In this document: one piece after another, positions 1 to 64,000 of the stretch
Layout: every line of letters begins with the position of its first letter
How positions within the stretch are numbered: the first letter of the stretch is position 1
Assembly: GCA_929200255.1 (NCBI GenBank)
Contig: CAKMYZ010000001.1
Coordinates: 310,001 to 374,000, forward strand
Reading direction: 5' to 3'
Length of the DNA stretch: 64,000 nt
Origin: an uncultured Alphaproteobacteria bacterium
GTDB taxonomy: Bacteria; Pseudomonadota; Alphaproteobacteria; Rhodobacterales; Rhodobacteraceae
Notes under the pieces: model-generated
What the model was told of the DNA's origin: nothing
What the model saw: only the letters and a program-made list of their open reading frames with translations
Databases searched by the model: none
Program-made: the position numbers and the translations under genes

Positions 1-11
1 GCCACCGCTAG
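1..11 (+). CDS. 3' tail of an upstream gene, probably the GTA tape-measure gene (partial)
   Basis: Only the last two codons and an in-frame TAG (bases 9-11) would be inside the window. The next gene begins ten bases later and its GGAG ribosome site overlaps this stop, which fits the compact GTA operon. In known GTA clusters the gene before g12 is the tape-measure gene g11, so the identity is inferred from order alone. Confidence 0.3.
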
Positions 12-20
12 GAGCAGCCA

Positions 21-653
21 ATGACATTTCATGATGTAAGATTTCCCGCCTCGCTAAGTTTTGGTGCTTTGGGCGGGCCCGAACGCCGCACCGAGATCGT
101 GACGCTTGCCAATGGGTTCGAGGAACGCAACACGCCCTGGTCCCATGCCCGCCGCCGCTATGACGCTGGGATGGGCCTGCGGTCGCTGGATGACATCGAA
201 ACGCTGATTGCGTTTTTTGAAGCGCGGCAGGGCCAGTTGATCGGGTTCCGCTGGAAGGACTGGAGCGACTATCAATCCTGTCGTCCGTCCTACGCCATTG
301 AGGCCTCTGATCAGTGGATTGCGGCTGGCGATGAGGTCACAACCGTCTTTCAGTTGTGCAAGAACTACCGGTCCGGTGAAACGACTTATACCCGCCCCAT
401 CACAAAACCTGTTGAAGGGTCTGTTCGGGTTGAGGTTGGCGGCACACGCCAGCGTCTGGGTGTTGATTTTGAGGTCGATTACAGCAAGGGCGAAATCACC
501 TTTGTTGATGCGCCGGATGTTGGTGCGATCATCCGTGCCGGGTTTGAATTTGATGTGCCCGTCCGGTTTGATGTCGATGCGATCATGACATCCGTTTCCA
601 GCTTTCAGGCAGGCGAAGTGCCCAATGTGCCTGTGGTGGAGGTCCGGATATGA
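21..653 (+). CDS. GTA distal tail protein (g12-like), DUF2460 family
   Basis: This 210-residue protein matches the DUF2460 family, the ORFg12 product of Rhodobacterales gene transfer agents. In the Rhodobacter capsulatus particle this protein forms the distal tail ring. Visible hallmarks are the N-terminal MTFHDVRFPASLSFGALGGP segment, the ERNTPWSHARRRYD stretch and an aromatic GFRWKDWSDY motif. The ATG lies six bases after GGAG. Its stop overlaps the next gene's start as ATGA, so the two are probably translationally coupled. Length is normal for the family and the frame is intact, so I see no decay. Confidence 0.9.
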   Translation: MTFHDVRFPASLSFGALGGPERRTEIVTLANGFEERNTPWSHARRRYDAGMGLRSLDDIETLIAFFEARQGQLIGFRWKDWSDYQSCRPSYAIEASDQWIAAGDEVTTVFQLCKNYRSGETTYTRPITKPVEGSVRVEVGGTRQRLGVDFEVDYSKGEITFVDAPDVGAIIRAGFEFDVPVRFDVDAIMTSVSSFQAGEVPNVPVVEVRI

Positions 654-1534
654 GCGCCTCTTCTCTGTTTGAACACCTGCAAACCGGTGCCACACATGTT
701 TGCCACTGCTGGTCGGTCACCCGCCGTGATGGCCGCGTGATCGGGTTTACCGACCATGATCGCGCCTTGAGCTTTGAGGGTATCACCTTCTCGCCAGAGG
801 CCGGGCTGAGCGCGCGGGCATTGGCCAGCAGCGCTGGCCTGTCGGTCAATAATACGGCCGCAATTGGGGTGCTGTCTTCGGACGCGATCACAGAGGCCGA
901 TATCGCGGCTGGTCGCTATGACGGCGCTGAGGTTGCGGTTTGGTTGGTCTGCTGGGATGATGTCGCCGCCCGTCAAATGCGATTTCGCGGCCAATTGGGC
1001 GAGATCACGCGCCATGGCGGCGCGTTCGAGGCAGAGCTGTTGGGTCTGACAGAGGCGATCAATGAGCCGCAGGGCCGGTCATACCTCAAGACCTGCAGCG
1101 CCGTTCTGGGTGATGCGCGTTGTCAGTTTCAGACCAATGATCCGTCCTATATGATCACGATTCCGTTGGCTGCCGAAACGGACGGGCAGACATTTCGACT
1201 GCCAAGACTGCCGCTTTTTAATGCGCGCTGGTTTGAACATGGGATGCTTGAAGTCATCTCTGGGGCGGCACATGGGCTGCGCGGGGCAATTAAATCGGAT
1301 GCGATTGTGGATGATGCGCGGCAAATCGCGCTTTGGTCGCCGATTGCCGCGCCTTTGGTGGTTGGCGATACGGTGCGTTTGACCGCGGGATGTGACAAAC
1401 GTGCCGCGACCTGCCGAGAGAAATTCGCAAATTTCCTGAACTATCAGGGGTTCCCCGATATTCCCGGTGATGACTGGTTGTTAAGCGTACCACGTTCTGA
1501 TCAGGCCAAATCAGGCGGGAGCCTGAGTCGATGA
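650..1534 (+). CDS. GTA hub protein (g13-like), DUF2163 / phage BR0599 family
   Basis: The 294-residue product fits the DUF2163 (N-terminal) plus BR0599-type C-terminal architecture of GTA ORFg13, the baseplate hub of the GTA tail. The N-terminus contains VTRRDGRVIGFTDHDRAL, characteristic of the family. Cysteines that may form the hub's metal or iron-sulfur site are visible around residues 149-158 (KTCSAVLGDARCQF) and near residues 249-256 (AGCDKRAATC). It overlaps both neighbours by ATGA (650-653 and 1531-1534). Length and reading frame look complete. Confidence 0.9.
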   Translation: MSASSLFEHLQTGATHVCHCWSVTRRDGRVIGFTDHDRALSFEGITFSPEAGLSARALASSAGLSVNNTAAIGVLSSDAITEADIAAGRYDGAEVAVWLVCWDDVAARQMRFRGQLGEITRHGGAFEAELLGLTEAINEPQGRSYLKTCSAVLGDARCQFQTNDPSYMITIPLAAETDGQTFRLPRLPLFNARWFEHGMLEVISGAAHGLRGAIKSDAIVDDARQIALWSPIAAPLVVGDTVRLTAGCDKRAATCREKFANFLNYQGFPDIPGDDWLLSVPRSDQAKSGGSLSR

Positions 1535-1962
1535 GCGCGGAAATCGTCACTGCTGCGCGTGGCTGGATTGGAACACCCTATCTGCATCAGGCCTCGGTCA
1601 AAGGGGTGGGCGCCGATTGCCTTGGGTTGTTGCGGGGGGTCTGGCGCGAGGTGTTCGGCGCTGAACCGGAACCTGTGCCCGCCTACACCCCCGATTGGTC
1701 CGAACCGCAAGGCGAAGAACGTCTGCTGGCGGCTGCAACCCGGCATATGCGCCGGGCGGATAGCGCTGCACTCGTGCCGGGGCAGGTGATCCTGTTTCGG
1801 ATGCGTCAGGGGGCGGTTGCAAAGCATCTTGGCATTGTCTCGCAGGCCGGGGCGCGGCCTGCATTTATTCATGCCTATTCGGGGCACGGCGTGCTGGAAA
1901 GCCCGTTTTCGACCCCATGGCGCCGCCGCATCGCGGCACAGTTTACGTTTGTTGAAGGGTAG
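1531..1962 (+). CDS. GTA NlpC/P60 peptidase (g14-like)
   Basis: This 143-residue NlpC/P60-fold protein is the GTA ORFg14 peptidase, which is placed at the tail tip and is thought to cut peptidoglycan peptides during DNA delivery. The catalytic cysteine is in GADCLGLLRG near residue 29. The histidine is probably in VAKHLGIVSQAG near residue 97. Order after g13 and before the large g15 gene is the canonical GTA order. The start is fixed by the ATGA overlap with g13, and the next gene starts seven bases after the stop. Confidence 0.9.
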   Translation: MSAEIVTAARGWIGTPYLHQASVKGVGADCLGLLRGVWREVFGAEPEPVPAYTPDWSEPQGEERLLAAATRHMRRADSAALVPGQVILFRMRQGAVAKHLGIVSQAGARPAFIHAYSGHGVLESPFSTPWRRRIAAQFTFVEG

Positions 1963-1968
1963 GTTCTG

Positions 1969-4900
1969 ATGGCGACGATTGCACTTTCTGCCGCGGGCAT
2001 GGCGCTTGGCGGTTCAATCGGTGGCTCTGTTCTGGGGCTGTCCATGGCCACGATCGGGCGGGCGGCAGGCGCTGCGATTGGTCGCCGGATTGATGAGCAA
2101 ATCATGGGTGGCGGCAGTGAACCTGTGGAGGTAGGGCGCATCGACCGCTTCCGCGTCACCGGCGCTGTTGAAGGTGCGGACCTGCAACAAATCTATGGCC
2201 GTATGCGTGTGGCAGGGCAGGTGATCTGGGCCACGCAGTTCCTTGAAACAAGCACGACAAGCGGCGGTGGTGGTGGCAAGGGCAGTCGCCCGAGAGCACC
2301 AGAAACGACTACCTACGCTTACTCCGTGAGCCTTGCCATAGCGCTTTGTGAGGGTGAAATCGGGCGTATTGGCCGGATCTGGGCCGATGGAAGTGAGATA
2401 TCCCCTGAGACGCTGAATATGCGCGTCTATACCGGCACGATGGACCAATTGGCCGACCCTAAGATCGCGGCGGTAGAGGGTATGGGCAACACGCCCGCCT
2501 ATCGCGGCACAACCTATGTCGTGCTTGAGGATCTGGACCTTGACAGGTTTGGCAACCGCATCCCGCAACTGACGTTTGAAGTGATCCGACCTGCGCCGGA
2601 TGCAACAGACGATCTGCCGCGGCTCATCAAGGGGGCGGCATTGATCCCCGGCACGGGGGAATATGCATTAGCCACGTCGCAGGTGCATATGTCCCCTGAG
2701 TTTGGCGCACAGGTCGCGATCAATACAAATTCCCCACTGGGGGGGAGCGATTTCACCGTGGCGATGAACGCATTGCAGGGTGACTTGCCCGCCTGCCGCT
2801 CTGTTATGTTGGCGGTCGCTTGGTTTGGCGACGACCTGCGTTGTGCTGATTGCACCATTTTGCCAAAGGTCACCCAGAATACAACTGATGCCACCGCGAT
2901 GCCCTGGCAGGTTTCGGGGATCGCGCGCAGCAACGCGGCTGGGGTCGCACAGTCCGAGGGTGCGCCGCTTTATCAGGGAACACCTGCCGATGCGGCAGTG
3001 GTCGAGGCGATTTCCGACCTCAAAGCGCGCGGCATGGAGCCGGTGTTCTATCCCGAATTGCTGATGGAACAGTTAGCAGGCAACAGCCTGCCCGATCCCT
3101 GGAGCGGTGCCGTGAGCCAACCAGCGACGCCGTGGCGGGGTAGGGTGACGACGTCACTTGCGCCCGGTGTGACGGGCACGCCGGATGGTACAACGCTCGC
3201 GGCCACCGAAGTGGCACAGTTCATGGGGGCCGCGACCCCAGGTGATTTTGTGGTGAGCGGCACATCCGTGAGCTACACCGGGCCAGCGGGTGGCGGCTAT
3301 AGCCGGTATATCCTGCACTACGCTCATCTTTGCGCGGCCGCCGGTGGTGTGACAGCGTTTTGCATTGGGTCTGATTTGTCAGGCCTGACGCAAGTCCGCG
3401 ATGAAACGGGTGCGTTTCCCTTTGTTGCCGCCCTTCGGGCCTTGGCGGCAGATGTCCGGTCAATTGTCGGGCCAGGTTGCAAGATCAGCTATGCGGCGGA
3501 TTGGAATGAGTACCACGGGTACAGGCCTGCGGGAACTGATGACAAGCTTTTCCATCTTGATGCTCTCTGGGCCGATCCCAACATCGATTTCATCGGCATC
3601 AACGGGTATTTCCCGCTAAGCGATTGGCGCGATGCGGAGGGTCACGCGGATGCCGCAGCTGGGGCTGTTCACAGCCTGAGCTATTTGCAAGGCAACGTGG
3701 CAGGTGGCGAAGGCTATGACTGGAGCTACCCCACACCAGAGGCGCGGGCTGCGCAGCGCCGTGTGCCGATCACAGACAGTGAAGGCGAGCCGTGGATCTG
3801 GCGCCCCAAGGACTTGCGGAACTGGTGGGCCAACCCGCATCATGCGCGTATTGATGGCGTGCGCCAGGCAAACCCGACCGATTGGGTGCCACAGAGCAAG
3901 CCAATCTGGTTCACTGAAATGGGCTGCCCGGCTGTCGATAAAGGGGCCAACCAACCGCACCGCAAGCTGAGCAGTACTGCCGATCCAACACTGCCCGATG
4001 GGTCCTCAGGCGCGCGTGATGATCTGATGCAGATGCAATATCTGCGCGCTATGGCACTGCATTTCGCTGATGATGCGCATAATCCGGCAGCTGCTCTTGA
4101 TGGGGGGCGCATGGTCGATTTGGATCGCATGCATGTCTGGGGCTGGGATGCGCGGCCCTATCCGTTCTGGCCCGGCAATCGGGCGCTTTGGAACGATGGC
4201 GACCGCTATGCGCACGGGGCCTGGCTCAATGGGCGGGCGAGCAACAGGTCGCTGGCATCTGTGGTGGCCGAGATCTGTGATCGTTCCGGCGTGACCCGCT
4301 ATGATACATCCGCGCTTTTTGGGGTCGTGCGGGGATATATGGTCAGCGATATTGGTACCGGTCGTGCGGCCTTGCAGCCGCTCATGCTGGCTTACGGCTT
4401 TGATGCGATTGAACGCGATGGCGTGCTGGTGTTTCGCAATCGCAGCGGTGTGGCAGGTCATCATCTGACAGATGCCATGCTGGCCCTTGATCCGGAAACG
4501 GATCAGGCTTTGTCACTGACCCGCGCAGCCGGGGCAGAGGTCGCGGGCCGTGTCCAGATGGCATTCCTGCACGCGGATGGCGATTATGATGCCATCGCGA
4601 CTGAAACCGTTCTGCCTGATGAGGTGACGCTTGGCATCACTCGAAATGAGGCGCCTCTGGTCCTGACCCGCAATGAAGGACAGGCCACTGTCGCACGCTG
4701 GTTGCAAGAGGCACGCATCGGCCGTGATACGGCCCGGTTTGCATTGCCGCCCTCGCAACTGGATGTCGGTGCCGGGGATGTTGTCACACTTGATACTGAA
4801 CGCCACGCGGGCACCTACCGGATTGACCGCATTGAAGAGGCCGGCGTGCGTTTGGTTGATGCCACGCGGGTTGAAGCTGCGGCCTATGCTGCACCTGCGG

Positions 4901-5874
4901 CACTGGACGACAATGTCATGTTGCAGCCCTATGTGGGGCCTATTCCCGCAGAATTGCTGTTTCTTGATTTGCCATTGCTGACCGGTGATGAACAACCCCA
5001 CGCGCCTTATGTTGCCGCCGCAGGCAGGCCTTGGCCGGGCAGTATCGCGCTTTATGGCGCGCCGCAGGACAGTGACTATACCTTGCAGGAAATCATCAAT
5101 GAGGCCGCAGTGGTCGGCGTCACACAAAGCGCGCTGGCGCGCGGCCCGGTTGGCATCTGGGACAGGCAGGCCGCTGTTGAGGTCACGCTGGTGGACGGCA
5201 GTCTCAGCTCTGCAACCGCCGAGGCCTTGCTGGCGGGGGCGAACCTCATGGCCATTGGCGATGGAAGTGCGGATAGCTGGGAGGTATTTCAGTTCCAACA
5301 CGCAGAGCCGCTGTTTACCCGTGGTTTTGGCCTGTCAGGCCTGCTGCGCGGGCAGGCGGGAAGCCGGGGATTGATGCCGAATGTCTGGCCGGTCGGATCG
5401 CGGGTTGTCCTGCTCAATGGTGCGCCAGAGCAGATCACCATCCCCACCGCATCACGCGGAATAGCACGGCACTTCCGCTATGGGCCCGCCAAACAGCCGA
5501 TAACTGACCCAAGCTATCGCTATATCAGCCATGCATTCGCCGGAAACGGCTTGCGGCCTTATCCGGTGGCACATCTGCGCGCGCGCGCCACTGGCGCTGG
5601 GCTTGATCTGTCGTGGATCAGATGCAGCCGAATTGATGGTGATATCTGGGCGGATGGAGAGATCCCATTGGGCGAGGACATCGAGGCCTATACCGTGCGG
5701 GTTATCCAGGGCAATGCGGTGCGACGTGAAGTTGTGGTGAACAGCCAGGGCTGGTTCTATACCAATGCACAGATTGCAGCGGACGTCGGCGGTGCAAGTT
5801 ACGATATTGCAGTGGCGCAAATGTCCGACCGCTTTGGAGCAGGGCCATTCACCACCCTGACCGTGACCCCTTGA
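1969..5874 (+). CDS. GTA megatron / host-specificity protein (g15-like) with TIM-barrel domain
   Basis: At 1301 residues this is the largest gene in the window and matches GTA ORFg15. That protein closes the tail tip and has been called the megatron in R. capsulatus. The N-terminus is Gly/Ala rich (about residues 1-45) and suggests a membrane-inserting segment. The middle (about residues 430-760) is the glycoside-hydrolase TIM-barrel-like region, with motifs such as KISYAADWNEY and PIWFTEMGCPAVDKGAN. The C-terminal third is the phage-tail Rcc01698-like region. The frame is open and the length matches the family, so this GTA tail module appears functional. Confidence 0.92.
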   Translation: MATIALSAAGMALGGSIGGSVLGLSMATIGRAAGAAIGRRIDEQIMGGGSEPVEVGRIDRFRVTGAVEGADLQQIYGRMRVAGQVIWATQFLETSTTSGGGGGKGSRPRAPETTTYAYSVSLAIALCEGEIGRIGRIWADGSEISPETLNMRVYTGTMDQLADPKIAAVEGMGNTPAYRGTTYVVLEDLDLDRFGNRIPQLTFEVIRPAPDATDDLPRLIKGAALIPGTGEYALATSQVHMSPEFGAQVAINTNSPLGGSDFTVAMNALQGDLPACRSVMLAVAWFGDDLRCADCTILPKVTQNTTDATAMPWQVSGIARSNAAGVAQSEGAPLYQGTPADAAVVEAISDLKARGMEPVFYPELLMEQLAGNSLPDPWSGAVSQPATPWRGRVTTSLAPGVTGTPDGTTLAATEVAQFMGAATPGDFVVSGTSVSYTGPAGGGYSRYILHYAHLCAAAGGVTAFCIGSDLSGLTQVRDETGAFPFVAALRALAADVRSIVGPGCKISYAADWNEYHGYRPAGTDDKLFHLDALWADPNIDFIGINGYFPLSDWRDAEGHADAAAGAVHSLSYLQGNVAGGEGYDWSYPTPEARAAQRRVPITDSEGEPWIWRPKDLRNWWANPHHARIDGVRQANPTDWVPQSKPIWFTEMGCPAVDKGANQPHRKLSSTADPTLPDGSSGARDDLMQMQYLRAMALHFADDAHNPAAALDGGRMVDLDRMHVWGWDARPYPFWPGNRALWNDGDRYAHGAWLNGRASNRSLASVVAEICDRSGVTRYDTSALFGVVRGYMVSDIGTGRAALQPLMLAYGFDAIERDGVLVFRNRSGVAGHHLTDAMLALDPETDQALSLTRAAGAEVAGRVQMAFLHADGDYDAIATETVLPDEVTLGITRNEAPLVLTRNEGQATVARWLQEARIGRDTARFALPPSQLDVGAGDVVTLDTERHAGTYRIDRIEEAGVRLVDATRVEAAAYAAPAALDDNVMLQPYVGPIPAELLFLDLPLLTGDEQPHAPYVAAAGRPWPGSIALYGAPQDSDYTLQEIINEAAVVGVTQSALARGPVGIWDRQAAVEVTLVDGSLSSATAEALLAGANLMAIGDGSADSWEVFQFQHAEPLFTRGFGLSGLLRGQAGSRGLMPNVWPVGSRVVLLNGAPEQITIPTASRGIARHFRYGPAKQPITDPSYRYISHAFAGNGLRPYPVAHLRARATGAGLDLSWIRCSRIDGDIWADGEIPLGEDIEAYTVRVIQGNAVRREVVVNSQGWFYTNAQIAADVGGASYDIAVAQMSDRFGAGPFTTLTVTP

Positions 5875-6152
5875 GGGCCGTGCAACTGGCCGACATCGAA
5901 ACCGCAGTGCGGGCACTGCTGGCGGTGGAGGCGCGGGCGCGGGCAGGGCTGATGACAGAACTGCTGCGCCGCGCCGATATTGCTGACAGGTATCGCAAGA
6001 CATTGCGCCGCCCGCATGTGCTCTTTGGTACGGGCACCCTGATGTCAGCGGCGTCGCGATTTGACCTGGCGCCACGGCCTGCGCGGATTAGCGGTGAAGT
6101 GCTGCGCGCCTATGCGATTGTGATCAACGCAATCGGTAATCAATCTGCGTGA
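5871..6152 (+). CDS. Conserved small protein following the GTA g15 gene
   Basis: This 93-residue protein starts at TTG, which overlaps the stop of the megatron gene as TTGA, so it should be co-translated with the GTA operon. It is rich in Ala, Arg and Leu, has no signal peptide or membrane segment, and contains ADIADRYRKTLRRPHVLFGTGTLMSAA. I recall similar small proteins after g15 in other Rhodobacterales (DUF7742-like), but I cannot confirm the family. Its role in GTA production is unknown. The absence of an ATG start is worth noting. Confidence 0.65.
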   Translation: MRAVQLADIETAVRALLAVEARARAGLMTELLRRADIADRYRKTLRRPHVLFGTGTLMSAASRFDLAPRPARISGEVLRAYAIVINAIGNQSA

Positions 6153-6180
6153 TTTAGCCCATCACGGCTTTATTCTTGGC

Positions 6181-6209
6181 TTGACGCCCCCATCTGATCT
6201 AGATGTAAG
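6181..6209 (+). promoter_or_regulatory. Candidate sigma-70 type promoter for cysE
   Basis: TTGACG (6181-6186) and TGTAAG (6204-6209) are separated by 17 bases and lie just upstream of the cysE ribosome site. The -35 box is close to consensus and the -10 is weaker. This is a pattern-based prediction only. Confidence 0.4.
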
Positions 6210-6233
6210 GGCGAAAAATGCGAGGATGTGGCG

Positions 6234-7037
6234 ATGGCTCATGTGCAAACAAATCTGACTAAGGTTGATCCGGTTTGGCATCGCATCTGCAAAGAGGCAG
6301 AGGCGGCCATTACCGCCGAACCCCTGATGGGTGGTTTGGTGCATGCAGGCGTGCTGCACCACAAATCATTTGAGGGGGCCTTGGCCTATCGCATCTCGAT
6401 GAAGCTTGCGTCGCCAGAGATGTCCGAACAGATTTTGCGTGAAATTGCGGACCATGCCTATCAGGAAGCGCCTGAACTGGCATCGGCCGCGCGCGCTGAT
6501 ATCGTGGCGATTTATGACCGTGATCCGGCCTGCCACCGGTTCCTGCAACCTTTGTTGTTCTTCAAAGGGTTTCAGGCGGTGCAGGCTTATCGTCTTGGGC
6601 ATTGGCTTTTCCAGAATGACCGCCGCGATCTAGCCTATTTCATTCAGATGCGGGCCAGCGAGGTTTTTGGCGTCGATATTCACCCTGCCGCCCGGATCGG
6701 GCAGGGGATCATGATTGACCATGCGCATTCGATTGTTGTGGGTGAAACGGCTGTTGTTGGCGACAATGTATCAATGCTGCACTCGGTCACTTTGGGCGGG
6801 ACCGGCAAGGAAGATGATGACCGCCATCCTAAGATCGGCGATGGGGTGCTGATTGGTGCGGGCGCAAAGGTGCTGGGAAACATCACCGTTGGTCATTGCA
6901 GCCGGATTGCAGCAGGGTCTGTTGTGCTGGAAGAAGTGCCGCCGATGAAAACCGTGGCAGGGGTCCCGGCAAAAATTGTCGGAGAGGCCGGATGTTCCCA
7001 GCCATCCGTAACGATGGATCAAATTTTGAACACATGA
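6234..7037 (+). CDS. cysE: Serine O-acetyltransferase
   Basis: CysE transfers acetyl from acetyl-CoA to L-serine, the first step of cysteine synthesis in the cytoplasm. The 267-residue length is typical. An N-terminal helical domain (about 1-140) is followed by a left-handed beta-helix of hexapeptide repeats, with GIMIDHAHSIVVGETAVVGDN and HPKIGDGVLIGAGAKVLGN. I chose the ATG at 6234 because GAGG lies eight bases upstream; the ORF track starts at an in-frame GTG six bases earlier with poor spacing. A strong bidirectional terminator follows. It is transcribed separately from the GTA operon, judging by the promoter-like gap. Confidence 0.95.
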   Translation: MAHVQTNLTKVDPVWHRICKEAEAAITAEPLMGGLVHAGVLHHKSFEGALAYRISMKLASPEMSEQILREIADHAYQEAPELASAARADIVAIYDRDPACHRFLQPLLFFKGFQAVQAYRLGHWLFQNDRRDLAYFIQMRASEVFGVDIHPAARIGQGIMIDHAHSIVVGETAVVGDNVSMLHSVTLGGTGKEDDDRHPKIGDGVLIGAGAKVLGNITVGHCSRIAAGSVVLEEVPPMKTVAGVPAKIVGEAGCSQPSVTMDQILNT

Positions 7038-7046
7038 AATAGCAAA

Positions 7047-7076
7047 CGCCGGATCTGTAACGATCCGGCGGTTTTT
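7047..7076 (+). terminator. Bidirectional intrinsic terminator between cysE and pdhC
   Basis: Arms CGCCGGATC (7047-7055) and GATCCGGCG (7062-7070) pair perfectly around a six-base loop and are followed by a run of five T. On the minus strand the hairpin is followed by a shorter T-rich stretch, so it can also end pdhC transcription. Confidence 0.85.
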
Positions 7077-7092
7077 CCAGTATTTCAGATGT

Positions 7093-8382
7093 TTACACGA
7101 GCATCGTCATCGGGTTTTCAAGGTTATCCTTGATTGCATTCAGCAGGTTCGCACCCAAGGCCCCGTCAATCACACGGTGATCGACAGAAAGTGTTGTCGA
7201 CATGACAGTACCAACTGTCAGCTCGCCATCATCCCCGACAATTGGCTTTTTCGTGCCTGCACCCACTGCCAGGATCGCGGCATGTGGTGGGTTGATGATC
7301 GCATCAAAATTGTCGATGCCGAACATGCCAAGGTTCGAAATTGCAAAGCTGCCGCCCACATATTCATGCGGTGCCAGTTTGCGGTCGCGTGCGCGGGTGG
7401 CGAGGTCTTTCATCTCTGTTGAAAGTGCAGACAGCGATTTGGTCTCGGCATCTTTCAGAACCGGTGTGAAAAGACCGCCTTCAATGGCCACCGCAACGGC
7501 AACGTCCGACTTTTCGAACTTCAGTGTCCGGTCACCGGCCCAAACTGCGTTGGCCTCAGGTTCTTGCTGGAGTGCGAGCGCGCAGGCCTTGATGATGAAG
7601 TCATTGACCGAAAGCTTCATGCCGCGTGGTTCCAGCTGCTTGTTCAACTGGCTGCGGAACTTCAAGAGTGCGTCCAAATGAATGTCACGACGCAGATAGA
7701 AGTGCGGCACTGATTGCTTGGCTTCCGTCAGGCGGGCGGCAACCGTCTTGCGCATCCCGTCCAGTGACACCTCTTCGAATGGGCGGTCAGCATATGTCTT
7801 TAGCACAACATCTTTTGCAGGACCGGCGGCCATTGACGCAGGCGCGTCAGCTTTGGTGGCTAGTGCCACAGATTTCGGGGCGGCGGTTGCGCCTTCAACA
7901 TCTGCCTTGACGATGCGGCCATGCGGACCGGAACCAGTGATGGCTGTCAAATCAAGGCCCTTATCCGTGGCGATCCGGCGGGCAAGTGGCGTCGCGAAAA
8001 TGCGCTCACCGTCTTTTGCCGGGGCAGCGGGGGCGGGCTTTTCTGCCGCTGGCGCGGCACTTGGTGCAGGTTCTGGTGATGACGGCGCGGCGGCGGCGGG
8101 TGAACCGCGCGCCACATCACCGATGTCATCGGCACTTTCACCATCCTCAAGCAGAACACCGATCACGTCGTTGACCTTCACACCTTCGGTGCCTTCCGCC
8201 ACGATGATCTTGCCCATCACACCTTCATCGACGGCTTCAAATTCCATCGTAGCCTTGTCGGTTTCAATCTCGGCCAAGATGTCGCCAGAGGACACAGTGT
8301 CACCCTCTTTGACGTGCCATTTGGCCAATGTGCCTTCTTCCATTGTCGGGGACAGGGCGGGCATCAGGATTTCTGTCGGCAT
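7093..8382 (-). CDS. pdhC: Pyruvate dehydrogenase complex E2, dihydrolipoamide acetyltransferase
   Basis: E2 is the core of pyruvate dehydrogenase and moves acetyl groups from the lipoyl arm to CoA. The 429 residues contain one lipoyl domain (about 1-80, lysine in ETDKATMEF), an Ala/Pro-rich linker (about 90-125), an E3/E1-binding domain (about 127-165, [18 protein letters not shown]) and the catalytic domain ending with [14 protein letters not shown], which holds the active-site histidine. It lies 12 bases after pdhB in a pdhA-pdhB-pdhC operon. No E3 gene (lpd) follows, since cysE is convergent, so E3 must be encoded elsewhere. Confidence 0.96.
8222..8382 (-). repeat. Duplicated lipoyl-domain coding sequence shared by pdhC and pdhB
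   Basis: The 5' end of pdhC and the 5' end of pdhB (about 9602-9762) are highly similar in DNA as well as protein. They include a perfect match of more than 50 bases covering the lipoylation-site codons, although the genes otherwise encode unrelated domains. Confidence 0.8.
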
Positions 8383-8394
8383 TGCGCTGGCTCC

Positions 8395-9762
8395 TTAACG
8401 GTAAGTGACTTGTTTGCAGGCGTCGACCACTTCATCTGCGGTCAGAAGCGCGTGCTTCTCAAGGTTGGCGGCATAGGGCATGGGGACGTCTTTCCCTGTG
8501 CATGTGATGACAGGTGCGTCGAGGTAATCAAAGGCCTCTTGCATGATCACACCGCTGATGTAGCCGCCGACGCTGCCTTGCGGCCAGCCTTCTTCGACGG
8601 TGACGCAACGGTTCGTCTTGCGGACCGAGGCGAGGATTGTTGCCGTATCCATGGGACGCAAGCTGCGCAGGTTGATCACCTCGGCGTTGATGCCATCTTC
8701 CGCCAGCTTCTCTGCGGCGGCGAGGGCATAGGTCATGCCGATGCCAAAGCTGACGATTGTGACGTCGTCGCCCGCGCGTTCAATCTTCGCCTTGCCGAAA
8801 GGAATCGTGAAATCATCCATCACCGGTACATCGAAAGATTTGCCATAAAGGATTTCATTTTCAAGGAAGATCACCGGGTTGGGATCACGGATTGCGGTCT
8901 TCATCAGGCCTTTTGCATCCGCGGCAGAGTAGGGCATCACGACCTTAAGGCCGGGAATTTGCATATACCATGCTGCATAGTCTTGGCTGTGCTGTGCACC
9001 CACACGCGCGGCGGCACCGTTAGGGCCACGGAACACCATAGGCGCACCCATCTGACCGCCAGACATGTAAAGCGTTTTTGCGGCAGAATTAATAATGTGG
9101 TCAATTGCTTGCATGGCGAAGTTGAATGTCATGAATTCAACGATTGGCTTCAACCCACCAAAGGCGGCACCGACACCGATCCCGGCAAAGCCATGCTCTG
9201 TGATCGGCGTATCAATGACACGTTTGGCGCCAAATTCGTCCAGCAGGCCTTGGGAAATCTTATAGGCCCCCTGATATTCGGCCACTTCTTCGCCCATGAG
9301 GAATACATCCTCATCGCGGCGCATCTCTTCGGCCATGGCATCGCGCAGGGCCTCGCGGACGGTTGTCTGCTTGACCTCAACATCTGCATCCCAGTCGGGC
9401 GTTGCATCGGCTACTGGTGCGGCAGGGGCCGCAACGGCGGCAGGTGCTTTGGCAGGCGTGTCCTCGATTGGGGCCTCGTCCCTGGCGGCGGGGGCAGCAG
9501 CGGCTTCCGGCACGTCTTCGCCTTCCTCAACGAGGATCGCGATCACCTCGTTCACCTTCACACCTTCGGTGCCTTCAGGGACGACGATTTTCCCAACAAC
9601 GCCTTCATCGACGGCTTCAAATTCCATCGTAGCCTTGTCGGTTTCAATCTCGGCCAAAATGTCGCCGGAGGACACAGTGTCACCCTCTTTGACAAGCCAT
9701 TTGGCCAATGTGCCTTCTTCCATGGTGGGCGAGAGGGCGGGCATCAGAATTTCGGTTGCCAT
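8395..9762 (-). CDS. pdhB: Pyruvate dehydrogenase E1 beta subunit with N-terminal lipoyl domain
   Basis: With PdhA this subunit decarboxylates pyruvate using thiamine diphosphate. The 455 residues are longer than plain E1-beta (about 330) because a lipoyl domain (1-80, [15 protein letters not shown]) and an Ala/Pro linker (about 85-130) precede the transketolase-like domain ([20 protein letters not shown] onward). This fusion is a known alphaproteobacterial feature. It sits four bases after pdhA and 12 bases before pdhC. The lipoyl-coding DNA is nearly identical to that of pdhC. Confidence 0.96.
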
Positions 9763-9765
9763 TCC

Positions 9766-10776
9766 TTAAGCCTCCTGCGGAATTTCGGTTGCATAGATAT
9801 CGGTCCAAAGCTCGTCCAAAGCAGGCTCTGGGCTGTCTTTGGAAAACTCTGCCGCTTCGTTCACGATCGCTTTGATCTCTTTATCGATCGCCTTGAGATC
9901 GTCATCGGACGCATGTTTGCCGGTCAGCAGCATCTCGCGGATCTGCTCGATCGGGTCACGTTCGTCGCGCATTTTCTGCACTTCCTCGCGGGTGCGATAC
10001 TTGGCAGGGTCTGACATAGAGTGGCCGCGGTAACGATATGTTTTCACTTCCAGAATGTAGGGGCCTTTGCCTGCGCGGCAGTGGGCAACGGCGCGTTTGC
10101 CAGCCTCTTTCACGGCCAGCACATTCATGCCATCCACCTCTTCGCCCGGGATGCCGTAGGCGGCGCCGCGTTCCCAAAGCGATGGTGATTTGGTTGAGCG
10201 TTGGACCGATGTGCCCATGGCATATTGGTTGTTTTCAATGACAAACACGACGGGCAGATCCCAAAGTTCGGCCATGTTATAGGTCTCATAGACCTGACCC
10301 TGGTTTGCGGCCCCATCACCGAAGTAGGTAAAGGTGACGTGGTCGTTGCCTTTGTATTTGTCGGAAAATGCAAGGCCTGCCCCCAATGGCACCTGCGCCC
10401 CCACAATCCCATGGCCGCCGTAAAAATGCTTCTCTTTCGAGAACATATGCATAGAGCCGCCCTTGCCTTTGGAAAAGCCACCCTCGCGGCCTGTCAGCTC
10501 GGCCATAATCCCCTTGGGGTCCATGCCACAGGCCAGCATATGCCCATGGTCACGGTAGGAGGTGATGCGTTTGTCGCCGTCTTCTGCGGCGGCCTCCAAG
10601 CCCACAACAACGGCCTCTTGTCCGATGTAAAGGTGGCAGAAACCGCCAATCAGGCCCATGCCGTACAGCTGGCCTGCCTTTTCTTCAAAGCGCCGGATCA
10701 GCAGCATTTCACGGTAATGTCCCAGCAGTTCTTCGGCTGAGACGTTGGGTTTCGCGGCGGCCTTTTTGGGTGGCAT
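9766..10776 (-). CDS. pdhA: Pyruvate dehydrogenase E1 alpha subunit
   Basis: This 336-residue subunit forms the thiamine diphosphate site with PdhB. The ThDP motif GDGAANQGQVYETYNMAELW is visible near residue 165, ending with the family's ENNQYAMGTS. The phosphorylation-loop equivalent YRGHSMSDP is also present. A Lys/Ala-rich N-terminus (MPPKKAAAKPNVS) precedes the domain. The start has AGGA about eight bases upstream. It is the first gene of the pdhABC operon, and the upstream sequence holds an inverted repeat that could be its operator. Confidence 0.96.
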   Translation of the reverse strand: MPPKKAAAKPNVSAEELLGHYREMLLIRRFEEKAGQLYGMGLIGGFCHLYIGQEAVVVGLEAAAEDGDKRITSYRDHGHMLACGMDPKGIMAELTGREGGFSKGKGGSMHMFSKEKHFYGGHGIVGAQVPLGAGLAFSDKYKGNDHVTFTYFGDGAANQGQVYETYNMAELWDLPVVFVIENNQYAMGTSVQRSTKSPSLWERGAAYGIPGEEVDGMNVLAVKEAGKRAVAHCRAGKGPYILEVKTYRYRGHSMSDPAKYRTREEVQKMRDERDPIEQIREMLLTGKHASDDDLKAIDKEIKAIVNEAAEFSKDSPEPALDELWTDIYATEIPQEA

Positions 10777-10801
10777 GTACTATCCTCCGGCGTTGTCACA
10801 T

Positions 10802-10821
10802 ATAGTTTAGTATTAAACTAT
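10802..10821. promoter_or_regulatory. Inverted repeat upstream of pdhA, candidate operator
   Basis: ATAGTTTA and TAAACTAT form perfect eight-base arms around GTAT. The site ends 26 bases upstream of the pdhA start codon, so a protein bound there would sit over the promoter or early leader. The AT-rich site stands out in GC-rich surroundings. It does not match the E. coli PdhR consensus, and I cannot name the regulator. Confidence 0.55.
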
Positions 10822-10920
10822 CTTCTAACCCATGCCCGCAAGAATTGCGAGAGTCAAAGTAACCCTTCGTCAATCGCCACTGGAATAGCTGGGTTGCATG
10901 GGGTGAATAACTGCCGCGGG

Positions 10921-11220
10921 TCAGCGAATGACGATCTCATCCGCGCGGATCATACCCAGCACGTCGCGAGCCTGTTGGTCCAGCAGGTCAAGATCAAGAT
11001 AGGTATCCGACAAACGGCGGGTCAGGTTTTCCATCTGGGCTACCTCGGCCTCAAGGCTGGTAAGCTCGGCCACCAGTGCCTGCCCCTCGGCGCGCACTTC
11101 GATCCGCTTGAACAACCCGTAGTCACCCTGCACAGCGGCGAAGGTGAAATACAAGCCCAGCATGATCATGCCAAGAAAGTAGAAAAGGGCACCCAGTTGC
11201 GGGCGGCTGCGTCGGATCAT
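10921..11220 (-). CDS. Septum formation initiator family protein (FtsB/DivIC-like)
   Basis: This 99-residue single-pass membrane protein has a short basic N-terminus, one membrane segment (about residues 11-31, GALFYFLGMIMLGLYFTFAA) and a periplasmic coiled coil (about 40-75), as in FtsB/DivIC. Such proteins bridge FtsL and FtsQ at the division site. It lies between the pdh promoter and the aldolase region, a setting I believe is common in Rhodobacterales. The membership is judged by architecture, so the exact symbol is left open. Confidence 0.8.
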   Translation of the reverse strand: MIRRSRPQLGALFYFLGMIMLGLYFTFAAVQGDYGLFKRIEVRAEGQALVAELTSLEAEVAQMENLTRRLSDTYLDLDLLDQQARDVLGMIRADEIVIR

Positions 11221-11504
11221 TGTTCTGCCTCAATTGCCACCTCTGCCGGGTGACTGGGGCAGAGAATCGCATATCTGATTCGCAAAGGGAATCCCTAAAA
11301 TGCGCCGCAAACGTAGAAAATGCTGGGAAAGGAAAGCGCTATGATGCCGGGCGGTTGCGGGCGGCAGGCCGTTCCAAGATGTGGCGCGGTTTGATCAGGA
11401 TCTACCGATCGTGTACTTTCATGCAACGTCGTGACCGCTGGGTGGGTTGTCAGTCGGTCCACGCAAGGATCTAGTTTGCTTGACCGACGAACGGAGGACA
11501 CCTC

Positions 11505-11687
11505 ATGGAAGTCATCAAGACCACCGAAATCGCCCACGCCCTCTACCGTGCTCACGGCGACAAGGCAGAATGGGAAGCTGCCCAACGCGAAACCCAGCTT
11601 AGGGAGGCAGGGGATCAGAGCCAGGCCGCGACCTGGCGTGCGATCCGGGGAAATCTGCGCCGCCTGCGCGGCGCAAACCAAAGCTAG
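11505..11687 (+). CDS. Small conserved hypothetical protein
   Basis: A 60-residue charged soluble protein starts at an ATG with CGGAGGACAC just upstream, an excellent ribosome site. The sequence begins MEVIKTTEIAHALYRAHGDKAEWEAAQ and looks mostly helical, with no cysteines or membrane segment. The stop lies three bases from the stop of the convergent aldolase gene. I do not recognise a function. The good ribosome site and biased composition argue that it is a real gene. Confidence 0.65.
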   Translation: MEVIKTTEIAHALYRAHGDKAEWEAAQRETQLREAGDQSQAATWRAIRGNLRRLRGANQS

Positions 11688-11690
11688 CCT

Positions 11691-12620
11691 TTAGGCCTTG
11701 CCGCGATAAATCTCGACCAGCTTGTTCAGCATATCAAGGGCATCACTGCGTTCCCGCTGGAATGAATTGCGCCCGATGATCGATCCGTTGCCGCCGCCAT
11801 CGCGGATGGCGCGCGCATCGTCATAAACGGCATCTGCACCCTTTGCAGCCCCGCCCGAGAATACCATGAGACGGCGGCCGTCAAAGGCGCTTTGGACGCA
11901 ATGCCGCACGCGGGCGGCTTGGGTTGCGACGTCGATATCTTGCGCTTCGTAAACTTTCTTGGCTTCGGGCAGGCTCAGATGATCCGTGCTCAGTTTGATC
12001 TTGATGATATGTGCGCCCAATAGGGCCGCGATTTGTGCTGCATAAGCACCGATGTCGATGGCCGTTTCCCCATCCTTGTCGAGGGCCTCACCACGCGGAT
12101 ACGACCAGATCACGGTTGCGATACCTTTGGCGGCAGCCTCGCGGCGCATCTCAGCAATATCGCTGAACATGTTCAAGGCGGCGGAGGAGCCGGGATAGAC
12201 GGTAAACCCAATCGCCGAACAGCCAAGGCGCAGGGCGTCGTCAATAGAGGCGGTGATCGCCTGGGTTTTGGGGGCTTCGTTGGGGATCAGCGAATTGGCT
12301 GAATTCACTTTCAGGATTGTTGGAATCTGCCCGGCAAAGGTATCGGCGCCTGCCTCAAGCATACCAAGTGGGGCGGCGTAGGCGTTCAGGCCGGCATCAA
12401 TTGCCAACTGATAGTGATAGTGCGGATCATATCCGCCGGGGTTGGGGGCGAACGATCGGGCGGGCCCATGCTCAAACCCCTGATCGACAGGCAGGATAAT
12501 CATCTTGCCGGTGCCACCCAGTTTGCCGTTCATCAGGATGCCCGCCAGTTTGGCCTTCACGCCGGGTGTTTCGCCTTCGTAGTTGGACAGGATTTTTTGA
12601 ACGACGCGGGTGGTTTTCAT
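11691..12620 (-). CDS. Class I fructose-bisphosphate aldolase (DhnA/FbaB type)
   Basis: The enzyme interconverts fructose 1,6-bisphosphate with dihydroxyacetone phosphate and glyceraldehyde 3-phosphate through a lysine Schiff base. The 309 residues contain PVDQGFEHGPARSF near the N-terminus, AHIIKIKLSTDHL with the probable catalytic lysine, and VFSGGAAKG for phosphate binding. I moved the start from the track's upstream codon to ATG 12620 (MKTTRVVQKIL), which begins the conserved domain and has AGGG upstream. LacI-like sites lie about 70-100 bases upstream, suggesting sugar-responsive control. Confidence 0.93.
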   Translation of the reverse strand: MKTTRVVQKILSNYEGETPGVKAKLAGILMNGKLGGTGKMIILPVDQGFEHGPARSFAPNPGGYDPHYHYQLAIDAGLNAYAAPLGMLEAGADTFAGQIPTILKVNSANSLIPNEAPKTQAITASIDDALRLGCSAIGFTVYPGSSAALNMFSDIAEMRREAAAKGIATVIWSYPRGEALDKDGETAIDIGAYAAQIAALLGAHIIKIKLSTDHLSLPEAKKVYEAQDIDVATQAARVRHCVQSAFDGRRLMVFSGGAAKGADAVYDDARAIRDGGGNGSIIGRNSFQRERSDALDMLNKLVEIYRGKA

Positions 12621-12687
12621 GGCAGGGCCCCTGGATAAATGAACGGATGACACCCCGGGTAAGGGGCAGAAGGCCCGGTTGCAAATA

Positions 12688-12722
12688 TGTTAGCGCAACC
12701 GGGGTCAATGTTATCGCAAACA
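12688..12722. promoter_or_regulatory. LacI-type operator and related half-site upstream of the aldolase gene
   Basis: TGTTATCGCAAACA (12709-12722) fits the LacI-family pattern TGTT-n2-CG-n2-AACA. TGTTAGCGCAAC starts exactly 21 bases earlier and shares TGTTAGCGC with the perfect palindrome at the edd promoter. The left element also lies inside a CCCGGTTGC/GCAACCGGG hairpin that might end the upstream gene's transcript, so its role is ambiguous. Confidence 0.5.
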
Positions 12723-12730
12723 GCGGATGA

Positions 12731-14341
12731 TCAGTTCTGTCGCAGGTAGGCCGACGGCAGGTCCGCCACGATCCAGTCGCGCAAAGCGAGGGCCTGCATC
12801 TCTGCTTCGATTGCAGTCCACTGCGACTGCACCTCTGGTCCGCGTGCCCCGAACCGAGCGGTGATTTCCCTGCGCAGGGATGGGGCGGCGATGTCACCGG
12901 CGGCCTCTGCCAGAACGGCAAAGTAGTAGGCGCGTTTGTAGGACCGCGCAGCACCATCGCCTGTAAAGTAGGCAAGCGACAATGCGCGCAGGTCACGGGG
13001 GTCATCTCCGCTGACCTGATCGATAGCCGCAGGTGCGTTTGTGCTGGCAAGGTGGGCGTCTTGCGCATCCAGAACGGCACCGGTGGTCATGCGCGCCTCC
13101 AGCCGATCCAGTTGTGCTACGGTTCCTGGTTGATTGCTCGCGGCGGCGATCAGGGCATAGCCGTAGGCACCTGCCACGTCACGATCCTGCAAAGCCGTTG
13201 CAAGCATGGCGGCTGCGGGGCCAGCCGCCGCCCGATCATCCAGCAATGGGCGCAAAAGATCCGGCACGATGGCGCGGCCCAAGGGCACGCCATTTCCAGC
13301 CATCAACGCTTCTGCCAGCTGCAATCGTGCTTCAGCGGTCTGATTTTCAGGCGCGCTTAAAGCCTCGAGATCCGCAGCAGTCAGAATCTGCGATCGTACC
13401 AGCGGTGTGCTGCGCGCCTGCAATCCAAGGGCAGCGATCAACGTCTGTGGCGTGCCGTACATATCCGGCTCAATCACGATACCGGTTGGGGGCAAGTCGG
13501 CCTGCACCGTAATTTCACCCGGATCTGCGACAAAGGCTTCGACCTCTGTCATCAGATCACCGACAAAGTTCCGCTCCACAGCTCCCAAAGGGCGCCTTCC
13601 GCCTTCACTAAGGAATTGTGAAACAGCCTCGGTGCCCAGCTCGCGGATCGTCACAGGGTCGCGCAGGTTTTCTGGCAGGACTTGTGACACGGCCTCCCAG
13701 CCGCCATCATCTTTGAGCGTCGCGACGGCACGGCTCACCCGGATGGCTGGGTCGCCAGGGTAACCAAATTCGCCCAGACGGGGTAGGATCGTGCCGCTGG
13801 CGGAGTAGTCCAAGGTTGCAAAACCATTGATAGCGACGGTGCTATCGATCGCCGTTTCACCAGTGGTGTAAGCATAGCTGGCGCGCAGCTTGAACTGGTC
13901 CAGGGGCAGGTCTTTGTAACCGGCCGTCCGCAGCGCCAGTGCGACATCGCGCTCCACACAGGCAAGGTTTGCGCGTGCGCCGATCAGGTTGAGGTTGACC
14001 TCAGCGGCGGTTTGAAACGGTGCTGCAAAGTCGCTCGACAATGTGGCGCGCTCGATCGTGATTTCGCACTGGCGGGCCTGATCATAGGGCAGCAAGGGGC
14101 GGGCTGTGATCCCCGAAATGGAAACAACGCCGCGCATCGGGTCCGCCGACAGATGGCCATATTGCAATTCCATCCGGGTGCGCAGGGCAGAGATCGCACT
14201 ATTTGCAAGGGCGGCTGCAATCCGGTCAGGGCTGAAAAATTCACCCAGCGTCACCTGTGGGTCGCGGTCCTGCGCAAGCGTGGGTGTGGCGATGATTAAT
14301 GCAAGCGTTGTTGTGGCTGTAAGGTGGGCGATAGGTTTCAT
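12731..14341 (-). CDS. Secreted protein with Sel1-like C-terminal repeats, function unknown
   Basis: The 536-residue product begins with a Sec signal peptide (MKPIAHLTATTTLALIIATPTLAQ). The N-terminal 300 residues resemble no domain I can name. The C-terminal part (about 350-510) has Sel1-like helical pairs, such as LALSLAYFTGDGA-type units with ARSYKRAYYFAVLAEAAGD, which usually mediate protein contacts. I chose ATG 14341 because AGAAGGAG precedes it; the longer ORF adds 18 unlikely residues. It sits between fba and pgk on the same strand but with wide gaps. Periplasmic location is inferred. Confidence 0.75.
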   Translation of the reverse strand: MKPIAHLTATTTLALIIATPTLAQDRDPQVTLGEFFSPDRIAAALANSAISALRTRMELQYGHLSADPMRGVVSISGITARPLLPYDQARQCEITIERATLSSDFAAPFQTAAEVNLNLIGARANLACVERDVALALRTAGYKDLPLDQFKLRASYAYTTGETAIDSTVAINGFATLDYSASGTILPRLGEFGYPGDPAIRVSRAVATLKDDGGWEAVSQVLPENLRDPVTIRELGTEAVSQFLSEGGRRPLGAVERNFVGDLMTEVEAFVADPGEITVQADLPPTGIVIEPDMYGTPQTLIAALGLQARSTPLVRSQILTAADLEALSAPENQTAEARLQLAEALMAGNGVPLGRAIVPDLLRPLLDDRAAAGPAAAMLATALQDRDVAGAYGYALIAAASNQPGTVAQLDRLEARMTTGAVLDAQDAHLASTNAPAAIDQVSGDDPRDLRALSLAYFTGDGAARSYKRAYYFAVLAEAAGDIAAPSLRREITARFGARGPEVQSQWTAIEAEMQALALRDWIVADLPSAYLRQN

Positions 14342-14450
14342 GTCAGTGCTCCTTCTGTATTTGAACGACGTACATGAACAAAGTTCAAAACACAAGAAGC
14401 AAAGATGTTGACCTAACGTAAGGTGTGGCGACTGCTGCGGTATTAGAGGG

Positions 14451-15626
14451 TTAACCTAAGGCAGCGACCCCCGGCAGGTTCTTGCCTTCCATCCATTCAA
14501 GAAAGGCACCACCAGCGGTCGAGATATAGCTGAAATCATCGGCGGCACCGGCCTGATTGAGTGCGGCAACAGTATCACCGCCACCTGCCACTGAAATCAA
14601 CTGACCTGCTTTGGAAAGTGCCGCAGCCTTTGCCGCTGCCGCATTGGTGGCCGCATCAAAAGGGGCAATCTCAAACGCGCCCAGCGGACCGTTCCAGACA
14701 AGCGTCTGTGCACGCTCAAGAACGTCGCTGATATAGGCAACCGTCGCAGGGCCTGCATCAAGGATCATCGCATCAGCGGGGCAGGCATCAGGTGCCAGCG
14801 TTTCATTGGCCGCGCCGGCCTTGAATTCACGCGCCACGACGATGTCACGTGGCAGGATAATCTCGCATCCGGCTGTGTCGGCCTTTGTCAGAATGTCTCG
14901 GGCAGTCTCTGCCAGGTCATGCTCGCACAGTGATTTGCCGACATCGATGCCTTGAGCGGCCAGGAACGTGTTGGCCATGCCGCCACCAATGACAAGGTGA
15001 TCAACCTTGCCCACCAGATTGCCCAACAAGTCCAACTTGGTTGATACCTTTGCGCCGCCGACAACAGCCACAACGGGGCGTACGGGGGTGCCGAGAGCCA
15101 TTTCCAGTGCGTGCAGCTCTTCGGCCATCAGACGGCCTGCACAGGCGGGCAGGATGTGGGCAATCGCTTCGGTACTAGCATGGGCGCGGTGTGCCGCTGA
15201 GAATGCATCATTTACATAAATGTCGCCAAGGCTGGCCAGACGTTTGGCAAAACCTTCATCGTTCTTTTCTTCACCGGGATTGAAGCGCAGGTTTTCCAGC
15301 AACAGCACCTCATCGCCTTCCATCTCGGCCACGGCATCACCATAGTCGGAATTGACCCAGGTGACGGGCAGGCCCAGCACATCAGCGACGGCAGGGGCGA
15401 TGATCTCAAGCGACATCTGAGGCACAATCTGCCCCTTGGGGCGGCCAAAATGGGCCATCAGGATCACCTTGCCGCCTTTTTCCTGAATATCGTCCACCGT
15501 GGGGATGATCCGCTCAATCCGGGTCAGGTCCGTGACATTGCCATCTTCCACCGGCACGTTGATATCCACACGCACCAATGCGCGTTTGCCTGCAAAATCC
15601 ATATCGTCGAGTGTTTTCCAGGCCAT
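14451..15626 (-). CDS. pgk: Phosphoglycerate kinase
   Basis: Pgk makes ATP from 1,3-bisphosphoglycerate in glycolysis and runs in reverse in gluconeogenesis. The 391-residue length is normal. Visible motifs are [11 protein letters not shown] at the N-terminus, AHFGRPKG (substrate arginine loop), [16 protein letters not shown] and the C-terminal GGGDTVAAL nucleotide loop. The start at 15626 ([11 protein letters not shown]) has GGAGC upstream; the 91 extra residues in the track are read-through of the divergent intergenic region. It is divergent from the cyclophilin genes. Confidence 0.96.
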
Positions 15627-15759
15627 ATTGGTGCTCCTATCGCTGATCCGCTTGGGCGCTTTGTTGCGGCAATGGCGCGCTGGCGTCAACCAGAGCGGCT
15701 TGGCAATTGCGGCCAAGGGCCATATGTCATTCCAGAACGCGAAATAAAGGAGCGCCCCA

Positions 15760-16266
15760 ATGGCCGATATCAAAGACCCCGAAAACACCATCATCATGAC
15801 GCTAAAGGACGGCGATGTTGTGATTGAGTTGCTGCCGGATGTGGCACCGGCCCACACCGCGCGGATGAAGGAATTGGCGCGCGCTGGCAAATACGACAAT
15901 GTGTGTTTTCACCGGGTGATTGATGGCTTCATGGCGCAGACGGGCGATGTGGCCAATGGCAACATGGAAGACGGCTTCAACCTTAACCGTGCGGGCACCG
16001 GTGGATCTGATCTGCCTGATCTGCCTGCCGAGTTTTCCAAGATCCCCCATGCGCGCGGGTCACTGGGTGCTGCGCGCTCGCAAAACCCGAACTCGGCCAA
16101 CAGCCAGTTCTTTATCAACTTCAAGGACAATGACTTCCTCAACGGGCAATACACTGTCTACGGGCAGGTTGTGTCAGGGATGGAACATGTGGATGCGATC
16201 ATGAAGGGCGAACCACCGATGAACCCGGATCGTATGATCAGCGTGAAGGTGGCCGCAGATGTATAA
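15760..16266 (+). CDS. Cytoplasmic cyclophilin-type peptidyl-prolyl isomerase
   Basis: This 168-residue protein without a signal peptide is a cyclophilin that catalyses cis-trans isomerisation at proline. Family motifs include [30 protein letters not shown] and [10 protein letters not shown]. The start has AAAGGAG upstream. It overlaps the next cyclophilin gene by eight bases. The pair shares long stretches of sequence (for example FMAQTGDV and [12 protein letters not shown]), which points to tandem duplication followed by export of one copy. Confidence 0.93.
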
Positions 16267-16804
16267 ACTTGCAGCGGCATTTGCGCTTCTCGCGACACCA
16301 GCGCTCAGCACTGGCCTTGAGATTGATGTCACGGGCGAGGCTGATGGCACAATCGTGATCGACCTTTTTGAGGAAACAGCACCCCTGCACGTGGAACAGA
16401 TCACTGCGATTGCGACGGCGGGTAGCTATGACGGCGTTGTCTTTCACCGGGTCATCGATGGCTTCATGGCCCAAACAGGCGACGTGCAAAACGGTGTGAT
16501 GGGCGGCGACCTGTCCCGCGCGGGCACCGGCGGGTCCGAGTTCCCCGATATCCCGGCGGAATTCTCTGATCTGCCGTTTGAGCGTGGTGTGGTTGGTATG
16601 GCGCGGGCGCAGAACCCGAACTCGGCCAACAGCCAGTTCTTTATCATGTTCGAGCCGGGCTACTTCCTGAATGGGCAGTATACAGTTGTGGGTGAAGTGA
16701 CCGCAGGTATGGATATCGTCGATACCATCAAGCGCGGCACCGGACCCAACGGGTCTGTTGTTGGGGCACCGGACATGATGCAGGCGGTGCGTGTCACCGA
16801 ATAA
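16259..16804 (+). CDS. Exported cyclophilin-type peptidyl-prolyl isomerase
   Basis: This is the second cyclophilin of the pair, 181 residues, with an N-terminal Sec signal ([19 protein letters not shown]) that sends it to the periplasm, where it would assist folding of exported proteins. [14 protein letters not shown] and [13 protein letters not shown] are conserved. It starts inside the 3' end of the cytoplasmic copy, so the two should be co-translated. Its 3' end is followed by a DUF3179 gene on the same strand after about 90 bases. Confidence 0.92.
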   Translation: MYKLAAAFALLATPALSTGLEIDVTGEADGTIVIDLFEETAPLHVEQITAIATAGSYDGVVFHRVIDGFMAQTGDVQNGVMGGDLSRAGTGGSEFPDIPAEFSDLPFERGVVGMARAQNPNSANSQFFIMFEPGYFLNGQYTVVGEVTAGMDIVDTIKRGTGPNGSVVGAPDMMQAVRVTE

Positions 16805-16895
16805 CAAACGATGCCAGCCCCCTCACATTCCTGCGAGGGGGCTAGGCGAACAGCCTTGGTTCAGTCAGTCTTTGCCCAATCAAGAGGAGAGACCG

Positions 16896-17861
16896 ATGCG
16901 CCTGATCCCCACCATCGCCGCTTTTTGCACTGCCGCCAGCATGTCCGTGGCGAGCCCGGAGTTTTGGGCTTTCGAATGGCCGAACACGGATTTTGAGAAC
17001 ACCAGCGTTGAAAACTGGGTTGAGATCATGTCGGGCGGCCCGCCAAAGGATGGTATTCCCGCGCTGGATAACCCTGAATTTGTCACGGTTGCGGATGGTC
17101 CTGACCTTCTGCCACGGGAACCTGTGATCACACTTGAGATTGCGGGTGAAACACCGCGCGCTTATCCGATCCGCTATCTGACATGGCATGAGATCGTGAA
17201 TGATGTGGTGGGCGACATCCCGGTCGCGGTCACCTTCTGCCCTTTGTGCAATTCCGGCATCACCTTTGACCGGCGCATTGAACAAGGCACGCTTAGCTTT
17301 GGTGTCTCGGGCAAGCTGCGCAACTCTGACATGGTGATGTTTGACCGCGAAACCGAAAGCTGGTGGCAGCAAGCCATCGGTGAGGCCATCGTGGGCGACC
17401 TGACAGGGGCCGAGCTGGACACCCTGCCCAGTTGGATGGAAAGCTGGTCAAGTTTTGCAGAGCGCAATCCTGACGGGCTTGTCATGGCGCAACCGGCCTT
17501 TCGCAGGCAATACGGGGCCAATCCTTACGTGCGCTATGACAGTTCAAACCGCCCGTTTCTTTATTCCGGCGAAATGCCGCCGCATGATATTCCGGCACTT
17601 GCGCGGGTGGTGCGCGTCGGTGATGCAGCCTGGCCGCTGACCCGGCTGTCAGAGGCCGGAGAATTGACCGAGGCTGGCGTGACCTTCACCTGGCACGAAG
17701 GGCAGGCCTCAGCCCTTGACGCGGCCCGGATTGGCGCGGGCAAAGAGGTAGGCAACGTGCGGGTGCGCGATGCTGCGGGCAATGATCTGGCCCATGACGT
17801 GATGTTTGCCTTTGCCTTTCACGCCTTCTGGCCAGATGGGGCGTGGATGCTGGGGCAGTAG
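16896..17861 (+). CDS. DUF3179 domain protein, exported
   Basis: The 321-residue protein has a signal peptide (MRLIPTIAAFCTAASMSVAS) and a DUF3179 domain marked by VTFCPLCNSGITFDRRI and VSGKLRNSDMVMFDRETESWW. The CPLC pair is characteristic but the biochemical function of the family is not known. I chose ATG 16896 because CAAGAGGAGA lies just upstream and because it restores a signal peptide; the track's start is 35 codons earlier, inside the cyclophilin gene. It probably belongs to the same transcript as the two cyclophilins. Confidence 0.85.
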   Translation: MRLIPTIAAFCTAASMSVASPEFWAFEWPNTDFENTSVENWVEIMSGGPPKDGIPALDNPEFVTVADGPDLLPREPVITLEIAGETPRAYPIRYLTWHEIVNDVVGDIPVAVTFCPLCNSGITFDRRIEQGTLSFGVSGKLRNSDMVMFDRETESWWQQAIGEAIVGDLTGAELDTLPSWMESWSSFAERNPDGLVMAQPAFRRQYGANPYVRYDSSNRPFLYSGEMPPHDIPALARVVRVGDAAWPLTRLSEAGELTEAGVTFTWHEGQASALDAARIGAGKEVGNVRVRDAAGNDLAHDVMFAFAFHAFWPDGAWMLGQ

Positions 17862-17904
17862 GCACCACACCCGCTGTGGGTGCCGATCTGCCGGAGCCTC
17901 CGGC
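17861..17904. terminator. Two small hairpins between convergent DUF3179 and selO genes
   Basis: GGCACCACA/TGTGGGTGCC (17861-17884, one bulge) and GCCGGAG/CTCCGGC (17890-17904) follow the DUF3179 stop. Neither is followed by a strong T run, so termination is only suggested by position between convergent genes. Confidence 0.35.
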
Positions 17905-17954
17905 GAAAGTTTGATTGGACATGGAACGATAAGGTAGGTCGATCCCGCTTTGTG

Positions 17955-19370
17955 TCACGTTCCACAGAACGTCCGCGTGACGTGTTCATCTTCACTTGGC
18001 GCGCGGGCAAAGGGTGCAGTGTCTTCGGTCAGCGGCACATAGGGATCTGTAATCGCGGCGAGCAGGGCGTGGAACGGGGCATAGTCGCCATTGCGCCCAG
18101 CAACAATCACCTCTTCAATGCGGTGGTTGCGCGGGATGATTTGGGGGTTGGCCCGCGCCATCATGGCCACGGCATCGGCTGACCTGCGCAGATGCCAGCG
18201 GTCCGCCCAAGCGTCAAAGGCATCGCGGCTGATGAACTGATCCCGTGCATTTGGCGCGTGCAATGTGGCAAAGGTATTTGTGAAGTCGGCCCCATTCTTG
18301 GCCATTAAATCCAGCAGGTCGTTGATTAATGCACCGTCGTCTTCTGTTGGGGTCGCGATGCCCAGCTTGGCGCCAAACACCTTGCGCCACTCCGCTTCAT
18401 AAATCCCCGGCATCCGGTGAACGGCGGCGGTGAAATCTTCTATTGCGGCTTCGCGATCTGGCATCAGCGGGATCAATGCCGTGGCAAATTGCGCCATGTT
18501 CCATGCCCCGATGCCGGGCTGGTTGGCATAGGCGTAGCGCCCATACTGGTCGATAGCACTGAACGCACGGTCAGGGTGGAAGCCGTCAATAAACGCGCAG
18601 GGCCCATAGTCGATTGTTTCACCCGCAATCGACACATTGTCCGTGTTCATGACACCGTGAATAAACCCCAGCCCCATCCACTTTGCGATAAGCGCCGCAT
18701 AACGGGCAATCACCAGGTCAAGCAATGCAGCCGGGTCATTGGCTTGCGGGTAGTGCCGCGCGATCACATGATCCGTCAGGGCGCGCAGGGCTGTCATGTC
18801 GCCGCGACTGGCAAAGAACTGAAATGTGCCAACGCGGATGTGGCTTTGTGCAACGCGTGTGATAACAGCACCGGGCAGTACCTCTTCGCGGTACACATCT
18901 TCGCCGGTTGTCACAGCCGCCAGCGCCCGGGTTGTGGGTACACCCATGGCATGCATGGCTTCGCTGACCAGATATTCACGCATCACCGGGCCAAGCCAGG
19001 CTCGCCCATCACCACGCCGCGAATAGGGGGTGGGGCCTGAACCCTTGAGCTGGATGTCACGGCGGATGCCATCGGTACCCACGACCTCACCCAGCAGGAC
19101 CGCGCGGCCATCGCCAAGCTGCGGGTTCCAGTTGCCGAACTGATGGCCGGCATAGGCCTGGGCGAGAGGGGCAGCACCGTGTGGGATATGGTTGCCCGCA
19201 AAGACCTGCGCGGCCTCTGGCGTGGCAAGGTCGGCGGGATCAATCCCGAGGGTTGTCGCTAAGGCCGCGTTTGACGCAATCATCTGCGGCGCTTTCACCG
19301 GCGTTGGCAATTGCGCGGTGTACATCTGTGGCGGCAGCCGGGCGTAAGAGTTGTCGAATGGGATCTGCAT
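17955..19370 (-). CDS. selO: Protein adenylyltransferase SelO (YdiU family)
   Basis: SelO is a pseudokinase-fold enzyme that attaches AMP to proteins. The 471-residue length fits bacterial members. Visible are FDNSYARLP at the N-terminus, GGVVMGEP-equivalent QLKGSGPTPYSRRGDGRA, and GVMNTDNVSIAGETIDYGPCAF with the metal-binding Asn/Asp. The C-terminus ends CGT, so a cysteine is the antepenultimate residue, the place of selenocysteine in the human protein. I chose ATG 19370 (MQIPFDNSYARL) over the track start 17 codons upstream. It begins one base before the nucleoside hydrolase stop, so the two are likely co-transcribed. Confidence 0.94.
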   Translation of the reverse strand: MQIPFDNSYARLPPQMYTAQLPTPVKAPQMIASNAALATTLGIDPADLATPEAAQVFAGNHIPHGAAPLAQAYAGHQFGNWNPQLGDGRAVLLGEVVGTDGIRRDIQLKGSGPTPYSRRGDGRAWLGPVMREYLVSEAMHAMGVPTTRALAAVTTGEDVYREEVLPGAVITRVAQSHIRVGTFQFFASRGDMTALRALTDHVIARHYPQANDPAALLDLVIARYAALIAKWMGLGFIHGVMNTDNVSIAGETIDYGPCAFIDGFHPDRAFSAIDQYGRYAYANQPGIGAWNMAQFATALIPLMPDREAAIEDFTAAVHRMPGIYEAEWRKVFGAKLGIATPTEDDGALINDLLDLMAKNGADFTNTFATLHAPNARDQFISRDAFDAWADRWHLRRSADAVAMMARANPQIIPRNHRIEEVIVAGRNGDYAPFHALLAAITDPYVPLTEDTAPFARAPSEDEHVTRTFCGT

Positions 19371-19371
19371 C

Positions 19372-20313
19372 CTAAAGCCGGGCCAAACGCGCGGCGAGCA
19401 AGGCGTAGAACCCTGATGCATCGATATCCTTCATGAACATCGCGTTGGCCGCACGGTCCGTGACGCGCCACCAGTCGGCGACGGTCATGCCGAAGGTCAG
19501 TTCGGCATCGGTTTCGATTTCCACGTTGATGTGGCGCCCCTCAAAAAGTTGCGGTTCGATCAGGTAAGCAATCGTGCAGGGGTCATGCAGCGGCGCACCT
19601 TCGGAGCCGTATTTCTCCATATCGAAGCGTTCAAAGAAATCTGTCCAGGCGGCAACCATGTCACCGACTTTGGTATGCATTGCGCGGAAGGCGTCGATCC
19701 GGTTGCGGGTGGTCAACGCCTTGTGGGTGACGTCCAGTGGCATGACAACCAATGGCGCACCGGCGGCAAAGACGATTTTCGCGGCCTCGGGATCAACATA
19801 GATGTTGAACTCTGCCGTGGGGGTGATGTTGCCAACCTCGAAATAGGCACCGCCCATCAGGACAATCTCTTGCACTCGCTCAATGATGTCGGGCGCACGT
19901 TCAAAAGCAACGGCGATATTCGTCAGAGGGCCGATGGGGCAAAGGGTGACAGTTCTGCTGGGTTCGCGCCGCAGGGTTTCAATGATGAAATCGACGGCGT
20001 GTTGGTCCTGCAATGGCATCGTGGGGTCTGCCAATTGCGGGCCGTCCAACCCGGTCTTGCCATGCACATGCTCTGCTGTGACCAGTTTGCGTTTCATCGG
20101 TGCGTCGCAACCGGCAAAGACCTTGGTTTCAGGCTTGCCCGCCAGTTCGCATACAATCCGTGCGTTCTTTTCTGTCAGCGGCAAGGGCACATTGCCCGCC
20201 ACAGCCGTAATTCCCAGCACCTCAATATCCTCGGGCGATGCGAGGGCAAGTAGGATCGCAACCGCGTCGTCCTGGCCGGGGTCGGTGTCGATGATGATCT
20301 TGCGGGGGGCCAT
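19372..20313 (-). CDS. Nucleoside hydrolase (inosine-uridine preferring type)
   Basis: The 313-residue protein belongs to the nucleoside hydrolase superfamily, which splits ribonucleosides into base and ribose for salvage. The calcium-binding DTDPGQDDAVAILLA motif is at residues 8-22, and PLTNIAVAFERAP and AEFNIYVDPEAA are also conserved. Start ATG 20313 begins the conserved strand (MAPRKIIIDTDPG); the track start is 25 codons upstream. The gene ends immediately before selO and follows the small partner gene of the Rieske oxygenase on the same strand. Confidence 0.92.
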   Translation of the reverse strand: MAPRKIIIDTDPGQDDAVAILLALASPEDIEVLGITAVAGNVPLPLTEKNARIVCELAGKPETKVFAGCDAPMKRKLVTAEHVHGKTGLDGPQLADPTMPLQDQHAVDFIIETLRREPSRTVTLCPIGPLTNIAVAFERAPDIIERVQEIVLMGGAYFEVGNITPTAEFNIYVDPEAAKIVFAAGAPLVVMPLDVTHKALTTRNRIDAFRAMHTKVGDMVAAWTDFFERFDMEKYGSEGAPLHDPCTIAYLIEPQLFEGRHINVEIETDAELTFGMTVADWWRVTDRAANAMFMKDIDASGFYALLAARLARL

Positions 20314-20374
20314 ATCTGTATCCTGTCTTGCTTGCCCTTCTAAACTGGTCCGAAGGACGGGCAGGGGCAAGGGG

Positions 20375-20584
20375 TCAGACGCGACCATGTGCCTTCAGGC
20401 GCTGATAAAGTTGGGCGCAGGCCGGATCACCGACCTCCAGTGCAAAGACATAGGCGTGCGTGAGGTAGAAACAGGCGGCATTCAGGTCTTTGGCCGCCTC
20501 TCCCGCCTCGGCGTAAAGGGCGACCAGCGCTGCCCGATCGTCACGGGCGTGCGCATCCAGCAAATGATCCTGTAGCGATGTCAT
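20375..20584 (-). CDS. Small protein coupled to the Rieske oxygenase gene
   Basis: This 69-residue helical protein (MTSLQDHLLDAHARDDRAALVALYAEAGEAAKD) overlaps the Rieske oxygenase stop by ATGA (20581-20584), so the two are translationally coupled. It has no signal peptide and one cysteine in NAACFYLTHAYVFALEVGD. The layout resembles a short helical-repeat fold. I do not recognise a family. The coupling suggests a partner, maturation or regulatory role for the oxygenase, but this is an inference. Confidence 0.7.
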   Translation of the reverse strand: MTSLQDHLLDAHARDDRAALVALYAEAGEAAKDLNAACFYLTHAYVFALEVGDPACAQLYQRLKAHGRV

Positions 20585-21735
20585 TGTGTGTCGAGATGTG
20601 TCGCGATCTTGTCTGCCACCCAATCGTGGAAGCAATGCGTGGGGCCATCCATCGCAGGGCTGAACCGCCCCCCGTCAAAACCGGGGGCATTGCGGCCTTT
20701 TTGCATGCCTTCGACGACAACGACATCTTCGGTAAACACGACTTTCCACTGGGCAGTGTTCTTCTGTCGCAAGGCGTCATCGGTTCGGGGCGAGGCATAG
20801 TAGAGGTGGATATGCTCGCGGGTTTGGTGATGGTTGATCGGCTCCAGCACGATCACGAAGGTATGGTCGCGCTGCACGCCCAACAGGACATTGGGGTAGA
20901 CGGTGATGTATTCGCCGCCTTCTGTCCATTTGTCATCAAGGTCAGGGAAATCGGGAAAAACCGCGCCGTCATCGCCCGTTAACTGGCGATAGACCAACGT
21001 GCCCTGACCAGAGTATTTGCCCTTTTCATCGATGTTGTAGTGGTCTTCCAGCCGGGAATAGCTGTTGAGGCCGGGATGAACCCAGGGCAGATGATAGCTC
21101 TCGCAATAATTCTCGACCGCGAGCTTCCAGTTGGTTGTCAGCTCCAGCGCAAAGGTGCTGTCCGCGCCGCCATGATACATCGGTTGATCGAAATCTGACC
21201 AGCGGGCGATCAGATCGGCATGGACCTCTTCAAAGGGGGCGGCGTTGCCGTCGATGTTGATAAAGACAGTGTCGAACCAGATGTGGCTGCGCACCTCAAT
21301 CAGGCCCAGCAGGGATTTGTCGATGGCGTCATGGGTGTTGTAGCCGGGGCCACCCACATGGGGCGTGGACACAAGGCGGCCATCGGTGCCGTAACACCAT
21401 GAATGGTAAGGGCAGCGGATTGCGCCCTCAATCTTCTTGGCCTCGGTCACAAGGATCATGCCGCGATGGCGGCAGATATTCTGGAACACCCGGACCTGCC
21501 CCTGACGGTCCCGGACAAGCAACAACGGGATGCCCAGCAATTCGACAGGTTTGGCATCGCCGTTTTCTGGAACATCTGCTGTGACAGCCAGACCGGACCA
21601 ATTTGCAAAGAGAACGGCCTTCTTTTCCACCTCAAAGACATCAGGGTCGATGTAGTGGGCGTTGGGCAGCCCGTGGGCTTGCGCAATCGGCTGGCGAACG
21701 GCATCGAGGGTTTGCGGGGCAATGTCTTTGGCCAT
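20581..21735 (-). CDS. Rieske non-heme iron oxygenase, large (alpha) subunit
   Basis: The 384-residue protein has an N-terminal Rieske [2Fe-2S] domain with CRHRGMILV and CPYHSWCYG (about residues 89-113) and a C-terminal mononuclear iron domain with NYCESYHLPWVHPG (about 216). Such enzymes hydroxylate or demethylate small substrates and need a reductase, which is not encoded nearby. The set of residues resembles the branch acting on quaternary amines such as glycine betaine or carnitine, but the substrate cannot be fixed from the sequence. A small coupled gene follows. Confidence 0.9.
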   Translation of the reverse strand: MAKDIAPQTLDAVRQPIAQAHGLPNAHYIDPDVFEVEKKAVLFANWSGLAVTADVPENGDAKPVELLGIPLLLVRDRQGQVRVFQNICRHRGMILVTEAKKIEGAIRCPYHSWCYGTDGRLVSTPHVGGPGYNTHDAIDKSLLGLIEVRSHIWFDTVFINIDGNAAPFEEVHADLIARWSDFDQPMYHGGADSTFALELTTNWKLAVENYCESYHLPWVHPGLNSYSRLEDHYNIDEKGKYSGQGTLVYRQLTGDDGAVFPDFPDLDDKWTEGGEYITVYPNVLLGVQRDHTFVIVLEPINHHQTREHIHLYYASPRTDDALRQKNTAQWKVVFTEDVVVVEGMQKGRNAPGFDGGRFSPAMDGPTHCFHDWVADKIATHLDTQ

Positions 21736-22066
21736 GGCTCACATCCTTGTTTCTAAGGGATGCTAGCACATCGACACCCTGTATCATGCGTCTGCGCGCG
21801 ACGAGGCCTTTTCTCACAGCGACATCACTTCATCGCGATGGGCCAAACCTTGCCAGCCTGGGCAGGGGGCATAAGTCAAGAGTTGCCGGCAATGCAACAG
21901 AGCGCAAAACCGGGCAGGCTTTTGCGCATCACCTGCCGGCAAACTGGCATGGTGATGCTGGAAAACTTTCGTTCCGGGCGGGGCTATGGAATGATACCCG
22001 GCAGAGGCCCATGTGTGACGGTGAAGGCAACAAAGCCTTCTTCATGTTCTCAAAAGGAGACAACAA
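21736..22066. other. Divergent intergenic region between Rieske oxygenase and EF-hand genes
   Basis: About 330 bases with no convincing gene; the track ORFs here have poor starts. It must contain promoters for both divergent genes. AAAAGGAGACAAC before the EF-hand gene is a good ribosome site. I see no palindrome strong enough to name. Confidence 0.5.
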
Positions 22067-22309
22067 ATGACACGCAAACTGACGCTGATTGCACCCTTCG
22101 CTGTTCTGACTGCGCTGGCCGGTCCCGTGCTGGCACAAGACGCCGCAATCGATATCAACGGCGACGGTATGTACAGCTTTCCAGAGCTTCAGGCGGTCAT
22201 GCCTGAGATCACGGAAGATGATTTCACGCTGCTGGACACATCAGGCGACGGCCTGCTGGACGCGGATGAGATCACCGCAGCAACACAAGCAGGCCTTCTG
22301 CCTAGCTAA
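22067..22309 (+). CDS. Exported EF-hand calcium-binding protein
   Basis: The 80-residue product has a Sec signal (MTRKLTLIAPFAVLTALAGPVLAQ) and two EF-hand loops, DINGDGMYSFPE (about 28-39) and DTSGDGLLDADE (about 57-68). Both have the calcium-coordinating acidic residues in place. It is probably periplasmic. Small secreted EF-hand proteins are common in Roseobacter genomes but their roles are mostly unknown. AGGAG precedes the ATG, and a strong hairpin follows the stop. Confidence 0.85.
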   Translation: MTRKLTLIAPFAVLTALAGPVLAQDAAIDINGDGMYSFPELQAVMPEITEDDFTLLDTSGDGLLDADEITAATQAGLLPS

Positions 22310-22317
22310 AAGAATAG

Positions 22318-22349
22318 CGCGCCGGACCAGCCTCTGCTGATCCGGCGCG
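22318..22349. terminator. Hairpin between convergent EF-hand and ilvN genes
   Basis: Nine-base arms CGCGCCGGA (22318-22326) and TCCGGCGCG (22341-22349) pair perfectly, and an inner CAGC/GCTG extends the stem. The hairpin lies 9 bases after the EF-hand stop and is perfectly placed for bidirectional termination, but no T run follows. Confidence 0.55.
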
Positions 22350-22397
22350 GCTGGCGTCCCTTGCGTCTGCCCCGATCACCGGGCGCGAGGGACTGCC

Positions 22398-22964
22398 TTA
22401 GGCGACAGCGCCGCGTGACAGTGCGGCAACGCCTGTGCGGGCGATTTCCTGCAATCCCAATGGCTGCATCAGATCGGCGAATGCGTCGATCTTCTCGGGC
22501 GTGCCCGTGATCTCAAAAATAAATGATTCCAATGTGCTATCGACCACACTTGCCCTAAAAATATCGGCCAGGCGGATCGCCTCAATCCGGTGATCGCCGG
22601 TGCCACTGACCTTGAACAATGCCAGTTCGCGCTCCACCGATGGCCCCTCGACCGTGAGGTCGTTGACAGCATGCACATCCACGATCCGGCCCAGCTGCGC
22701 CTTGATCTGGGTGATGATCTGCGGTGTGCCGGTGGTGACGATGGTGATGCGGCTGCGGTGACCCAGGTGATCCACCTCGGCCACGGTCAGGCTATCGATG
22801 TTATAACCGCGGCCGGAAAAGAGGCCGATGACGCGCGCCAACACGCCGGGTTCGTTTTCGACCAGCACGGCCAGCGTGTGCCGCTCCTCCTTGTCGGAAA
22901 AATTAGGCCGTAGGTCATAGGCAGAGTGGCTGGTTGTGCCTTTTTTGATTTTGAGCGGTGACAT
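22398..22964 (-). CDS. ilvN: Acetolactate synthase small (regulatory) subunit
   Basis: IlvN binds valine and controls the large subunit in branched-chain amino acid synthesis. The 188 residues hold an N-terminal ACT domain (about 28-100, TLAVLVENEPGVLARVIGLFSGRGYNIDSL) with the conserved effector-binding region, and a C-terminal ACT-like domain (about 110-180, VVDSTLESFIFEITGTPEKIDAF). It lies 81 bases after ilvI. That gap holds an exceptional inverted repeat. The start ATG 22964 is set by the family N-terminus (MSPLKIKKG). Confidence 0.95.
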   Translation of the reverse strand: MSPLKIKKGTTSHSAYDLRPNFSDKEERHTLAVLVENEPGVLARVIGLFSGRGYNIDSLTVAEVDHLGHRSRITIVTTGTPQIITQIKAQLGRIVDVHAVNDLTVEGPSVERELALFKVSGTGDHRIEAIRLADIFRASVVDSTLESFIFEITGTPEKIDAFADLMQPLGLQEIARTGVAALSRGAVA

Positions 22965-23005
22965 GGTTTTGCCTCTGTAAGCGTCATTTTCGTTGTATTG
23001 TCGGC

Positions 23006-23035
23006 GTACATACAGCGTACATACGCTGTATGTAC
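23006..23035. promoter_or_regulatory. Perfect 14-base inverted repeat in the ilvI-ilvN gap
   Basis: GTACATACAGCGTA (23006-23019) and TACGCTGTATGTAC (23022-23035) are perfect reverse complements around two bases. The repeat sits in the short gap between two co-transcribed genes, ten bases after the ilvI stop. It could act as an RNA hairpin that tunes ilvN levels or mRNA ends, or as a protein-binding site. The internal GTACATAC also repeats directly. Confidence 0.7.
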
Positions 23036-23045
23036 AAAGGCGTAT

Positions 23046-24800
23046 TTACACCATCACTGCGCCGTCGGATTGAATCGCGTTCCCCACATCCGCATTTTCA
23101 CCCAACAGCATTTCATTGTGCGGTTTGCCCGATGGGATCATGGGCAGGCAGTTTTCGTGCTTTTCTACCAGGCAATCAAACAGGACCGGGCCGTCGTGGG
23201 TCAGCATTTCCATGATCGCGTCGTCCAGATCGGCAGGATCATCGCAGATGATGCCTTTTGCGCCAAATGCCTCGGCCAGTTTCACGAAATCGGGCAGGCT
23301 TTCCGACCAACTGCTTGAATAGCGTTCCCCATGCAGCAACTCCTGCCACTGGCGCACCATCCCTAGGCGTTCGTTGTTCAGGATGAACTGTTTCACAGGC
23401 AGGCCATATTGCATTGCCGTGCCAAGTTCCTGCATGTTCATCAGCCATGACGCCTCACCGGCCACGTTGATGACCAGCGCGTCAGGATGGCCCATTTGCA
23501 CGCCGATAGAGGCGGGGAAGCCGTAGCCCATGGTGCCCAGCCCGCCGGATGTCATCCAGCGGTTGGGGTCTTCAAACCCCAGATATTGCGCGGCCCACAT
23601 TTGATGCTGGCCGACCTCGGTGCAGATATAGCGGTCGTGCTTCTTGGTCAGCTCTTGCAGGCGCGACAGGGCGTATTGCGGTTTAATGACCTTGCCCTTT
23701 TGTTCAAACTTCAGGCAGTCGACTTTCTTCCAGTCGTTGATCTGGTGCCACCACTTTTGGACATTCTCTTTGTCCGTCTTGCGACCGCGTGCCTTCCAAA
23801 CTTTCAACAGGTCTTCCAGCACATGCGCCACGTCACCCAAAATTGGGATATCTACCTTGATCACTTTGTTGATCGAGGATGCGTCGATATCAATATGCGC
23901 CTTCTTGGAATTGGGGCTGAAGGCATCCAGACGCCCGGTGATCCGGTCGTCAAACCGCGCGCCGATGTTGATCATCAGATCGCAGTCATGCATCGCCATA
24001 TTGGCCTCGTACAGCCCATGCATCCCCAGCATACCAACCCAATTGTCGCCGGATGCGGGATAGCAGCCTAAACCCATCAGTGTTGAGGTGATCGGGAAAC
24101 CTGTCGCCGCGACCAGTTCGCGCAACAGCTGGCTGGCCGCTGGGCCAGAATTGATAACACCGCCGCCGGTATAGAAAATTGGCCGTTTGGCTGTTTCCAT
24201 CGCCGCGGCCAGTTCGGTGATCATGTCCATGTCACCTTTGATCTGCGGGTTGTAGTGCGTCTCGACCTGCCGTGCTTCGGTGTATGTGCCGGTGGCGAAC
24301 TGCACATCTTTGGGGATGTCGATGACAACGGGGCCGGGGCGGCCAGAGGTGGCGATATGAAACGCTTCATGCATGACCGCGGCCAATTTGTCGGTCTCTT
24401 TCACCAACCAGTTGTGTTTGGTGCAGGGGCGGGTGATGCCCACGGTGTCCGCCTCTTGAAACGCATCTGACCCGATCATGAAGGTCGGCACCTGACCGGT
24501 CAGTACGATGATCGGAATGCTATCCATCAGCGCATCCGTCAGGCCGGTGACGGCATTGGTGGCGCCGGGGCCGGATGTCACCAAGGCCACACCGGGCTTA
24601 CCCGTCGCGCGCGCGTAACCTTCTGCTGCATGTACTGCACCCTGTTCGTGGCGGACCAGCACATGCTTGATGCTGTTTTGCTGAAAAATTTCGTCATAGA
24701 TCGGTAGGACCGCACCACCGGGGTAACCAAAGATTGTGTCCACGCCCTGATCAATCAGTGCCTGAACAACCATTCTTGCGCCCGTCATGGCTTTTGTCAT
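23046..24800 (-). CDS. ilvI: Acetolactate synthase large (catalytic) subunit
   Basis: This ThDP- and FAD-dependent enzyme condenses two pyruvates to acetolactate, or pyruvate with 2-oxobutyrate, the first step of valine, leucine and isoleucine synthesis. The 584 residues show YPGGAVLPIYDEIF (N-terminal domain), RHEQGAVHAAEGYARATGKPGV with the ThDP-activating glutamate, and the C-terminal ThDP motif AGEASWLMNMQELGTAMQYGLPVK. The start and the leader sequence upstream are on the minus strand, where an attenuator precedes the gene. It forms an operon with ilvN. Confidence 0.96.
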   Translation of the reverse strand: MTKAMTGARMVVQALIDQGVDTIFGYPGGAVLPIYDEIFQQNSIKHVLVRHEQGAVHAAEGYARATGKPGVALVTSGPGATNAVTGLTDALMDSIPIIVLTGQVPTFMIGSDAFQEADTVGITRPCTKHNWLVKETDKLAAVMHEAFHIATSGRPGPVVIDIPKDVQFATGTYTEARQVETHYNPQIKGDMDMITELAAAMETAKRPIFYTGGGVINSGPAASQLLRELVAATGFPITSTLMGLGCYPASGDNWVGMLGMHGLYEANMAMHDCDLMINIGARFDDRITGRLDAFSPNSKKAHIDIDASSINKVIKVDIPILGDVAHVLEDLLKVWKARGRKTDKENVQKWWHQINDWKKVDCLKFEQKGKVIKPQYALSRLQELTKKHDRYICTEVGQHQMWAAQYLGFEDPNRWMTSGGLGTMGYGFPASIGVQMGHPDALVINVAGEASWLMNMQELGTAMQYGLPVKQFILNNERLGMVRQWQELLHGERYSSSWSESLPDFVKLAEAFGAKGIICDDPADLDDAIMEMLTHDGPVLFDCLVEKHENCLPMIPSGKPHNEMLLGENADVGNAIQSDGAVMV

Positions 24801-24841
24801 CTGTCTCGCGTCCTTCGCGTATCTGGTTTCTCTTTGGTCAC

Positions 24842-24868
24842 AAAAAAACCCCCGAGTTTCGTCGGGGG
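24842..24868 (-). terminator. Attenuator terminator upstream of ilvI
   Basis: On the minus strand CCCCCGA and TCGGGGG form a seven-base stem around six bases, followed directly by seven T. It lies between the leader peptide stop and the ilvI start, the classical place of a transcription attenuator. A perfect 9-base stem (GCGCATGGG/CCCATGCGC, 24868-24910) abuts it and shares one base, and its 5' arm includes leader codons 12-14. Confidence 0.85.
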
Positions 24869-24894
24869 CGCATGGGATCGTTATGGTCTTACCG

Positions 24895-24942
24895 TTACCG
24901 GCCCATGCGCGTGTCTTCCAAAATTAGTACGACGTGTGTCAT
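24895..24942 (-). CDS. ilv leader peptide (15 residues, too short for the ORF track)
   Basis: Reading the minus strand from ATG at 24942 gives MTHVVLILEDTRMGR and then TAA at 24895. AAAGGA lies six bases upstream, so translation should be efficient. Five consecutive residues are V-V-L-I-L, the three end products of the ilv pathway, and the terminator hairpin begins 27 bases after the stop. This is the signature of ribosome-mediated attenuation: scarcity of charged Val, Leu or Ile tRNA would stall the ribosome and favour read-through into ilvI-ilvN. The exact alternative pairing that disrupts the terminator is not resolved. Confidence 0.85.
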   Translation of the reverse strand: MTHVVLILEDTRMGR

Positions 24943-25067
24943 CAGGATTCCTTTGTGTGCAAAGACCCTAATGCGCCGGTTTGACGGGGTCAACAGCACA
25001 AGTGGAGAAAATGTCGTCTTGGGGCGGGTTTTCGCAACTTTCTTTCAGATGCGGGGATTTGTGATAT

Positions 25068-25766
25068 TTAAAGGTAGCTGCGGCGCCGTAGCCGGTTGCG
25101 CCCTGCGCTCGCTATCTCGCTGCCAAAAAGCAGCAGGTGCGCCAGTGTCATGATGCATAGCAATACAAGGGCGTAAGCGATCAAAATTTGCACCATCGGC
25201 ACCTGAAAGTTCAGCTGAGGCAGATTTGCAATCACGACCGGCGCATACCATGACACGAAAGAAATCATCCCCATCGTGACAAAGATGAATTTCTTGTGGA
25301 ACGGCACGCCACCCAGCATCGTGCTGCCGATCTGCCCATACATGAAGGGGATCACCGTGCGGTGGATGAACCAGCCGTTGAGCGAAAGAATGGTGACGAT
25401 CACCATCTTGGCCCAGACCTTTTCATTGCCCAGTTTGACCGGATCGCTCATCCAATAGAATACCAGAAAACTCAGGCCGGTGACCCACAAAAGTTTGAGT
25501 CCGACATTCACCAGATCAGCAAGGAAGTGGAACATCTCGAACTTCTGCTCGGTCATGTGCTGACCAAGGAAAAAGCGGATGATCATCAGGTCCAGCAGTG
25601 TCGCGGCACCCAAACCCATCGACAGGCCGATGAAGTGGAAAATGCGGATGATGCCGCGCGTCATTTGTTCAGGATCAGAGGCAAGAGCGCTGATAAGTTG
25701 TGTCAGTTCCAACAGGGTGACCTTTTGTCTTCTTGGCTCACCCCCAGCAACAGCAAACCAAATCAT
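25068..25766 (-). CDS. Multi-pass inner membrane protein of unknown function
   Basis: About 230 residues with four or five membrane segments (for example FHFIGLSMGLGAATLLDLMIIRFFLG, LLWVTGLSFLVFYW, FVTMGMISFVSWYAPVVIANL and ILIAYALVLLCIMTLAHLLLFG). I do not recognise the family. His residues next to the first membrane segment (IFHFIGLSMG and MFHF) might bind heme or metal, but this is weak. The start is uncertain: ATG 25766 and TTG 25712 are possible, the latter with AAAGG upstream. It is downstream of YghU on the same strand and has no clear operon partner. Confidence 0.7.
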   Translation of the reverse strand: MIWFAVAGGEPRRQKVTLLELTQLISALASDPEQMTRGIIRIFHFIGLSMGLGAATLLDLMIIRFFLGQHMTEQKFEMFHFLADLVNVGLKLLWVTGLSFLVFYWMSDPVKLGNEKVWAKMVIVTILSLNGWFIHRTVIPFMYGQIGSTMLGGVPFHKKFIFVTMGMISFVSWYAPVVIANLPQLNFQVPMVQILIAYALVLLCIMTLAHLLLFGSEIASAGRNRLRRRSYL

Positions 25767-25900
25767 ACTTCCGTTCAGATGTGCCACAAACACCTGACAC
25801 AGCGTTATTGAGCGCACCGTGCCCCCGTTTTCGCAATCGCGGGGTTGGATTGGCCAATTCTCGGCAAAAACTGGCCTACAACTGTTTCCGCCTACGCGAA

Positions 25901-26770
25901 TTATGTCTCATCATCGCCGATTTTGTCCCAGGTTTGGGTGTCGAAATCGCTGCCCGCGTGACGTTCGCGCAGCTGCTCGGCCGGTTCACCCCAGGCGCGA
26001 TTCACCATTTTCCCGCGCTTGAACGCAGGTCGGTTCATCACCTCATCCGCCCAACGCACCACATGTTCATATGATGCCACATCAAGGAACGCGGCGGCAT
26101 CATAGAGCTGCCCCTTCGTCAACGCGCCGTACCAGGGTGCTGTCGCCATGTCTGCGATCGAATAAGTGTCGCCTCCCAGATAGGTGCTGTCCTCAAGCCG
26201 CCGGTTCAACACATCAAGCTGGCGTTTGGCTTCCATTGCGAACCGATTGATGGGGTAATCGAATTTTTCTGGCGCATAGGCATAGAAATGGCCAAAGCCG
26301 CCGCCAAGGTAGGGGGCAGAGCCTTGCAGCCAGAACAGCCAGTTCAGCGTCTCTGTGCGGGCGGCCGTATCTTTGGGGAGGAATGCCCCGTATTTCTCGG
26401 CCAGATAAAGCAAGATCGCGCCGCTTTCGAAGACACGCACACCGGTGTCCTTGTCAAAAAGGGCCGGGATCTTGGAGTTGGGATTTACATCGACAAAGCC
26501 GCTGCTGAACTGGTCACCTTCCTGAATGTTGATGAGCCACGCATCATATTCGGCGGCGTGGCCAGCGGCGAGCAGCTCTTCAAGCATCACTGTGACCTTG
26601 ATACCATTTGGCGTGGCTAATGAATGCAGTTGTAAGGGGTGCTTACCGACCGGCAGGTCTTTGTCATGGGTCGGGCCTGCGATGGGGCGGTTGATATTGG
26701 CAAACTTTCCGCCGCTTTCGGCGTCCCAAGTCCAGACTTTTGGCGGGGTGTAAGCAGGTTTGTCGGGCAT
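25901..26770 (-). CDS. yghU: Glutathione-dependent disulfide-bond oxidoreductase (YghU/GST family)
   Basis: The 289-residue protein matches the YghU/YfcG branch of glutathione transferases, which reduces disulfides with glutathione. The thioredoxin-like domain (about 40-125) carries LATPNGIKVTVML, where the Asn replaces the usual GST Tyr/Ser, and IPALFDKD; a helical C-terminal domain follows. ATG 26770 is preferred because GGAG lies five bases upstream, whereas the ATG immediately before it is too close; the track start is 15 codons further. The family's WAD and GRxxVNRAW-like endings are visible near the C-terminus. Confidence 0.92.
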   Translation of the reverse strand: MPDKPAYTPPKVWTWDAESGGKFANINRPIAGPTHDKDLPVGKHPLQLHSLATPNGIKVTVMLEELLAAGHAAEYDAWLINIQEGDQFSSGFVDVNPNSKIPALFDKDTGVRVFESGAILLYLAEKYGAFLPKDTAARTETLNWLFWLQGSAPYLGGGFGHFYAYAPEKFDYPINRFAMEAKRQLDVLNRRLEDSTYLGGDTYSIADMATAPWYGALTKGQLYDAAAFLDVASYEHVVRWADEVMNRPAFKRGKMVNRAWGEPAEQLRERHAGSDFDTQTWDKIGDDET

Positions 26771-27083
26771 CATTGCTCCAAAAATTGCGTGTGCTGTTGG
26801 AGCCAATTTGGACATGTGTGGCGCAACTGCAAGGCTTGATTGTATGAGGTCGCAAAATGGGTCCTGAGTTCAGGAGGGATTTTGACAAGGATTCGGCGGG
26901 CTGGAGCACATCGGCGCTGCGAGGGCGAGGCAACGCACAGCGTCGCGAGTATATCAAAAGACTTCATTCTCTGGGCGTTGGCCGAAAAATGCGTATGACC
27001 GTGTTGGATAAATTTTTGTCAACATTCCCCCTTCTTTGTTGGTATTGGTGTCAATAGGGAAACTAACATTTGGAAGTTCAAAT
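26771..27083. other. Divergent intergenic region between yghU and the LysM-SBP gene
   Basis: About 310 bases without a supportable gene. It must hold promoters for both directions. The AT content rises towards 27,000, and TTTGGAAG is a usable ribosome site for the + gene. I see no named operator. Confidence 0.5.
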
Positions 27084-28205
27084 ATGTTCACTCAAGAAAC
27101 GTGCCGTAGAGAGGCGAAGAGAAATTTGCCGGGTCTTGCGGGCGGCATGACGGCGATTGCCGTGGTAACAATGGGCCTGGCGGCCTTGTCTCCTAAAGGG
27201 GCGCAGGCGCAAGAGGCGTGCTCGACTTATGCAGTACAAGCAGGCGATACGCTAAGCCGGATCGCCTCGCGCGGGGAGGTTGCCGGCGGCTTCCAGACGC
27301 TTTTTGATGCCAACCGCAATGTCCTGGCCAACCCCAACCGCATTGAGATTGGTCAGGTTCTGTCAATTCCATGCGCCGATGGCTCACTGCCGTTGACGGC
27401 TGCCAGTACCAGCGCGGCAACCACCACGACCGCGCCTGTCCCAACAACTGCACAGCCTGATCGCGCGTTGCGCATTGTGACAGCAAGTGGATATGCCCCG
27501 TTTACGGATGAGGGGCTGCCTGGTGGTGGTTTGATCACGCAGATGGTTGACCGCTCCATGAAACTGGGCAACCCAGATCAGGAATTCAGCCTGACGTTTG
27601 TCAACGACTGGGGGGCACATCTTGATACGCTGCTGCCGACCGGTGCCGTTGATATGGTGTTCCCTTGGTTCAAACCGGACTGTAGCAAGGTCGCGAACCT
27701 GTCACCATCAAGCGCTTATCGTTGCACCGACTTTAACCACTCGGCCCCATTCTATGAGGCGCTTGTCGGGTACTATACACTCAAGGGTGGCACCTATGAG
27801 AATGTGACGACATATGCAGAACTGCGCGGCGCGCGCATGTGTCGGCCTGAGGCATGGTTCACTTTCGATCTCGAAGCCGAAGGTCTGATGCCACCCGCGA
27901 CAGAGTTCACCCGTCCCGTGGCGCAGGATGGCTGCTGGCAGTTGCTGATCGATGGCGAAGTTGACGTAATCACATTGGACGCCTTGCCAGCCGAGGAAGA
28001 CTATCGCGAGCTGGGCCTTGCGGATCGCGTTGCAAAGATCGAAGCGCTGACATCAGCCCAGACACTGCATATCTTTGTGGCCAAGGATAATCAGTTCGCC
28101 AATGATGCCTTGCCGATCATCAACGCTGGCCTTGAAGAACTGCGCCTGTCAGGTGAGTGGTTCAATATCGTCCGCGAGGCCGTGAAAGAAACCGTCGAGA
28201 ACTAA
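27084..28205 (+). CDS. Exported LysM plus solute-binding (SBP_bac_3) fusion protein
   Basis: The 373-residue product has a long signal peptide (about 1-42, ending ALSPKGAQAQ), one LysM domain (about 45-97, YAVQAGDTLSRIASRGEV to IEIGQVLSIPC), a Thr/Ala linker (about 100-122) and a type-3 periplasmic binding domain (about 125-370, LRIVTASGYAPFTDEGLPGGGLITQMVDRSM). LysM binds peptidoglycan, so the binding domain should be fixed to the wall instead of diffusing to a permease. No ABC permease is adjacent. I chose ATG 27084, with GGAAG upstream. A bidirectional terminator follows. Confidence 0.85.
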   Translation: MFTQETCRREAKRNLPGLAGGMTAIAVVTMGLAALSPKGAQAQEACSTYAVQAGDTLSRIASRGEVAGGFQTLFDANRNVLANPNRIEIGQVLSIPCADGSLPLTAASTSAATTTTAPVPTTAQPDRALRIVTASGYAPFTDEGLPGGGLITQMVDRSMKLGNPDQEFSLTFVNDWGAHLDTLLPTGAVDMVFPWFKPDCSKVANLSPSSAYRCTDFNHSAPFYEALVGYYTLKGGTYENVTTYAELRGARMCRPEAWFTFDLEAEGLMPPATEFTRPVAQDGCWQLLIDGEVDVITLDALPAEEDYRELGLADRVAKIEALTSAQTLHIFVAKDNQFANDALPIINAGLEELRLSGEWFNIVREAVKETVEN

Positions 28206-28230
28206 GGCCTCGAACACACCAAAAACCACA

Positions 28231-28259
28231 AACGCCCGCAGCATTTCGCTGTGGGCGTT
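28231..28259. terminator. Bidirectional terminator between the LysM-SBP gene and the response regulator
   Basis: AACGCCCGCAGC (28231-28242) and GCTGTGGGCGTT (28248-28259) form a 12-position stem with one mismatch and a five-base loop. T runs follow in both directions, TTTT on + and a T/G-rich tract on -. It separates two convergent genes. Confidence 0.8.
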
Positions 28260-28274
28260 TTGCAAGGTCCGTGC

Positions 28275-28907
28275 TTAAATCCCGGTGCCTTGCAGCACCC
28301 CATGTTCCATCGCGTAACGCGTCAGACCGGCGGTTGAACTGATGCCCAGCTTGCGTTTGATATTCTTGCGGTGTGTTTCCACCGTCCGCACCGAGATATT
28401 GAGGGACCTGGCCACCTCTTTGTTCGACCACCCCTGCGCCAATTCCAACAGGATCGTCTGTTCGCGTCCCGTGAGTGTCTCGCGCCCATCGCTGATCTTG
28501 GGTCGCAGCGCGCGTCTGGCGCCTGTGCAGAGGTATTCATCCCCTGCCATCACCGTCTCAATCGCCGTTTTGATCTCATCCGTCGGAACATCCTTGAGGA
28601 TGTACCCCTTTGCACCGTGGTTGAGTGCAGTTGAAATGTATTCCGGACTGTCATGCATCGACAGGATCAGGATGCGGGTTTCGGGGCGTTGCTCAAGGAT
28701 GATCTCTGTTGCGGACAGCCCTGAAAGCCCCGGCATGTTCAAATCCAGCAAAATGACGTCGGGCGACAGGTCATTCACGTTGGCTACGGCCTCTTGTCCA
28801 TTTCCCAATGTGCCCACGACTTCTATATCTTCATAGCTTTCGAGCAGTGACTGGATACCTTCGGCAACCATCGGGTGGTCATCTACGATCAAAACGCGAG
28901 CGTTCAT
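28275..28907 (-). CDS. NarL/FixJ-type response regulator
   Basis: The 210-residue protein has a receiver domain (about 1-120, ARVLIVDDHPMVAEGI with phospho-acceptor Asp in VILLDLNMPGLSG) and a C-terminal LuxR-type helix-turn-helix (about 145-205, LTGREQTILLELAQGWSNKEVARSLNISVRTVETHRKNI). I set the start at ATG 28907 (MNARVLIVDDHP); the extra 62 residues in the track come from another frame of the kinase gene. The start overlaps the kinase stop by ATGA. The neighbouring TRAP genes and the palindrome at 30467 suggest its target. Confidence 0.94.
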   Translation of the reverse strand: MNARVLIVDDHPMVAEGIQSLLESYEDIEVVGTLGNGQEAVANVNDLSPDVILLDLNMPGLSGLSATEIILEQRPETRILILSMHDSPEYISTALNHGAKGYILKDVPTDEIKTAIETVMAGDEYLCTGARRALRPKISDGRETLTGREQTILLELAQGWSNKEVARSLNISVRTVETHRKNIKRKLGISSTAGLTRYAMEHGVLQGTGI

Positions 28908-30337
28908 GCGCTTTCCTTTGTTGTGGTTTGGGGGCGCAACATGTGGGTGAGGGGGACTTGCGCCTCGATCACGGTGCCGGTTTGCCCGGTGCGTGCTGAA
29001 AGCACACGCAGGCTGCCACCTAGCTGTTCGACGCGTTCTTGCATATTGCGCATGCCAAGGCCACCAACCTTGCGTCTGTCTGATTGCGGCCAAATCATGC
29101 CTTTGCCGTTGTCGCTGACCCGCAGGAACGCACCTTTGCGCTGTCCTTTGAGCGAAATTTGCACCGCCGTTGCCTCGGCGTGGCGTTCGATATTGGTCAA
29201 GGCTTCTTGTGCAATGCGGTAGAGGGCGATCCGGGCCTCCCGGTCCAGCCGGTTGCGGAATACGACAGTTTCAAATTCTGTTGCGATCCCCGTGCGAGCG
29301 CTGAAATCATCCGTCAGTGATTGCAAAGCAGGGCCAAGGCCCAGGTCATCCAAAACGCCGGGGCGTAAATCGCGGCTGATCCGCCGGACCTCTTGAATGG
29401 TAGAGCCAAGGCCATCGATGCCTTTCTCCAGGTGCTCACTCGTTGCTGTGTCGTTCCCTAACTTACGCTTGGTCAATTCCAGGGTGTAGCGGACCCCGAC
29501 CAGCATCTGGCTGATCCCGTCGTGCAGTTCGCGGGCGACGCGCCCGCGCTCTTCCTCTTGGGTATCGATGATACGCTGGGTCAACTGCTTTAGCTTGGCA
29601 TCCGCCAGCCACCGTTCGCGCAGGTTTAGCACCATGCCAGTCATGAAGACACCGATCAGCGCCGCCGTGGCAATCGCCACGATATAAAGCGACGTTGTCC
29701 TGATCCGCCGTTCCACATCGGCGCGGGCGACGGCCACGTTTTCAAGAATGTCGTCGATGAATACCCCTGTACCAATCGCCCAACGCCAGTCCTGTAACCC
29801 GTTGACATAGACAATCATCCGTTCCGTCTCGCCGGTTGAGGGTTTGGGCCAGTCAAAGCTGTGATAACCGCCGCCGGTGCGTGCGATGCGGATCAGCTCA
29901 TCGGTGATGGCGGTGCCATTGCGATCTTCGAGACCGGTCCAGTCTTTCCCGATCAAAGAGGTTTGGCGCGGGGCCACCAGATTGACACCATCATAGTTAT
30001 ACACAAAGAAATAGCCGTCCTGCCCGTAGAGCATCGCGGCCAGCTCGCGGGTGACGGCCAGCTTGGCGACATCATCATCCGGCGCGGCGCGGCCATAGGT
30101 ATTCACGAACGCGGTGCGGGCGATAGACAGGTAATTCTTGAGCTCTTCGCGCTTTGTTTCGATCAGCTGCGCCTCAAGGGCCTGAATTTCACGCTCGGCC
30201 AACTGTCGTGACTGGGCAGTGACAACCAGGGTGATCAGCGTCACAGCCACGATCAGAGGCAGGGTGGCCAGCAGGAAAACCTTCTGGCCATAGCTGATAC
30301 TGAAGGTGTCGCGCAGGCGCGAAAGAAGGGCAGTCAT
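28904..30337 (-). CDS. Cache-domain sensor histidine kinase (HisKA_3 type)
   Basis: The 477-residue inner-membrane kinase has membrane segments at about 19-42 and 208-232, enclosing a periplasmic Cache domain (YGQDGYFFVYNYDGVNLVAP, FDWPKPSTGETERMIVYV). The cytoplasmic part has the HisKA_3 phospho-acceptor RVARELHDGISQMLVGV and an HATPase domain ending GGLGMRNMQERVEQLGG. This is a small-ligand sensor. It is translationally coupled to the response regulator and divergent from a TRAP transporter, so it probably senses the transported organic acid and induces uptake. Confidence 0.93.
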   Translation of the reverse strand: MTALLSRLRDTFSISYGQKVFLLATLPLIVAVTLITLVVTAQSRQLAEREIQALEAQLIETKREELKNYLSIARTAFVNTYGRAAPDDDVAKLAVTRELAAMLYGQDGYFFVYNYDGVNLVAPRQTSLIGKDWTGLEDRNGTAITDELIRIARTGGGYHSFDWPKPSTGETERMIVYVNGLQDWRWAIGTGVFIDDILENVAVARADVERRIRTTSLYIVAIATAALIGVFMTGMVLNLRERWLADAKLKQLTQRIIDTQEEERGRVARELHDGISQMLVGVRYTLELTKRKLGNDTATSEHLEKGIDGLGSTIQEVRRISRDLRPGVLDDLGLGPALQSLTDDFSARTGIATEFETVVFRNRLDREARIALYRIAQEALTNIERHAEATAVQISLKGQRKGAFLRVSDNGKGMIWPQSDRRKVGGLGMRNMQERVEQLGGSLRVLSARTGQTGTVIEAQVPLTHMLRPQTTTKESA

Positions 30338-30466
30338 GGTGGAAGCGTTAGAGAAGAATCATCGGCGAATCAAATCCTATGCTGGTGCAGAGCCAGATCC
30401 GGACGTGGTGTTTGCGCCCAAATATCCTGCGGAATCGGTCAGAGATTGTGACAAAAGCGGCATTTC

Positions 30467-30482
30467 TACGCAGTACTGCGTA
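30467..30482. promoter_or_regulatory. Perfect 7-2-7 palindrome, candidate NarL-type operator
   Basis: TACGCAGTACTGCGTA is a perfect 16-base palindrome, two heptamers TACGCAG/CTGCGTA separated by TA, the 7-2-7 layout known for NarL-family sites. It lies 100 bases before the TRAP binding-protein start and 130 bases before the divergent kinase start, so the adjacent response regulator could control both promoters. Confidence 0.65.
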
Positions 30483-30581
30483 TTTTACAAAAATGTCACC
30501 CAAGCTAGGCTCATCGCCACGAATCCATCGCTGCGCCATGACGTTGGTGTAGTTTGATGTAACAACCGGGAGGATAACTGA

Positions 30582-31664
30582 ATGGATCGTCGTTCTTTTT
30601 TGAAGAATTCAGCACTGGGTGGCACGGCTGCCGCTGCAACAGCGCTGGCTGCACCTGCATATGCGCAGGGCAACCGTACGCTGACGCTTGTCACAACATG
30701 GGGCCGGGGCCTTGCGGGTGTGCATGACGCCGCACAGCGCGCCGCTGACACAATCACCGCCATGTCCGGCGGATCGCTGACCATCGACCTGAAAGCTGCG
30801 GGCGAACTGGTTGGTGCGTTTGAAGTGTTTGACGCGGTCACATCCGGTCAGGCCGACATGTACCACGGTGCGGACTACTACTTTGTTGGTCAGCATCCGG
30901 GCTATGCGTTCTTTACTTCCGTGCCATTTGGCATGACGCCACAGGAAATTTCCAACTGGTATTATCAGGGTGAAGGTCAGGCGTTCCATGATGAGCTTGG
31001 CTCGATCTTTGGTCTGAAGTCATTCCTTGCCGGGAACACGGGCCCGCAGGCTGGTGGCTGGTTCTCCAAAGAAATCGCAGGTCCAGAGGACTTCCAGGGT
31101 CTGAAGTTCCGTATGCCGGGTCTTGGTGGTCAGGCGCTGGGCCGTATGGGTGCCTCTGTACAGAACCTGCCAGGTGCAGAAGTGTACCAGGCGCTTGCAT
31201 CCGGTGCGATTGACGGCACAGAGTGGATCGGCCCATGGGCGGATGAAAAGGCTGGTTTCCAGGAAATCACCAAGTTCTACTATACAGCCGGCATGCACGA
31301 GCCGGGTGCGGCACTGTCGCTGGCCACGAACCTTGATGTGTTCGAAAGCCTGAGCCCAGAGCACCAGAAGATCATCGAGATCGCAGCAGGCGAAGCACAC
31401 CAGTGGAACCTCGCGCAGTTCATGAACAACAACGGTGCCGCACTGCAGCGTCTGCAGGCCGGTGGCGTGAAGGTTCTGGAATTCCCCGACAGCGTTTGGG
31501 ATGCGATGGGTGCTGCCGCACGTGAAACAATGGACCAGTACAATGGTGATGACATCTATGATCGTCTGCGCGCCAGCTACAATGCGTCCATGGCAGCCTC
31601 TTCCGGCTGGATCACACAGTCCGAAGGTGCCTACCGCGCCCAGCGTGACCGCGTGATGGGCTAA
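30582..31664 (+). CDS. TRAP transporter substrate-binding protein (DctP/TakP-like)
   Basis: The 360-residue periplasmic protein begins with a twin-arginine signal (MDRRSFLKNSALGGTAAAATALAAPAYAQ), so it is exported folded. The DctP fold is recognised by TLVTTWGRGLAGVHDAAQRAADTI and the sequence GTEWIGPWADEKAGFQEITKFYYTAG, which resembles the alpha-keto-acid binder TakP. The substrate is probably a small carboxylate, but not fixed. It is the first gene of the TRAP operon, with GGGAGG before the ATG, and a hairpin follows it that may give more binding protein than permease. Confidence 0.94.
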   Translation: MDRRSFLKNSALGGTAAAATALAAPAYAQGNRTLTLVTTWGRGLAGVHDAAQRAADTITAMSGGSLTIDLKAAGELVGAFEVFDAVTSGQADMYHGADYYFVGQHPGYAFFTSVPFGMTPQEISNWYYQGEGQAFHDELGSIFGLKSFLAGNTGPQAGGWFSKEIAGPEDFQGLKFRMPGLGGQALGRMGASVQNLPGAEVYQALASGAIDGTEWIGPWADEKAGFQEITKFYYTAGMHEPGAALSLATNLDVFESLSPEHQKIIEIAAGEAHQWNLAQFMNNNGAALQRLQAGGVKVLEFPDSVWDAMGAAARETMDQYNGDDIYDRLRASYNASMAASSGWITQSEGAYRAQRDRVMG

Positions 31665-31703
31665 GGCCCCAACGGATCATCATTGCATGATCACTATCAA
31701 AGT

Positions 31704-31734
31704 GAGAGCCCGATGCGCCATGCATGGGGCTCTC
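31704..31734 (+). promoter_or_regulatory. Intercistronic hairpin after the TRAP binding-protein gene
   Basis: GAGAGCCC (31704-31711) pairs with GGGCTCTC (31727-31734), with an inner ATGC/GCAT. It lies in the 129-base gap between the binding protein and small permease genes. Hairpins here often protect the upstream mRNA or partly terminate, which raises the binding protein over the permease. There is no T run. Confidence 0.55.
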
Positions 31735-31799
31735 TCGCCAACAAACGCAGCACCGGGGAGGTAGCTGCGCACGACCAATAACCGAGACGGGGGATGACC

Positions 31800-32744
31800 A
31801 TGGGTCTGGTTGAAGCATGGGGCGGCAACGCCGTGGGGTGGTTTTTCGCCAACCTGATCGAGGCGCTCTACAACGTATTTTACGCACTCTTGCATCCCAG
31901 CGAATGGCTGGCCTGGCTGCCATCCGTCAATGGCGCGATGGAGGTCGAGCAAAAAGAAGCCCTGATGCGCTTTATTTACTATGGCGCGTCGGTCGAGCTT
32001 TTCTTTGTGATCTTCGCCATTTTCCTCGTCACCGCGATCATTGGATTTATCAACAACCGCTTTATGTGGGGCTGCGTGCGCGGGCTGGAAGGCTTTGCCA
32101 ATATCGTGGGCCGCACAGCTGCATGGGCGGGACTGCTGATGGTGTTGCAGCAAATCGTTATCATCTTCATGCAGCGCGTCTTTGCCGTGTCTGAAATCAG
32201 CATTGGGTTTGGGGTGACATTCGCCAAGGATGTCAGCTGGTGGTCGGAAGAGTTGAAGTTTTATAACGCAATCATCGTTTGTCTTTGTGCCACTTACACC
32301 TTTGTCCAAGGCGGCCATGTGCGCGTTGACCTTGTTTATTCCGCGATTAGCTATCGCGCTAAGCGGGTGATCGACATGATCGGATCGCTGGTGCTGATGG
32401 TGCCTGCGGCGATCCTGACGTGGCTCTATGGTTGGTTCTTCCTGTGGCGGCACCTTGTTGTGCCGAACCCGTCGGCGTCAGACAGCCTTGAACGGCTCCT
32501 GACCAAGGCGCGCGCGTTACGTTGGAACGTCGAGTTTACGGGGTTTTCCCCGAATGGGTTTGACTACTACTATCTATTCAAGCTGTTACTTGTGACCTTC
32601 ACCGCGATGATCATGCTTCAAGCGGTCGCCTTCTTCTTCCGGTCGTATCTGGAATGGAAAGAGGGCGAAGCCAGCGAAGGCAAATACCTCGACAAAGATC
32701 AGCTGGGCGATGACACCGCCGAGCTGGCAGCGAATATTCACTAA
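31800..32744 (+). CDS. TRAP transporter small permease subunit (DctQ type)
   Basis: About 314 residues form the four-helix small permease, but with roughly twice the usual DctQ length (about 160-190). The N-terminal half adds extra membrane and loop segments (WFFANLIEALYNVFYALLHPSEWLAWLP; LFFVIFAIFLVTAIIGFIN). The core helices include FVQGGHVRVDLVYSAISYRAKRVIDMIGSLVLMVPAAIL, which contains the family signature HVRVDLV. GGGGGATGACC gives ATG 31800 better spacing than 31794. It lies 17 bases before the large permease gene. Confidence 0.9.
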   Translation: MGLVEAWGGNAVGWFFANLIEALYNVFYALLHPSEWLAWLPSVNGAMEVEQKEALMRFIYYGASVELFFVIFAIFLVTAIIGFINNRFMWGCVRGLEGFANIVGRTAAWAGLLMVLQQIVIIFMQRVFAVSEISIGFGVTFAKDVSWWSEELKFYNAIIVCLCATYTFVQGGHVRVDLVYSAISYRAKRVIDMIGSLVLMVPAAILTWLYGWFFLWRHLVVPNPSASDSLERLLTKARALRWNVEFTGFSPNGFDYYYLFKLLLVTFTAMIMLQAVAFFFRSYLEWKEGEASEGKYLDKDQLGDDTAELAANIH

Positions 32745-32761
32745 ACTAGGGCGGTAGACAC

Positions 32762-35116
32762 ATGCTTTTCGGATTAGATGGCATTGAAGTCGGTATTCTT
32801 ATCGTCTTTCTCACTTTGTTTGCGGGTATCCTGTCGGGGTTCCCGGTGGCTTTTGCGATCTCCGGCTCTGCCGTGATTTCATTTGCGATTATCGCGTCAT
32901 TGGACAGTTCCGGTTTGTTGATCCACGCCGCCGTGGACACGAATTCGGCGGAATATGCGGGGTTGATTGCCGAAGGCGTCAGGCCGGATACGATATCTGT
33001 GTTCCGATACCCAGAATTGCCACGATACGAAGACGTCTTGTTTCCAAGCGGCTGGGAAGTGGCGCTGGATCGCAACATCAGCTTTGTCGTGAACCGCATG
33101 AACGAACGTGTTCTGGCGGGGCAATCCATCGAAACGCTGCTTGCGGTGGTCATGTTCGTGATGATGGGGATCGTGCTGGAACGCAGCCGCATTGCTGATG
33201 AGTTGCTGACCACGATGGCAAAAGTCTTTGGCCCGCTGCCAGGCGGTCTGGCTGTATCTATTGTGATCGTGGGTGCCTTTCTTGCTGCGTCCACGGGCAT
33301 TGTAGGTGCGACTGTTGTGACCATGGGCCTGCTGGCGCTGCCCACAATGCTGAAGAACGGCTATTCGCCGCAGCTATCGACAGGTGTGATTGCCGCGTCC
33401 GGCACGCTGGGCCAGATTATTCCGCCGTCCATCGTGATCGTCCTTTTGGGCACATTGGCGGGCGATCTATACTCTGCCGCACAAGAAGAACGTGCGCAGC
33501 TTGTTGGCTGTTCGGATGCGCTGACGTATCTGGGTGAACCTGCTGTTGTCTCGGTTGGGACGTTGTTTCAGGCCGCACTGCTGCCGGGGATATTGCTGGC
33601 GGTACTTTATGCGGGGTATGCGTTTGTCTTTGCCCTGATCAACCCAAGCAAGGCACCACCGGTACAGCTTGCCGATGACGCGGGCGGTGCGGCCGTTACG
33701 CGGAATGAGGCGTTCACGTGGTTCCTTGCGGTGCCGGTGGGTATCATCGGTCTGGCAATCGGGTTGAACCAGACAAACCTCGTGGGATCGCAAACCGTTG
33801 TCGTCGACAGCTTTACCGATGCGGGGCAAACTGCATCCTTACGTACCAACGTCAGCCCCGATTGCGCGGCGGCAATGCAAGACCTGCATGGTGACGCGGC
33901 GTGGAACGCCGCCCTTGCCGAACAGGCGGCGATTGATGATGCGGGCGGGGTCGAGCAGGCGCGTGCGCTGAGCGATGAAGAGCGTACAGCCCTCGTGCAA
34001 GAACGCGTTGGCGCAGCCGCGCCCATTGGCAGCGGTATCGCAATCGCTGCGGTGCTCTTGGCGCTGATGCTGGCCATTGCGCGTGGCGTTGCCCCAACGG
34101 CGGACCATCGTCCGCTGCTTGTGGGGGCGGCCGGTATCGGGTTGCTGCTGCTCACCGATATCCTGTGGATTTCGCCGCTGACGACACCCGGCATAACAAC
34201 ACTGTTGATCGCGATCCCGTTGATCGTGACCTATGTTGGCCTGCGCCCAGCGGCCAAGATGCTGGCGGGCAATGAGATCCTGCGCGTGGTCTTTCCGCCG
34301 CTGGTGCTGATCGTGGCTGTGCTGGGGTCCATTCTTGGTGGGATCACCAACCCGACGCCCGCTGCGGCGCTGGGGGCGGGTGGTGCGATCCTGTTGGCGA
34401 CCTATCGCAATCTACATGATCAGGGCCGGTCGGGCCGCATGGTGCTGCTGACAGCGGCGGCGATTGTGCTGATGCTTATCGTTGGGGTGAACTTTGATAT
34501 GCGGCTGGGGCAAGAGGTTGTGCTGCTGGAAAACCGCATTGCCTATCTGGTCGCCTTTAGTTGCTTCCTGTTTGCGATGTTTGGTTTGCTTTGGTCCTGT
34601 TGGGTGCTGATTGCGGGTGGGGTGCTTGCCCCTGTGGTCCGCGAAACGGCCAAGGTGACGTCGATGGTGTTCACCATTCTGATCGGGTCGCAACTGCTGA
34701 ACCTTGTGCTGATTTCCTTTGGGGGCGAGCATTACATTCAGCAATTCCTGCGGTCGTTCGATGATGAATGGCAGGTGTTCCTGCTGGTGATGCTGGTGCT
34801 GTTTGTACTGGGCTTCGTTCTGGATTTCCTTGAGATCATCTACATCGTGATCCCCATCGTGGGGCCTGTTATCTATGGTGGCACCTTTGACCCCAAATGG
34901 GTGACAATCATGATCGCGGTGAACTTGCAGACGTCCTTCCTGACCCCGCCTTTTGGCTTTGCGCTGTTCTATCTGCGGGGGGTCGCACCCAAATCGATCA
35001 CGACAGGGCAGATCTACAAAGGTGTGATGCCGTTCATCGGTATTCAGGTGGCAGGACTGTTGTTGCTGGCCTTCTTCCCGGCAGTGGTCACGATTGTGCC
35101 GAACCTGCTGAACTGA
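32762..35116 (+). CDS. TRAP transporter large permease subunit (DctM), extended type
   Basis: The 784-residue protein is nearly twice the usual DctM length (about 430). The N-terminal scaffold starts IEVGILIVFLTLFAGILSGFPVAFAISG. Inserts interrupt it: a hydrophilic region around residues 55-115 and a middle region around 300-470 with a soluble, acidic segment and extra membrane helices. The substrate channel motifs include STGIVGATVVTMGLLALPTMLKNGY and GQIIPPSIVIVLLG, and the C-terminal TPPFGFALFYLRGVAPK is canonical. I believe similar long permeases exist in other Rhodobacterales. It is the last gene of the operon. Confidence 0.9.
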   Translation: MLFGLDGIEVGILIVFLTLFAGILSGFPVAFAISGSAVISFAIIASLDSSGLLIHAAVDTNSAEYAGLIAEGVRPDTISVFRYPELPRYEDVLFPSGWEVALDRNISFVVNRMNERVLAGQSIETLLAVVMFVMMGIVLERSRIADELLTTMAKVFGPLPGGLAVSIVIVGAFLAASTGIVGATVVTMGLLALPTMLKNGYSPQLSTGVIAASGTLGQIIPPSIVIVLLGTLAGDLYSAAQEERAQLVGCSDALTYLGEPAVVSVGTLFQAALLPGILLAVLYAGYAFVFALINPSKAPPVQLADDAGGAAVTRNEAFTWFLAVPVGIIGLAIGLNQTNLVGSQTVVVDSFTDAGQTASLRTNVSPDCAAAMQDLHGDAAWNAALAEQAAIDDAGGVEQARALSDEERTALVQERVGAAAPIGSGIAIAAVLLALMLAIARGVAPTADHRPLLVGAAGIGLLLLTDILWISPLTTPGITTLLIAIPLIVTYVGLRPAAKMLAGNEILRVVFPPLVLIVAVLGSILGGITNPTPAAALGAGGAILLATYRNLHDQGRSGRMVLLTAAAIVLMLIVGVNFDMRLGQEVVLLENRIAYLVAFSCFLFAMFGLLWSCWVLIAGGVLAPVVRETAKVTSMVFTILIGSQLLNLVLISFGGEHYIQQFLRSFDDEWQVFLLVMLVLFVLGFVLDFLEIIYIVIPIVGPVIYGGTFDPKWVTIMIAVNLQTSFLTPPFGFALFYLRGVAPKSITTGQIYKGVMPFIGIQVAGLLLLAFFPAVVTIVPNLLN

Positions 35117-35200
35117 TGTAGAGGACTGCGAGATCATGAGCGGGGCGGTGGCGATGACCGCTCTGCGGACAAACCTGCCTTTTGCTTGCGCGGCAATTAC

Positions 35201-36589
35201 TCACACAGATGAGTTTTCCTCGGTGGCATCTCTGTTGTGGACAAAGCAATGGCCATTTCTGATTGGTGAACGAAGCAAACCCCGCTCCGCCCGCATCGCC
35301 AATCCGCCAACTTTCCGCTTAGCAACGAGCTCTGTATAAGACGCTCGCAACTCGCTGCGCTTTGCGTACTTACGAACTGAGGGGCCGTAGGTCTCTTCTA
35401 CAGTACGCACCCGCGCTGATACGGCTGCAAGCGTCGGAAGAGAAAATAGCAACTGGTTTCGCGCCGGCGAGCTCAATCCGCTGATCGCTATTGGCCCTGG
35501 ATAAAAAGATTCCGTCGGTGCGTCTTCTGCAATGACGAGTTCATGATGTTCAAACATGATATGAACGTAAGTAATCGGCGCGAGGCTCTGATCGATTCTT
35601 GCCCATTTACCGCCCAACACATCAGCGGCGAGCTTCGCGCGGACCAAGACGTCCTGTGATCCCAAAGTTGCGACAAGGCCGTGTTGTGGCGAAACGATCA
35701 TCTTGCGCTGGTTTCCAAATGCATGCTTGCGCACGATGATTGGACGCAAGTTAGGCTTGCTGGCCAGTTCGGCAGTTGAAATCGTTCTCGTTCCAACCCA
35801 ACGTACCGGCTGTAGCCCATGATCGACGGTCATCAACAAATCGCCGGGTTGAATACACTCTACTGCGACCTCGCCAGCCGCACCTCTGAGCATTGTGCCA
35901 GGAGTGAAACAAGGCACCGCATCGCGGAAATCGAGGTCGTCTGTCAATGGCACAGCACCGGATCCGTCGGGGGCTGTATCGTTGTCCGTATCGGCTAGGG
36001 TGAAATCACCACTCCCATCAACGTCATTGTCGTTGACGTCCCTTCCCGCGACATCATCAACAACGTCGGCAATACCGTCTCCGTCCGAGTCCCCTGACGC
36101 GTCAATATCCGCCTGCGTAGCGCCATGACCCGCTTCGTCAACATCGTCGATGCCATCATTGTCCGAATCTGTATCGAGAACATCAACCGTGCCGTCGCTG
36201 TCAGTATCTACCGGCGCTATGCCCTGCGATCCGGGTGCCCCCGTTGTCGGCGTTGCGTCATAAGCATCATCAAGGCCATCACCGTCGGCATCATTGCCCG
36301 TTGGTGCGACGTAGCCATCTGTGGATTGGCCTTCGACGTTGTCCGTGATCCCATCATTGTCGCTGTCAAGATCCAGATGGTCCGCGATCGTATCGCCGTC
36401 AGAATTTGTCGTGGTTTCGTTTGGATCAACCGTAAAGACCTCTGTAACAGAGTCTCCAAAATTTGGATTGGCCCCGGAATCCACGACCACGACACCGTCA
36501 ACTTCGATCTGATAGCTGGCCGGATCACCTCCGCTAATGCCGTCGCCAAAATCGTCGAAAATTGTGAAGGTATAGTTCCCGGCATCCAC
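35201..36589 (-). CDS. Hint-domain, calcium-repeat protein, C-terminal fragment of a frameshifted gene
   Basis: The 462-residue frame starts at a GTG inside a continuous domain; the open frame actually extends to about 36769. It carries a beta domain ([31 protein letters not shown]), type-3-thrombospondin-like calcium repeats ([45 protein letters not shown]), and a Hint domain (about 220-400, [40 protein letters not shown]). Hint proteins of this kind are abundant in Roseobacter and are thought to be secreted. The matching N-terminal part is in the neighbouring frame, so the gene seems broken or miscalled by one base. Confidence 0.85.
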
Positions 36590-36606
36590 CGGGACGTCTG
36601 TGATCT

Positions 36607-37350
36607 CTACGACATTGTTGGAAATGCTCGTGTCGCTGGCGACGAGATTGCCATCAGCATCCCGTATTTCCCAACGCGTGTTGTCGACCCCGGTAAACTG
36701 ATCTGCATCGATGTTACTCTGATCGTACTTGTGTTTGTGGTCAGACCTTCGTTGACATCCAGTATACCGTCATTGTCATCATCAACGTCAATCTTGTCTG
36801 CAACACCGTCCTGATCGGTATCGGCAAGCACCGTGAACGTCAGATCCCCAATCCCGGCCCCGCCCGAAATAGCAGCATCCGGACCATTGTCGTAGACAAC
36901 CTCTAGCTGGGAAACCATCCATGGAATTGAGACGGTGACATTGTTGGCTGTGCCTCCTTCAGCTTCGACCGTGACCGAGCCATCTGCATTGACGGAAACT
37001 TGTTCATCCACCAGCCCCGAAATGCCCGCAATGATGACATCTGCATCGATAAGATCACCATTTTCATCATAGGCATAGATCGTGAACATGTCGTCATGGG
37101 AGGCATCTGAATTGACATGTTGAAGGTCGAAAGTGAGGTCTTCGACCGGTGTTGAAAAATCGTAGGTCGCAGTGATGGGCGAACTGACCTCGAATGCACC
37201 GAATTCTGACACCCCGGTTCCATCCCAGGCATTTGGGGTAAAAGTGGTAGAGACTGTTGTGGTGTTTCCACCTTCAGAGACACTTGTGGTACCACCAACG
37301 GCGGTGCCGCCAGGGCCCGTTAGCCATATCGCATTGTCCAGTGTTGCCAT
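36607..37350 (-). CDS. N-terminal fragment of the Hint/calcium-repeat protein
   Basis: This frame begins at ATG 37350 ([20 protein letters not shown]) and encodes beta-sandwich sequence ([36 protein letters not shown]) followed by a calcium repeat ([26 protein letters not shown]). After NTS the frame turns into unrelated residues and stops, while the continuation [25 protein letters not shown] lies in the frame of the downstream fragment. Restoring one base near 36728 would join the two into one protein of about 700 residues. No Sec signal is obvious, which fits type I or other nonclassical secretion. Confidence 0.8.
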
Positions 37351-37745
37351 TACCGCTCGCGCCTCGTTACAAGTTGATACCAATACTGTCTTAGCAATTA
37401 CCTAATTGCCAATTGCGCTCATTGACACTGTTGTAATCCAAAAATGCGCCGAAATTCGGGCTACATCTATCACGCAGGTATTTGAGGGTCGGCCCCTTTC
37501 AAATGCCTACCGAATTTGGAAAAAATTGTATGCACACAGTGCGCCCTTTGTGAGCTGATCCTTGACAAAAACGCCAGACACCGATGATTGGTTCTCACAC
37601 TGCGAAGTCGCTCAAGAGCGTGCGCAGCAGGAGTTTTCTTGCTTCCGCTTTGGGCTCAAACCGACCTTTACCGCGAATTACAGCATTCACTGCAACAGGT
37701 TGCGCACCGATAGCAGCGCCCCGTTGCAACAGGTTGAATGTCGGC
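37351..37745. other. Intergenic region between the Hint gene and bpt
   Basis: About 395 bases with no convincing gene; track ORFs here are shadows or lack starts. It should hold the promoter for the minus-strand Hint gene. A short direct repeat TGCAACAGGTTG occurs near 37690 and 37725, just beyond the bpt stop. Confidence 0.5.
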
Positions 37746-38552
37746 CTAGTTGCGCCCGTCGGGCAGGTCAATACGCGCGACTTGTTCGGCAATCGGATCG
37801 GTCGAGAGCGGGTGCACGTCAGCGCTGTAGGTCTCTGGATCACCCAAGGCCTGCCAGTCTTCGTTGCGGTATACTTCAATACCCTTGAACTTGGCCTTGT
37901 AACCCATCTTGGGGCTGCCCGGCACCCAATAGCCCAGGTAGACATAGGGCAGACCCAGTTCGCGGGCGATGCGGATATGGTCAAGGATCACGTAGGTGCC
38001 AAGCGACAGGCGTGCAGCGGCCGGATCAAAGAAGGAATAGACCATGGACAAGCCATCATCGAGGATATCGGTCAGGCAGACCGCGCTGAGCGTATTGCCA
38101 TTGGTGTATTCAATAAGACGGGACCGGATGGGTGTTTCTTCCACCATGGCCGCAAATTCGAACATATCCATATCCGCCATTCCGCCAGAGGCATGACGGT
38201 CATCAAGGTAGTCGCGGAACAGGTCGAACTGTTCTTCTGTGGCCCAGGGCGAGGTCGCACGTCGCGTCAGAAGGGCGGCACGTTTATCGACGCGGCGCTG
38301 ACTGCGGCTGGGTGTGAAATTTGCGACGTTAATGCGGGCCGACATGCAGGCCGAACATTCGGCACATGAGGGACGATAAAGGACATTCTGCGACCGGCGA
38401 AACCCTTGCTTAGACAGCGCATCGTTGAGCTTTTCAGCGGTGTCCCCCTGCAGGGCGGTGAACAACTTCCGTTCCATCCGGCCCTGAAGATAGGGGCAGG
38501 GTTGCGGGGCAGTCACATAGAACTGCGGGGCAATTGGAAGCGTGTGGCGCAT
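37746..38552 (-). CDS. bpt: Leucyl (aspartate/glutamate) transferase of the N-degron pathway
   Basis: Bpt adds leucine from Leu-tRNA to proteins with N-terminal Asp or Glu, which then become ClpS/ClpAP substrates. The 268-residue length and the N-terminal ATE-type domain with [16 protein letters not shown] and [20 protein letters not shown] (clustered cysteines) identify it, as does the C-terminal [21 protein letters not shown]. The catalytic region is complete. The start ATG 38552 begins [14 protein letters not shown], the usual family N-terminus. It is a monocistronic-looking gene between the Hint gene and an RDD gene. Confidence 0.94.
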
Positions 38553-38643
38553 GAAAATCCTGATTGACTTCTACCGAGATTAACAATCGATTTACCATAG
38601 GCCAAGCCCCGGTTGTATTGTATGCTTAACGCCGCCGATTGCA

Positions 38644-39084
38644 CTAGCGCGTGGTGTGGATTGCAGTTGTGCCAAGCAGGTGATCAGTCAGGCCCTGACC
38701 ACGGGGTGTGACCAACATCAGAATGACCGAGATCAATTGCAGCGGCGGGATTGCTACGCTGATCGAGTAGCCAAATGTATGGGCCAGCGCCAGGCCGGAA
38801 CTCAGTTCTGCACCGCGGTGATCACGCAGGCCAATGCCCATGATCCGCATACCCCAGGTCGACGATCCGCCTGCAATGGTGAACCATCGGTAGAGGAAGC
38901 CAGTCACCAGCATCAGGACGGGAAAGAAGAAGATACCGGTAAAGGCGGTGAACGGCAGGATCAGTGTGCACAACAGCGCGATCAGGATCATGTCCAGAAC
39001 CCAGGCGATCCCCCGCCTGAAAGGGACGCCCGCGTAGTCCTGCGTGTCAGAAGTGTATGAGGTGTCGTCCATAGAAGAGGCCAT
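38644..39084 (-). CDS. RDD family membrane protein
   Basis: The 146-residue protein has the RDD architecture: a short acidic N-terminus, then FRRGIAWVLDMILIALLCTLILPFTAF with the conserved Arg-Asp spacing, followed by two more hydrophobic segments. The function of RDD proteins is not settled; some are suggested to be ion transporters. The start is uncertain among the first two Met codons. It sits between bpt and the DUF2852 gene on the same strand with gaps of under 100 bases, so shared transcription is possible. Confidence 0.88.
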   Translation of the reverse strand: MASSMDDTSYTSDTQDYAGVPFRRGIAWVLDMILIALLCTLILPFTAFTGIFFFPVLMLVTGFLYRWFTIAGGSSTWGMRIMGIGLRDHRGAELSSGLALAHTFGYSISVAIPPLQLISVILMLVTPRGQGLTDHLLGTTAIHTTR

Positions 39085-39150
39085 GATCTTCTCTGTTATT
39101 GCGTGAGTGGAATGCCGGCCCGCGCGGGAAAGCGGGCCAGCCTATGTATC

Positions 39151-39594
39151 TTAACGATCGGGCTGACGCAGGGTGGTGTCTGTGTCGTCGTCTTCGGTCA
39201 TCTTCTTGGCGCGGTCGTCCATGAATTGATCGAACTCTGCCTTGTCCTTGGCGTCGCGCAGACGCTTGAGGAAAGCCTCAAAGTTGTCTTGCTCTTCTTC
39301 CAGACGGCGCAGTGTTTCGGCTTTGTAGGCGTCAAATGCGTTGTTGCCTGACGATTTGCCCATGTGACGGGTGCGGCTGCGGGTCATCGAAGAACATGAG
39401 GAATTAAACATGCGTTTGCTCCAGATCATATAGGCAAGAAGGGCAAGGCCGACAGGCCAGACGAAGATAAAGCCGAGAACCATGGCGGCGATCCATGCGC
39501 CTTTGCCACGTTCATCAAGCCAGGATTCGGCACGGGCAAAAAACCCTGGGCGATGATCAATGGTCATCGGGGAAGGGGTTGCGGCGGTGTTCAT
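39151..39594 (-). CDS. DUF2852 domain protein
   Basis: The 147-residue protein has one or two N-terminal membrane segments (GAWIAAMVLGFIFVWPVGLALLAYMIW) followed by a charged, helical cytoplasmic tail (YKAETLRRLEEEQDNFEAFLKRLRDAKDKAEFDQFMDDRAK) typical of DUF2852 in alphaproteobacteria. The function is unknown. Two nearly identical palindromic repeats stand upstream of its start, which suggests tight regulation. GGAG sits before the ATG at the usual distance. Confidence 0.9.
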   Translation of the reverse strand: MNTAATPSPMTIDHRPGFFARAESWLDERGKGAWIAAMVLGFIFVWPVGLALLAYMIWSKRMFNSSCSSMTRSRTRHMGKSSGNNAFDAYKAETLRRLEEEQDNFEAFLKRLRDAKDKAEFDQFMDDRAKKMTEDDDTDTTLRQPDR

Positions 39595-39620
39595 GGTTGG
39601 CTCCTTAACTGGTTTGCGTT

Positions 39621-39700
39621 GATGTGAATGTCTTTCACATTACCAATATCGGAGTGCCCCCATGTATTATCAAGGAGAGATGTAAATGTTTTTCACATTT
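39621..39700. promoter_or_regulatory. Tandem near-identical palindromes upstream of the DUF2852 gene
   Basis: Site 1 (39621-39642) is GATGTGAATGTCTTTCACAT plus TA; site 2 (39679-39700) is GATGTAAATGTTTTTCACAT plus TT. They match at 19 of 22 positions and are 58 bases apart. Site 1 has perfect ATGTGAA/TTCACAT arms; site 2 contains GTAAATGT/ACATTTAC. Both lie within 110 bases upstream of the DUF2852 start, so they look like two operators for one regulator, which I cannot name. Confidence 0.65.
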
Positions 39701-39704
39701 ACTT

Positions 39705-40178
39705 CTATTCCGTCGTAAAATCAGATGGTTGCGCGGCGGAAATTTCCAAAAGAACCTGTGGTGAGACCGGAAAAATATGCCTGGGCGTGCCCGCTGCGGC
39801 GTAGACTTCATCAAATTCGGATAGTCGCGGGTCAAAAAACGCCCTGATCGGGTTCAGATGCCCCACAGGGGCCACGCCGCCAATGGCAAAACCTGTTTGG
39901 GCGCGGATCAGTGCCGCGTCCGCCTTGCCTAAAGCTTCACCCGCCACAGCGCTGGCCTTTGCGCTGTCCACCTGGTTGCCACCGGCAGTGATGAATAGAA
40001 TTGCCTGGCCGCTCTCTTGGCCCGCGAAGATGACAGATTTGGCAATTTGATCCAGATGGCAGCCGGCCGCATCCGCCGCTTGTTGCGCCGTGCGCGTTTC
40101 TGGCCCCAGTTCCAGTGGCGTGATGTTCAACCCGGCCTCGGTCAGGGCGCGGATGACACGTTTCAAACTTTTGCTCAT
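39705..40178 (-). CDS. YbaK/EbsC family aminoacyl-tRNA deacylase
   Basis: The 157-residue protein has the YbaK fold, which hydrolyses mischarged tRNAs (for example Cys-tRNAPro). Conserved features are QIAKSVIFAG, the strand FITAGGNQVDSAKA with a typical Lys, and GGVAPVGH. The start at ATG 40178 is supported by GGAG at about ten bases upstream; the longer track start at 40244 lies in the glnE upstream region. It is divergent from glnE. Substrate specificity cannot be decided. Confidence 0.88.
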   Translation of the reverse strand: MSKSLKRVIRALTEAGLNITPLELGPETRTAQQAADAAGCHLDQIAKSVIFAGQESGQAILFITAGGNQVDSAKASAVAGEALGKADAALIRAQTGFAIGGVAPVGHLNPIRAFFDPRLSEFDEVYAAAGTPRHIFPVSPQVLLEISAAQPSDFTTE

Positions 40179-40257
40179 GATGGTCATGCTCCTTTTGGGC
40201 ATGTTTACTGATGTGATCTGGATTGACCAGCGGGCGCCGCCCAACCACTGTGCAGAT

Positions 40258-43020
40258 ATGTCTTTTCTTGACCGCCTGCGCCGTTGTCCACATGCCTTTG
40301 ATCCCGAAAGGGGGCAGGATGCGCTTGCCGCTTTGCCCCGGCTGCCTGCAGAGCTGTCTGCACTGGTCGCTGGTGCCGCTGGATGCAGCCCCTATCTGAG
40401 TGATCTTTTGCGGCGCGAGGCCGCGTGGATCGCGCCCGCCTTCGATGGTCCCGAAACAGCGGTTGCAGAGGTTCTGGATGGCATTCCGCAGATTGCATTG
40501 GACGCCTTGCCGGTTGCCCTGCGTGAGGCGAAACGCCGGATCGCCCTGATTACGGCACTTGCCGATCTGGGTGGTGTCTGGCCTTTGGAAACCGTGACAC
40601 AGGTGCTGACCGACTTCGCCGATGCCGCCGTGCAGGCCGCCGTCACGCAATTGGTTGCAGCGGAAGTCGCGCGCGGCAAGCTCCCCTCGGGCGGTGATCC
40701 GTCGTTGGCCTGTGGCATGGTGGTGCTGGCAATGGGGAAGATGGGCGCGGGAGAGTTGAATTATTCCTCAGATATCGACCTGATCTGCCTCTTTGACGAA
40801 ACGCAGTTTGAACCCGATGACTATCACGATGTGCGCGCGGCCTTCATTCGGGTCACCCGCAGGATGACGGCGATCCTGTCAGAAATGCGCGACGGTGGAT
40901 ATGTGTTCCGTACCGATCTGCGGCTGCGCCCTGATGCCTCTGTCACGCCGGTCTGCCTGTCGATGGAAACGGCTGAGCGATACTACGAAAGTGTCGGTCG
41001 CACATGGGAGCGCGCGGCCTATATCAAAGCACGGGTTTGTGCCGGTGATGTTGATGCTGGCAACCGCTTTCTGAAAACCCTGCGCCCCTTTGTTTGGCGC
41101 AAGCACCTTGATTTTGCAGCCATCCAGGACGCCCATGACATGCGCCTGCGGATCCGAGACCACAAGGGCCTGCATGGCCCGCTGGTGCTGGAAGGGCATA
41201 ACATCAAACTGGGGCGGGGCGGCATTCGCGAGATCGAGTTCTTTACCCAGACGCGCCAGTTGATTGCCGGTGGCCGCGACCCTGATCTGCGGGTGCGGGG
41301 CACATATGAAGGGCTGACCCGATTGGCAAAGGCGGATTGGATCCCCGAAGAAACCGCACAGCGGCTTTATGACCACTACAGCGCGCATCGCGAATTGGAG
41401 CATCGCCTGCAAATGATCAACGATGCGCAAACTCACAAGTTGCCGACCGATGCCGACGGCTTTGCCCGGATTGCGGCCTTTATGGGGGTGGGCGTTGATG
41501 CCTTTCGCGCCGGGCTGACCGCGCGGTTGGATGATGTGCATGAATTGACCGAAGGGTTCTTTGCGCCGGATCAGCCAACCACCGCACCACAATCCGACTG
41601 GGGTACCGACATTATCGCACGCTGGCACAGCTATCCGGCCCTGCGGTCGGCACGAGCGAGCGCGATTTTCGACCGCCTCGTGCCGGGGATCATGGCGCGC
41701 CTGCAAGAGGCCGCCAAACCAGAAGAGGCGCTGGCGCAGTTCGACGGATTTCTGGCGGGGTTGCCAGCGGGCGTGCAGCTTTTTTCTTTGTTCGAGGCCA
41801 ATCCGCAGTTGACCCGGCTCATCGTTGATATCTGTGCAAGAGCCCCGGCGCTGGCCCAATACCTGTCACGCAATGCGGGTGTTCTGGATGCTGTGATTGG
41901 TGGCGCCTTCTTTAGCGATTGGCCCGGTGTTGCGGCACTGCAAACCGAATTGTCAGAGCAGCTGGCGGGCATTGATGACTATGAAAGCCAGTTGATCGCA
42001 ACCCGCCGCTGGGCCAAGGAATGGCATTTCCGGGTAGGTGTCCATTACCTGCGCGGGCTGATCGATGCGGACCAAAGCAGCGTGCAATATGCGGAACTGG
42101 CTGATGCCGTCACAGCCGCGCTCTGGCCTGTTGTTGTTGCGGAGTTCGCACGGAAACATGGGGCACCACCGGGGCGCGGCGGTGCCGTGGTTGCGATGGG
42201 GTCATTGGGGGCAGGGCATCTGACCGCAACCTCTGATCTGGATTTGATCGTCATTTACGATGCCAGCGGACAAGAGGCGTCTGAGGGGCGGCGCCCTTTG
42301 GCAACACGCGCGTATTTCGCACGGTTGACGCAGGCGCTCGTGACCGCACTCAGCGCGCCGATGTCCGAAGGGCGGCTTTACGAGGTGGACATGCGGTTGC
42401 GGCCGTCGGGCAGGCAGGGGCCGGTGGCCACATCGCTGGCCGCGTTCAAGGCGTATCAGCGCAATGATGCCTGGACATGGGAACATCTGGCGCTGACCCG
42501 CGCACGCGTGATCGCCGGTGATCCGGCACTGGGACGCGATATCGAGGCATTTCGCCAAACACTGCTGCAAGAGAAATCGCAAGGTTCGGCGATTGTTTTG
42601 GATGTTGTGGATATGCGCAGAAGGATCGCCGAGGCCAAGCGGGACAGGGATGTCTGGGACGTGAAAATCGGGTCGGGGCGATTGCAGGATATCGAACTTT
42701 TCGCGCAAATGGCTGCGTTACGCGCTGGTGCTGCAGTCCGCGATTTGCAGGGGCAATTCGCTGTTGGCGTCGCGGCTGGATGGTTGAATGCCGCTGATGT
42801 GCAGGCATTGACCCAGGCTGCCGGGCTTTTCTGGCGATTGCAGACGGTGATGCGGCTGCTCACCGGGGAGGTGCTGGATATGGGGGCTTTGGGCGAAGGG
42901 GCAAAACGGCTGGTGTTGCGGCAAACGCAGACAGAGACGATTTCGGAATTGGCAGAGAAAATTGAAGATGCAGCAGAACGATCCGCGCAGGTTATTTCCA
43001 AAATGCTGGTGGTTTCATGA
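40258..43020 (+). CDS. glnE: Bifunctional glutamine synthetase adenylyltransferase/deadenylase
   Basis: GlnE adds AMP to glutamine synthetase when nitrogen is rich and removes it when poor, under PII control. The 920 residues contain two nucleotidyltransferase cores, GKMGAGELNYSSDIDLICLFD (about 162) and GSLGAGHLTATSDLDLIVIYD (about 648), both with the metal Asp pair. The intervening and C-terminal helical regions are present. I chose ATG 40258 (MSFLDRLRRCPHAFDPE) instead of the track start, which lies in the ybaK gene. The stop overlaps the next small gene by ATGA. Confidence 0.95.
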   Translation: MSFLDRLRRCPHAFDPERGQDALAALPRLPAELSALVAGAAGCSPYLSDLLRREAAWIAPAFDGPETAVAEVLDGIPQIALDALPVALREAKRRIALITALADLGGVWPLETVTQVLTDFADAAVQAAVTQLVAAEVARGKLPSGGDPSLACGMVVLAMGKMGAGELNYSSDIDLICLFDETQFEPDDYHDVRAAFIRVTRRMTAILSEMRDGGYVFRTDLRLRPDASVTPVCLSMETAERYYESVGRTWERAAYIKARVCAGDVDAGNRFLKTLRPFVWRKHLDFAAIQDAHDMRLRIRDHKGLHGPLVLEGHNIKLGRGGIREIEFFTQTRQLIAGGRDPDLRVRGTYEGLTRLAKADWIPEETAQRLYDHYSAHRELEHRLQMINDAQTHKLPTDADGFARIAAFMGVGVDAFRAGLTARLDDVHELTEGFFAPDQPTTAPQSDWGTDIIARWHSYPALRSARASAIFDRLVPGIMARLQEAAKPEEALAQFDGFLAGLPAGVQLFSLFEANPQLTRLIVDICARAPALAQYLSRNAGVLDAVIGGAFFSDWPGVAALQTELSEQLAGIDDYESQLIATRRWAKEWHFRVGVHYLRGLIDADQSSVQYAELADAVTAALWPVVVAEFARKHGAPPGRGGAVVAMGSLGAGHLTATSDLDLIVIYDASGQEASEGRRPLATRAYFARLTQALVTALSAPMSEGRLYEVDMRLRPSGRQGPVATSLAAFKAYQRNDAWTWEHLALTRARVIAGDPALGRDIEAFRQTLLQEKSQGSAIVLDVVDMRRRIAEAKRDRDVWDVKIGSGRLQDIELFAQMAALRAGAAVRDLQGQFAVGVAAGWLNAADVQALTQAAGLFWRLQTVMRLLTGEVLDMGALGEGAKRLVLRQTQTETISELAEKIEDAAERSAQVISKMLVVS

Positions 43021-43292
43021 CCGAGGCTGAGCTTTTTGACCCCAAAGGGTTGATCCACGACGCCTTTGCGATCGAGGGTATCGGCGCGCCCGAGTGCAGG
43101 AGTGTCTTTCTTGATTGGGCCTTGGGTGTTCCACCGTCCAAAAAACCGCAGGACGAGGTTCGCAAACTGCTGGCGCATTATTCGCCACAACAGCCCGCGG
43201 ACCATCCTATGATTGTGACGCTGCAGGCGGCATTGAAAGAGGTCAAGCCACCCCAACGCCGCGGAGGGCGGCAGGGGCGCATGTCACAATAG
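43017..43292 (+). CDS. Small conserved protein coupled to glnE
   Basis: The 91-residue soluble protein (MTEAELFDPKGLIHDAFAIEGIGAPECRSVFLDWALGVP) overlaps the glnE stop by four bases, so the two are translationally coupled. The C-terminus is Arg/Gly-rich (QRRGGRQGRMSQ) and may bind nucleic acid or be disordered. I recognise no family, though similar small ORFs after glnE seem familiar in Rhodobacterales. The function is unknown; the coupling suggests a link to nitrogen control. Confidence 0.75.
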   Translation: MTEAELFDPKGLIHDAFAIEGIGAPECRSVFLDWALGVPPSKKPQDEVRKLLAHYSPQQPADHPMIVTLQAALKEVKPPQRRGGRQGRMSQ

Positions 43293-43336
43293 CCCCGGTC
43301 GCAAGGCACAACCGTCAAAGCGCAAACGGCACCCAG

Positions 43337-43975
43337 TCAGGAAAGGGCCGCCGCCTCTTTGGCCAAAGCGGTGATCCCGGCCCAGTCACCTGCAACAACC
43401 TTGTCCTTGGGGGCAACCCATGATCCGCCGACGCAAAGCGTGTTGCTCAGCCCCAGATAGTCGCGCGCATTCCTGAGGTTGACGCCCCCCGTGGGGCAGA
43501 ATTTGACCTGCGGAAGCGGCGCGCCGATGGCCTTGAGGGCGGGTGCGCCGCCATTCGCCTCGGCCGGAAAGAACTTTTGCACGGTATAGCCACGCTCCAG
43601 CAGGCGCATCGCCTCTGATGCGGTCGCTGTGCCGGGCAGTAGTGGCAGATCGTTGGCCTCGCAGGCGTCAAGCAGGATATCGGTCGCACCCGGAGATACA
43701 CCGAATGTGGCACCTGCTGCCTTGGCGTCTTCGACGTCCTTGGGTGTCAGCAATGTGCCAGCGCCCACAACGCCGCCGGGCACCGCGGCCATCTGGCGAA
43801 TGGCCTCCAAAGCGGCAGGGGTGCGCAGGGTGACTTCAAGGGCGGGCAGGCCACCGGCGACCAATGCGCGGGCGAGGTCGGCTGCGGTGCTGGCGTCATC
43901 AATCACCAGAACAGGCACAACCGGTGCCAGCAGGCAGGTTTTGGCGGCGGCGACAGAGGCGTCTTGCGGGGTCAT
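43337..43975 (-). CDS. eda: KDPG aldolase (2-keto-3-deoxy-6-phosphogluconate aldolase)
   Basis: Eda splits KDPG into pyruvate and glyceraldehyde 3-phosphate, the last Entner-Doudoroff step. The 212-residue length is typical. Conserved sequence includes LVAGGLPALEVTLRTPAAL (Glu), GVVGAGTLLTPKDVEDAKAAGATFGVSPG, and VQKFFPAEANGGAPALKAIGAPLPQVKFCPTGGV with the Schiff-base lysine in KFFPAE. It lies 55 bases after edd on the same strand, forming an edd-eda operon controlled from the palindrome upstream of edd. Confidence 0.95.
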   Translation of the reverse strand: MTPQDASVAAAKTCLLAPVVPVLVIDDASTAADLARALVAGGLPALEVTLRTPAALEAIRQMAAVPGGVVGAGTLLTPKDVEDAKAAGATFGVSPGATDILLDACEANDLPLLPGTATASEAMRLLERGYTVQKFFPAEANGGAPALKAIGAPLPQVKFCPTGGVNLRNARDYLGLSNTLCVGGSWVAPKDKVVAGDWAGITALAKEAAALS

Positions 43976-44030
43976 ATCAGCAATTCCTTAAGGGCAGGTG
44001 CGGCGGGTACTCTTATTGACAAGATGATGA

Positions 44031-45836
44031 TCAAACGACGACGCAGGCGCCATCAGCGGCGAGGCCAACATTCTGGCGAAAACTCTCGAAGAGTTCGCGG
44101 CCCACACCGGTGCCATTGCCAGTCAGATCGGCTGTAGCCGGGGTGCGGGTGCTCAGATCAACACCTTTGACGTCGATGGTGCCGGTTGTGGCATCAAGCC
44201 GAATGATATCACCATCGCGCAGCATAGCGATGGGTCCTTGATCGGCCGCTTCGGGGCAGACGTGGATGGCGGTGGGCACCTTGCCGGATGCGCCGGACAT
44301 GCGCCCGTCGGTGACAAGCGCAACCTTGAGCCCGCGATCCTGTAGCACGGCCAGTGTTGGCGTCAGCCCGTGCAATTCGGGCATACCGTTGGATTTGGGG
44401 CCTTGAAAGCGGACGACGATCACCGTGTCGCTGGTAAATTCACCTGCTTTGAATGCGTCCTTGACCGCGTCCTGCGTGTGGAACACGCGGGCAGGGGCCT
44501 CGACGATGTGCCGGTCGGGGGCGACGGCAGAGGTCTTGATCACGCCACGCCCGAGATTGCCGGACAGCTGCGTCAAGCCGCCGGTTTTCTGGAAAGGATC
44601 AGAGGCAGGGCGCAGGATCTTGTCGTTTTGTGTTTCGCCTGCACCGGCAACATATTTGATGCGGCCATCGGACAATTGCGGTTCCTCAGAATAGCGGTTC
44701 AGGCCCGTGCCAGCGACCGTTTTCACATCATCATGCAGCAGGCCTGCGCTCAGCAATTCGCCAATCATATAGCCAAGCCCGCCCGCGGCGTGGAAATGGT
44801 TCACATCCGCCAGACCGTTGGGATAGACCTTGGCCATCAGCGGGGTGATTGCAGACAGGTCGCTGAAATCCTCAAGATCTAGAATGATCCCTGCGGCTTT
44901 GGCCATGGCTGGCAGATGAATGACAAGATTGGTGGAGCCACCCGTGGCCATCAACCCGACAAGACCATTCACAAAGGCCTTTTCATCCAGGATATCGCAA
45001 ACGGGTGTGTAGTCATTGCCAAGCGCTGTGATTTCAAGCGCGCGTGCGGTGGCGGCAGTGGTCAGCGCATCGCGCAGAGGCGTGCCAGGATTGACGAAGG
45101 AGGCACCGGGCAGATGCAGGCCCATGAACTCCATTAGCATCTGATTGGAATTGGCGGTGCCATAAAATGTACAGGTGCCGGGGCCGTGGTAACTGGCCAT
45201 TTCGGCCTTCATCAGTTCGTTGCGGTCAATGTTGCCTGTGGCGAATTCCTGACGCACGCGGGCCTTTTCATCATTGGGCAAGCCAGAGACCATCGGCCCT
45301 GCTGGCATGAAGATACCGGGGATGTAGCCAAAGGTGGCAGCGGCCATCACAAGGCCGGGGACGATCTTGTCACAGACGCCCAGATAAACGGCGGCGTCAA
45401 AAGTGTTGTGCGACAGGCCAACCCCGGCAGACAACGCGATGACATCGCGCGAAAAAAGGGATAGCTCCATACCGGTTTGGCCTTGGGTCACGCCATCACA
45501 CATGGCGGGCACGCCACCTGCAACCTGTGCGGTGCCGCCAGCGGCACGTGCAACTTCGCGGATCAGGTTGGGGTAAGTTTCAAACGGTTGATGCGCTGAC
45601 AACATGTCGTTGTAGGCGGTGATGATACCCAGATTGGGGCTGTGTGCTGTGGTGAGCGTATCCTTGTCGTCGCCCATGGCAGCATAGGCATGGGCCTGGT
45701 TGCCACAGGTCAGATGACTGCGGCGTGGCCCATCAGCGGCGGCGCGCGCCATTGTGTCCAGATACTTTTGCCGCGATCTTTCAGAACGGGCACGAATCCG
45801 GTCGGTGATGGCGGTGAGTGTTGGGTGAAGCGGCAT
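44031..45836 (-). CDS. edd: Phosphogluconate dehydratase
   Basis: Edd dehydrates 6-phosphogluconate to KDPG using an iron-sulfur cluster. The 601 residues are normal for the family. Visible cluster and signature regions are [34 protein letters not shown] and the C-terminal [17 protein letters not shown]. Roseobacters use the Entner-Doudoroff route as the main path for sugar breakdown, which fits this gene pair. An Edd-type LacI operator lies 45-58 bases upstream of the start. ATG 45836 starts [18 protein letters not shown]. Confidence 0.95.
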
Positions 45837-45880
45837 GGCATCCCTCGCACAGATCAGTTTGGCCGCTCCTTACCATTGCG

Positions 45881-45894
45881 TGTTAGCGCTAACA
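45881..45894. promoter_or_regulatory. Perfect LacI-family operator at the edd promoter
   Basis: TGTTAGCGCTAACA is a perfect 14-base palindrome with the central CG typical of LacI-family operators. It lies 45-58 bases upstream of the edd start codon. No LacI-type gene is in the window. A related element lies upstream of the aldolase gene at 12688-12722. Confidence 0.75.
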
Positions 45895-46004
45895 AGGGTG
45901 GATCATCGTCAATGCGGCCACAATCTTGTCACGGCAGTTGCATACCTTTTCCACAGCTCGGCATGATACAGCAATCCTAAGACAAGATTAAAAGGTTCTC
46001 CCTC

Positions 46005-46559
46005 ATGCATAGACGCACGGTGATTGCTGCGCCCTTTTTCCTGGCTCTGGCTGGCTGTGGTGTTCCCATTGGCCAGTCGAGTCAGCCGCGCCTTGATGTC
46101 AGTCGTGACTACAGCCTGCGGGGATTTGCATTCGCCGCACAGAACGGTTTGATCGTTTCGGAGCGCGAAAATTACTATCCCAACGGTGATATCGTCTGGA
46201 GAGGCGATCCGCGCGGGCCGCGCATCGCGCAAATAGCGGCGATGTTCAAAGAGGCCGCAAACCGCAGCAAGCAGGCTATCGATGGTGGCCAGCCGGTGAA
46301 TGTGTCGGTGACCTTGGTGCGTTTTCATGGTGTCACCAATCGCACCCGCTACAGTATCGGCGGCGTCTATAATGTCATCTTTGACATCACGATTCTGGAT
46401 GCCGGATCGGGCGCGGTGATCGAACCGACCCGCCGTGTCGTGGGCAATCTTGACGCACCGGGAGGCGAGCGTGCCGTCCAGTTGGAAGAAACCGGACAAA
46501 CGCAGAAAGTACGGGTCACGGATTTCCTGACACGTCTGTTAAGCGCGCAACTGATCTGA
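46005..46559 (+). CDS. Outer-membrane type lipoprotein (DUF6778-like)
   Basis: The 184-residue protein has a lipoprotein signal peptide with lipobox LALAGC (Cys at about residue 18). The mature part is a compact domain with NVSVTLVRFHGVTNRTRYSIGGVYNVIFDITILDAGSG. I recall this as DUF6778 of Rhodobacterales, unsure. The function is unknown. It is divergent from edd across about 170 bases and convergent with the LysE gene. Confidence 0.75.
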   Translation: MHRRTVIAAPFFLALAGCGVPIGQSSQPRLDVSRDYSLRGFAFAAQNGLIVSERENYYPNGDIVWRGDPRGPRIAQIAAMFKEAANRSKQAIDGGQPVNVSVTLVRFHGVTNRTRYSIGGVYNVIFDITILDAGSGAVIEPTRRVVGNLDAPGGERAVQLEETGQTQKVRVTDFLTRLLSAQLI

Positions 46560-46644
46560 TCACCTGGGGGTTAGATGCGGGCGAACCGGACGTTTTCGAA
46601 CGACCCTAGAATGGCCACTTAAGGTCGAGATAAGCCTTTAAGTC

Positions 46645-47277
46645 CTAGTGCCGAGCAACAGCGACGTTCACGCCGAGTGCGACCAGAATGCTGCCGCCTA
46701 TCCGACGCACAATTCTTGCGGCTGCAGCAGACCGGCGAAGCGCCGAAGTTACCTTGTCAGCCAATACGACAGCGATGACGTCAGCACTCGAAAACATGAA
46801 GTTTACGATTGTCCCCAAAATGAACAGTTGCAGCCAAATGGGAAAGGTTGCGCTCAAATCGGTGAACTGCGGGAGAAAAGCAACATAGAAGATGGCTGTC
46901 TTCGGGTTTAGCACCTCCACGGTGACACTTTCCCAGAATGCCCGCTTGGGCGACTTTGCATCCACTTCCAAAACGGACGTAGTGATGTTCTCTTGTGAAA
47001 AGAAGAGTTTCACGCCAAGCCAGACCAGATATGCGGCCCCTGCAAACTTCAAAACTGTGTACAGGATGGGAACGGCTTCGAACAGAATAGCCAGGCCCAG
47101 AGCAGCGGCGGCCACGTGCGCGTAACCGCCGATGTGGATTCCAAGTGCGGCCAACCAACCTGCTTTGCGGCCGCGTGCCATTGTCTGAGCGGCCGTGTAG
47201 AGCATTGCCGGGCCGGGCATATAAGCAAAAACAGACGTCGCAACCACGAAGGCAAATAAGAGTTCAAAAGACGGCAT
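46645..47277 (-). CDS. LysE/RhtB-type amino acid exporter
   Basis: The 210-residue inner-membrane protein shows LysE family features: six predicted helices and the N-terminal signature YMPGPAMLYTAAQTMARGRKAGWLAALGIHIGGY. It would export amino acids or homoserine lactone-like compounds. ATG 47277 (MPSFELLFAFVVATSV) begins the first helix; the track's ten extra residues are unlikely. Codon use looks slightly more AT-rich than neighbours, so an accessory origin is possible. Confidence 0.88.
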   Translation of the reverse strand: MPSFELLFAFVVATSVFAYMPGPAMLYTAAQTMARGRKAGWLAALGIHIGGYAHVAAAALGLAILFEAVPILYTVLKFAGAAYLVWLGVKLFFSQENITTSVLEVDAKSPKRAFWESVTVEVLNPKTAIFYVAFLPQFTDLSATFPIWLQLFILGTIVNFMFSSADVIAVVLADKVTSALRRSAAAARIVRRIGGSILVALGVNVAVARH

Positions 47278-47537
47278 CGGTTGTTTCCCTCTCTTCGTTT
47301 GATGCAAACCTAGACACAGCTCACTTCAGAAGCAATTGGCCGCGTCTCGACAAAGTTAGCAGACATTGATTCATTGCGAAGCATCGGGAAGGTATGGCCT
47401 CTTTCGTTGCCCCCCGGCCCAGCCTTGTCCGAACAGCGGTTTCCGCCTTCCCGTAGGGTTCTGCCCCGTCCGGCAGTCGACCTCACCTGCGCGTTGCAGG
47501 CTTTTCAGCACCGGGCAGAGCAGGTAAGGGGCGGGGT

Positions 47538-48740
47538 ATGACTGATTTATCCCCCTCACGGCCCGACGTCCGCCTGATCCCCAAAGCCGAAGCGCGCGCA
47601 ATTCGTCATGGTTTCCCTTGGGTCTATGCCAATGAATTGGTCATGGACCGGCGCACGCGCAAACTGCCCGCCGGCAGCCTTGCAAACCTCGAAGACGCCA
47701 GCCGCACGCCGATGGGTGTTGTGGCGATCAATCCGGCCTCCAAGATCATCTGCCGGATGCTGGACCAAGATCCCGATGCGGTGATTGACCAGAATTGGTT
47801 CGCGGCAAAGTTTACCCGCGCACTGGCCCATCGCGCGCGCCTTTACGATGCCCCGTTCTACCGGTTTGTTCATGCCGAGGCTGATGGCCTGCCGGGTGTT
47901 GTGATTGATCGCTTTGGCGATCTGGCCGTGGTGCAACCTAATGCCGCTTGGGCCGATGTGCTGATTGCGCCGCTGGTGGCGGCCTTGCAAGAGGTCACCG
48001 GGGTCACAACCGTGGTAATGAACGGCACAGGCCGTGCGCGCAGCCTTGAAGGGCTGGAGGAGCGGACAGAAGTTCTGGCGGGTACGGCCCCGACCGCACC
48101 CGTACCTGTGCCGATGAATGGGGCCACCTATATGGCCGATGTGATGGGTGGGCAAAAGACCGGCCTGTTTTATGACCAGCGCCCGAACCACGCTTTTGCC
48201 GCAAGCCTGTCCAAAGATTCGGCAGTGCTTGACGTTTTTTCACATGTTGGCGGCTTTGGTCTGGCAGCACTGGCCAATGATGCAGCATCGGTTCTGGCCG
48301 TGGATGGTTCTACCCCTGCGCTGGAACTGGCCGCGGCGGGGGCGGCCGCAATGAAGGTCACCGATCGTTTTACAACGCGCAAGGGCGACGCCTTTGATGT
48401 CTTGGCTGCATTGGGCGAGGAGGGGGCCAGTTTCGATGTCGTGGTCTGTGATCCACCTGCATTTGCGCCGTCAAAGCCCGCTCTGGATGCAGGGCTGCGC
48501 GCCTATGAGCGGGTGGCGCGATTGGCTGCACCCTTGGTAGCCGAGGGTGGTTATCTGGTGCTGTGTTCCTGTTCGCACGCCGCCGATCTGACCAAGTTCC
48601 GCAATGCCTGTTCGCGCGGGATCGGCCGGGGGGGGCGCCGGGGGCAGATCATCCACACAGGCTTTGCCGGGCCGGACCATCCGCTGATGCCGCATCTGGC
48701 CGAAAGCGGCTATCTCAAGGTGCTTGTTTACCGCCTATGA
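47538..48740 (+). CDS. RlmI/RlmK-type rRNA cytosine C5-methyltransferase
   Basis: The 400-residue SAM-dependent enzyme has an N-terminal PUA domain (about 10-85, RLIPKAEARAIRHGFPWVYANEL) and a Rossmann domain with VLDVFSHVGGFGLAALANDAASVLAVDGS (about 235) and CDPPAFAPSK, the family motif IV. It methylates 23S rRNA cytosines. The start has GGGGCGGGGT upstream, a weak site. The stop overlaps the following PIN gene by ATGA (48737-48740). Confidence 0.92.
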   Translation: MTDLSPSRPDVRLIPKAEARAIRHGFPWVYANELVMDRRTRKLPAGSLANLEDASRTPMGVVAINPASKIICRMLDQDPDAVIDQNWFAAKFTRALAHRARLYDAPFYRFVHAEADGLPGVVIDRFGDLAVVQPNAAWADVLIAPLVAALQEVTGVTTVVMNGTGRARSLEGLEERTEVLAGTAPTAPVPVPMNGATYMADVMGGQKTGLFYDQRPNHAFAASLSKDSAVLDVFSHVGGFGLAALANDAASVLAVDGSTPALELAAAGAAAMKVTDRFTTRKGDAFDVLAALGEEGASFDVVVCDPPAFAPSKPALDAGLRAYERVARLAAPLVAEGGYLVLCSCSHAADLTKFRNACSRGIGRGGRRGQIIHTGFAGPDHPLMPHLAESGYLKVLVYRL

Positions 48741-49279
48741 GGGTGATGCTGGACGCCTGTGTGCTGTACCCCACCGTGATGCGCGAGGTGCTTTTGGGCT
48801 GCGCACGGCTGGGTCTGTATGAGGCGCGCTGGTCAGAGCGGATTCTGGAAGAATGGGCGCGGGCCGCAGGCAAGCTTGGCCCCGAACAAGAGGTCTGGGC
48901 GCGGGGTGAGATTGCGGCACTTGGCGCGGTTTTTCCGCAGGCGTTGGTGCGCTATGATACTGGGTTAGAGCAACGCTTTTGGTTACCCGACCCCGCGGAC
49001 ATACACGTGCTGACAGCGGCAGTTGCCGGGTCCTGCGACGGTATTCTGACGATGAATGCCAAGGATTTCCCCAAAAACATTCTGGGGGATGCGGCATTGT
49101 TGCGCTGGGACCCGGACGGGTTTGTGCTGCTGTTGCTGGCAGAGGCCCCGGAACAGGTCCGGGCGGTGACCGAGGCGGTGTTGGCCGAGGCAAACCGGCT
49201 GTCCGCGCAGCCCTGGACCATACGGGCCTTGATGAAGAAAGCGCGGCTGCCACGGGTTGGCAAAGCCTTGGCGGCGTAG
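48737..49279 (+). CDS. PIN-domain ribonuclease-like protein (RSP_2648 type)
   Basis: The 180-residue protein starts MRVMLDACVLYPTVMREVLL, with the PIN acidic residue in LDACVL, and carries another acidic cluster in LPDPADIHVLTAAVAGSCDGILTMNAKDF. PIN domains cut RNA. The track's ORF begins 58 codons earlier in another frame of the methyltransferase; the true start overlaps the methyltransferase stop. No antitoxin-like gene is adjacent, so it is probably a housekeeping RNase coupled to rRNA methylation. It resembles the RSP_2648 family of Rhodobacterales, as I recall it. Confidence 0.82.
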   Translation: MRVMLDACVLYPTVMREVLLGCARLGLYEARWSERILEEWARAAGKLGPEQEVWARGEIAALGAVFPQALVRYDTGLEQRFWLPDPADIHVLTAAVAGSCDGILTMNAKDFPKNILGDAALLRWDPDGFVLLLLAEAPEQVRAVTEAVLAEANRLSAQPWTIRALMKKARLPRVGKALAA

Positions 49280-49300
49280 GTTGCTGCGTTCTGTAGGATG

Positions 49301-49341
49301 AAAAAATGGGCATGGAAACCCCTTGCTGGGTATCCACGCCC
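49301..49341 (-). terminator. Intrinsic terminator downstream of the M48 protease gene
   Basis: On the minus strand GGGCGTGGA (49341-49333) pairs with TCCATGCCC (49316-49308) with one G-U, followed by ATTTTTT. It lies about 105 bases after the protease stop and would end its transcript. The same DNA also follows the PIN gene on + but without a T run. Confidence 0.7.
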
Positions 49342-49446
49342 GACCGTAACATCGTTGCTCAAAAAGGTACTGTGATAACGTGACGAAGGTTGAGGTGGGG
49401 GGCGTTCGCTTTCTGTGTCCAAGCGCACACAGTGCGGTACGGCGCG

Positions 49447-50136
49447 TCAGCCGTCAGCGTCCCATTTCGCCTCATTGGCCTCAATCGCGGCGATGCGCAG
49501 GGGCGTCTTGGGGTGGCTCATCATCCAGGCGGGTGTCGCAGCACCACGCGCCCCGGTGAGGTTTTCCAGTTTGGCAAATAGGGTCTTTTGCGGTGCGGTT
49601 CCGATACCGGCCTTGACCAACAGGGCAGAGGCATAGGCGTCCGCCTCAAATTCGTCAGCACGCGACAGGCGCGCAGCCAGAAGGCTGGTCAACAGGCCCG
49701 CAATCCATGGACCGACACCGGGAATGAACCGCCCCAGGATCATCGCCAGTGCAGTACGCATCGCATTTTGCCCCGAAAAATCGATCATGCGGCGGCGGGA
49801 ATGGCCCAAGGCAACGTGGCCCAGTTCATGTGCAATGACGGTTGCCAATTCTTCTGATGTGACTTCGCCTGCACGGTATTTGTTGAAAAAGCCGCGCGTG
49901 ATGAAGATACGCCCATCAGGTGCCGCAAGGCCATTGACCGGTTCAATTTCATAGATATGCACCTTGATCCGATCGATATCGAGGGCCTTGGCCATGCGCT
50001 CTGTCAGCGCCCTTAGGGTCGGATCAGCCAGTTCGGTTGATTTATCGTCCAGCTCGCGCGCCGTGCGCCAGACGGAAAACCGATACATGGCAAGGCCGTA
50101 AAGGATGGCCAGCAGGATAGGGGCGAGTTTGATCAT
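49447..50136 (-). CDS. M48 family membrane-bound metalloprotease
   Basis: The 229-residue protein has an N-terminal membrane segment (LAPILLAILYGLAMYRF) and the zinc motif HELGH in TVIAHELGHVALGHSRRR (about 107). A second hydrophobic segment (about 150-175) follows, then a third zinc ligand in a DEFEADAYA motif (about 176). The fold matches M48 (HtpX/Oma1-like) and acts at the inner membrane. It lies downstream of no co-directional gene, and a terminator ends it. Confidence 0.9.
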   Translation of the reverse strand: MIKLAPILLAILYGLAMYRFSVWRTARELDDKSTELADPTLRALTERMAKALDIDRIKVHIYEIEPVNGLAAPDGRIFITRGFFNKYRAGEVTSEELATVIAHELGHVALGHSRRRMIDFSGQNAMRTALAMILGRFIPGVGPWIAGLLTSLLAARLSRADEFEADAYASALLVKAGIGTAPQKTLFAKLENLTGARGAATPAWMMSHPKTPLRIAAIEANEAKWDADG

Positions 50137-50367
50137 GTCTTAGATATGGGCATGAGGCAGTGGTTCTCAAGTGCGATGGTTGTGGCTTGATACCGTGAGT
50201 TGCTGGTTTTGGGGCGAATGTCGAGGGTCGCTGTGCGGACAAGCCGGACCTTCACTTCTGATCTTACATCACATATCGGTATAGCTCGGACCGACTTGAC
50301 CAACCGCACATTAGGCTGGTCTGGCGAGGGCCGGTCGAGGCGCTAAGATTATACATTGTGAGCCCAA

Positions 50368-50604
50368 TTACTCCTTTTGGATAATCAACAGATCGGTAAG
50401 GAAAGAATAGCCAAAGAAGCTAAGCACGGCCAACGCAACCGAGTATGGCCCGATAGTCTTTACTGATTCCCACCATTGTTGCCAAAATTCGAGCCCGAGC
50501 GATCCTCTTTGCCAGATGGCGATCGCCGGAATCCCCATTGTCATTGTGATCATGATCAAAGTGCCAACAATTGGCTGCTTTGCCTTCGTAGGAAGCTTAT
50601 TCAC
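50368..50604 (-). CDS. Small two-helix membrane protein (DUF2798-like)
   Basis: The 78-residue protein has two membrane segments (IVGTLIMITMTMGIPAIAIW and YSVALAVLSFFGYSFLTDLL) separated by a WQQWWESVKTIGP loop, resembling DUF2798 proteins. The function is unknown. It is divergent from the LysR regulator with 79 bases between starts, the classical position for a LysR-controlled target. AT content is clearly higher than in neighbours, suggesting recent acquisition together with the regulator. Confidence 0.75.
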   Translation of the reverse strand: MNKLPTKAKQPIVGTLIMITMTMGIPAIAIWQRGSLGLEFWQQWWESVKTIGPYSVALAVLSFFGYSFLTDLLIIQKE

Positions 50605-50683
50605 TGTAATGCCTTTCAGAAAGTATTGGAATCTCCAACAGTATCATTTCAAAAATGAGGCAAAATATGTAATTTAGAAATGT

Positions 50684-51628
50684 ATGGTTGCAAAAATGAA
50701 AAAATTTTCATTCGATCCTTTGTTTTGGTTTTGTCTTATCGTGGAGGAAGGGAACCTGACAAAGGCAGCCGCACGCCTGGGTGTCTCTGTGCCGACACTT
50801 TCGCGCCAATTGGCCACGCTTGAAACAAAAATCGGGCATCAGTTGCTTCATCGCAATGCCCGACAGCTTAACCTGACCAATGTCGGGGAAACCTACTATA
50901 ATACTCTGGCGCCCAGCTTGGCTCTTTTGCAGGAACAAGTCGCGCAGTTACAAGATAGTGAGCACGACCTGTCTGGTCGTATTCACCTGACCTGCCCGGA
51001 AACGGCATTTACAACCTATGTTAATGAGTGGGTCTGCGCTTTCCTGAAGGCTCACCCGAAGATTCAGATGAGCATATCATTCGATATTTCCGAACATGCA
51101 TTTGAAACCCAGCAAAGTGATCTTGCAATTGTCATTCGTCCACCGACGAAATCCACACTGACGCAAATTCGCGTGTTGGAGCAAGAAATGTGCCTGACCG
51201 CCGCACCTGAATATCTTGATCAGAACGGCAAACCCGAGACCTTGGACAATCTGGACCAGTTCGATTGCCTGACTCTTGGGGGAAACGATATTTGGCCGTT
51301 TGTCCAAACCGGGTCAGCGGACGTTCCCACACCCACATCACGCTATGCAACACACAGTATGTCTGCATTGATCGAGGCCAGCGTCTCCGGGCTTGGGATT
51401 TGCTATTGCCCGAAGTTTTTGGTGCAGCCACATATTGCGACCGGGAGACTTATCAGGATTTTGCCACACATTCGGCTACCAGATCGCAACATTTATTTGG
51501 TTTATGGTAACCCAAAACTGATGCCTGCGCGGGTCCGAAAACTGCGTGATCATCTGATTGAACAGGCCAGGTCATTCGATAGGGGGCCCAAAAGCAGATA
51601 CCTGAAGAAACCGAATTCTAGTGATTAG
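50684..51628 (+). CDS. LysR-family transcriptional regulator
   Basis: The 314-residue protein has an N-terminal winged helix (about 8-68, DPLFWFCLIVEEGNLTKAAARLGVSVPTLSRQLATLETKIG) and a C-terminal effector-binding domain (about 95-300). It contains typical sequence such as LSGRIHLTCPETAFTTYV. The start at 50684 or 50696 cannot be separated, since neither has a strong ribosome site. It is divergent from the small DUF2798-like gene, its most likely target. The region is AT-richer than average, so the pair may be accessory. Confidence 0.9.
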   Translation: MVAKMKKFSFDPLFWFCLIVEEGNLTKAAARLGVSVPTLSRQLATLETKIGHQLLHRNARQLNLTNVGETYYNTLAPSLALLQEQVAQLQDSEHDLSGRIHLTCPETAFTTYVNEWVCAFLKAHPKIQMSISFDISEHAFETQQSDLAIVIRPPTKSTLTQIRVLEQEMCLTAAPEYLDQNGKPETLDNLDQFDCLTLGGNDIWPFVQTGSADVPTPTSRYATHSMSALIEASVSGLGICYCPKFLVQPHIATGRLIRILPHIRLPDRNIYLVYGNPKLMPARVRKLRDHLIEQARSFDRGPKSRYLKKPNSSD

Positions 51629-51831
51629 AATTTCCGTCTTCTGTTCCAACAAACACGGCTTTGGAAGCAACCCTGCGCTTCGTTTGGGATCAACGCATTT
51701 CCCCTAACACGATCTATTTTGTGAAGTGCTGGGTTTTTCCAAAATGGGCAGTTGCGCCACTTCTGACACACCGCTGAATACGCTACAATGGGCTCGTTCC
51801 GGCCATTCACCCACAGCTTGATCTTGCGATC

Positions 51832-53019
51832 CTACCGCCCCAGCGTTTTCATCCCAGCCTCGATCCCCGCAAGTGTCATGGGCACCATGCGATCGGCCCC
51901 GAAAATCTCTTGGATCATTTGGATCGACTGCGTGTAGGGCCAGTAGCGCTGTTCCAGCGGGTTGATCCATAGGTGATTGGGCCACTGATCGCGGGCGCGT
52001 TCCAGCCAGGTGTGTCCGGCCTCTTCGTTCCAATGCTCGTTTGCGCCACCTTTAAAGGCGATCTCATAGGGGGACATGCTGGCGTCGCCCACAAAAATGC
52101 ATTTGTAGTCGGGGCCGTAGGTGCGCAGGATGTCCCATGTGGGCGTTTGTGCGTCCCAACGGCGGCGGTTGTCTTTCCACACACCTTCATAAAGGCAGTT
52201 GTGAAAGTAGAAGTATTCGAAGTGTTTGAATTCGGATTTGGCGGCGCTGAACAATTCTTCCACCACTTTGATATGGGGGTCCATGGATCCGCCGATGTCC
52301 AGGAACAACAGCACTTTGACCGCATTGCGCCGCTCTGGCCGGGTTTGCACATCCAGATAGCCGTGTTCGGCCGTCGCCCGAATGGTCCCGTTGAGGTCAA
52401 GCTCTTCATGGGCCCCATCGCGGGCCCAGCGGCGCAGGCGTTTAAGTGCGACCTTGATGTTGCGCGTCCCCAACTCGACCGTATCATCAAGGTTCTTGAA
52501 GTCGCGTTTGTCCCAGACTTTGACCGCGCGCTGGTGGCGGCTTTCGTTCTGGCCGATGCGCACCCCTTCGGGGTTGTAGCCATAAGCACCAAAGGGCGAA
52601 GTGCCCGCCGTCCCAACCCATTTGGACCCACCTTGATGGCGGCCCTTTTGCTCTTCCAGCCGTTTCTTGAGGGTCTCCATCAGCTTGTCAAAGCCACCCA
52701 GCGCGTCAATCTCGGCCTTTTCTGCATCGCTAAGGTGTTTTTCGGCGAGCTTCTCAAGCCAGTCAGCCGGGATATCGACAGCGTTCAGCACAGCCTCGTC
52801 CGGAATGCTGTCCAGCCCTTCAAAGGTAGCCGCGAAGGCGCGGTCAAATTTGTCTAGGTGCCGTTCGTCCTTGACCATGACGGTGCGCGCCAGAAAGTAG
52901 AAGGCCTCAACTTCATATGTCGCCAGCCCCGCTTTCATGCCTTCCAGAAACGACAGGAACTCGCGCAGCGACACGGGCACTCCGTTGCTGCGCAGATTGT
53001 CGAAGAAGGGCAGGAACAT
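51832..53019 (-). CDS. VWA-domain protein (CoxE-like), partner of MoxR ATPase
   Basis: The 395-residue protein has an N-terminal helical region (FFDNLRSNGVPVSLREFLSFLEGMKAGLATY) and a von Willebrand A domain (about 225-340) with MIDAS motif FLDIGGSMD. Proteins like this act with MoxR ATPases as chaperones that insert metals or cofactors. I set the start at 53019, where MFLPFFDNLRSNGVP begins; the longer track ORF runs through the small membrane gene. It is the last gene of a minus-strand series that begins with the MoxR gene at 57160. Confidence 0.88.
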   Translation of the reverse strand: MFLPFFDNLRSNGVPVSLREFLSFLEGMKAGLATYEVEAFYFLARTVMVKDERHLDKFDRAFAATFEGLDSIPDEAVLNAVDIPADWLEKLAEKHLSDAEKAEIDALGGFDKLMETLKKRLEEQKGRHQGGSKWVGTAGTSPFGAYGYNPEGVRIGQNESRHQRAVKVWDKRDFKNLDDTVELGTRNIKVALKRLRRWARDGAHEELDLNGTIRATAEHGYLDVQTRPERRNAVKVLLFLDIGGSMDPHIKVVEELFSAAKSEFKHFEYFYFHNCLYEGVWKDNRRRWDAQTPTWDILRTYGPDYKCIFVGDASMSPYEIAFKGGANEHWNEEAGHTWLERARDQWPNHLWINPLEQRYWPYTQSIQMIQEIFGADRMVPMTLAGIEAGMKTLGR

Positions 53020-53023
53020 CGCG

Positions 53024-53194
53024 TCAGACGTAGCTGCGTTCAATGAAGATGAGTGCGAACAGGCCGACAAGCGCAAAGAGGATCGCAAAAGCGGTCCCCC
53101 ATTGCAACATATCAAGCCGCTTACCGCCACGCGCTTTGGCGCGAAACGCCCCTAAAATCGCGCCGAACACAAAACCCGTGAGTGGAAAGATCAT
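53024..53194 (-). CDS. Small membrane protein, 56 residues (missed by the ORF track)
   Basis: Read from ATG 53194 to TGA 53024, the product begins MIFPLTGFVFGAILGAFRAK and ends LIFIERSYV. It has two hydrophobic segments separated by a basic RAKARGGKRLD stretch. It sits exactly between the DUF2927 gene (stop 53209) and the VWA gene (start 53019), 4-15 bases from each. This tight spacing, the good hydropathy pattern and my recollection of similar small proteins in Rhodobacterales support a real gene, though its function is unknown. Confidence 0.75.
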   Translation of the reverse strand: MIFPLTGFVFGAILGAFRAKARGGKRLDMLQWGTAFAILFALVGLFALIFIERSYV

Positions 53195-53208
53195 CTGGTA
53201 AGCCCTTG

Positions 53209-54552
53209 TCAGCTAGGCGGAATATCCGGTGGCAGTGAGGCGATTTCATTAAGGCGGTCGATCACCTCTTCGCGGCTGCCAAACCCATAAAGCCCCCATC
53301 CCAGACTGTCCAGCCGCAGCGCCATGCCTGCGTCAGTATCATCCTGCAGGTCCAGCGCTTCGGCCTTGAACATCATCAAGAGCGTCAGCAGGGCTGCGTT
53401 TTCGTGTTTCTGTGCAACCGGGATGGCCCGATCCGTGATGGCAATTGTGGCCTCTGCATTGCCGGATATCAGCGTGAAGGCGGCCAGTTGCACAGCGATA
53501 TGGGCCGAGTGAATATCGGTGATGGGGTTTTGCGCATAGACCCGGCGGGCGGCATTGAAGGCACCCAGCGCCAGCGTGGCGTCATTTCCAATTTGCAGTC
53601 GCCCATAGACGTAATTGGCAAACCCTTCGCGCGGGCCCGTCCAGCCCAGCGACTGCCCGATGGCAATCGCCCTGCTAGCGGCCTGCCTGCGGCGGCTGTT
53701 TGGGGCGCTGCCCAAAGCAAGTTCCATCGCGGTGATCCATTCGCGTGACGTATCTGATGGGATTTGCCCGCCGCGCCGTTGGCCACGTGGATTCAGGCGG
53801 CGCAGGATCCGGGGCAGGCGTTCGGCCACCTGCTGTTCACTCATCCCGCTTTGCAGTTCTGGCGCATAATAGGCGCGTAGGATCAGCATATCAAAACCGG
53901 TCAGCACCGCATGGATGTTATCGTCGTTAAAGACAGAGTCAGGCAGGCGGTAAAGGTCATTCAGCGGACCCAGCGCCTGCGCCAGTTCTTCGTGCAGGCA
54001 ATCGCGGATTTCTTGTGGGGTCACATCGGAGGGCAGAAAAATCGCGGCTTTTTCGCGTTGCCGCACCGTTGCCCAGTTCAGCCTTGGGGTGTTGCGGGCG
54101 GCCCGCAATTCTGCCCAGCTTTGCACACGCGGCACAACAAAGCAGGCCGCATTCGGGGCCACACGTTGCAGGGTGCGATTGGGCACCGCCTCGATCACGA
54201 TATTGGCGTCATCCTCAGCGGTGAACCGAATGTCGATCTGTGCTTCGCGGCGCAACCGGTTCAGCAAATCGGTAAGATCATTGACGGTTGTTTGGTTGAC
54301 CGGCCCCTGGACGCGTACGGTGATGGGTCCTTCGAACCGCGACAGCACCGGCAGCTTGCGCCCGCTTTCCATCCGAAAGGCAAGGTCAATGAAATCCAGC
54401 GCAATTTCAGAGTTGGGCCGCATGGCCGGTCCGGGACTGGCGGCACGAAAACGGCTGGCCTCTGGGAAATCCAGACGGATCGGGTCGGGCCCAGCGGGCA
54501 TCTGGGTGCAGCCCATGAGTGCTGCGAAGGCGATGACAAAAAGGTGCTTCAT
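53209..54552 (-). CDS. DUF2927 domain lipoprotein
   Basis: The 447-residue product has a lipobox (FAALMGCTQ, Cys at about 15) and a DUF2927 domain (about 90-270). The domain includes FTAEDDANIVIEAV, a zinc-protease-like region without an intact HExxH, and LHEELAQALGPLNDLYRLPDSVFNDDNIH, a HEE-type metal motif. A C-terminal tetratricopeptide-like region follows. Its start overlaps the GNAT stop by ATGA, coupling the genes. Function is unknown; the gene sits in the MoxR-VWA cluster. Confidence 0.85.
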   Translation of the reverse strand: MKHLFVIAFAALMGCTQMPAGPDPIRLDFPEASRFRAASPGPAMRPNSEIALDFIDLAFRMESGRKLPVLSRFEGPITVRVQGPVNQTTVNDLTDLLNRLRREAQIDIRFTAEDDANIVIEAVPNRTLQRVAPNAACFVVPRVQSWAELRAARNTPRLNWATVRQREKAAIFLPSDVTPQEIRDCLHEELAQALGPLNDLYRLPDSVFNDDNIHAVLTGFDMLILRAYYAPELQSGMSEQQVAERLPRILRRLNPRGQRRGGQIPSDTSREWITAMELALGSAPNSRRRQAASRAIAIGQSLGWTGPREGFANYVYGRLQIGNDATLALGAFNAARRVYAQNPITDIHSAHIAVQLAAFTLISGNAEATIAITDRAIPVAQKHENAALLTLLMMFKAEALDLQDDTDAGMALRLDSLGWGLYGFGSREEVIDRLNEIASLPPDIPPS

Positions 54553-55007
54553 CCGGGGCGCTGGTATTTGATGAAATTGGTGTGCTGGCCCACGCGGTCA
54601 TAGAGCCTGCGACCTGCCAAGTTGTCATCTTGTGTGAGCCAATAGACCGCAGGCGCGCCGGCGTCATCAGCGGCGGCATAGACAGCCGCGATCAACCTGC
54701 GCCCGATACCCGTGCCGCGCACAGATGGGTCTGCATATAAATCCTGCAGATAGCAGACGTTTTCCACCCGCCAGCAATGGCGGTGAAACAGATAGTGGAC
54801 AAGCCCCACAACACGCCCGTCCTGTTCAGCGACAAGGGCGTTGAAATCAGCGCTGTCGTCTCCAAGTAGCCGCGAAAATGTGCTTTGATAGACGGCCTCT
54901 GGCACGCTGGATTTGTAGAACGTCAGATAGTCGGTCCAAAGATCGCGCCAAACGGCCTCATCATTGGCCGCCAATGGACGAATTGTAACGGTGGGTGCGG
55001 TAGTCAT
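54549..55007 (-). CDS. GNAT family N-acetyltransferase
   Basis: The 152-residue protein has the GNAT acetyl-CoA loop DLYADPSVRGTGIGRRLIAAVYAAADDAGAP (about 85-115) and a C-terminal NLAGRRLYDRVG. It acetylates an unknown amine or protein. I chose ATG 55007 (MTTAPTVTIRPLAANDE); the track start lies 33 codons upstream in unlikely sequence. It overlaps the DUF2927 gene by four bases at its stop (54549-54552), so both are probably co-expressed. Confidence 0.88.
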   Translation of the reverse strand: MTTAPTVTIRPLAANDEAVWRDLWTDYLTFYKSSVPEAVYQSTFSRLLGDDSADFNALVAEQDGRVVGLVHYLFHRHCWRVENVCYLQDLYADPSVRGTGIGRRLIAAVYAAADDAGAPAVYWLTQDDNLAGRRLYDRVGQHTNFIKYQRPG

Positions 55008-55163
55008 ATGGATGCTCGTGTTCGGCTTTTGCCAACAATAGCGGGCATTGCTGGGTTGGCCAGTCAATTCGCCGTGGGGTGCCCCTGCTGACCATGTCCT
55101 ACCCACATGGCATTATTCCAGCACATGACAGGCGGCGGACTTCGCCTATGCCCTGACCTCTGG

Positions 55164-56015
55164 CTACATGCGGGATCGACGTAATGCACGGATATCCTCG
55201 GTGGAGGGGCGTGCGGCGTTACGCTGTCGTTCCGCATCTGCCATCCGGCGCGAGACCACATCTTCCCATGCCAGCACTGCGGTCGCAAAGAACCAGCTTG
55301 AGGCCCAGGTCATGACCAACACGCCTCCGAGGACAAAGGGGACGGCTGGCATCAACTCCCAGGTCAAGGTCTCTCCGCTCATGAGGTCCCAAATCGCAAA
55401 TGCGATCATGCCAAATACCGCCCAGACTTCACCAAAGATCGAAAATATGTGACCACCCAAAAGCCATACCGCCATGACAAGCAGCAAGCTGAACATGCCT
55501 TTGCCGAGCCCGGAGAAATAGTTGATATCGCCTCCTTTTGGCGATGCGGCATAGGCAGCACCTACCATCGGAACGGCAAAGGCGGCTTTGACGATGGCTG
55601 CGGGCGCAAGCAGTGCCAGCAGGATGCCAGACCAATAGGCCGAAACACCAAAGAGACCGGCAAGTAGGCCAATCGGGTCAAGTTCAACACCGGCCTGCGT
55701 GATCGTCCAGAGAACGAGCCAAGACGCGCCGTAGACAAAGATGTCCGTTCCGATGAAAATCACGCAGAAGATGGCGCTGACCGTCAACAGGGTGCCATGA
55801 TCGAGGGGGTTTCGGTGCCCGCGTGCAGCGAGTGCGCAGCGCAACCCGACAATCAAGAGGCCCGCGCTGACAATGCCGGGCACAAAAAGGCCCGCAACTG
55901 GCAAGAAACTCAGGAGCGAAAAGAGGAATGCAAAGATTGCGATCAGAGGTAGGATTGCAAGGTATCGCCAGAAGGTAAACAGCGACAGCGGAAGCGAGCG
56001 AATAAATAAAGGCAT
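55164..56015 (-). CDS. Multi-pass inner membrane protein
   Basis: The 283-residue protein has five or more hydrophobic segments (for example FLPVAGLFVPGIVSAGLLIVGLRCALAARG, LLTVSAIFCVIFIGTDIFVYG, SLLLVMAVWLLGGHIFSIFG). The C-terminal tail is charged (RRMADAERQRNAARPSTEDIRALRRSRM). I recognise no family. The start is uncertain among ATG 56015 and upstream Mets at 56036 and 56063; I chose 56015 because the hydrophobic segment begins there. It sits between MoxR and GNAT in the same direction. Confidence 0.7.
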   Translation of the reverse strand: MPLFIRSLPLSLFTFWRYLAILPLIAIFAFLFSLLSFLPVAGLFVPGIVSAGLLIVGLRCALAARGHRNPLDHGTLLTVSAIFCVIFIGTDIFVYGASWLVLWTITQAGVELDPIGLLAGLFGVSAYWSGILLALLAPAAIVKAAFAVPMVGAAYAASPKGGDINYFSGLGKGMFSLLLVMAVWLLGGHIFSIFGEVWAVFGMIAFAIWDLMSGETLTWELMPAVPFVLGGVLVMTWASSWFFATAVLAWEDVVSRRMADAERQRNAARPSTEDIRALRRSRM

Positions 56016-56320
56016 ACCGATGATATGGGAATGCATACCACAGAATACAATGGTATACCGCAATCTATAGGTGTGCCTCTGGCCTAGATGACGTAGGGAG
56101 TTTGACTGGGTGACGTTTGTTGGGCGGGGTTATCGCATCCATTAAGTGAAGCAAATTCAACGCACTGTATCGCGAATATCGTGTTGAATCTGCGCTCCAA
56201 GCGCAATCGTTCATACAACTCCACATTTTGTCCGCATTCGGAAGCGATCCGATGTGTCCTCGGGGCGGCCGCCGCTGATTGGGCCATCAGTTCACCACAA
56301 GGCGATGCGCGCAGCGCCGG
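56016..56320. other. Intergenic region between MoxR and the membrane protein gene
   Basis: About 305 bases without a convincing gene; a 67-residue track ORF here lacks a good start and recognisable domain. It lies downstream of the MoxR stop on the minus strand and probably carries the promoter for the membrane-protein/GNAT/DUF2927/VWA genes. I see no clear terminator. Confidence 0.45.
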
Positions 56321-57160
56321 TTAGCCACCGCGCCGCGCCATAAATGCCAGACGCTCAAACAAATGCACGTCCTGCTCATTTTTGAGCAGGGCACCATGCA
56401 GTTTCGGCAGTGCATTGACCCCGTCACGTTTAAGGTCTTCTGGCGACAGGTCTTCGGCCAAGAGTAGTTTCAACCAATCCAGTACCTCTGACGTCGAGGG
56501 CTTCTTCTTTAGCCCCGCCGTATCGCGGATCTCGTAAAACTGCGTGAGCGCTGTGGTTAGCAACTGCTCTTTGATCCCCGGGTGGTGCACTTCGACGATC
56601 TGGCGCATCGTGTCGATCTCGGGAAAGCGGATGTAGTGGAAAAAGCAGCGGCGCAGGAAAGCGTCGGGCAGTTCTTTTTCATTGTTGGACGTGATGATCA
56701 CAATGGGGCGGTGGATCGCCTTGACCGTCTCGCCGGTTTCGTAGACGTGGAATTCCATCCGGTCGAGTTCCTGCAACAGGTCGTTGGGAAATTCGATGTC
56801 GGCCTTGTCGATTTCATCGATCAGCAACACCACTTTGCCTTCGGCCCCAAAGGCCTGCCAGAGCTTGCCCTTCTTGATATAGTTACCTACATCATGCACC
56901 CGCGCGTCACCCAACTGGCTGTCGCGCAAACGGCTGACAGCGTCATATTCATAAAGACCCTGCTGCGCCTTCGTTGTCGATTTGATGTGCCATTCAATCA
57001 TTGGCAGGCCAAGTGAGGCGCTGACCTGACGGGCAAGTTCTGTCTTGCCGGTACCGGGCTCACCCTTGACCAGCAGCGGGCGCTCTAGCGTCACGGCTGC
57101 ATTGACGGCCATGGTCAGATCATCCGTGGCAACATAGCTGTCGGTCCCGGTAAATTGCAT
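56321..57160 (-). CDS. MoxR-type AAA+ ATPase
   Basis: The 279-residue ATPase has Walker A LVKGEPGTGKTEL (about 34), Walker B VVLLIDEIDKADIEFPNDLLQELD, sensor I in IVIITSNNEKELPDAFLRRC and the MoxR-specific FPEIDTMRQIV region. MoxR ATPases work with VWA proteins, such as the one at 51832-53019, as chaperones of metalloenzyme complexes. The true start is ATG 57160 (MQFTGTDSYVATDD); the track's upstream 230 residues read antisense through dksA. It is the first gene of a minus-strand series. Confidence 0.92.
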   Translation of the reverse strand: MQFTGTDSYVATDDLTMAVNAAVTLERPLLVKGEPGTGKTELARQVSASLGLPMIEWHIKSTTKAQQGLYEYDAVSRLRDSQLGDARVHDVGNYIKKGKLWQAFGAEGKVVLLIDEIDKADIEFPNDLLQELDRMEFHVYETGETVKAIHRPIVIITSNNEKELPDAFLRRCFFHYIRFPEIDTMRQIVEVHHPGIKEQLLTTALTQFYEIRDTAGLKKKPSTSEVLDWLKLLLAEDLSPEDLKRDGVNALPKLHGALLKNEQDVHLFERLAFMARRGG

Positions 57161-57340
57161 CGTTCGATCCCTTACATTTTTGCGGCAACCTAGCAGGTCG
57201 CCCGCGATCATCAACACCCCGCGATTGGCGCAAAAAGGGGGGGTGACAGCCGTGACGCGGAGGAGTAAACCCGGCGCCAATTGGGGAATTATGACCCGTA
57301 GGGTGAGCCAAGCGAGGTCGTGAGCATTAAGGGTATGACT

Positions 57341-57763
57341 ATGAAAGCTGAAGTTTTTCTCGCAGATGACTATCGCCCGGCCGATGATGAGCCATTCATG
57401 AACGAGCGGCAGACCGAATACTTCCGACGCAAGCTTCTCAACTGGAAATCCGATCTTATGGAAGATAGCCGCGATACTGTCGCAGGCATGAAAGACCAAA
57501 CCCGCAATATCCCGGATATCGCTGATCGCGCCTCTGAGGAAACGGACCGCGCGCTTGAGTTGCGCACGCGCGACCGTCAGCGCAAGTTGGTCAGCAAGAT
57601 CGACGCTGCGTTGCGCCGCATCGACGAGGGTGAATACGGGTACTGCGAAATCACGGGCGAGCCGATCTCGCTCAAGCGACTGGATGCACGCCCCATAGCA
57701 ACAATGAGCCTTGAAGCGCAGGAGCGCCACGAGCGCCGCGAGAAGGTTCATCGCGACGACTAG
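57341..57763 (+). CDS. dksA: RNA polymerase-binding protein DksA (single-cysteine type)
   Basis: DksA binds RNA polymerase and with ppGpp mediates the stringent response. The 140-residue protein keeps the coiled-coil tip in IPDIADRASEETDRALELRTRDRQRKL. The zinc-finger module is degenerate: GYCEITGEPISLKRLDARP keeps one Cys, the others being Thr, Ser and Ala. I chose ATG 57341 because AAGGG lies seven bases upstream; the track begins at a GTG 21 bases earlier. It is divergent from the MoxR gene. Confidence 0.93.
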   Translation: MKAEVFLADDYRPADDEPFMNERQTEYFRRKLLNWKSDLMEDSRDTVAGMKDQTRNIPDIADRASEETDRALELRTRDRQRKLVSKIDAALRRIDEGEYGYCEITGEPISLKRLDARPIATMSLEAQERHERREKVHRDD

Positions 57764-58907
57764 CCAAAACGCAGGCCGCGACGTCGCCATCATTGGTGGT
57801 GGCATCGGCGGGCTGACGGCGGCGCTGGCATTTGCCCGCGGCGGCGCCAATGTCACCGTCTACGAACAAGCTGCCGCACTCAAGGAAGTGGGGGCAGGGT
57901 TACAGATCACCCCCAACGGCGCGCGTGCGTTGAATGCATTGGGGATCGACAAGGCTTTGGCGGCAACCGGTATTGACGCAAAGGCCGTTGCGCCGATGGA
58001 TGCCCTGTCTGGGCGGCAGATCGCCCGCTTTGACCTTTCTGATCAAACGCCACCCTATCGTTTTTTCCACAGGGCCGTCCTGATCGACATTCTTGCACGC
58101 GGCTGTGCGGCGGCAAAGGTGACTGTCCGGCTGGGCGCGCGTATTGTTGATTTGCAGGCGGATGGTTCATTCAGCATTGGCGGCGTGCGGGTCAGGCCAG
58201 ACCTGACGATTGGTGCTGATGGCCTGCATTCGGTTGTGCGATCCCATATTAACAAACCGGCAGAGCCGTTCTTTACGGGCCAGGTCGCCTGGCGGGCAAT
58301 GATCAGCGCCGAAGCAGCAGAGCCTATCGGTCGCATCTGGATGGCACCCGGTCGGCATATGGTGACCTACCCGCTGCAAGAGGGGCGGCTGAATATCGTG
58401 GCCGTCCAAGAACGCAGCGCCTGGGCTGCGGAAGGTTGGCACCATGACGATGATCCGGGCCACTTGCGTCAGGTCTTTGCCGATTGCGGCCGGGAGGTGA
58501 GGGAAATTCTGGGTGCCATCGAAAGCGTCAGCCTTTGGGGATTGTTCCGCCATCCGGTGGCGCAGAACTGGCATGTGAGGTCGACCGCGATCTTGGGCGA
58601 TGCAGCACATCCGACGCTGCCGTTTCTGGCCCAAGGGGCGAACCTCGCGATCGAGGATGCCTACGTGCTGGCGCGTTGTTGTGATGAAGCCGCGTCGGTG
58701 GAAGCCGCTCTGAAAGCCTATCAGGGGTTACGCCGGGCGCGGGTCGTCAGGGCGATTGAAGCGGCCAACAGCAATGCACGGAACTATCACCTGTCGGGTG
58801 CGGCGCGGATGGTTGCGCATACGGGGTTGCGGGCCATGGGTGCCGTGGCGCCGGGCGCGTTTCTGAACCGACTGCGTTGGCTTTACGATCATGATGTGAC
58901 GGGGTGA
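57711..58907 (+). CDS. FAD-dependent aromatic-ring monooxygenase (salicylate hydroxylase type)
   Basis: The product has an N-terminal Rossmann GxGxxG motif (VAIIGGGIGGLTAALAFARGGANVTVYEQ, near residue 25), the DG motif RPDLTIGADGLHSVVR (about 163), and the GD motif ILGDAAHPTLPFLAQGANLAIEDA (about 293). This is the classic layout of flavin hydroxylases such as salicylate or 3-hydroxybenzoate hydroxylase. The start is a problem: the only standard in-frame start upstream of the domain is TTG 57711, inside dksA (53-base overlap), with a weak ribosome site. The true start may be a non-standard codon nearer 57750. Substrate is unknown. Confidence 0.85.
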   Translation: MKRRSATSAARRFIATTSQNAGRDVAIIGGGIGGLTAALAFARGGANVTVYEQAAALKEVGAGLQITPNGARALNALGIDKALAATGIDAKAVAPMDALSGRQIARFDLSDQTPPYRFFHRAVLIDILARGCAAAKVTVRLGARIVDLQADGSFSIGGVRVRPDLTIGADGLHSVVRSHINKPAEPFFTGQVAWRAMISAEAAEPIGRIWMAPGRHMVTYPLQEGRLNIVAVQERSAWAAEGWHHDDDPGHLRQVFADCGREVREILGAIESVSLWGLFRHPVAQNWHVRSTAILGDAAHPTLPFLAQGANLAIEDAYVLARCCDEAASVEAALKAYQGLRRARVVRAIEAANSNARNYHLSGAARMVAHTGLRAMGAVAPGAFLNRLRWLYDHDVTG

Positions 58908-59286
58908 CAGGTTGCGCTTGCGGCACCAGCCCAGCCGAGGTTCCCGCGATCAGCTTGGCTGCAGACTTTGTGTCTGGTTCGTTTACAAAGTGAACTTCAG
59001 CGCAAGCTGGCGCGGAGCGCGGATCGACTGATGCTGCAGAATCCATGAAGGGCGGTTTGTGACCGTTCGACAGAACGCGTCGCACATTCCAAAGACGGCG
59101 TATCAACAATTTTAAAATTGTCCTTTGCGAACTAAAATTTGGAATTTATCACATCACCCAGATGCTCAGTATCGGCCGATGTTTTGCACCTCAGATTTCT
59201 TTTCAACTGTTCGAATGAACTGATGGCTGGCATGACGTCTTGTGCGAGCGCCAGTGACTTCGGCGATCCTCAAAGGAGTTTAGGCC
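58908..59286. other. Intergenic region before the alpha/beta hydrolase gene
   Basis: About 380 bases without a supportable gene on either strand. ACAATTTTAAAATTGT (59106-59121) is a perfect 16-base AT palindrome within it, about 165 bases before the next start. The GC content falls here. It may hold promoter and operator elements, but I cannot assign them. A minus ORF of 120 residues here looks like a shadow. Confidence 0.45.
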
Positions 59287-60360
59287 ATGTTGACCGTTGT
59301 CTTTGGAGGGCTGCTATTTGTATTGCTGCCGCTCGGAATAGTTTTGTACTTTGGTGGCGTTGACTACAGTCAATACGATCACCCGCGCCCCACGCCAGTC
59401 ACTTCCCAGCTTGGCGCCAGCGCTGCACACAATCATCTCGTTAATCTTATCCAAGATGAACGGGCGAATAACCCAAAACTTGGGCAAAAAAAGATGTTGG
59501 CGCATATGCGTGCGCAGATGGATGAAAGGGGGGTGGCGCATCAAATAGAGGCGCAAATCAGACCTGTCTGCATTGATGGTGTCTGCGGCGAATGGGTTGT
59601 TTCACCCAAAAGTGATCAAGGTAGGCGGGTCCTCTACATCCATGGGGGCGCATATATGGTCGGAAGTCCAAGAAGCCACCGACGCATTGCTGCACGCATG
59701 TCGCAAGCTTCGAATGCCGCCGTGTTTGTCGTGGAATACCGCCTTTTGCCGGAACACAAACGTATCGTGGGAATTGAGGATTGTCGAAACGCATATCTGT
59801 GGGTGTTGGGAAACGGACCCGACGGGCCGGCCGATGCCAAGGCATTGATTGTGGCGGGGGATTCGTCGGGTGGGAATATTGCCCTGTCGTTGTTGACTTG
59901 GGCGCGTGATACGCACCAAAGAGCTGTGGATTTGGCGGTGGTGTTTTCGCCGCAAACTGATCTGACGCTTGCCAGCCCCAGTTTGGTTTCGAATGCAAAG
60001 ACAGATGTGATGCAGGGCGAGAGTTTTGGACCGATCGTTAAGGCTCCCAAATTCATCCGCCTGAGCTTTAGTTTTTTGATGCATCGGATCAATCCCCGAA
60101 GCCCCATAGTTTCGCCGTTGCGAGGCGATCTGAATGCCTTGCCGCCTACCTTGTTTCAGGTGTCAGGTGTTGAAATGTGTCTGGATGATGCGGTCCGCTA
60201 CACAAACAAGGCCACGGCGCAGGGATCGTCGGTGACACTACAGATCTGGCCATCCGCTTTGCACGTCTGGCAGGCGTTTGAAGTGCCCGAAGCGGATGAG
60301 GCCTTTGAAGAGGTTGGCAGTTTTGTCGCCAAACACATCGGCAAGGGGCCGGGGCGTTGA
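59287..60360 (+). CDS. Membrane-anchored alpha/beta hydrolase (hormone-sensitive lipase type)
   Basis: The 357-residue protein starts with a membrane segment (LTVVFGGLLFVLLPLGIVLYFGG, about 2-24). The hydrolase domain shows HGGAYMVGSPRSHR (oxyanion loop), GDSSGGNIALSLL with the nucleophilic Ser (about 200), and SALHVWQAFEVPEADEAF with the likely catalytic His. It is an esterase of the HSL family facing an undetermined side of the membrane. GGAG precedes the ATG. Lower GC than neighbours suggests recent acquisition. Confidence 0.87.
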   Translation: MLTVVFGGLLFVLLPLGIVLYFGGVDYSQYDHPRPTPVTSQLGASAAHNHLVNLIQDERANNPKLGQKKMLAHMRAQMDERGVAHQIEAQIRPVCIDGVCGEWVVSPKSDQGRRVLYIHGGAYMVGSPRSHRRIAARMSQASNAAVFVVEYRLLPEHKRIVGIEDCRNAYLWVLGNGPDGPADAKALIVAGDSSGGNIALSLLTWARDTHQRAVDLAVVFSPQTDLTLASPSLVSNAKTDVMQGESFGPIVKAPKFIRLSFSFLMHRINPRSPIVSPLRGDLNALPPTLFQVSGVEMCLDDAVRYTNKATAQGSSVTLQIWPSALHVWQAFEVPEADEAFEEVGSFVAKHIGKGPGR

Positions 60361-60435
60361 CGTTGACCCGTTGCGCAGCAGGGGCGAACCCACTTTGGAT
60401 TTGCTTTGCAGCCCATCCACCTACCAAACGACCTG

Positions 60436-60756
60436 CTACCAATTCCCACTCGCGAGATGTGTCACTTTTTCCAGCACCACATGGCTGACCCAGTCCACGC
60501 GGTATATCTCTTCCTCGATCCGCATATAGACCCAGCCGTCGCTGACCGTTGGCAGGCCGTAGTAGCGTGCGTTCATCAGCATGGAGTATTTGCCGCGCTC
60601 AAGTGTCTGGCCAATCTCGACCGGATCAGGTTGCGGCACCAGTGGTTTGGGCACGGCAACACAGGCGGTGCCTGCCACAGCGATGCGGCACTGTGCCGAG
60701 GCCAGCACGGGCAGGGACGCCAAAAGCGCCGTCACTAATAGCAGTTTCCTGAGCAT
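60436..60756 (-). CDS. Small exported protein, RcnB-like
   Basis: The 106-residue product has a clear signal peptide (MLRKLLLVTALLASLPVLASAQ) and a short mature domain with YSMLMNARYYGLPTVSDGWVYMRIEEEIYRVDWVSHVV, resembling the RcnB-type periplasmic module. I chose ATG 60756, ten bases after GGAG; the track start adds six codons with no ribosome site. The function is unknown, and the RcnB resemblance is weak. Confidence 0.7.
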   Translation of the reverse strand: MLRKLLLVTALLASLPVLASAQCRIAVAGTACVAVPKPLVPQPDPVEIGQTLERGKYSMLMNARYYGLPTVSDGWVYMRIEEEIYRVDWVSHVVLEKVTHLASGNW

Positions 60757-60812
60757 GGAAGATGCTCCGATCATCGTTGCCGCTTGCTTGAGTGGCCATG
60801 AATATCTGGCGT

Positions 60813-61613
60813 TCAGGCCGCCAGGTCAACCCAGACGGGGACGTGGTCGGATGGCTTGTCGCGGCCGCGCACCTCTTTTTCAATCCAGCAATCGTTCAGC
60901 AGGTCAGCGCATTGCGGCGTCAGCAGAAAGTGATCGATGCGGATGCCGTCATTTTTGTCCCATGCGCCAGCCTGATAATCCCAAAAGGAATAGTGGCCGG
61001 CACCGGCCTGACGGGCGCGGAAGGCCTCGGTGTAGCCGAGGTTCTGAATGCGGCGGAATGCGTCGCGGCTTTCCAGCCGGAACAGCGCGTCATCGCGCCA
61101 TGCATCGGGGCGCGCGGCATCCTCTGGCTGTGGGATGATGTTGTAGTCGCCTGCGATCAGCGCGGTTTCTTCGGCGGCCATCAGCTCTGCCGCGCGGGTG
61201 TGCAGCCGCTCCATCCACCGCAGTTTGTAATCGTATTTGGGCCCCGGTGCAGGGTTGCCATTCGGCAGGTAGAGGCCGCAGATGCGGATTGCCTTGTCAC
61301 CCACAACGGTTGCCTCGATATAGCGCGCCTCGATATCGTCAACGCCTTCGCGTCCCGCACCCTCTGTACCCGGCAGGCCGCGTGTGACGTCTTCCAGGGG
61401 AAGTTTTGACAGCAAAGCGACCCCGTTAAAGCCCTTCTGTCCATGGGTTTCTAGGTTGTAGCCCTTGTCCTCGAACACATCGCGTGGGAAATTTTCATCC
61501 ACGGATTTGATCTCTTGCAGGATCGCCACGTCGGGTTGGGCGTCGTCCAGCCAGTCGGTCAGCGCGCCGATCCGAGCCTTGATGCCGTTGATGTTGAATG
61601 TTGCGATTTTCAT
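60813..61613 (-). CDS. xth: Exodeoxyribonuclease III
   Basis: XthA is an AP endonuclease and 3'-5' exonuclease used in base excision repair. The 266-residue length fits. The motifs NINGIKARI (Asn), LQEIKSVDENFP (Glu), GDYNIIPQPEDA (Asp/Asn) and SDHVPVWVDL (Asp/His) are present. ATG 61613 (MKIATFNINGIKAR) starts the domain; the track ORF is longer by 41 residues in unlikely sequence. It forms a minus-strand series with the DUF6500-like and erpA genes. Confidence 0.95.
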   Translation of the reverse strand: MKIATFNINGIKARIGALTDWLDDAQPDVAILQEIKSVDENFPRDVFEDKGYNLETHGQKGFNGVALLSKLPLEDVTRGLPGTEGAGREGVDDIEARYIEATVVGDKAIRICGLYLPNGNPAPGPKYDYKLRWMERLHTRAAELMAAEETALIAGDYNIIPQPEDAARPDAWRDDALFRLESRDAFRRIQNLGYTEAFRARQAGAGHYSFWDYQAGAWDKNDGIRIDHFLLTPQCADLLNDCWIEKEVRGRDKPSDHVPVWVDLAA

Positions 61614-61880
61614 ATGCTGACTCTTTGCGTGCCTAGCCTTGGTTTTGGCCAAGGGCAGGCGAAAACGCAACCTTTCCTTCTTGCGCTCGTTGCTGCGGCA
61701 TTGATTGAGGAAGATGAGCAGGTATGCAGTTGGCACGGGCGGGCCTGCCCAAAACCTAAGCCACTATACGGGGGCCAAAGCCGCTGGCAGGAAGAGGGTG
61801 TCGCGCCGCCAAGAAGGATGAAGGGCTAGTTTAGGGTGGCTGACACGCATGTCGGGGTTGCGGGACAGGTTTGTCGTTGC

Positions 61881-62099
61881 TCAAGCGTCCGAACTGATCA
61901 TGTCCCGGATCTTTACCGCTTTCTCGAAGTGATCAAGTTCGTGGGTTTTGATCCACCATTCGGCGGCCTCCATGAGCAGCTCTGGATCATCATTTTTGTT
62001 CGCGAAGAACGCGTAGAAAGAAAGCCCTACCGTCTCGCCCTTCTTGGCAATCTTGTCGTTGCAAATTTCGATTGCTTTGCTTCTTAGCGATTGTCGCAC
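61881..62099 (-). CDS. Small conserved protein (DUF6500-like)
   Basis: The 72-residue protein starts at GTG 62099 (VRQSLRSKAIEICNDKIAKKGE), with AGGA upstream. It contains SFYAFFANKNDDPELLMEAAEWWIKTHELDHFEKAVKI, which I recall from the DUF6500 family of Rhodobacterales. The track gives 86 residues from another GTG that overlaps the erpA stop. It is helical and soluble, function unknown, and lies between xth and erpA. Confidence 0.72.
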   Translation of the reverse strand: MRQSLRSKAIEICNDKIAKKGETVGLSFYAFFANKNDDPELLMEAAEWWIKTHELDHFEKAVKIRDMISSDA

Positions 62100-62110
62100 T
62101 GATAGTTTTC

Positions 62111-62437
62111 CTACATCGAGAAAGATGTCCCACACCCACACGACGACGTCGCATTGGGATTGTTGATCACGAACCGTGCGCCGATCAGCTCTTCGGTGAA
62201 ATCAATCGTGGCGTCGGCAAGGAAGGGCAGGGAGACGCTGTCGATGACAACTGTTTCCCCCTGTTCGGACAGCACCAGATCATCGTCTTTGGCTTCATCC
62301 AGATCAATCTCATACTGAAAGCCGGAACAACCGCCGCCTTCAACCGCGACCCGCAGTGCCTTGCCCTGGGCGGATGCGCCGATCTCGGCCAGGCGTTCGA
62401 AGGCGCGGGGGGTGACTTTGGGTGGGACGGTGAACAT
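62111..62437 (-). CDS. erpA: Iron-sulfur cluster insertion protein (A-type carrier)
   Basis: The 108-residue A-type carrier inserts iron-sulfur clusters into apoproteins. The three conserved cysteines are GGGCSGFQYEID (about 36) and SSCGCGTSF at the C-terminus. The length and motif fit ErpA/IscA. It is divergent from dgt. Whether it is ErpA or IscA cannot be separated by sequence alone here. Confidence 0.92.
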   Translation of the reverse strand: MFTVPPKVTPRAFERLAEIGASAQGKALRVAVEGGGCSGFQYEIDLDEAKDDDLVLSEQGETVVIDSVSLPFLADATIDFTEELIGARFVINNPNATSSCGCGTSFSM

Positions 62438-62512
62438 CTGTCAGGCCTATCGGTTCGGGTCTGCTTCCAATATAGGTAAGGCAGGCAAACACGACAAGAC
62501 AGGCAATTCACG

Positions 62513-63685
62513 ATGGCAGCGCCATATGCGACCGATCCCGCAAACCCGCGGGGGCGGCTTTACCCCGAAGAAGAAAGCACCTTCCGCTCACCGTTTCAGC
62601 GCGATCGTGACCGGATCATCCATGCCAGCGCCTTTCGCAGGCTCAAGCATAAGACCCAGGTGTTTATTGAACACGAGGGCGATTATTTTCGCACGCGGCT
62701 GACACATTCGATCGAGGTCGCTCAGGTGGCGCGCACTGTGGCAGCAGCGCTTGATCTGAACGTAGAGCTGACCGAGGCCGTCGCCCTGGCCCATGATCTG
62801 GGCCATACGCCCTTTGGCCACACCGGAGAAGAGGCGTTGGATGCATTGATGCAGCCCCATGGTGGTTTTGATCACAATGCGCAGGCGCTGCGTATCGTCA
62901 CCAATCTGGAACGACATTACGCCGAATGGGACGGGCTGAACCTGACATGGGAAAGCCTTGAGGGGATCGCCAAGCACAATGGCCCCGTGACGGGGGATGT
63001 CCCATGGGCGTTGGCCGAATATGACGCGCGCCATGATCTGGAACTGCACACCCATGCCAGTGCCGAGGCGCAGGCAGCGGCGCTGGCGGATGACATTGCC
63101 TACAACAATCACGACCTGCATGACGGATTGCGGGCCGAATTGTTCAGCACCGATGAACTGGCCGAATTGCCAATTCTGGATGACTGCTTTGCCCGCGTCG
63201 ATGCCATTTACCCTGATCTGAACTACTATCGCCGCCGCCACGAGGCACTGCGCCGGTTCTTTGGTGTGCTGGTGGAGGACGTCATTACCGTCAGTCGCCG
63301 CAACCTGATGGAACTCGCGCCCGCAACTGTGCATGATATCCGGCAGGCGGGGCGCATGATGGTGCAATTCTCGCCGGACCTTTGGGCTGATCTGAAGGTG
63401 ATCCGCAACTTCCTGTTTGAACGCATGTACCGTGCGCCTGCTGTGGTTGAGATGCGTGTGGTTGTGACGCAGATGGTTAATGACCTTTTCCCGTTTTTCA
63501 TGAACAATACCAATGAGTTACCCAAGCAATGGCGCAAAGACGTGGCTGATGCTCCGGACGAGGCTGCCTTGGCAAGGATCGTATCGGACTACATTGCAGG
63601 GATGACCGACCGTTTTGCTATTCAGGAACATGACCGCCTGATTGGTGGCGAAAAGATACCAGCAGGGGTGATCGATGGCAGTTGA
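62513..63685 (+). CDS. dgt: Deoxyguanosinetriphosphate triphosphohydrolase
   Basis: Dgt hydrolyses dNTPs to nucleosides and triphosphate. The 390-residue enzyme has the HD motifs RLTHSIEVAQVARTVAAALDLN, EAVALAHDLGHTPFGHTGEEAL and HGGFDHNAQALRIVTNLERHY. The start has a G-rich upstream sequence and begins MAAPYATDPANPRGRLYPEEEST. The antiporter gene begins 11 bases before its stop, so the two are probably co-expressed. Confidence 0.95.
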   Translation: MAAPYATDPANPRGRLYPEEESTFRSPFQRDRDRIIHASAFRRLKHKTQVFIEHEGDYFRTRLTHSIEVAQVARTVAAALDLNVELTEAVALAHDLGHTPFGHTGEEALDALMQPHGGFDHNAQALRIVTNLERHYAEWDGLNLTWESLEGIAKHNGPVTGDVPWALAEYDARHDLELHTHASAEAQAAALADDIAYNNHDLHDGLRAELFSTDELAELPILDDCFARVDAIYPDLNYYRRRHEALRRFFGVLVEDVITVSRRNLMELAPATVHDIRQAGRMMVQFSPDLWADLKVIRNFLFERMYRAPAVVEMRVVVTQMVNDLFPFFMNNTNELPKQWRKDVADAPDEAALARIVSDYIAGMTDRFAIQEHDRLIGGEKIPAGVIDGS

Positions 63686-64000
63686 AACCGCAGCAGGGGC
63701 GATGCAGCCCGCGATGGCAATCGCACTTGTCGGTGCGTTGGGCGTGGGGTCGCAGTGGCTGGCCTGGCGACTGCGGATGCCGGCGATTGTTCTGATGTTG
63801 CTGGCCGGGGTGCTGGTGGGGCCGGTCTTTGGCATCTTTGATCCCGCCCGCGATATTGGGGTGTTGATGGGCCCGATCATTTCCATCGCCGTGGCGATCA
63901 TCCTGTTTGAAGGTGGGCTGACATTGAACCTGCATTCCTTGCAGGACGCAGCCAAGGGCGTGAAGCGATTGGTGTTTGTTGGCGCGCCGCTGGGTTGGCT
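63675..64000 (+). CDS. Cation/proton antiporter, N-terminal part (partial at window edge)
   Basis: From ATG 63675 the frame is open to the window end and reads MAVETAAGAMQPAMAIALVG, then membrane helices typical of CPA1/NhaP-type antiporters (MPAIVLMLLAGVLVGPVFGIFDP; LMGPIISIAVAIILFEGGLTLNLHS). The conserved FEGGLTL in the fourth helix is a family signature. It overlaps dgt by 11 bases. The C-terminal part lies outside. Confidence 0.9.
   Translation, partial: MAVETAAGAMQPAMAIALVGALGVGSQWLAWRLRMPAIVLMLLAGVLVGPVFGIFDPARDIGVLMGPIISIAVAIILFEGGLTLNLHSLQDAAKGVKRLVFVGAPLGW

Follow-up and report, generated by a model that had tools for sequence, protein, structure and literature searches.

Upstream of the acetolactate synthase genes in the window (the whole 64,000-nucleotide stretch of DNA that was analyzed) lies a leader element that, with a probability that we put at about 0.85 from sequence and its conservation, controls the ilvI-ilvN operon by ribosome-mediated transcription attenuation; judged by the same comparisons, this element is retained in most genera of the Rhodobacteraceae. 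The locus is carried on the minus strand in the order gene 25817-25068, promoter-like sequence, 15-codon open reading frame (ORF), terminator, ilvI, and ilvN. Sequence matches firmly identify both structural genes: ilvI (23046-24800), encoding the large subunit of acetolactate synthase, scored 1122 bits against NF006581 (cut-off, 974) and contained Pfam TPP enzyme domains, and the small-subunit gene ilvN/ilvH (22398-22964) scored 220 bits against NF008864 (cut-off, 119) and matched PF10369. The gene at 25068-25817, apparently encoding a membrane protein of 249 amino acids, yielded no NCBIfam or Pfam match at an E value of 0.001. The parts of a leader that the original prediction had placed before ilvI-ilvN were all found in the sequence, and the attenuation mechanism that it had proposed appears to be supported in outline by the conservation of the codons, the stem, the terminator, and the promoter-like sequence.

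The leader ORF demanded by ribosome-mediated attenuation, with a ribosome-binding site and a run of end-product codons, is present before ilvI-ilvN at 24895-24942 on the minus strand. It encodes MTHVVLILEDTRMGR through the codons ATG ACA CAC GTC GTA CTA ATT TTG GAA GAC ACG CGC ATG GGC CGG TAA, so that, as had been predicted for this 15-residue peptide, five branched-chain amino acid (BCAA) residues, VVLIL, follow one another at positions 4 to 8, and it is preceded by the ribosome-binding site AAAGGAA (24948-24954); in most relatives, the leader ORF is preceded by a site of the AAGGAG type. The consensus of the Rhodobacteraceae leaders is Mxx[VLI]5-G-x-x-RMGR, followed by the stop codon. Within the run, codon choice departs strongly from that of the ilvI genes: CTA accounts for 51 of 87 Leu codons at position 4 of the relatives' leaders versus 1.5% of Leu codons in ilvI, and GTA accounts for 87 of 132 Val codons at position 6 and 90 of 123 at position 8 versus 3.2% of Val codons in ilvI. 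Positions 4, 6, and 8 therefore appear to be occupied by rare synonyms, as expected of sensitive control codons, and CUA is the best-known sensitive control codon of leu attenuators (PMC1183508). Codon 9 (24918-24916, minus strand) is GAA in the window; where relatives have Gly at this position, GGA is used in 87 of 101 cases versus 4.7% in ilvI, which is seemingly an RNA-level preference.

A promoter and a terminator flank this ORF. The promoter that an attenuator calls for is represented by a putative, conserved promoter-like sequence at 24965-24993 on the minus strand, consisting of TTGACC (24993-24988), a 17-nucleotide spacer, and TAGGGT (24970-24965); it escaped a sigma-70 scan of the window that required strict hexamers and emerged from comparison with relatives. 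TTGAC followed after 16 to 18 nucleotides by at least three of the six bases of TATAAT was present in 145 of 149 relatives' regions, versus a mean of 3.3 in shuffles, and it stands nearly always 22 to 33 nucleotides before the leader ATG and is of the TTGAC-17-TAATGT type. Transcription is thus predicted to start near 24958, about 15 nucleotides before the leader ORF. Between the leader and the first structural gene, as an attenuator would have it, is the intrinsic terminator GCCCCCGA-CGAAAC-TCGGGGGT with a tract of six T (24842-24869, minus strand; located exactly, with the stem-loop at 24869-24848 and the T tract running to 24842). Nearly all relatives share a terminator of the form GCC[CT][CT]CG..CGGGGG[CT]T5-8, and the distance from stop codon to terminator is mostly 24 to 28 nucleotides.

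Conservation was assessed in the ilvI upstream regions of some 190 loci, drawn mostly from single representatives of Rhodobacteraceae genera and supplemented with named public genomes, which gave 182 distinct regions; Yoonia was the nearest named relative by IlvI identity (90%). A generic pattern blind to the exact sequence, namely, an intrinsic terminator and an ORF that contains four or more Val, Leu, or Ile codons in a row and ends 15 to 40 nucleotides before it, was present in 152 of the 182 distinct regions, in none of 3,640 dinucleotide shuffles of the relatives' regions, in none of their reverse complements, and in none of 5,000 dinucleotide shuffles of the window's 220-nucleotide region. 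A covariance model trained on 79 sequences matched the element in 168 of 199 Rhodobacteraceae genera at an E value of 0.001 or better, a count that is not independent of the previous one since the training sequences came partly from the same genomes, and it found a single element in the genome of the window (86 bits; second-best match, 20 bits). Conservation in close relatives had been named as a check on the original prediction, and leader codons, spacing, stem, terminator, and promoter-like sequence are indeed kept across the family. Outside the Rhodobacteraceae, few leaders were seen in ilvI upstream regions across the class, and matches to the exact stem used as a class-wide pattern were mostly unrelated to the element. 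The terminator does sit between two co-oriented genes, so that it might simply end the transcript of the upstream gene (25817-25068), the ORF being there by chance; such a reading is extremely improbable, since the ORF, its codons, and the promoter that lie between that gene and the terminator are conserved and no shuffle reproduced the pattern.

Between the control codons and the terminator, the RNA can form a helix of exactly 9 bp, which we call stem A. Its 5' arm, GCGCATGGG (24902-24910, minus strand), begins with the last base of codon 11 and ends with the middle base of codon 14, and its 3' arm is CCCATGCGC (24868-24876, minus strand); the prediction of a 9-base stem was therefore accurate, whereas its assignment to codons 12 to 14 needs adjustment. 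Across the 79 sequences, 97% of the cells of stem A are paired. Its covariation is slight because its sequence is nearly invariant, and an RNAalifold consensus of the whole alignment recovered the terminator and only part of stem A; the folding z-score of the stem and terminator part of the window was -3.3. Selection at the RNA level is seen in synonymous positions. At codon 11, which may encode W, T, R, K, M, A, Q, L, G, or S, 149 of 151 leaders have G in the third position, and this G forms the outer end of stem A by pairing with the terminator's second base; Arg12 is CGC in 143 of 144 leaders versus 62% in ilvI genes, and CGG encodes Arg15 in 137 of 142 versus 20%. One relative (L045) has a compensated stem, GCACATGGG/CCCATGTGC, at the cost of an Arg-to-His replacement, and two divergent ones (L059 and L186) have lost RMGR and have built another helix at that location. 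These comparisons indicate that selection acts on the leader RNA as well as on its codons. A stop-codon hairpin, CCG-GUAA-CGG (24892-24901, minus strand), with the stop codon in its loop, was missing from the original prediction; it is paired in 88% of cases, and its outer pair covaries, occurring as C-G, U-G, U-A, A-U, or G-C and changed on both sides in eight sequences.

The last two bases of the 3' arm of stem A (24869 and 24868) are the first two of the terminator, the closing G.U pair, which is G-C in most relatives, being counted. The single shared base of the original prediction is therefore two here and, with one mismatch allowed, 2 to 5 across the Rhodobacteraceae, and the arrangement that it regarded as unusual is not peculiar to this genome because it is normal for the family. 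A fuller antiterminator, pairing with the whole 5' arm of the terminator, was looked for in the window, and none was found; one lineage (L066) has a candidate, AGGGCGC/GCGCCCT, judged by eye. In the few leaders of the Rhizobiales type found before ilvI, the analogous stem ends 2 to 5 nucleotides short of the terminator, and the overlap takes values of -1 to -5 in these and in a small number of lineages belonging or close to the Rhodobacteraceae, so competition for the foot of the terminator cannot be a general rule. Five of the loci outside the Rhodobacterales, mostly from Rhizobiales (L107, L112, L113, L115, and L116), combine a BCAA ORF and a stem 2 to 5 nucleotides short with a different terminator sequence.

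The consequences of the overlap were modeled by folding the leader RNA up to the end of the 3' arm of the terminator while its 5' end was removed stepwise to mimic masking by the ribosome. For the window, the bottom pair of the terminator had a probability of 0.08 if the free RNA started at or before leader nucleotide 32 and of 0.87 from nucleotide 35, so the leader fold, which the original prediction had offered as a check, is predicted to respond to the position of the ribosome; the Rhodobacteraceae mean rose from 0.37 to 0.94, a difference that shrank to 0.67 versus 0.95 when three further U residues were added. Pairing of the U tract with A-rich leader codons, which appears when the tract is included in the fold, was discarded because it is unlikely while the tract is still inside the polymerase. 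The usual length of a ribosome footprint is uncertain by a few nucleotides; given that length, the edge at nucleotides 32 to 35 would be reached by a ribosome whose A site holds codon 7 or 8. Since the foot opens and closes at the position of a BCAA stall, stalling is predicted to spare stem A and keep the foot of the terminator open. The foot was also open (P, 0.07 to 0.10) for all RNA starts from nucleotide -19 to 32, ribosome-free RNA included, and readthrough is therefore predicted when the leader is not translated. The upper terminator stem formed in every predicted state (the fourth pair had a P of 1.0 in the window), so that the exclusivity of the ribosome-controlled helix with the terminator extends to two foot pairs only and the proposal depends on these being decisive. 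From the way in which intrinsic terminators work, it is plausible that the loss of two foot pairs would be enough to prevent termination. Equilibrium folding of the window gave no protector (1:2) helix of the Escherichia coli trp type.

We suggest that RNA polymerase starts about 15 nucleotides before the leader ORF and that, when charged Val, Leu, or Ile tRNAs are short, the ribosome would stall at codons 4 to 8 and leave stem A free. Stem A would then form first and hold the two foot bases of the terminator, and a terminator deprived of its lowest pairs beside the U tract would let the polymerase read on into ilvI. With the tRNAs charged, the ribosome would reach the stop codon and cover the 5' arm of stem A, and with stem A blocked, the full 8-bp terminator would form and transcription would stop. 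The modeled switch thus works in the right direction for a biosynthetic operon. We lean toward stem A as an antiterminator that acts by foot competition, with appreciably less confidence than we place in attenuation itself. The overlap of only two bases, the persistence of the upper terminator stem in all predicted states, and the spacing of 4 to 8 nucleotides that separates stem from terminator in the Rhizobiales ilvI leaders and in the Atu_C8 RNA considered below would also suit a pausing or synchronizing hairpin that gives the ribosome time to catch up, in which case attenuation would be real and the terminator would be blocked by the ribosome in another way. We consider such a role for stem A rather unlikely, given that the two pairs that reach into the terminator are kept as strictly as the rest of the stem (paired in 78 of 79 and 79 of 79 sequences) and that the 5'-end scan of the leader RNA revealed no helix other than stem A that opens the foot.

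Attenuators of this kind are already known, because alphaproteobacterial ilvB leaders and the attenuation of Caulobacter ilvBN have been described, and the element in the window is a well-conserved example with minimal overlap. A 2005 paper (PMC1273637) refers to an alphaproteobacterial ilvB leader peptide as previously described, citing Vitreschak et al. 2004; it resembles ours in the class of organism, the acetolactate synthase target, the BCAA leader peptide, and attenuation, and the leaders of Vitreschak et al. may well cover the element described here. Attenuation is established for ilvBN/ilvIH of Caulobacter crescentus (PMC4117421), which shares tandem Ile and Val codons in the leader, a terminator, and the same operon. 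Corynebacterium ilvBNC (PMC11857589) likewise has control codons for BCAAs, CUU and GUA among them, and an antiterminator that overlaps the terminator, but it has three hairpins with an anti-antiterminator, whereas no protector helix is predicted in the window. Within the Rhodobacterales, uORFC-8-2 before cysS (PMC8632094) belongs to the same order and has a two-stem leader, control codons, a terminator, and proposed ribosome-mediated attenuation; its Cys codons form part of the first stem, whereas the control codons in the window precede the stem.

A low-threshold Rfam search matched RF02502 (Atu_C8) at 24833-24943 with 24.5 bits; as the gathering score is 50, membership was rejected, and Atu_C8 is treated as a relative. 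It has nearly the same stem (GCGCATGGG/CCCATGCGC), the stop-codon hairpin, a VVVGRRMG leader, and a terminator, but its stem stands about 8 nucleotides from the terminator and it precedes a Bcr/CflA efflux gene. Genuine members in Rhizobiaceae-type genomes (L197 at 1500-1620, L218, L220, and L221) encode leaders such as MNGLLTIVVVGRRMGEAA and, where checked, lie directly upstream of a Bcr/CflA efflux gene of the major facilitator superfamily (MFS) (TIGR00710 in L197 and L218). In another alphaproteobacterial family, an element encoding MHILIVVVGERRLDR (L226, 1487-1604, minus strand) matched the covariance model with 75 bits and also precedes a Bcr/CflA efflux gene, and a weaker match (L227), lacking a clean BCAA run, occupies the same position. 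A BCAA-type leader before an efflux gene is a puzzling combination. Rfam files Atu_C8 as a Rhizobiales sRNA; its leader peptide, stem, terminator, and position before the efflux gene are better read as those of an attenuator, which it probably is. That filing, the conserved RMGR sequence, and the trans functions published for peTrpL (PMC7298713), which like rnTrpL acts in trans in Sinorhizobium, might be taken to mean that a trans-acting product, either the leader peptide or the terminated RNA, is at work and that RMGR is kept for the function of the peptide. We regard this as very improbable, for the pattern of synonymous and compensatory changes suggests RNA pairing and not peptide sequence, and RMGR is replaced in three relatives (L059, L089, and L186); an additional role in trans would be compatible with attenuation.

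The finding is sound but ordinary, the two-pair foot competition without a protector helix being a testable detail and the efflux-gene relative being more curious. Only tentatively, and with less assurance than for the role of stem A, we propose that two helices make up a minimal attenuator, the antiterminator competing for no more than the two or three lowest terminator pairs, with no protector and with readthrough if the leader is not translated; the whole of the Rhodobacteraceae would share this design, and related leaders of other alphaproteobacteria would control a Bcr/CflA efflux gene. With so small an overlap, one could cleanly measure the number of foot pairs whose loss a terminator tolerates, and a leader without a protector helix offers a test of on-by-default behavior. 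For the Rhodobacteraceae, a large and ecologically important family, the element provides a well-bounded BCAA attenuator in most genera, one for which no Rfam model of its own scores above threshold. In plain terms, a tiny gene and an RNA stop signal probably let the cell sense a shortage of Val, Leu, and Ile, in what appears to be the alphaproteobacterial version of a classical switch.

Follow-up and report, generated by a model that had tools for sequence, protein, structure and literature searches.

The short gene described here, hereafter SMALL, lies in a conserved gene series within the window, by which we mean the whole 64,000-nucleotide stretch of DNA that was analysed. The relevant features are:

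49447..50136, minus strand: M48 membrane metalloprotease gene, the next conserved member of the series past the VWA gene
50684..51628, plus strand: LysR gene, between the VWA and M48 genes
51832..53019, minus strand: VWA gene (VWA_CoxE, PF05762), starting 4 nt past the SMALL stop
53024..53194, minus strand: SMALL, encoding a predicted two-helix membrane protein of 56 aa, supported by its open reading frame, purifying selection, conserved residues and a hairpin model
53203..53207, minus strand: Shine-Dalgarno-like AAGGG, 8 nt before the SMALL ATG, read from the sequence and also present in near relatives (L059 and L060)
53209..54552, minus strand: DUF2927 gene, probable lipoprotein (N-terminus ...LMGC), ending 14 nt before SMALL
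54549..55106, minus strand: GNAT acetyltransferase gene, also part of the series
56321..57160, minus strand: MoxR-type AAA+ ATPase gene, 279 aa when read from an internal ATG (the 511-aa ORF in the list has its start too far upstream)

The SMALL reading frame runs from an ATG at 53194 to a TGA at 53026..53024 and encodes a 56-residue product, MIFPLTGFVFGAILGAFRAKARGGKRLDMLQWGTAFAILFALVGLFALIFIERSYV. It occupies the gap between DUF2927 and VWA, as the original prediction had stated, with 14 nt separating it from the DUF2927 stop (which ends at 53209) and 4 nt from the VWA ATG at 53019. Its reported absence from the ORF track is true only under a length cut-off: the default of 60 aa is the sole cause, and SMALL is listed once the minimum is set to 40 aa. 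The accompanying suggestion that automatic calls would miss such a gene is doubtful, because RefSeq-derived records do include 55-aa plasmid homologues, under the label of hypothetical proteins. SMALL is almost certainly a real, conserved gene.

The gene order in most Rhodobacteraceae loci examined is MoxR-(GNAT)-DUF2927-SMALL-VWA-...-M48, with DksA divergent from MoxR; in the window, the LysR gene and a 78-aa ORF stand between VWA and M48. The distance from the SMALL stop to the VWA start has a median of 4 nt and is at most 30 nt in 114 of 128 distinct loci, with many 1-nt stop/start overlaps, and this closeness suggests translational coupling. A lipobox-like motif, found with a loose pattern, is present near the DUF2927 N-terminus in 138/149 loci. 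SMALL is also retained where DUF2927 is gone, and four loci (L069, L084, L117 and L179) have the arrangement MoxR-SMALL-VWA without DUF2927. The genome that contains the window carries a second DUF2927 gene (G000:C2:243397-244056), which outscores the window copy. A 299-aa hydrophobic protein without a Pfam family is encoded between MoxR and GNAT in the window (55164..56063, minus strand); among the compared loci it was seen only in the nearest relatives, L059 and L060.

Variability of SMALL at codon positions 1, 2 and 3 is 0.20, 0.11 and 0.40, respectively, among 33 distinct sequences from same-genus and near-relative genomes, and the closest pairs have pN of 0.02-0.07 versus pS of 0.15-0.69 (pN/pS ∼0.08-0.2). 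SMALL is under strong purifying selection. Across 151 distinct proteins, Gly11, Gly15, Ala19, Gly24 and Asp28 are conserved in at least 99%, Gln31 in 94% and Arg53 in 87%. Homologs occur in all 36 other genomes of the same genus. In a sample of 298 Rhodobacteraceae genomes, one per genus, a single-sequence search detected SMALL in 272; a profile recovered 14 of the 26 that had been missed, and profile matches within VWA loci added three further copies, one in G213 (L117) and diverged ones in G306 and G346 (L114 and L116), all in genomes that bear VWA and had seemed to be without SMALL. This brings the total to ∼289/298 genera (∼97%). Neither the single-sequence nor the profile search found SMALL in four VWA-bearing genomes (G076, G163, G234 and G282). 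Four matches contain one internal TAG (G360:C1:1956305-1956466, G378:C11:150729-150890, G384:C29:3497-3658 and G302:C24:13337-13489), and each is either a pseudogene or a match that extends past the start. Conservation of SMALL next to VWA in Rhodobacterales, which the original prediction had put forward as a check, is thus borne out, and loss of SMALL from sister genomes that keep VWA, which had been named as grounds for refutation, is rare enough not to refute it, with SMALL in 269 of the 273 genera that have VWA. Among the 337 genomes of a class-wide sample, clear matches were confined to its five Rhodobacteraceae, with one other marginal match (E = 9e-4). In these searches, then, the SMALL family was not found with confidence in Alphaproteobacteria outside Rhodobacteraceae.

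An AlphaFold2 model built from an alignment of nine homologs places helices at residues 2-21 and 26-55 (mean pLDDT of 91.8), in agreement with the two hydrophobic segments originally read from the sequence, and SMALL is predicted with high confidence to form a two-helix membrane hairpin. The short first helix carries a glycine zipper, G7xxxG11xxxG15xxxA19, whose positions are conserved at 71, 99, 100 and 99%, respectively, in the 151 proteins, and it is joined to the long second helix by a positively charged turn, RAKxRGGxxxD. The mean net charge over the same proteins is +3.0 for the turn versus +0.5 for the termini, and by the positive-inside rule this bias predicts that the turn is cytoplasmic and that both ends are periplasmic. 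A sequence search of solved structures in the PDB with SMALL returned nothing significant, a fold search of solved structures with the hairpin returned nothing at E ≤ 0.001, and the two-helix hairpin fold gives no function. No family in Pfam, NCBIfam or PHROG matches SMALL above threshold. The RseC/MucC family (PF04246) reaches 12.5 bits against a gathering cut-off of 24.4 (E = 0.14), with weak matches in 25/36 members of the SMALL family (best E = 0.014). RseC/MucC, DUF456, holin and Gly-zipper identities were all rejected, their matches being weak or limited to few members, and we ascribe such matches to the composition of glycine-rich membrane helices. SMALL belongs to an undescribed family of small inner-membrane proteins.

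The original prediction cast SMALL as a small membrane component of the MoxR-VWA system, and its distribution both supports and limits this idea. SMALL was detected in 269/273 genera with VWA versus 20/25 without (Fisher p ∼3e-4), where, of the 25 genera without VWA, 20 are among those listed and five were inferred from other searches, and where, of the 20 with SMALL, 13 were inspected in place and lack VWA genome-wide, two have loci cut short by the contig end just past SMALL, and the other five (G148, G208, G278, G291 and G313) have uninspected SMALL loci that could be the plasmid-type paralogue described below. Because the association is still significant despite the VWA-less genera, we consider SMALL and VWA to be linked yet separable. 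On a tree of five flanking and operon genes (FAD monooxygenase, DksA, M48, methyltransferase and exonuclease), VWA must have changed state at least 7 times to account for the 12 VWA-less rows, and well supported branches force 4 of these changes. Conversely, a VWA orthologue occurs in 111 of the 237 class-sample genomes outside Rhodobacteraceae, mostly at ∼50-65% identity. In 18 of 26 such loci MoxR adjoins VWA (mostly at 20-170 nt, once at ∼740 nt), and no small membrane gene was seen between MoxR and VWA in these 18; a two-helix ORF precedes VWA in only one of the 26 (L202), and this ORF has no significant similarity to SMALL. Two-helix small ORFs lie just before VWA at L115, L119 and L202, in genomes where the profile finds no SMALL; none is significantly similar to the family, and they could represent either analogues or copies that have diverged strongly.

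Metal insertion is the task of the MoxR-VWA pairs whose roles are known, namely NorQD (PMC9976466, PMC13036017) and CoxDE (PMC3471820). The pair CoxD/CoxE serves the maturation of CO dehydrogenase, and CoxD, which lacks a transmembrane segment, is nonetheless bound to the membrane (PMC3471820), so that systems of this kind are able to operate there. The VWA protein encoded beside SMALL resembles CoxE in having a CoxE-like domain (PF05762); however, in two CODH-type/molybdoenzyme clusters on Rhodobacterales plasmids MoxR directly adjoins VWA and, unlike at the SMALL locus, no gene for a small membrane protein intervenes. Another precedent is offered by NorE and NorF, small membrane proteins encoded beside the MoxR-VWA pair NorQ/NorD in the norCBQDEF cluster of Paracoccus denitrificans (PMC13036017). 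SMALL differs from these in lying between DUF2927 and VWA, in being near-universal in Rhodobacteraceae and in being retained without VWA, and no sequence relation to them emerged here. A search with the SMALL profile gave no match at E ≤ 10 in a 45-kb stretch of S. meliloti pSymA, which is unannotated and was chosen for its expected nor genes, and in which NorF was not located.

Given these observations, the reading that we prefer, albeit tentatively and with somewhat less than even confidence in the mechanism as a whole, is that SMALL acts in its own right in the inner membrane as a helper for the maturation of the envelope or of metalloenzymes, associated with MoxR-VWA without being its obligate subunit. 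Through its glycine zipper SMALL would join a small assembly in the membrane, the cytoplasmic turn offering a docking surface, and this assembly may aid envelope or metalloprotein maturation by the operon neighbors of SMALL, namely the MoxR-VWA chaperone, the DUF2927 lipoprotein and the M48 protease. It would act alongside MoxR-VWA and keep its function once MoxR-VWA is gone.

The main competing explanation is that SMALL is an accessory membrane subunit that tethers VWA/MoxR to the inner membrane, close to a target that lies in the membrane, much as NorE/NorF accompany NorQD, its gene having been inserted between MoxR and VWA in the rhodobacteraceal ancestor. The norE/norF precedent, the conserved turn on the predicted cytoplasmic side, the co-occurrence with VWA, the short spacing and overlapping stop and start codons, and the loci where SMALL stands between MoxR and VWA without DUF2927 would all be expected of such a subunit, and the 4-nt spacing and the correlation with VWA also fit an accessory role of this kind. 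However, a dedicated component would be lost along with VWA and MoxR and be present wherever the orthologous pair occurs, whereas SMALL persists in 20 of 25 VWA-less genera, several of these losses being independent, and was not found with confidence beside the MoxR-VWA orthologues outside the family. Retention of SMALL where MoxR-VWA has been lost argues that it is not an obligate subunit, and the MoxR-VWA machine probably does not include SMALL as a constant component. The proximity and correlated presence behind the original prediction therefore stand, the VWA-less genera with SMALL and the Alphaproteobacteria that have VWA only lower the strict subunit reading, and we consider an accessory subunit possible but rather unlikely.

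The VWA-less genera direct attention to another neighbor. In 11 of the 13 that were inspected, SMALL immediately precedes M48, on the same strand and at a distance of ∼10-415 nt. These eleven loci (L073, L074, L081, L137, L153, L157, L167, L169, L174, L175 and L176) have no MoxR match, and VWA is absent from the genomes. This arrangement, together with the position of M48 as the conserved gene that follows in the series, and the presence of an M48 orthologue in 284/298 genera, makes it attractive to regard SMALL as a partner or regulator that anchors, activates or protects the protease. Deletion of the intervening VWA gene would, however, partly yield the same adjacency, and co-distribution is weak: SMALL occurs in 12/14 genera without an M48 orthologue versus ∼275/284 with one (p = 0.09), and M48 is present in most genera without SMALL. 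No M48 gene lies beside the plasmid paralogue in the three annotated stretches either, and we regard an M48 partnership as distinctly unlikely.

This paralogue provides a second setting for the family. Homologs less than 60% identical to SMALL occur in 31 plasmid records, with 41-53% identity in the 20 listed. The paralogue is a 55-aa "hypothetical protein" (WP_037929736.1, WP_057796579.1 and WP_043872279.1); these plasmid proteins are homologous to SMALL, with 41-51% identity and the same invariant residues. The loci L067, L068 and L070 are on roseobacter plasmids (NZ_CP054602.1, NZ_CP045411.1 and NZ_CP010652.1). In three annotated stretches the gene is flanked by lnt and a penicillin-acylase gene, and its operon also holds SCO, DsbB, thioredoxin, PCuAC, M23, DUF411, ZIP, lspA and Caa3_CtaG genes (Pfam names were checked for two); no MoxR, VWA or M48 gene is present in the three stretches that were read. 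Unlike SMALL, the paralogue thus belongs to a copper/cytochrome-oxidase/lipoprotein operon, on plasmids that are mostly conjugative. The same operon type houses a second SMALL copy in other genomes (L071, L072, L085 and L086). The plasmid match of Pseudorhodobacter turbinis (L069) is an exception, being of the chromosomal type with the order MoxR-SMALL-VWA-M48.

A non-coding or chance ORF, for example a translational coupling spacer before VWA, would suit a short frame in a short gap, but its probability is negligible, as the selection pattern (pN/pS ∼0.1-0.2) and the residues invariant across 150 distinct proteins contradict it, and SMALL is moreover retained without VWA and has an annotated paralogue elsewhere.

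For the maturation helper that we prefer, the metal-inserting roles of MoxR-VWA pairs and the copper/oxidase setting of the paralogue together suggest a function in the envelope or in metalloenzyme maturation, the link to metals and envelope being read from gene neighborhood. More broadly, and we think improbably, SMALL could define a new core rhodobacteraceal family of membrane-maturation factors active both with the chromosomal MoxR-VWA/DUF2927/M48 operon and with the plasmid copper/cytochrome-oxidase operon; it would then be a membrane scaffold common to the two, serving the maturation of metalloproteins or lipoproteins.

These results correct the composition of a MoxR-VWA operon that is widespread, to which the M48 protease belongs and in which SMALL is separable from VWA. 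The VWA-less genera amount to natural knock-outs that allow the roles of the two to be separated, and SMALL adds an undescribed, near-universal family of small membrane proteins to the Rhodobacteraceae.
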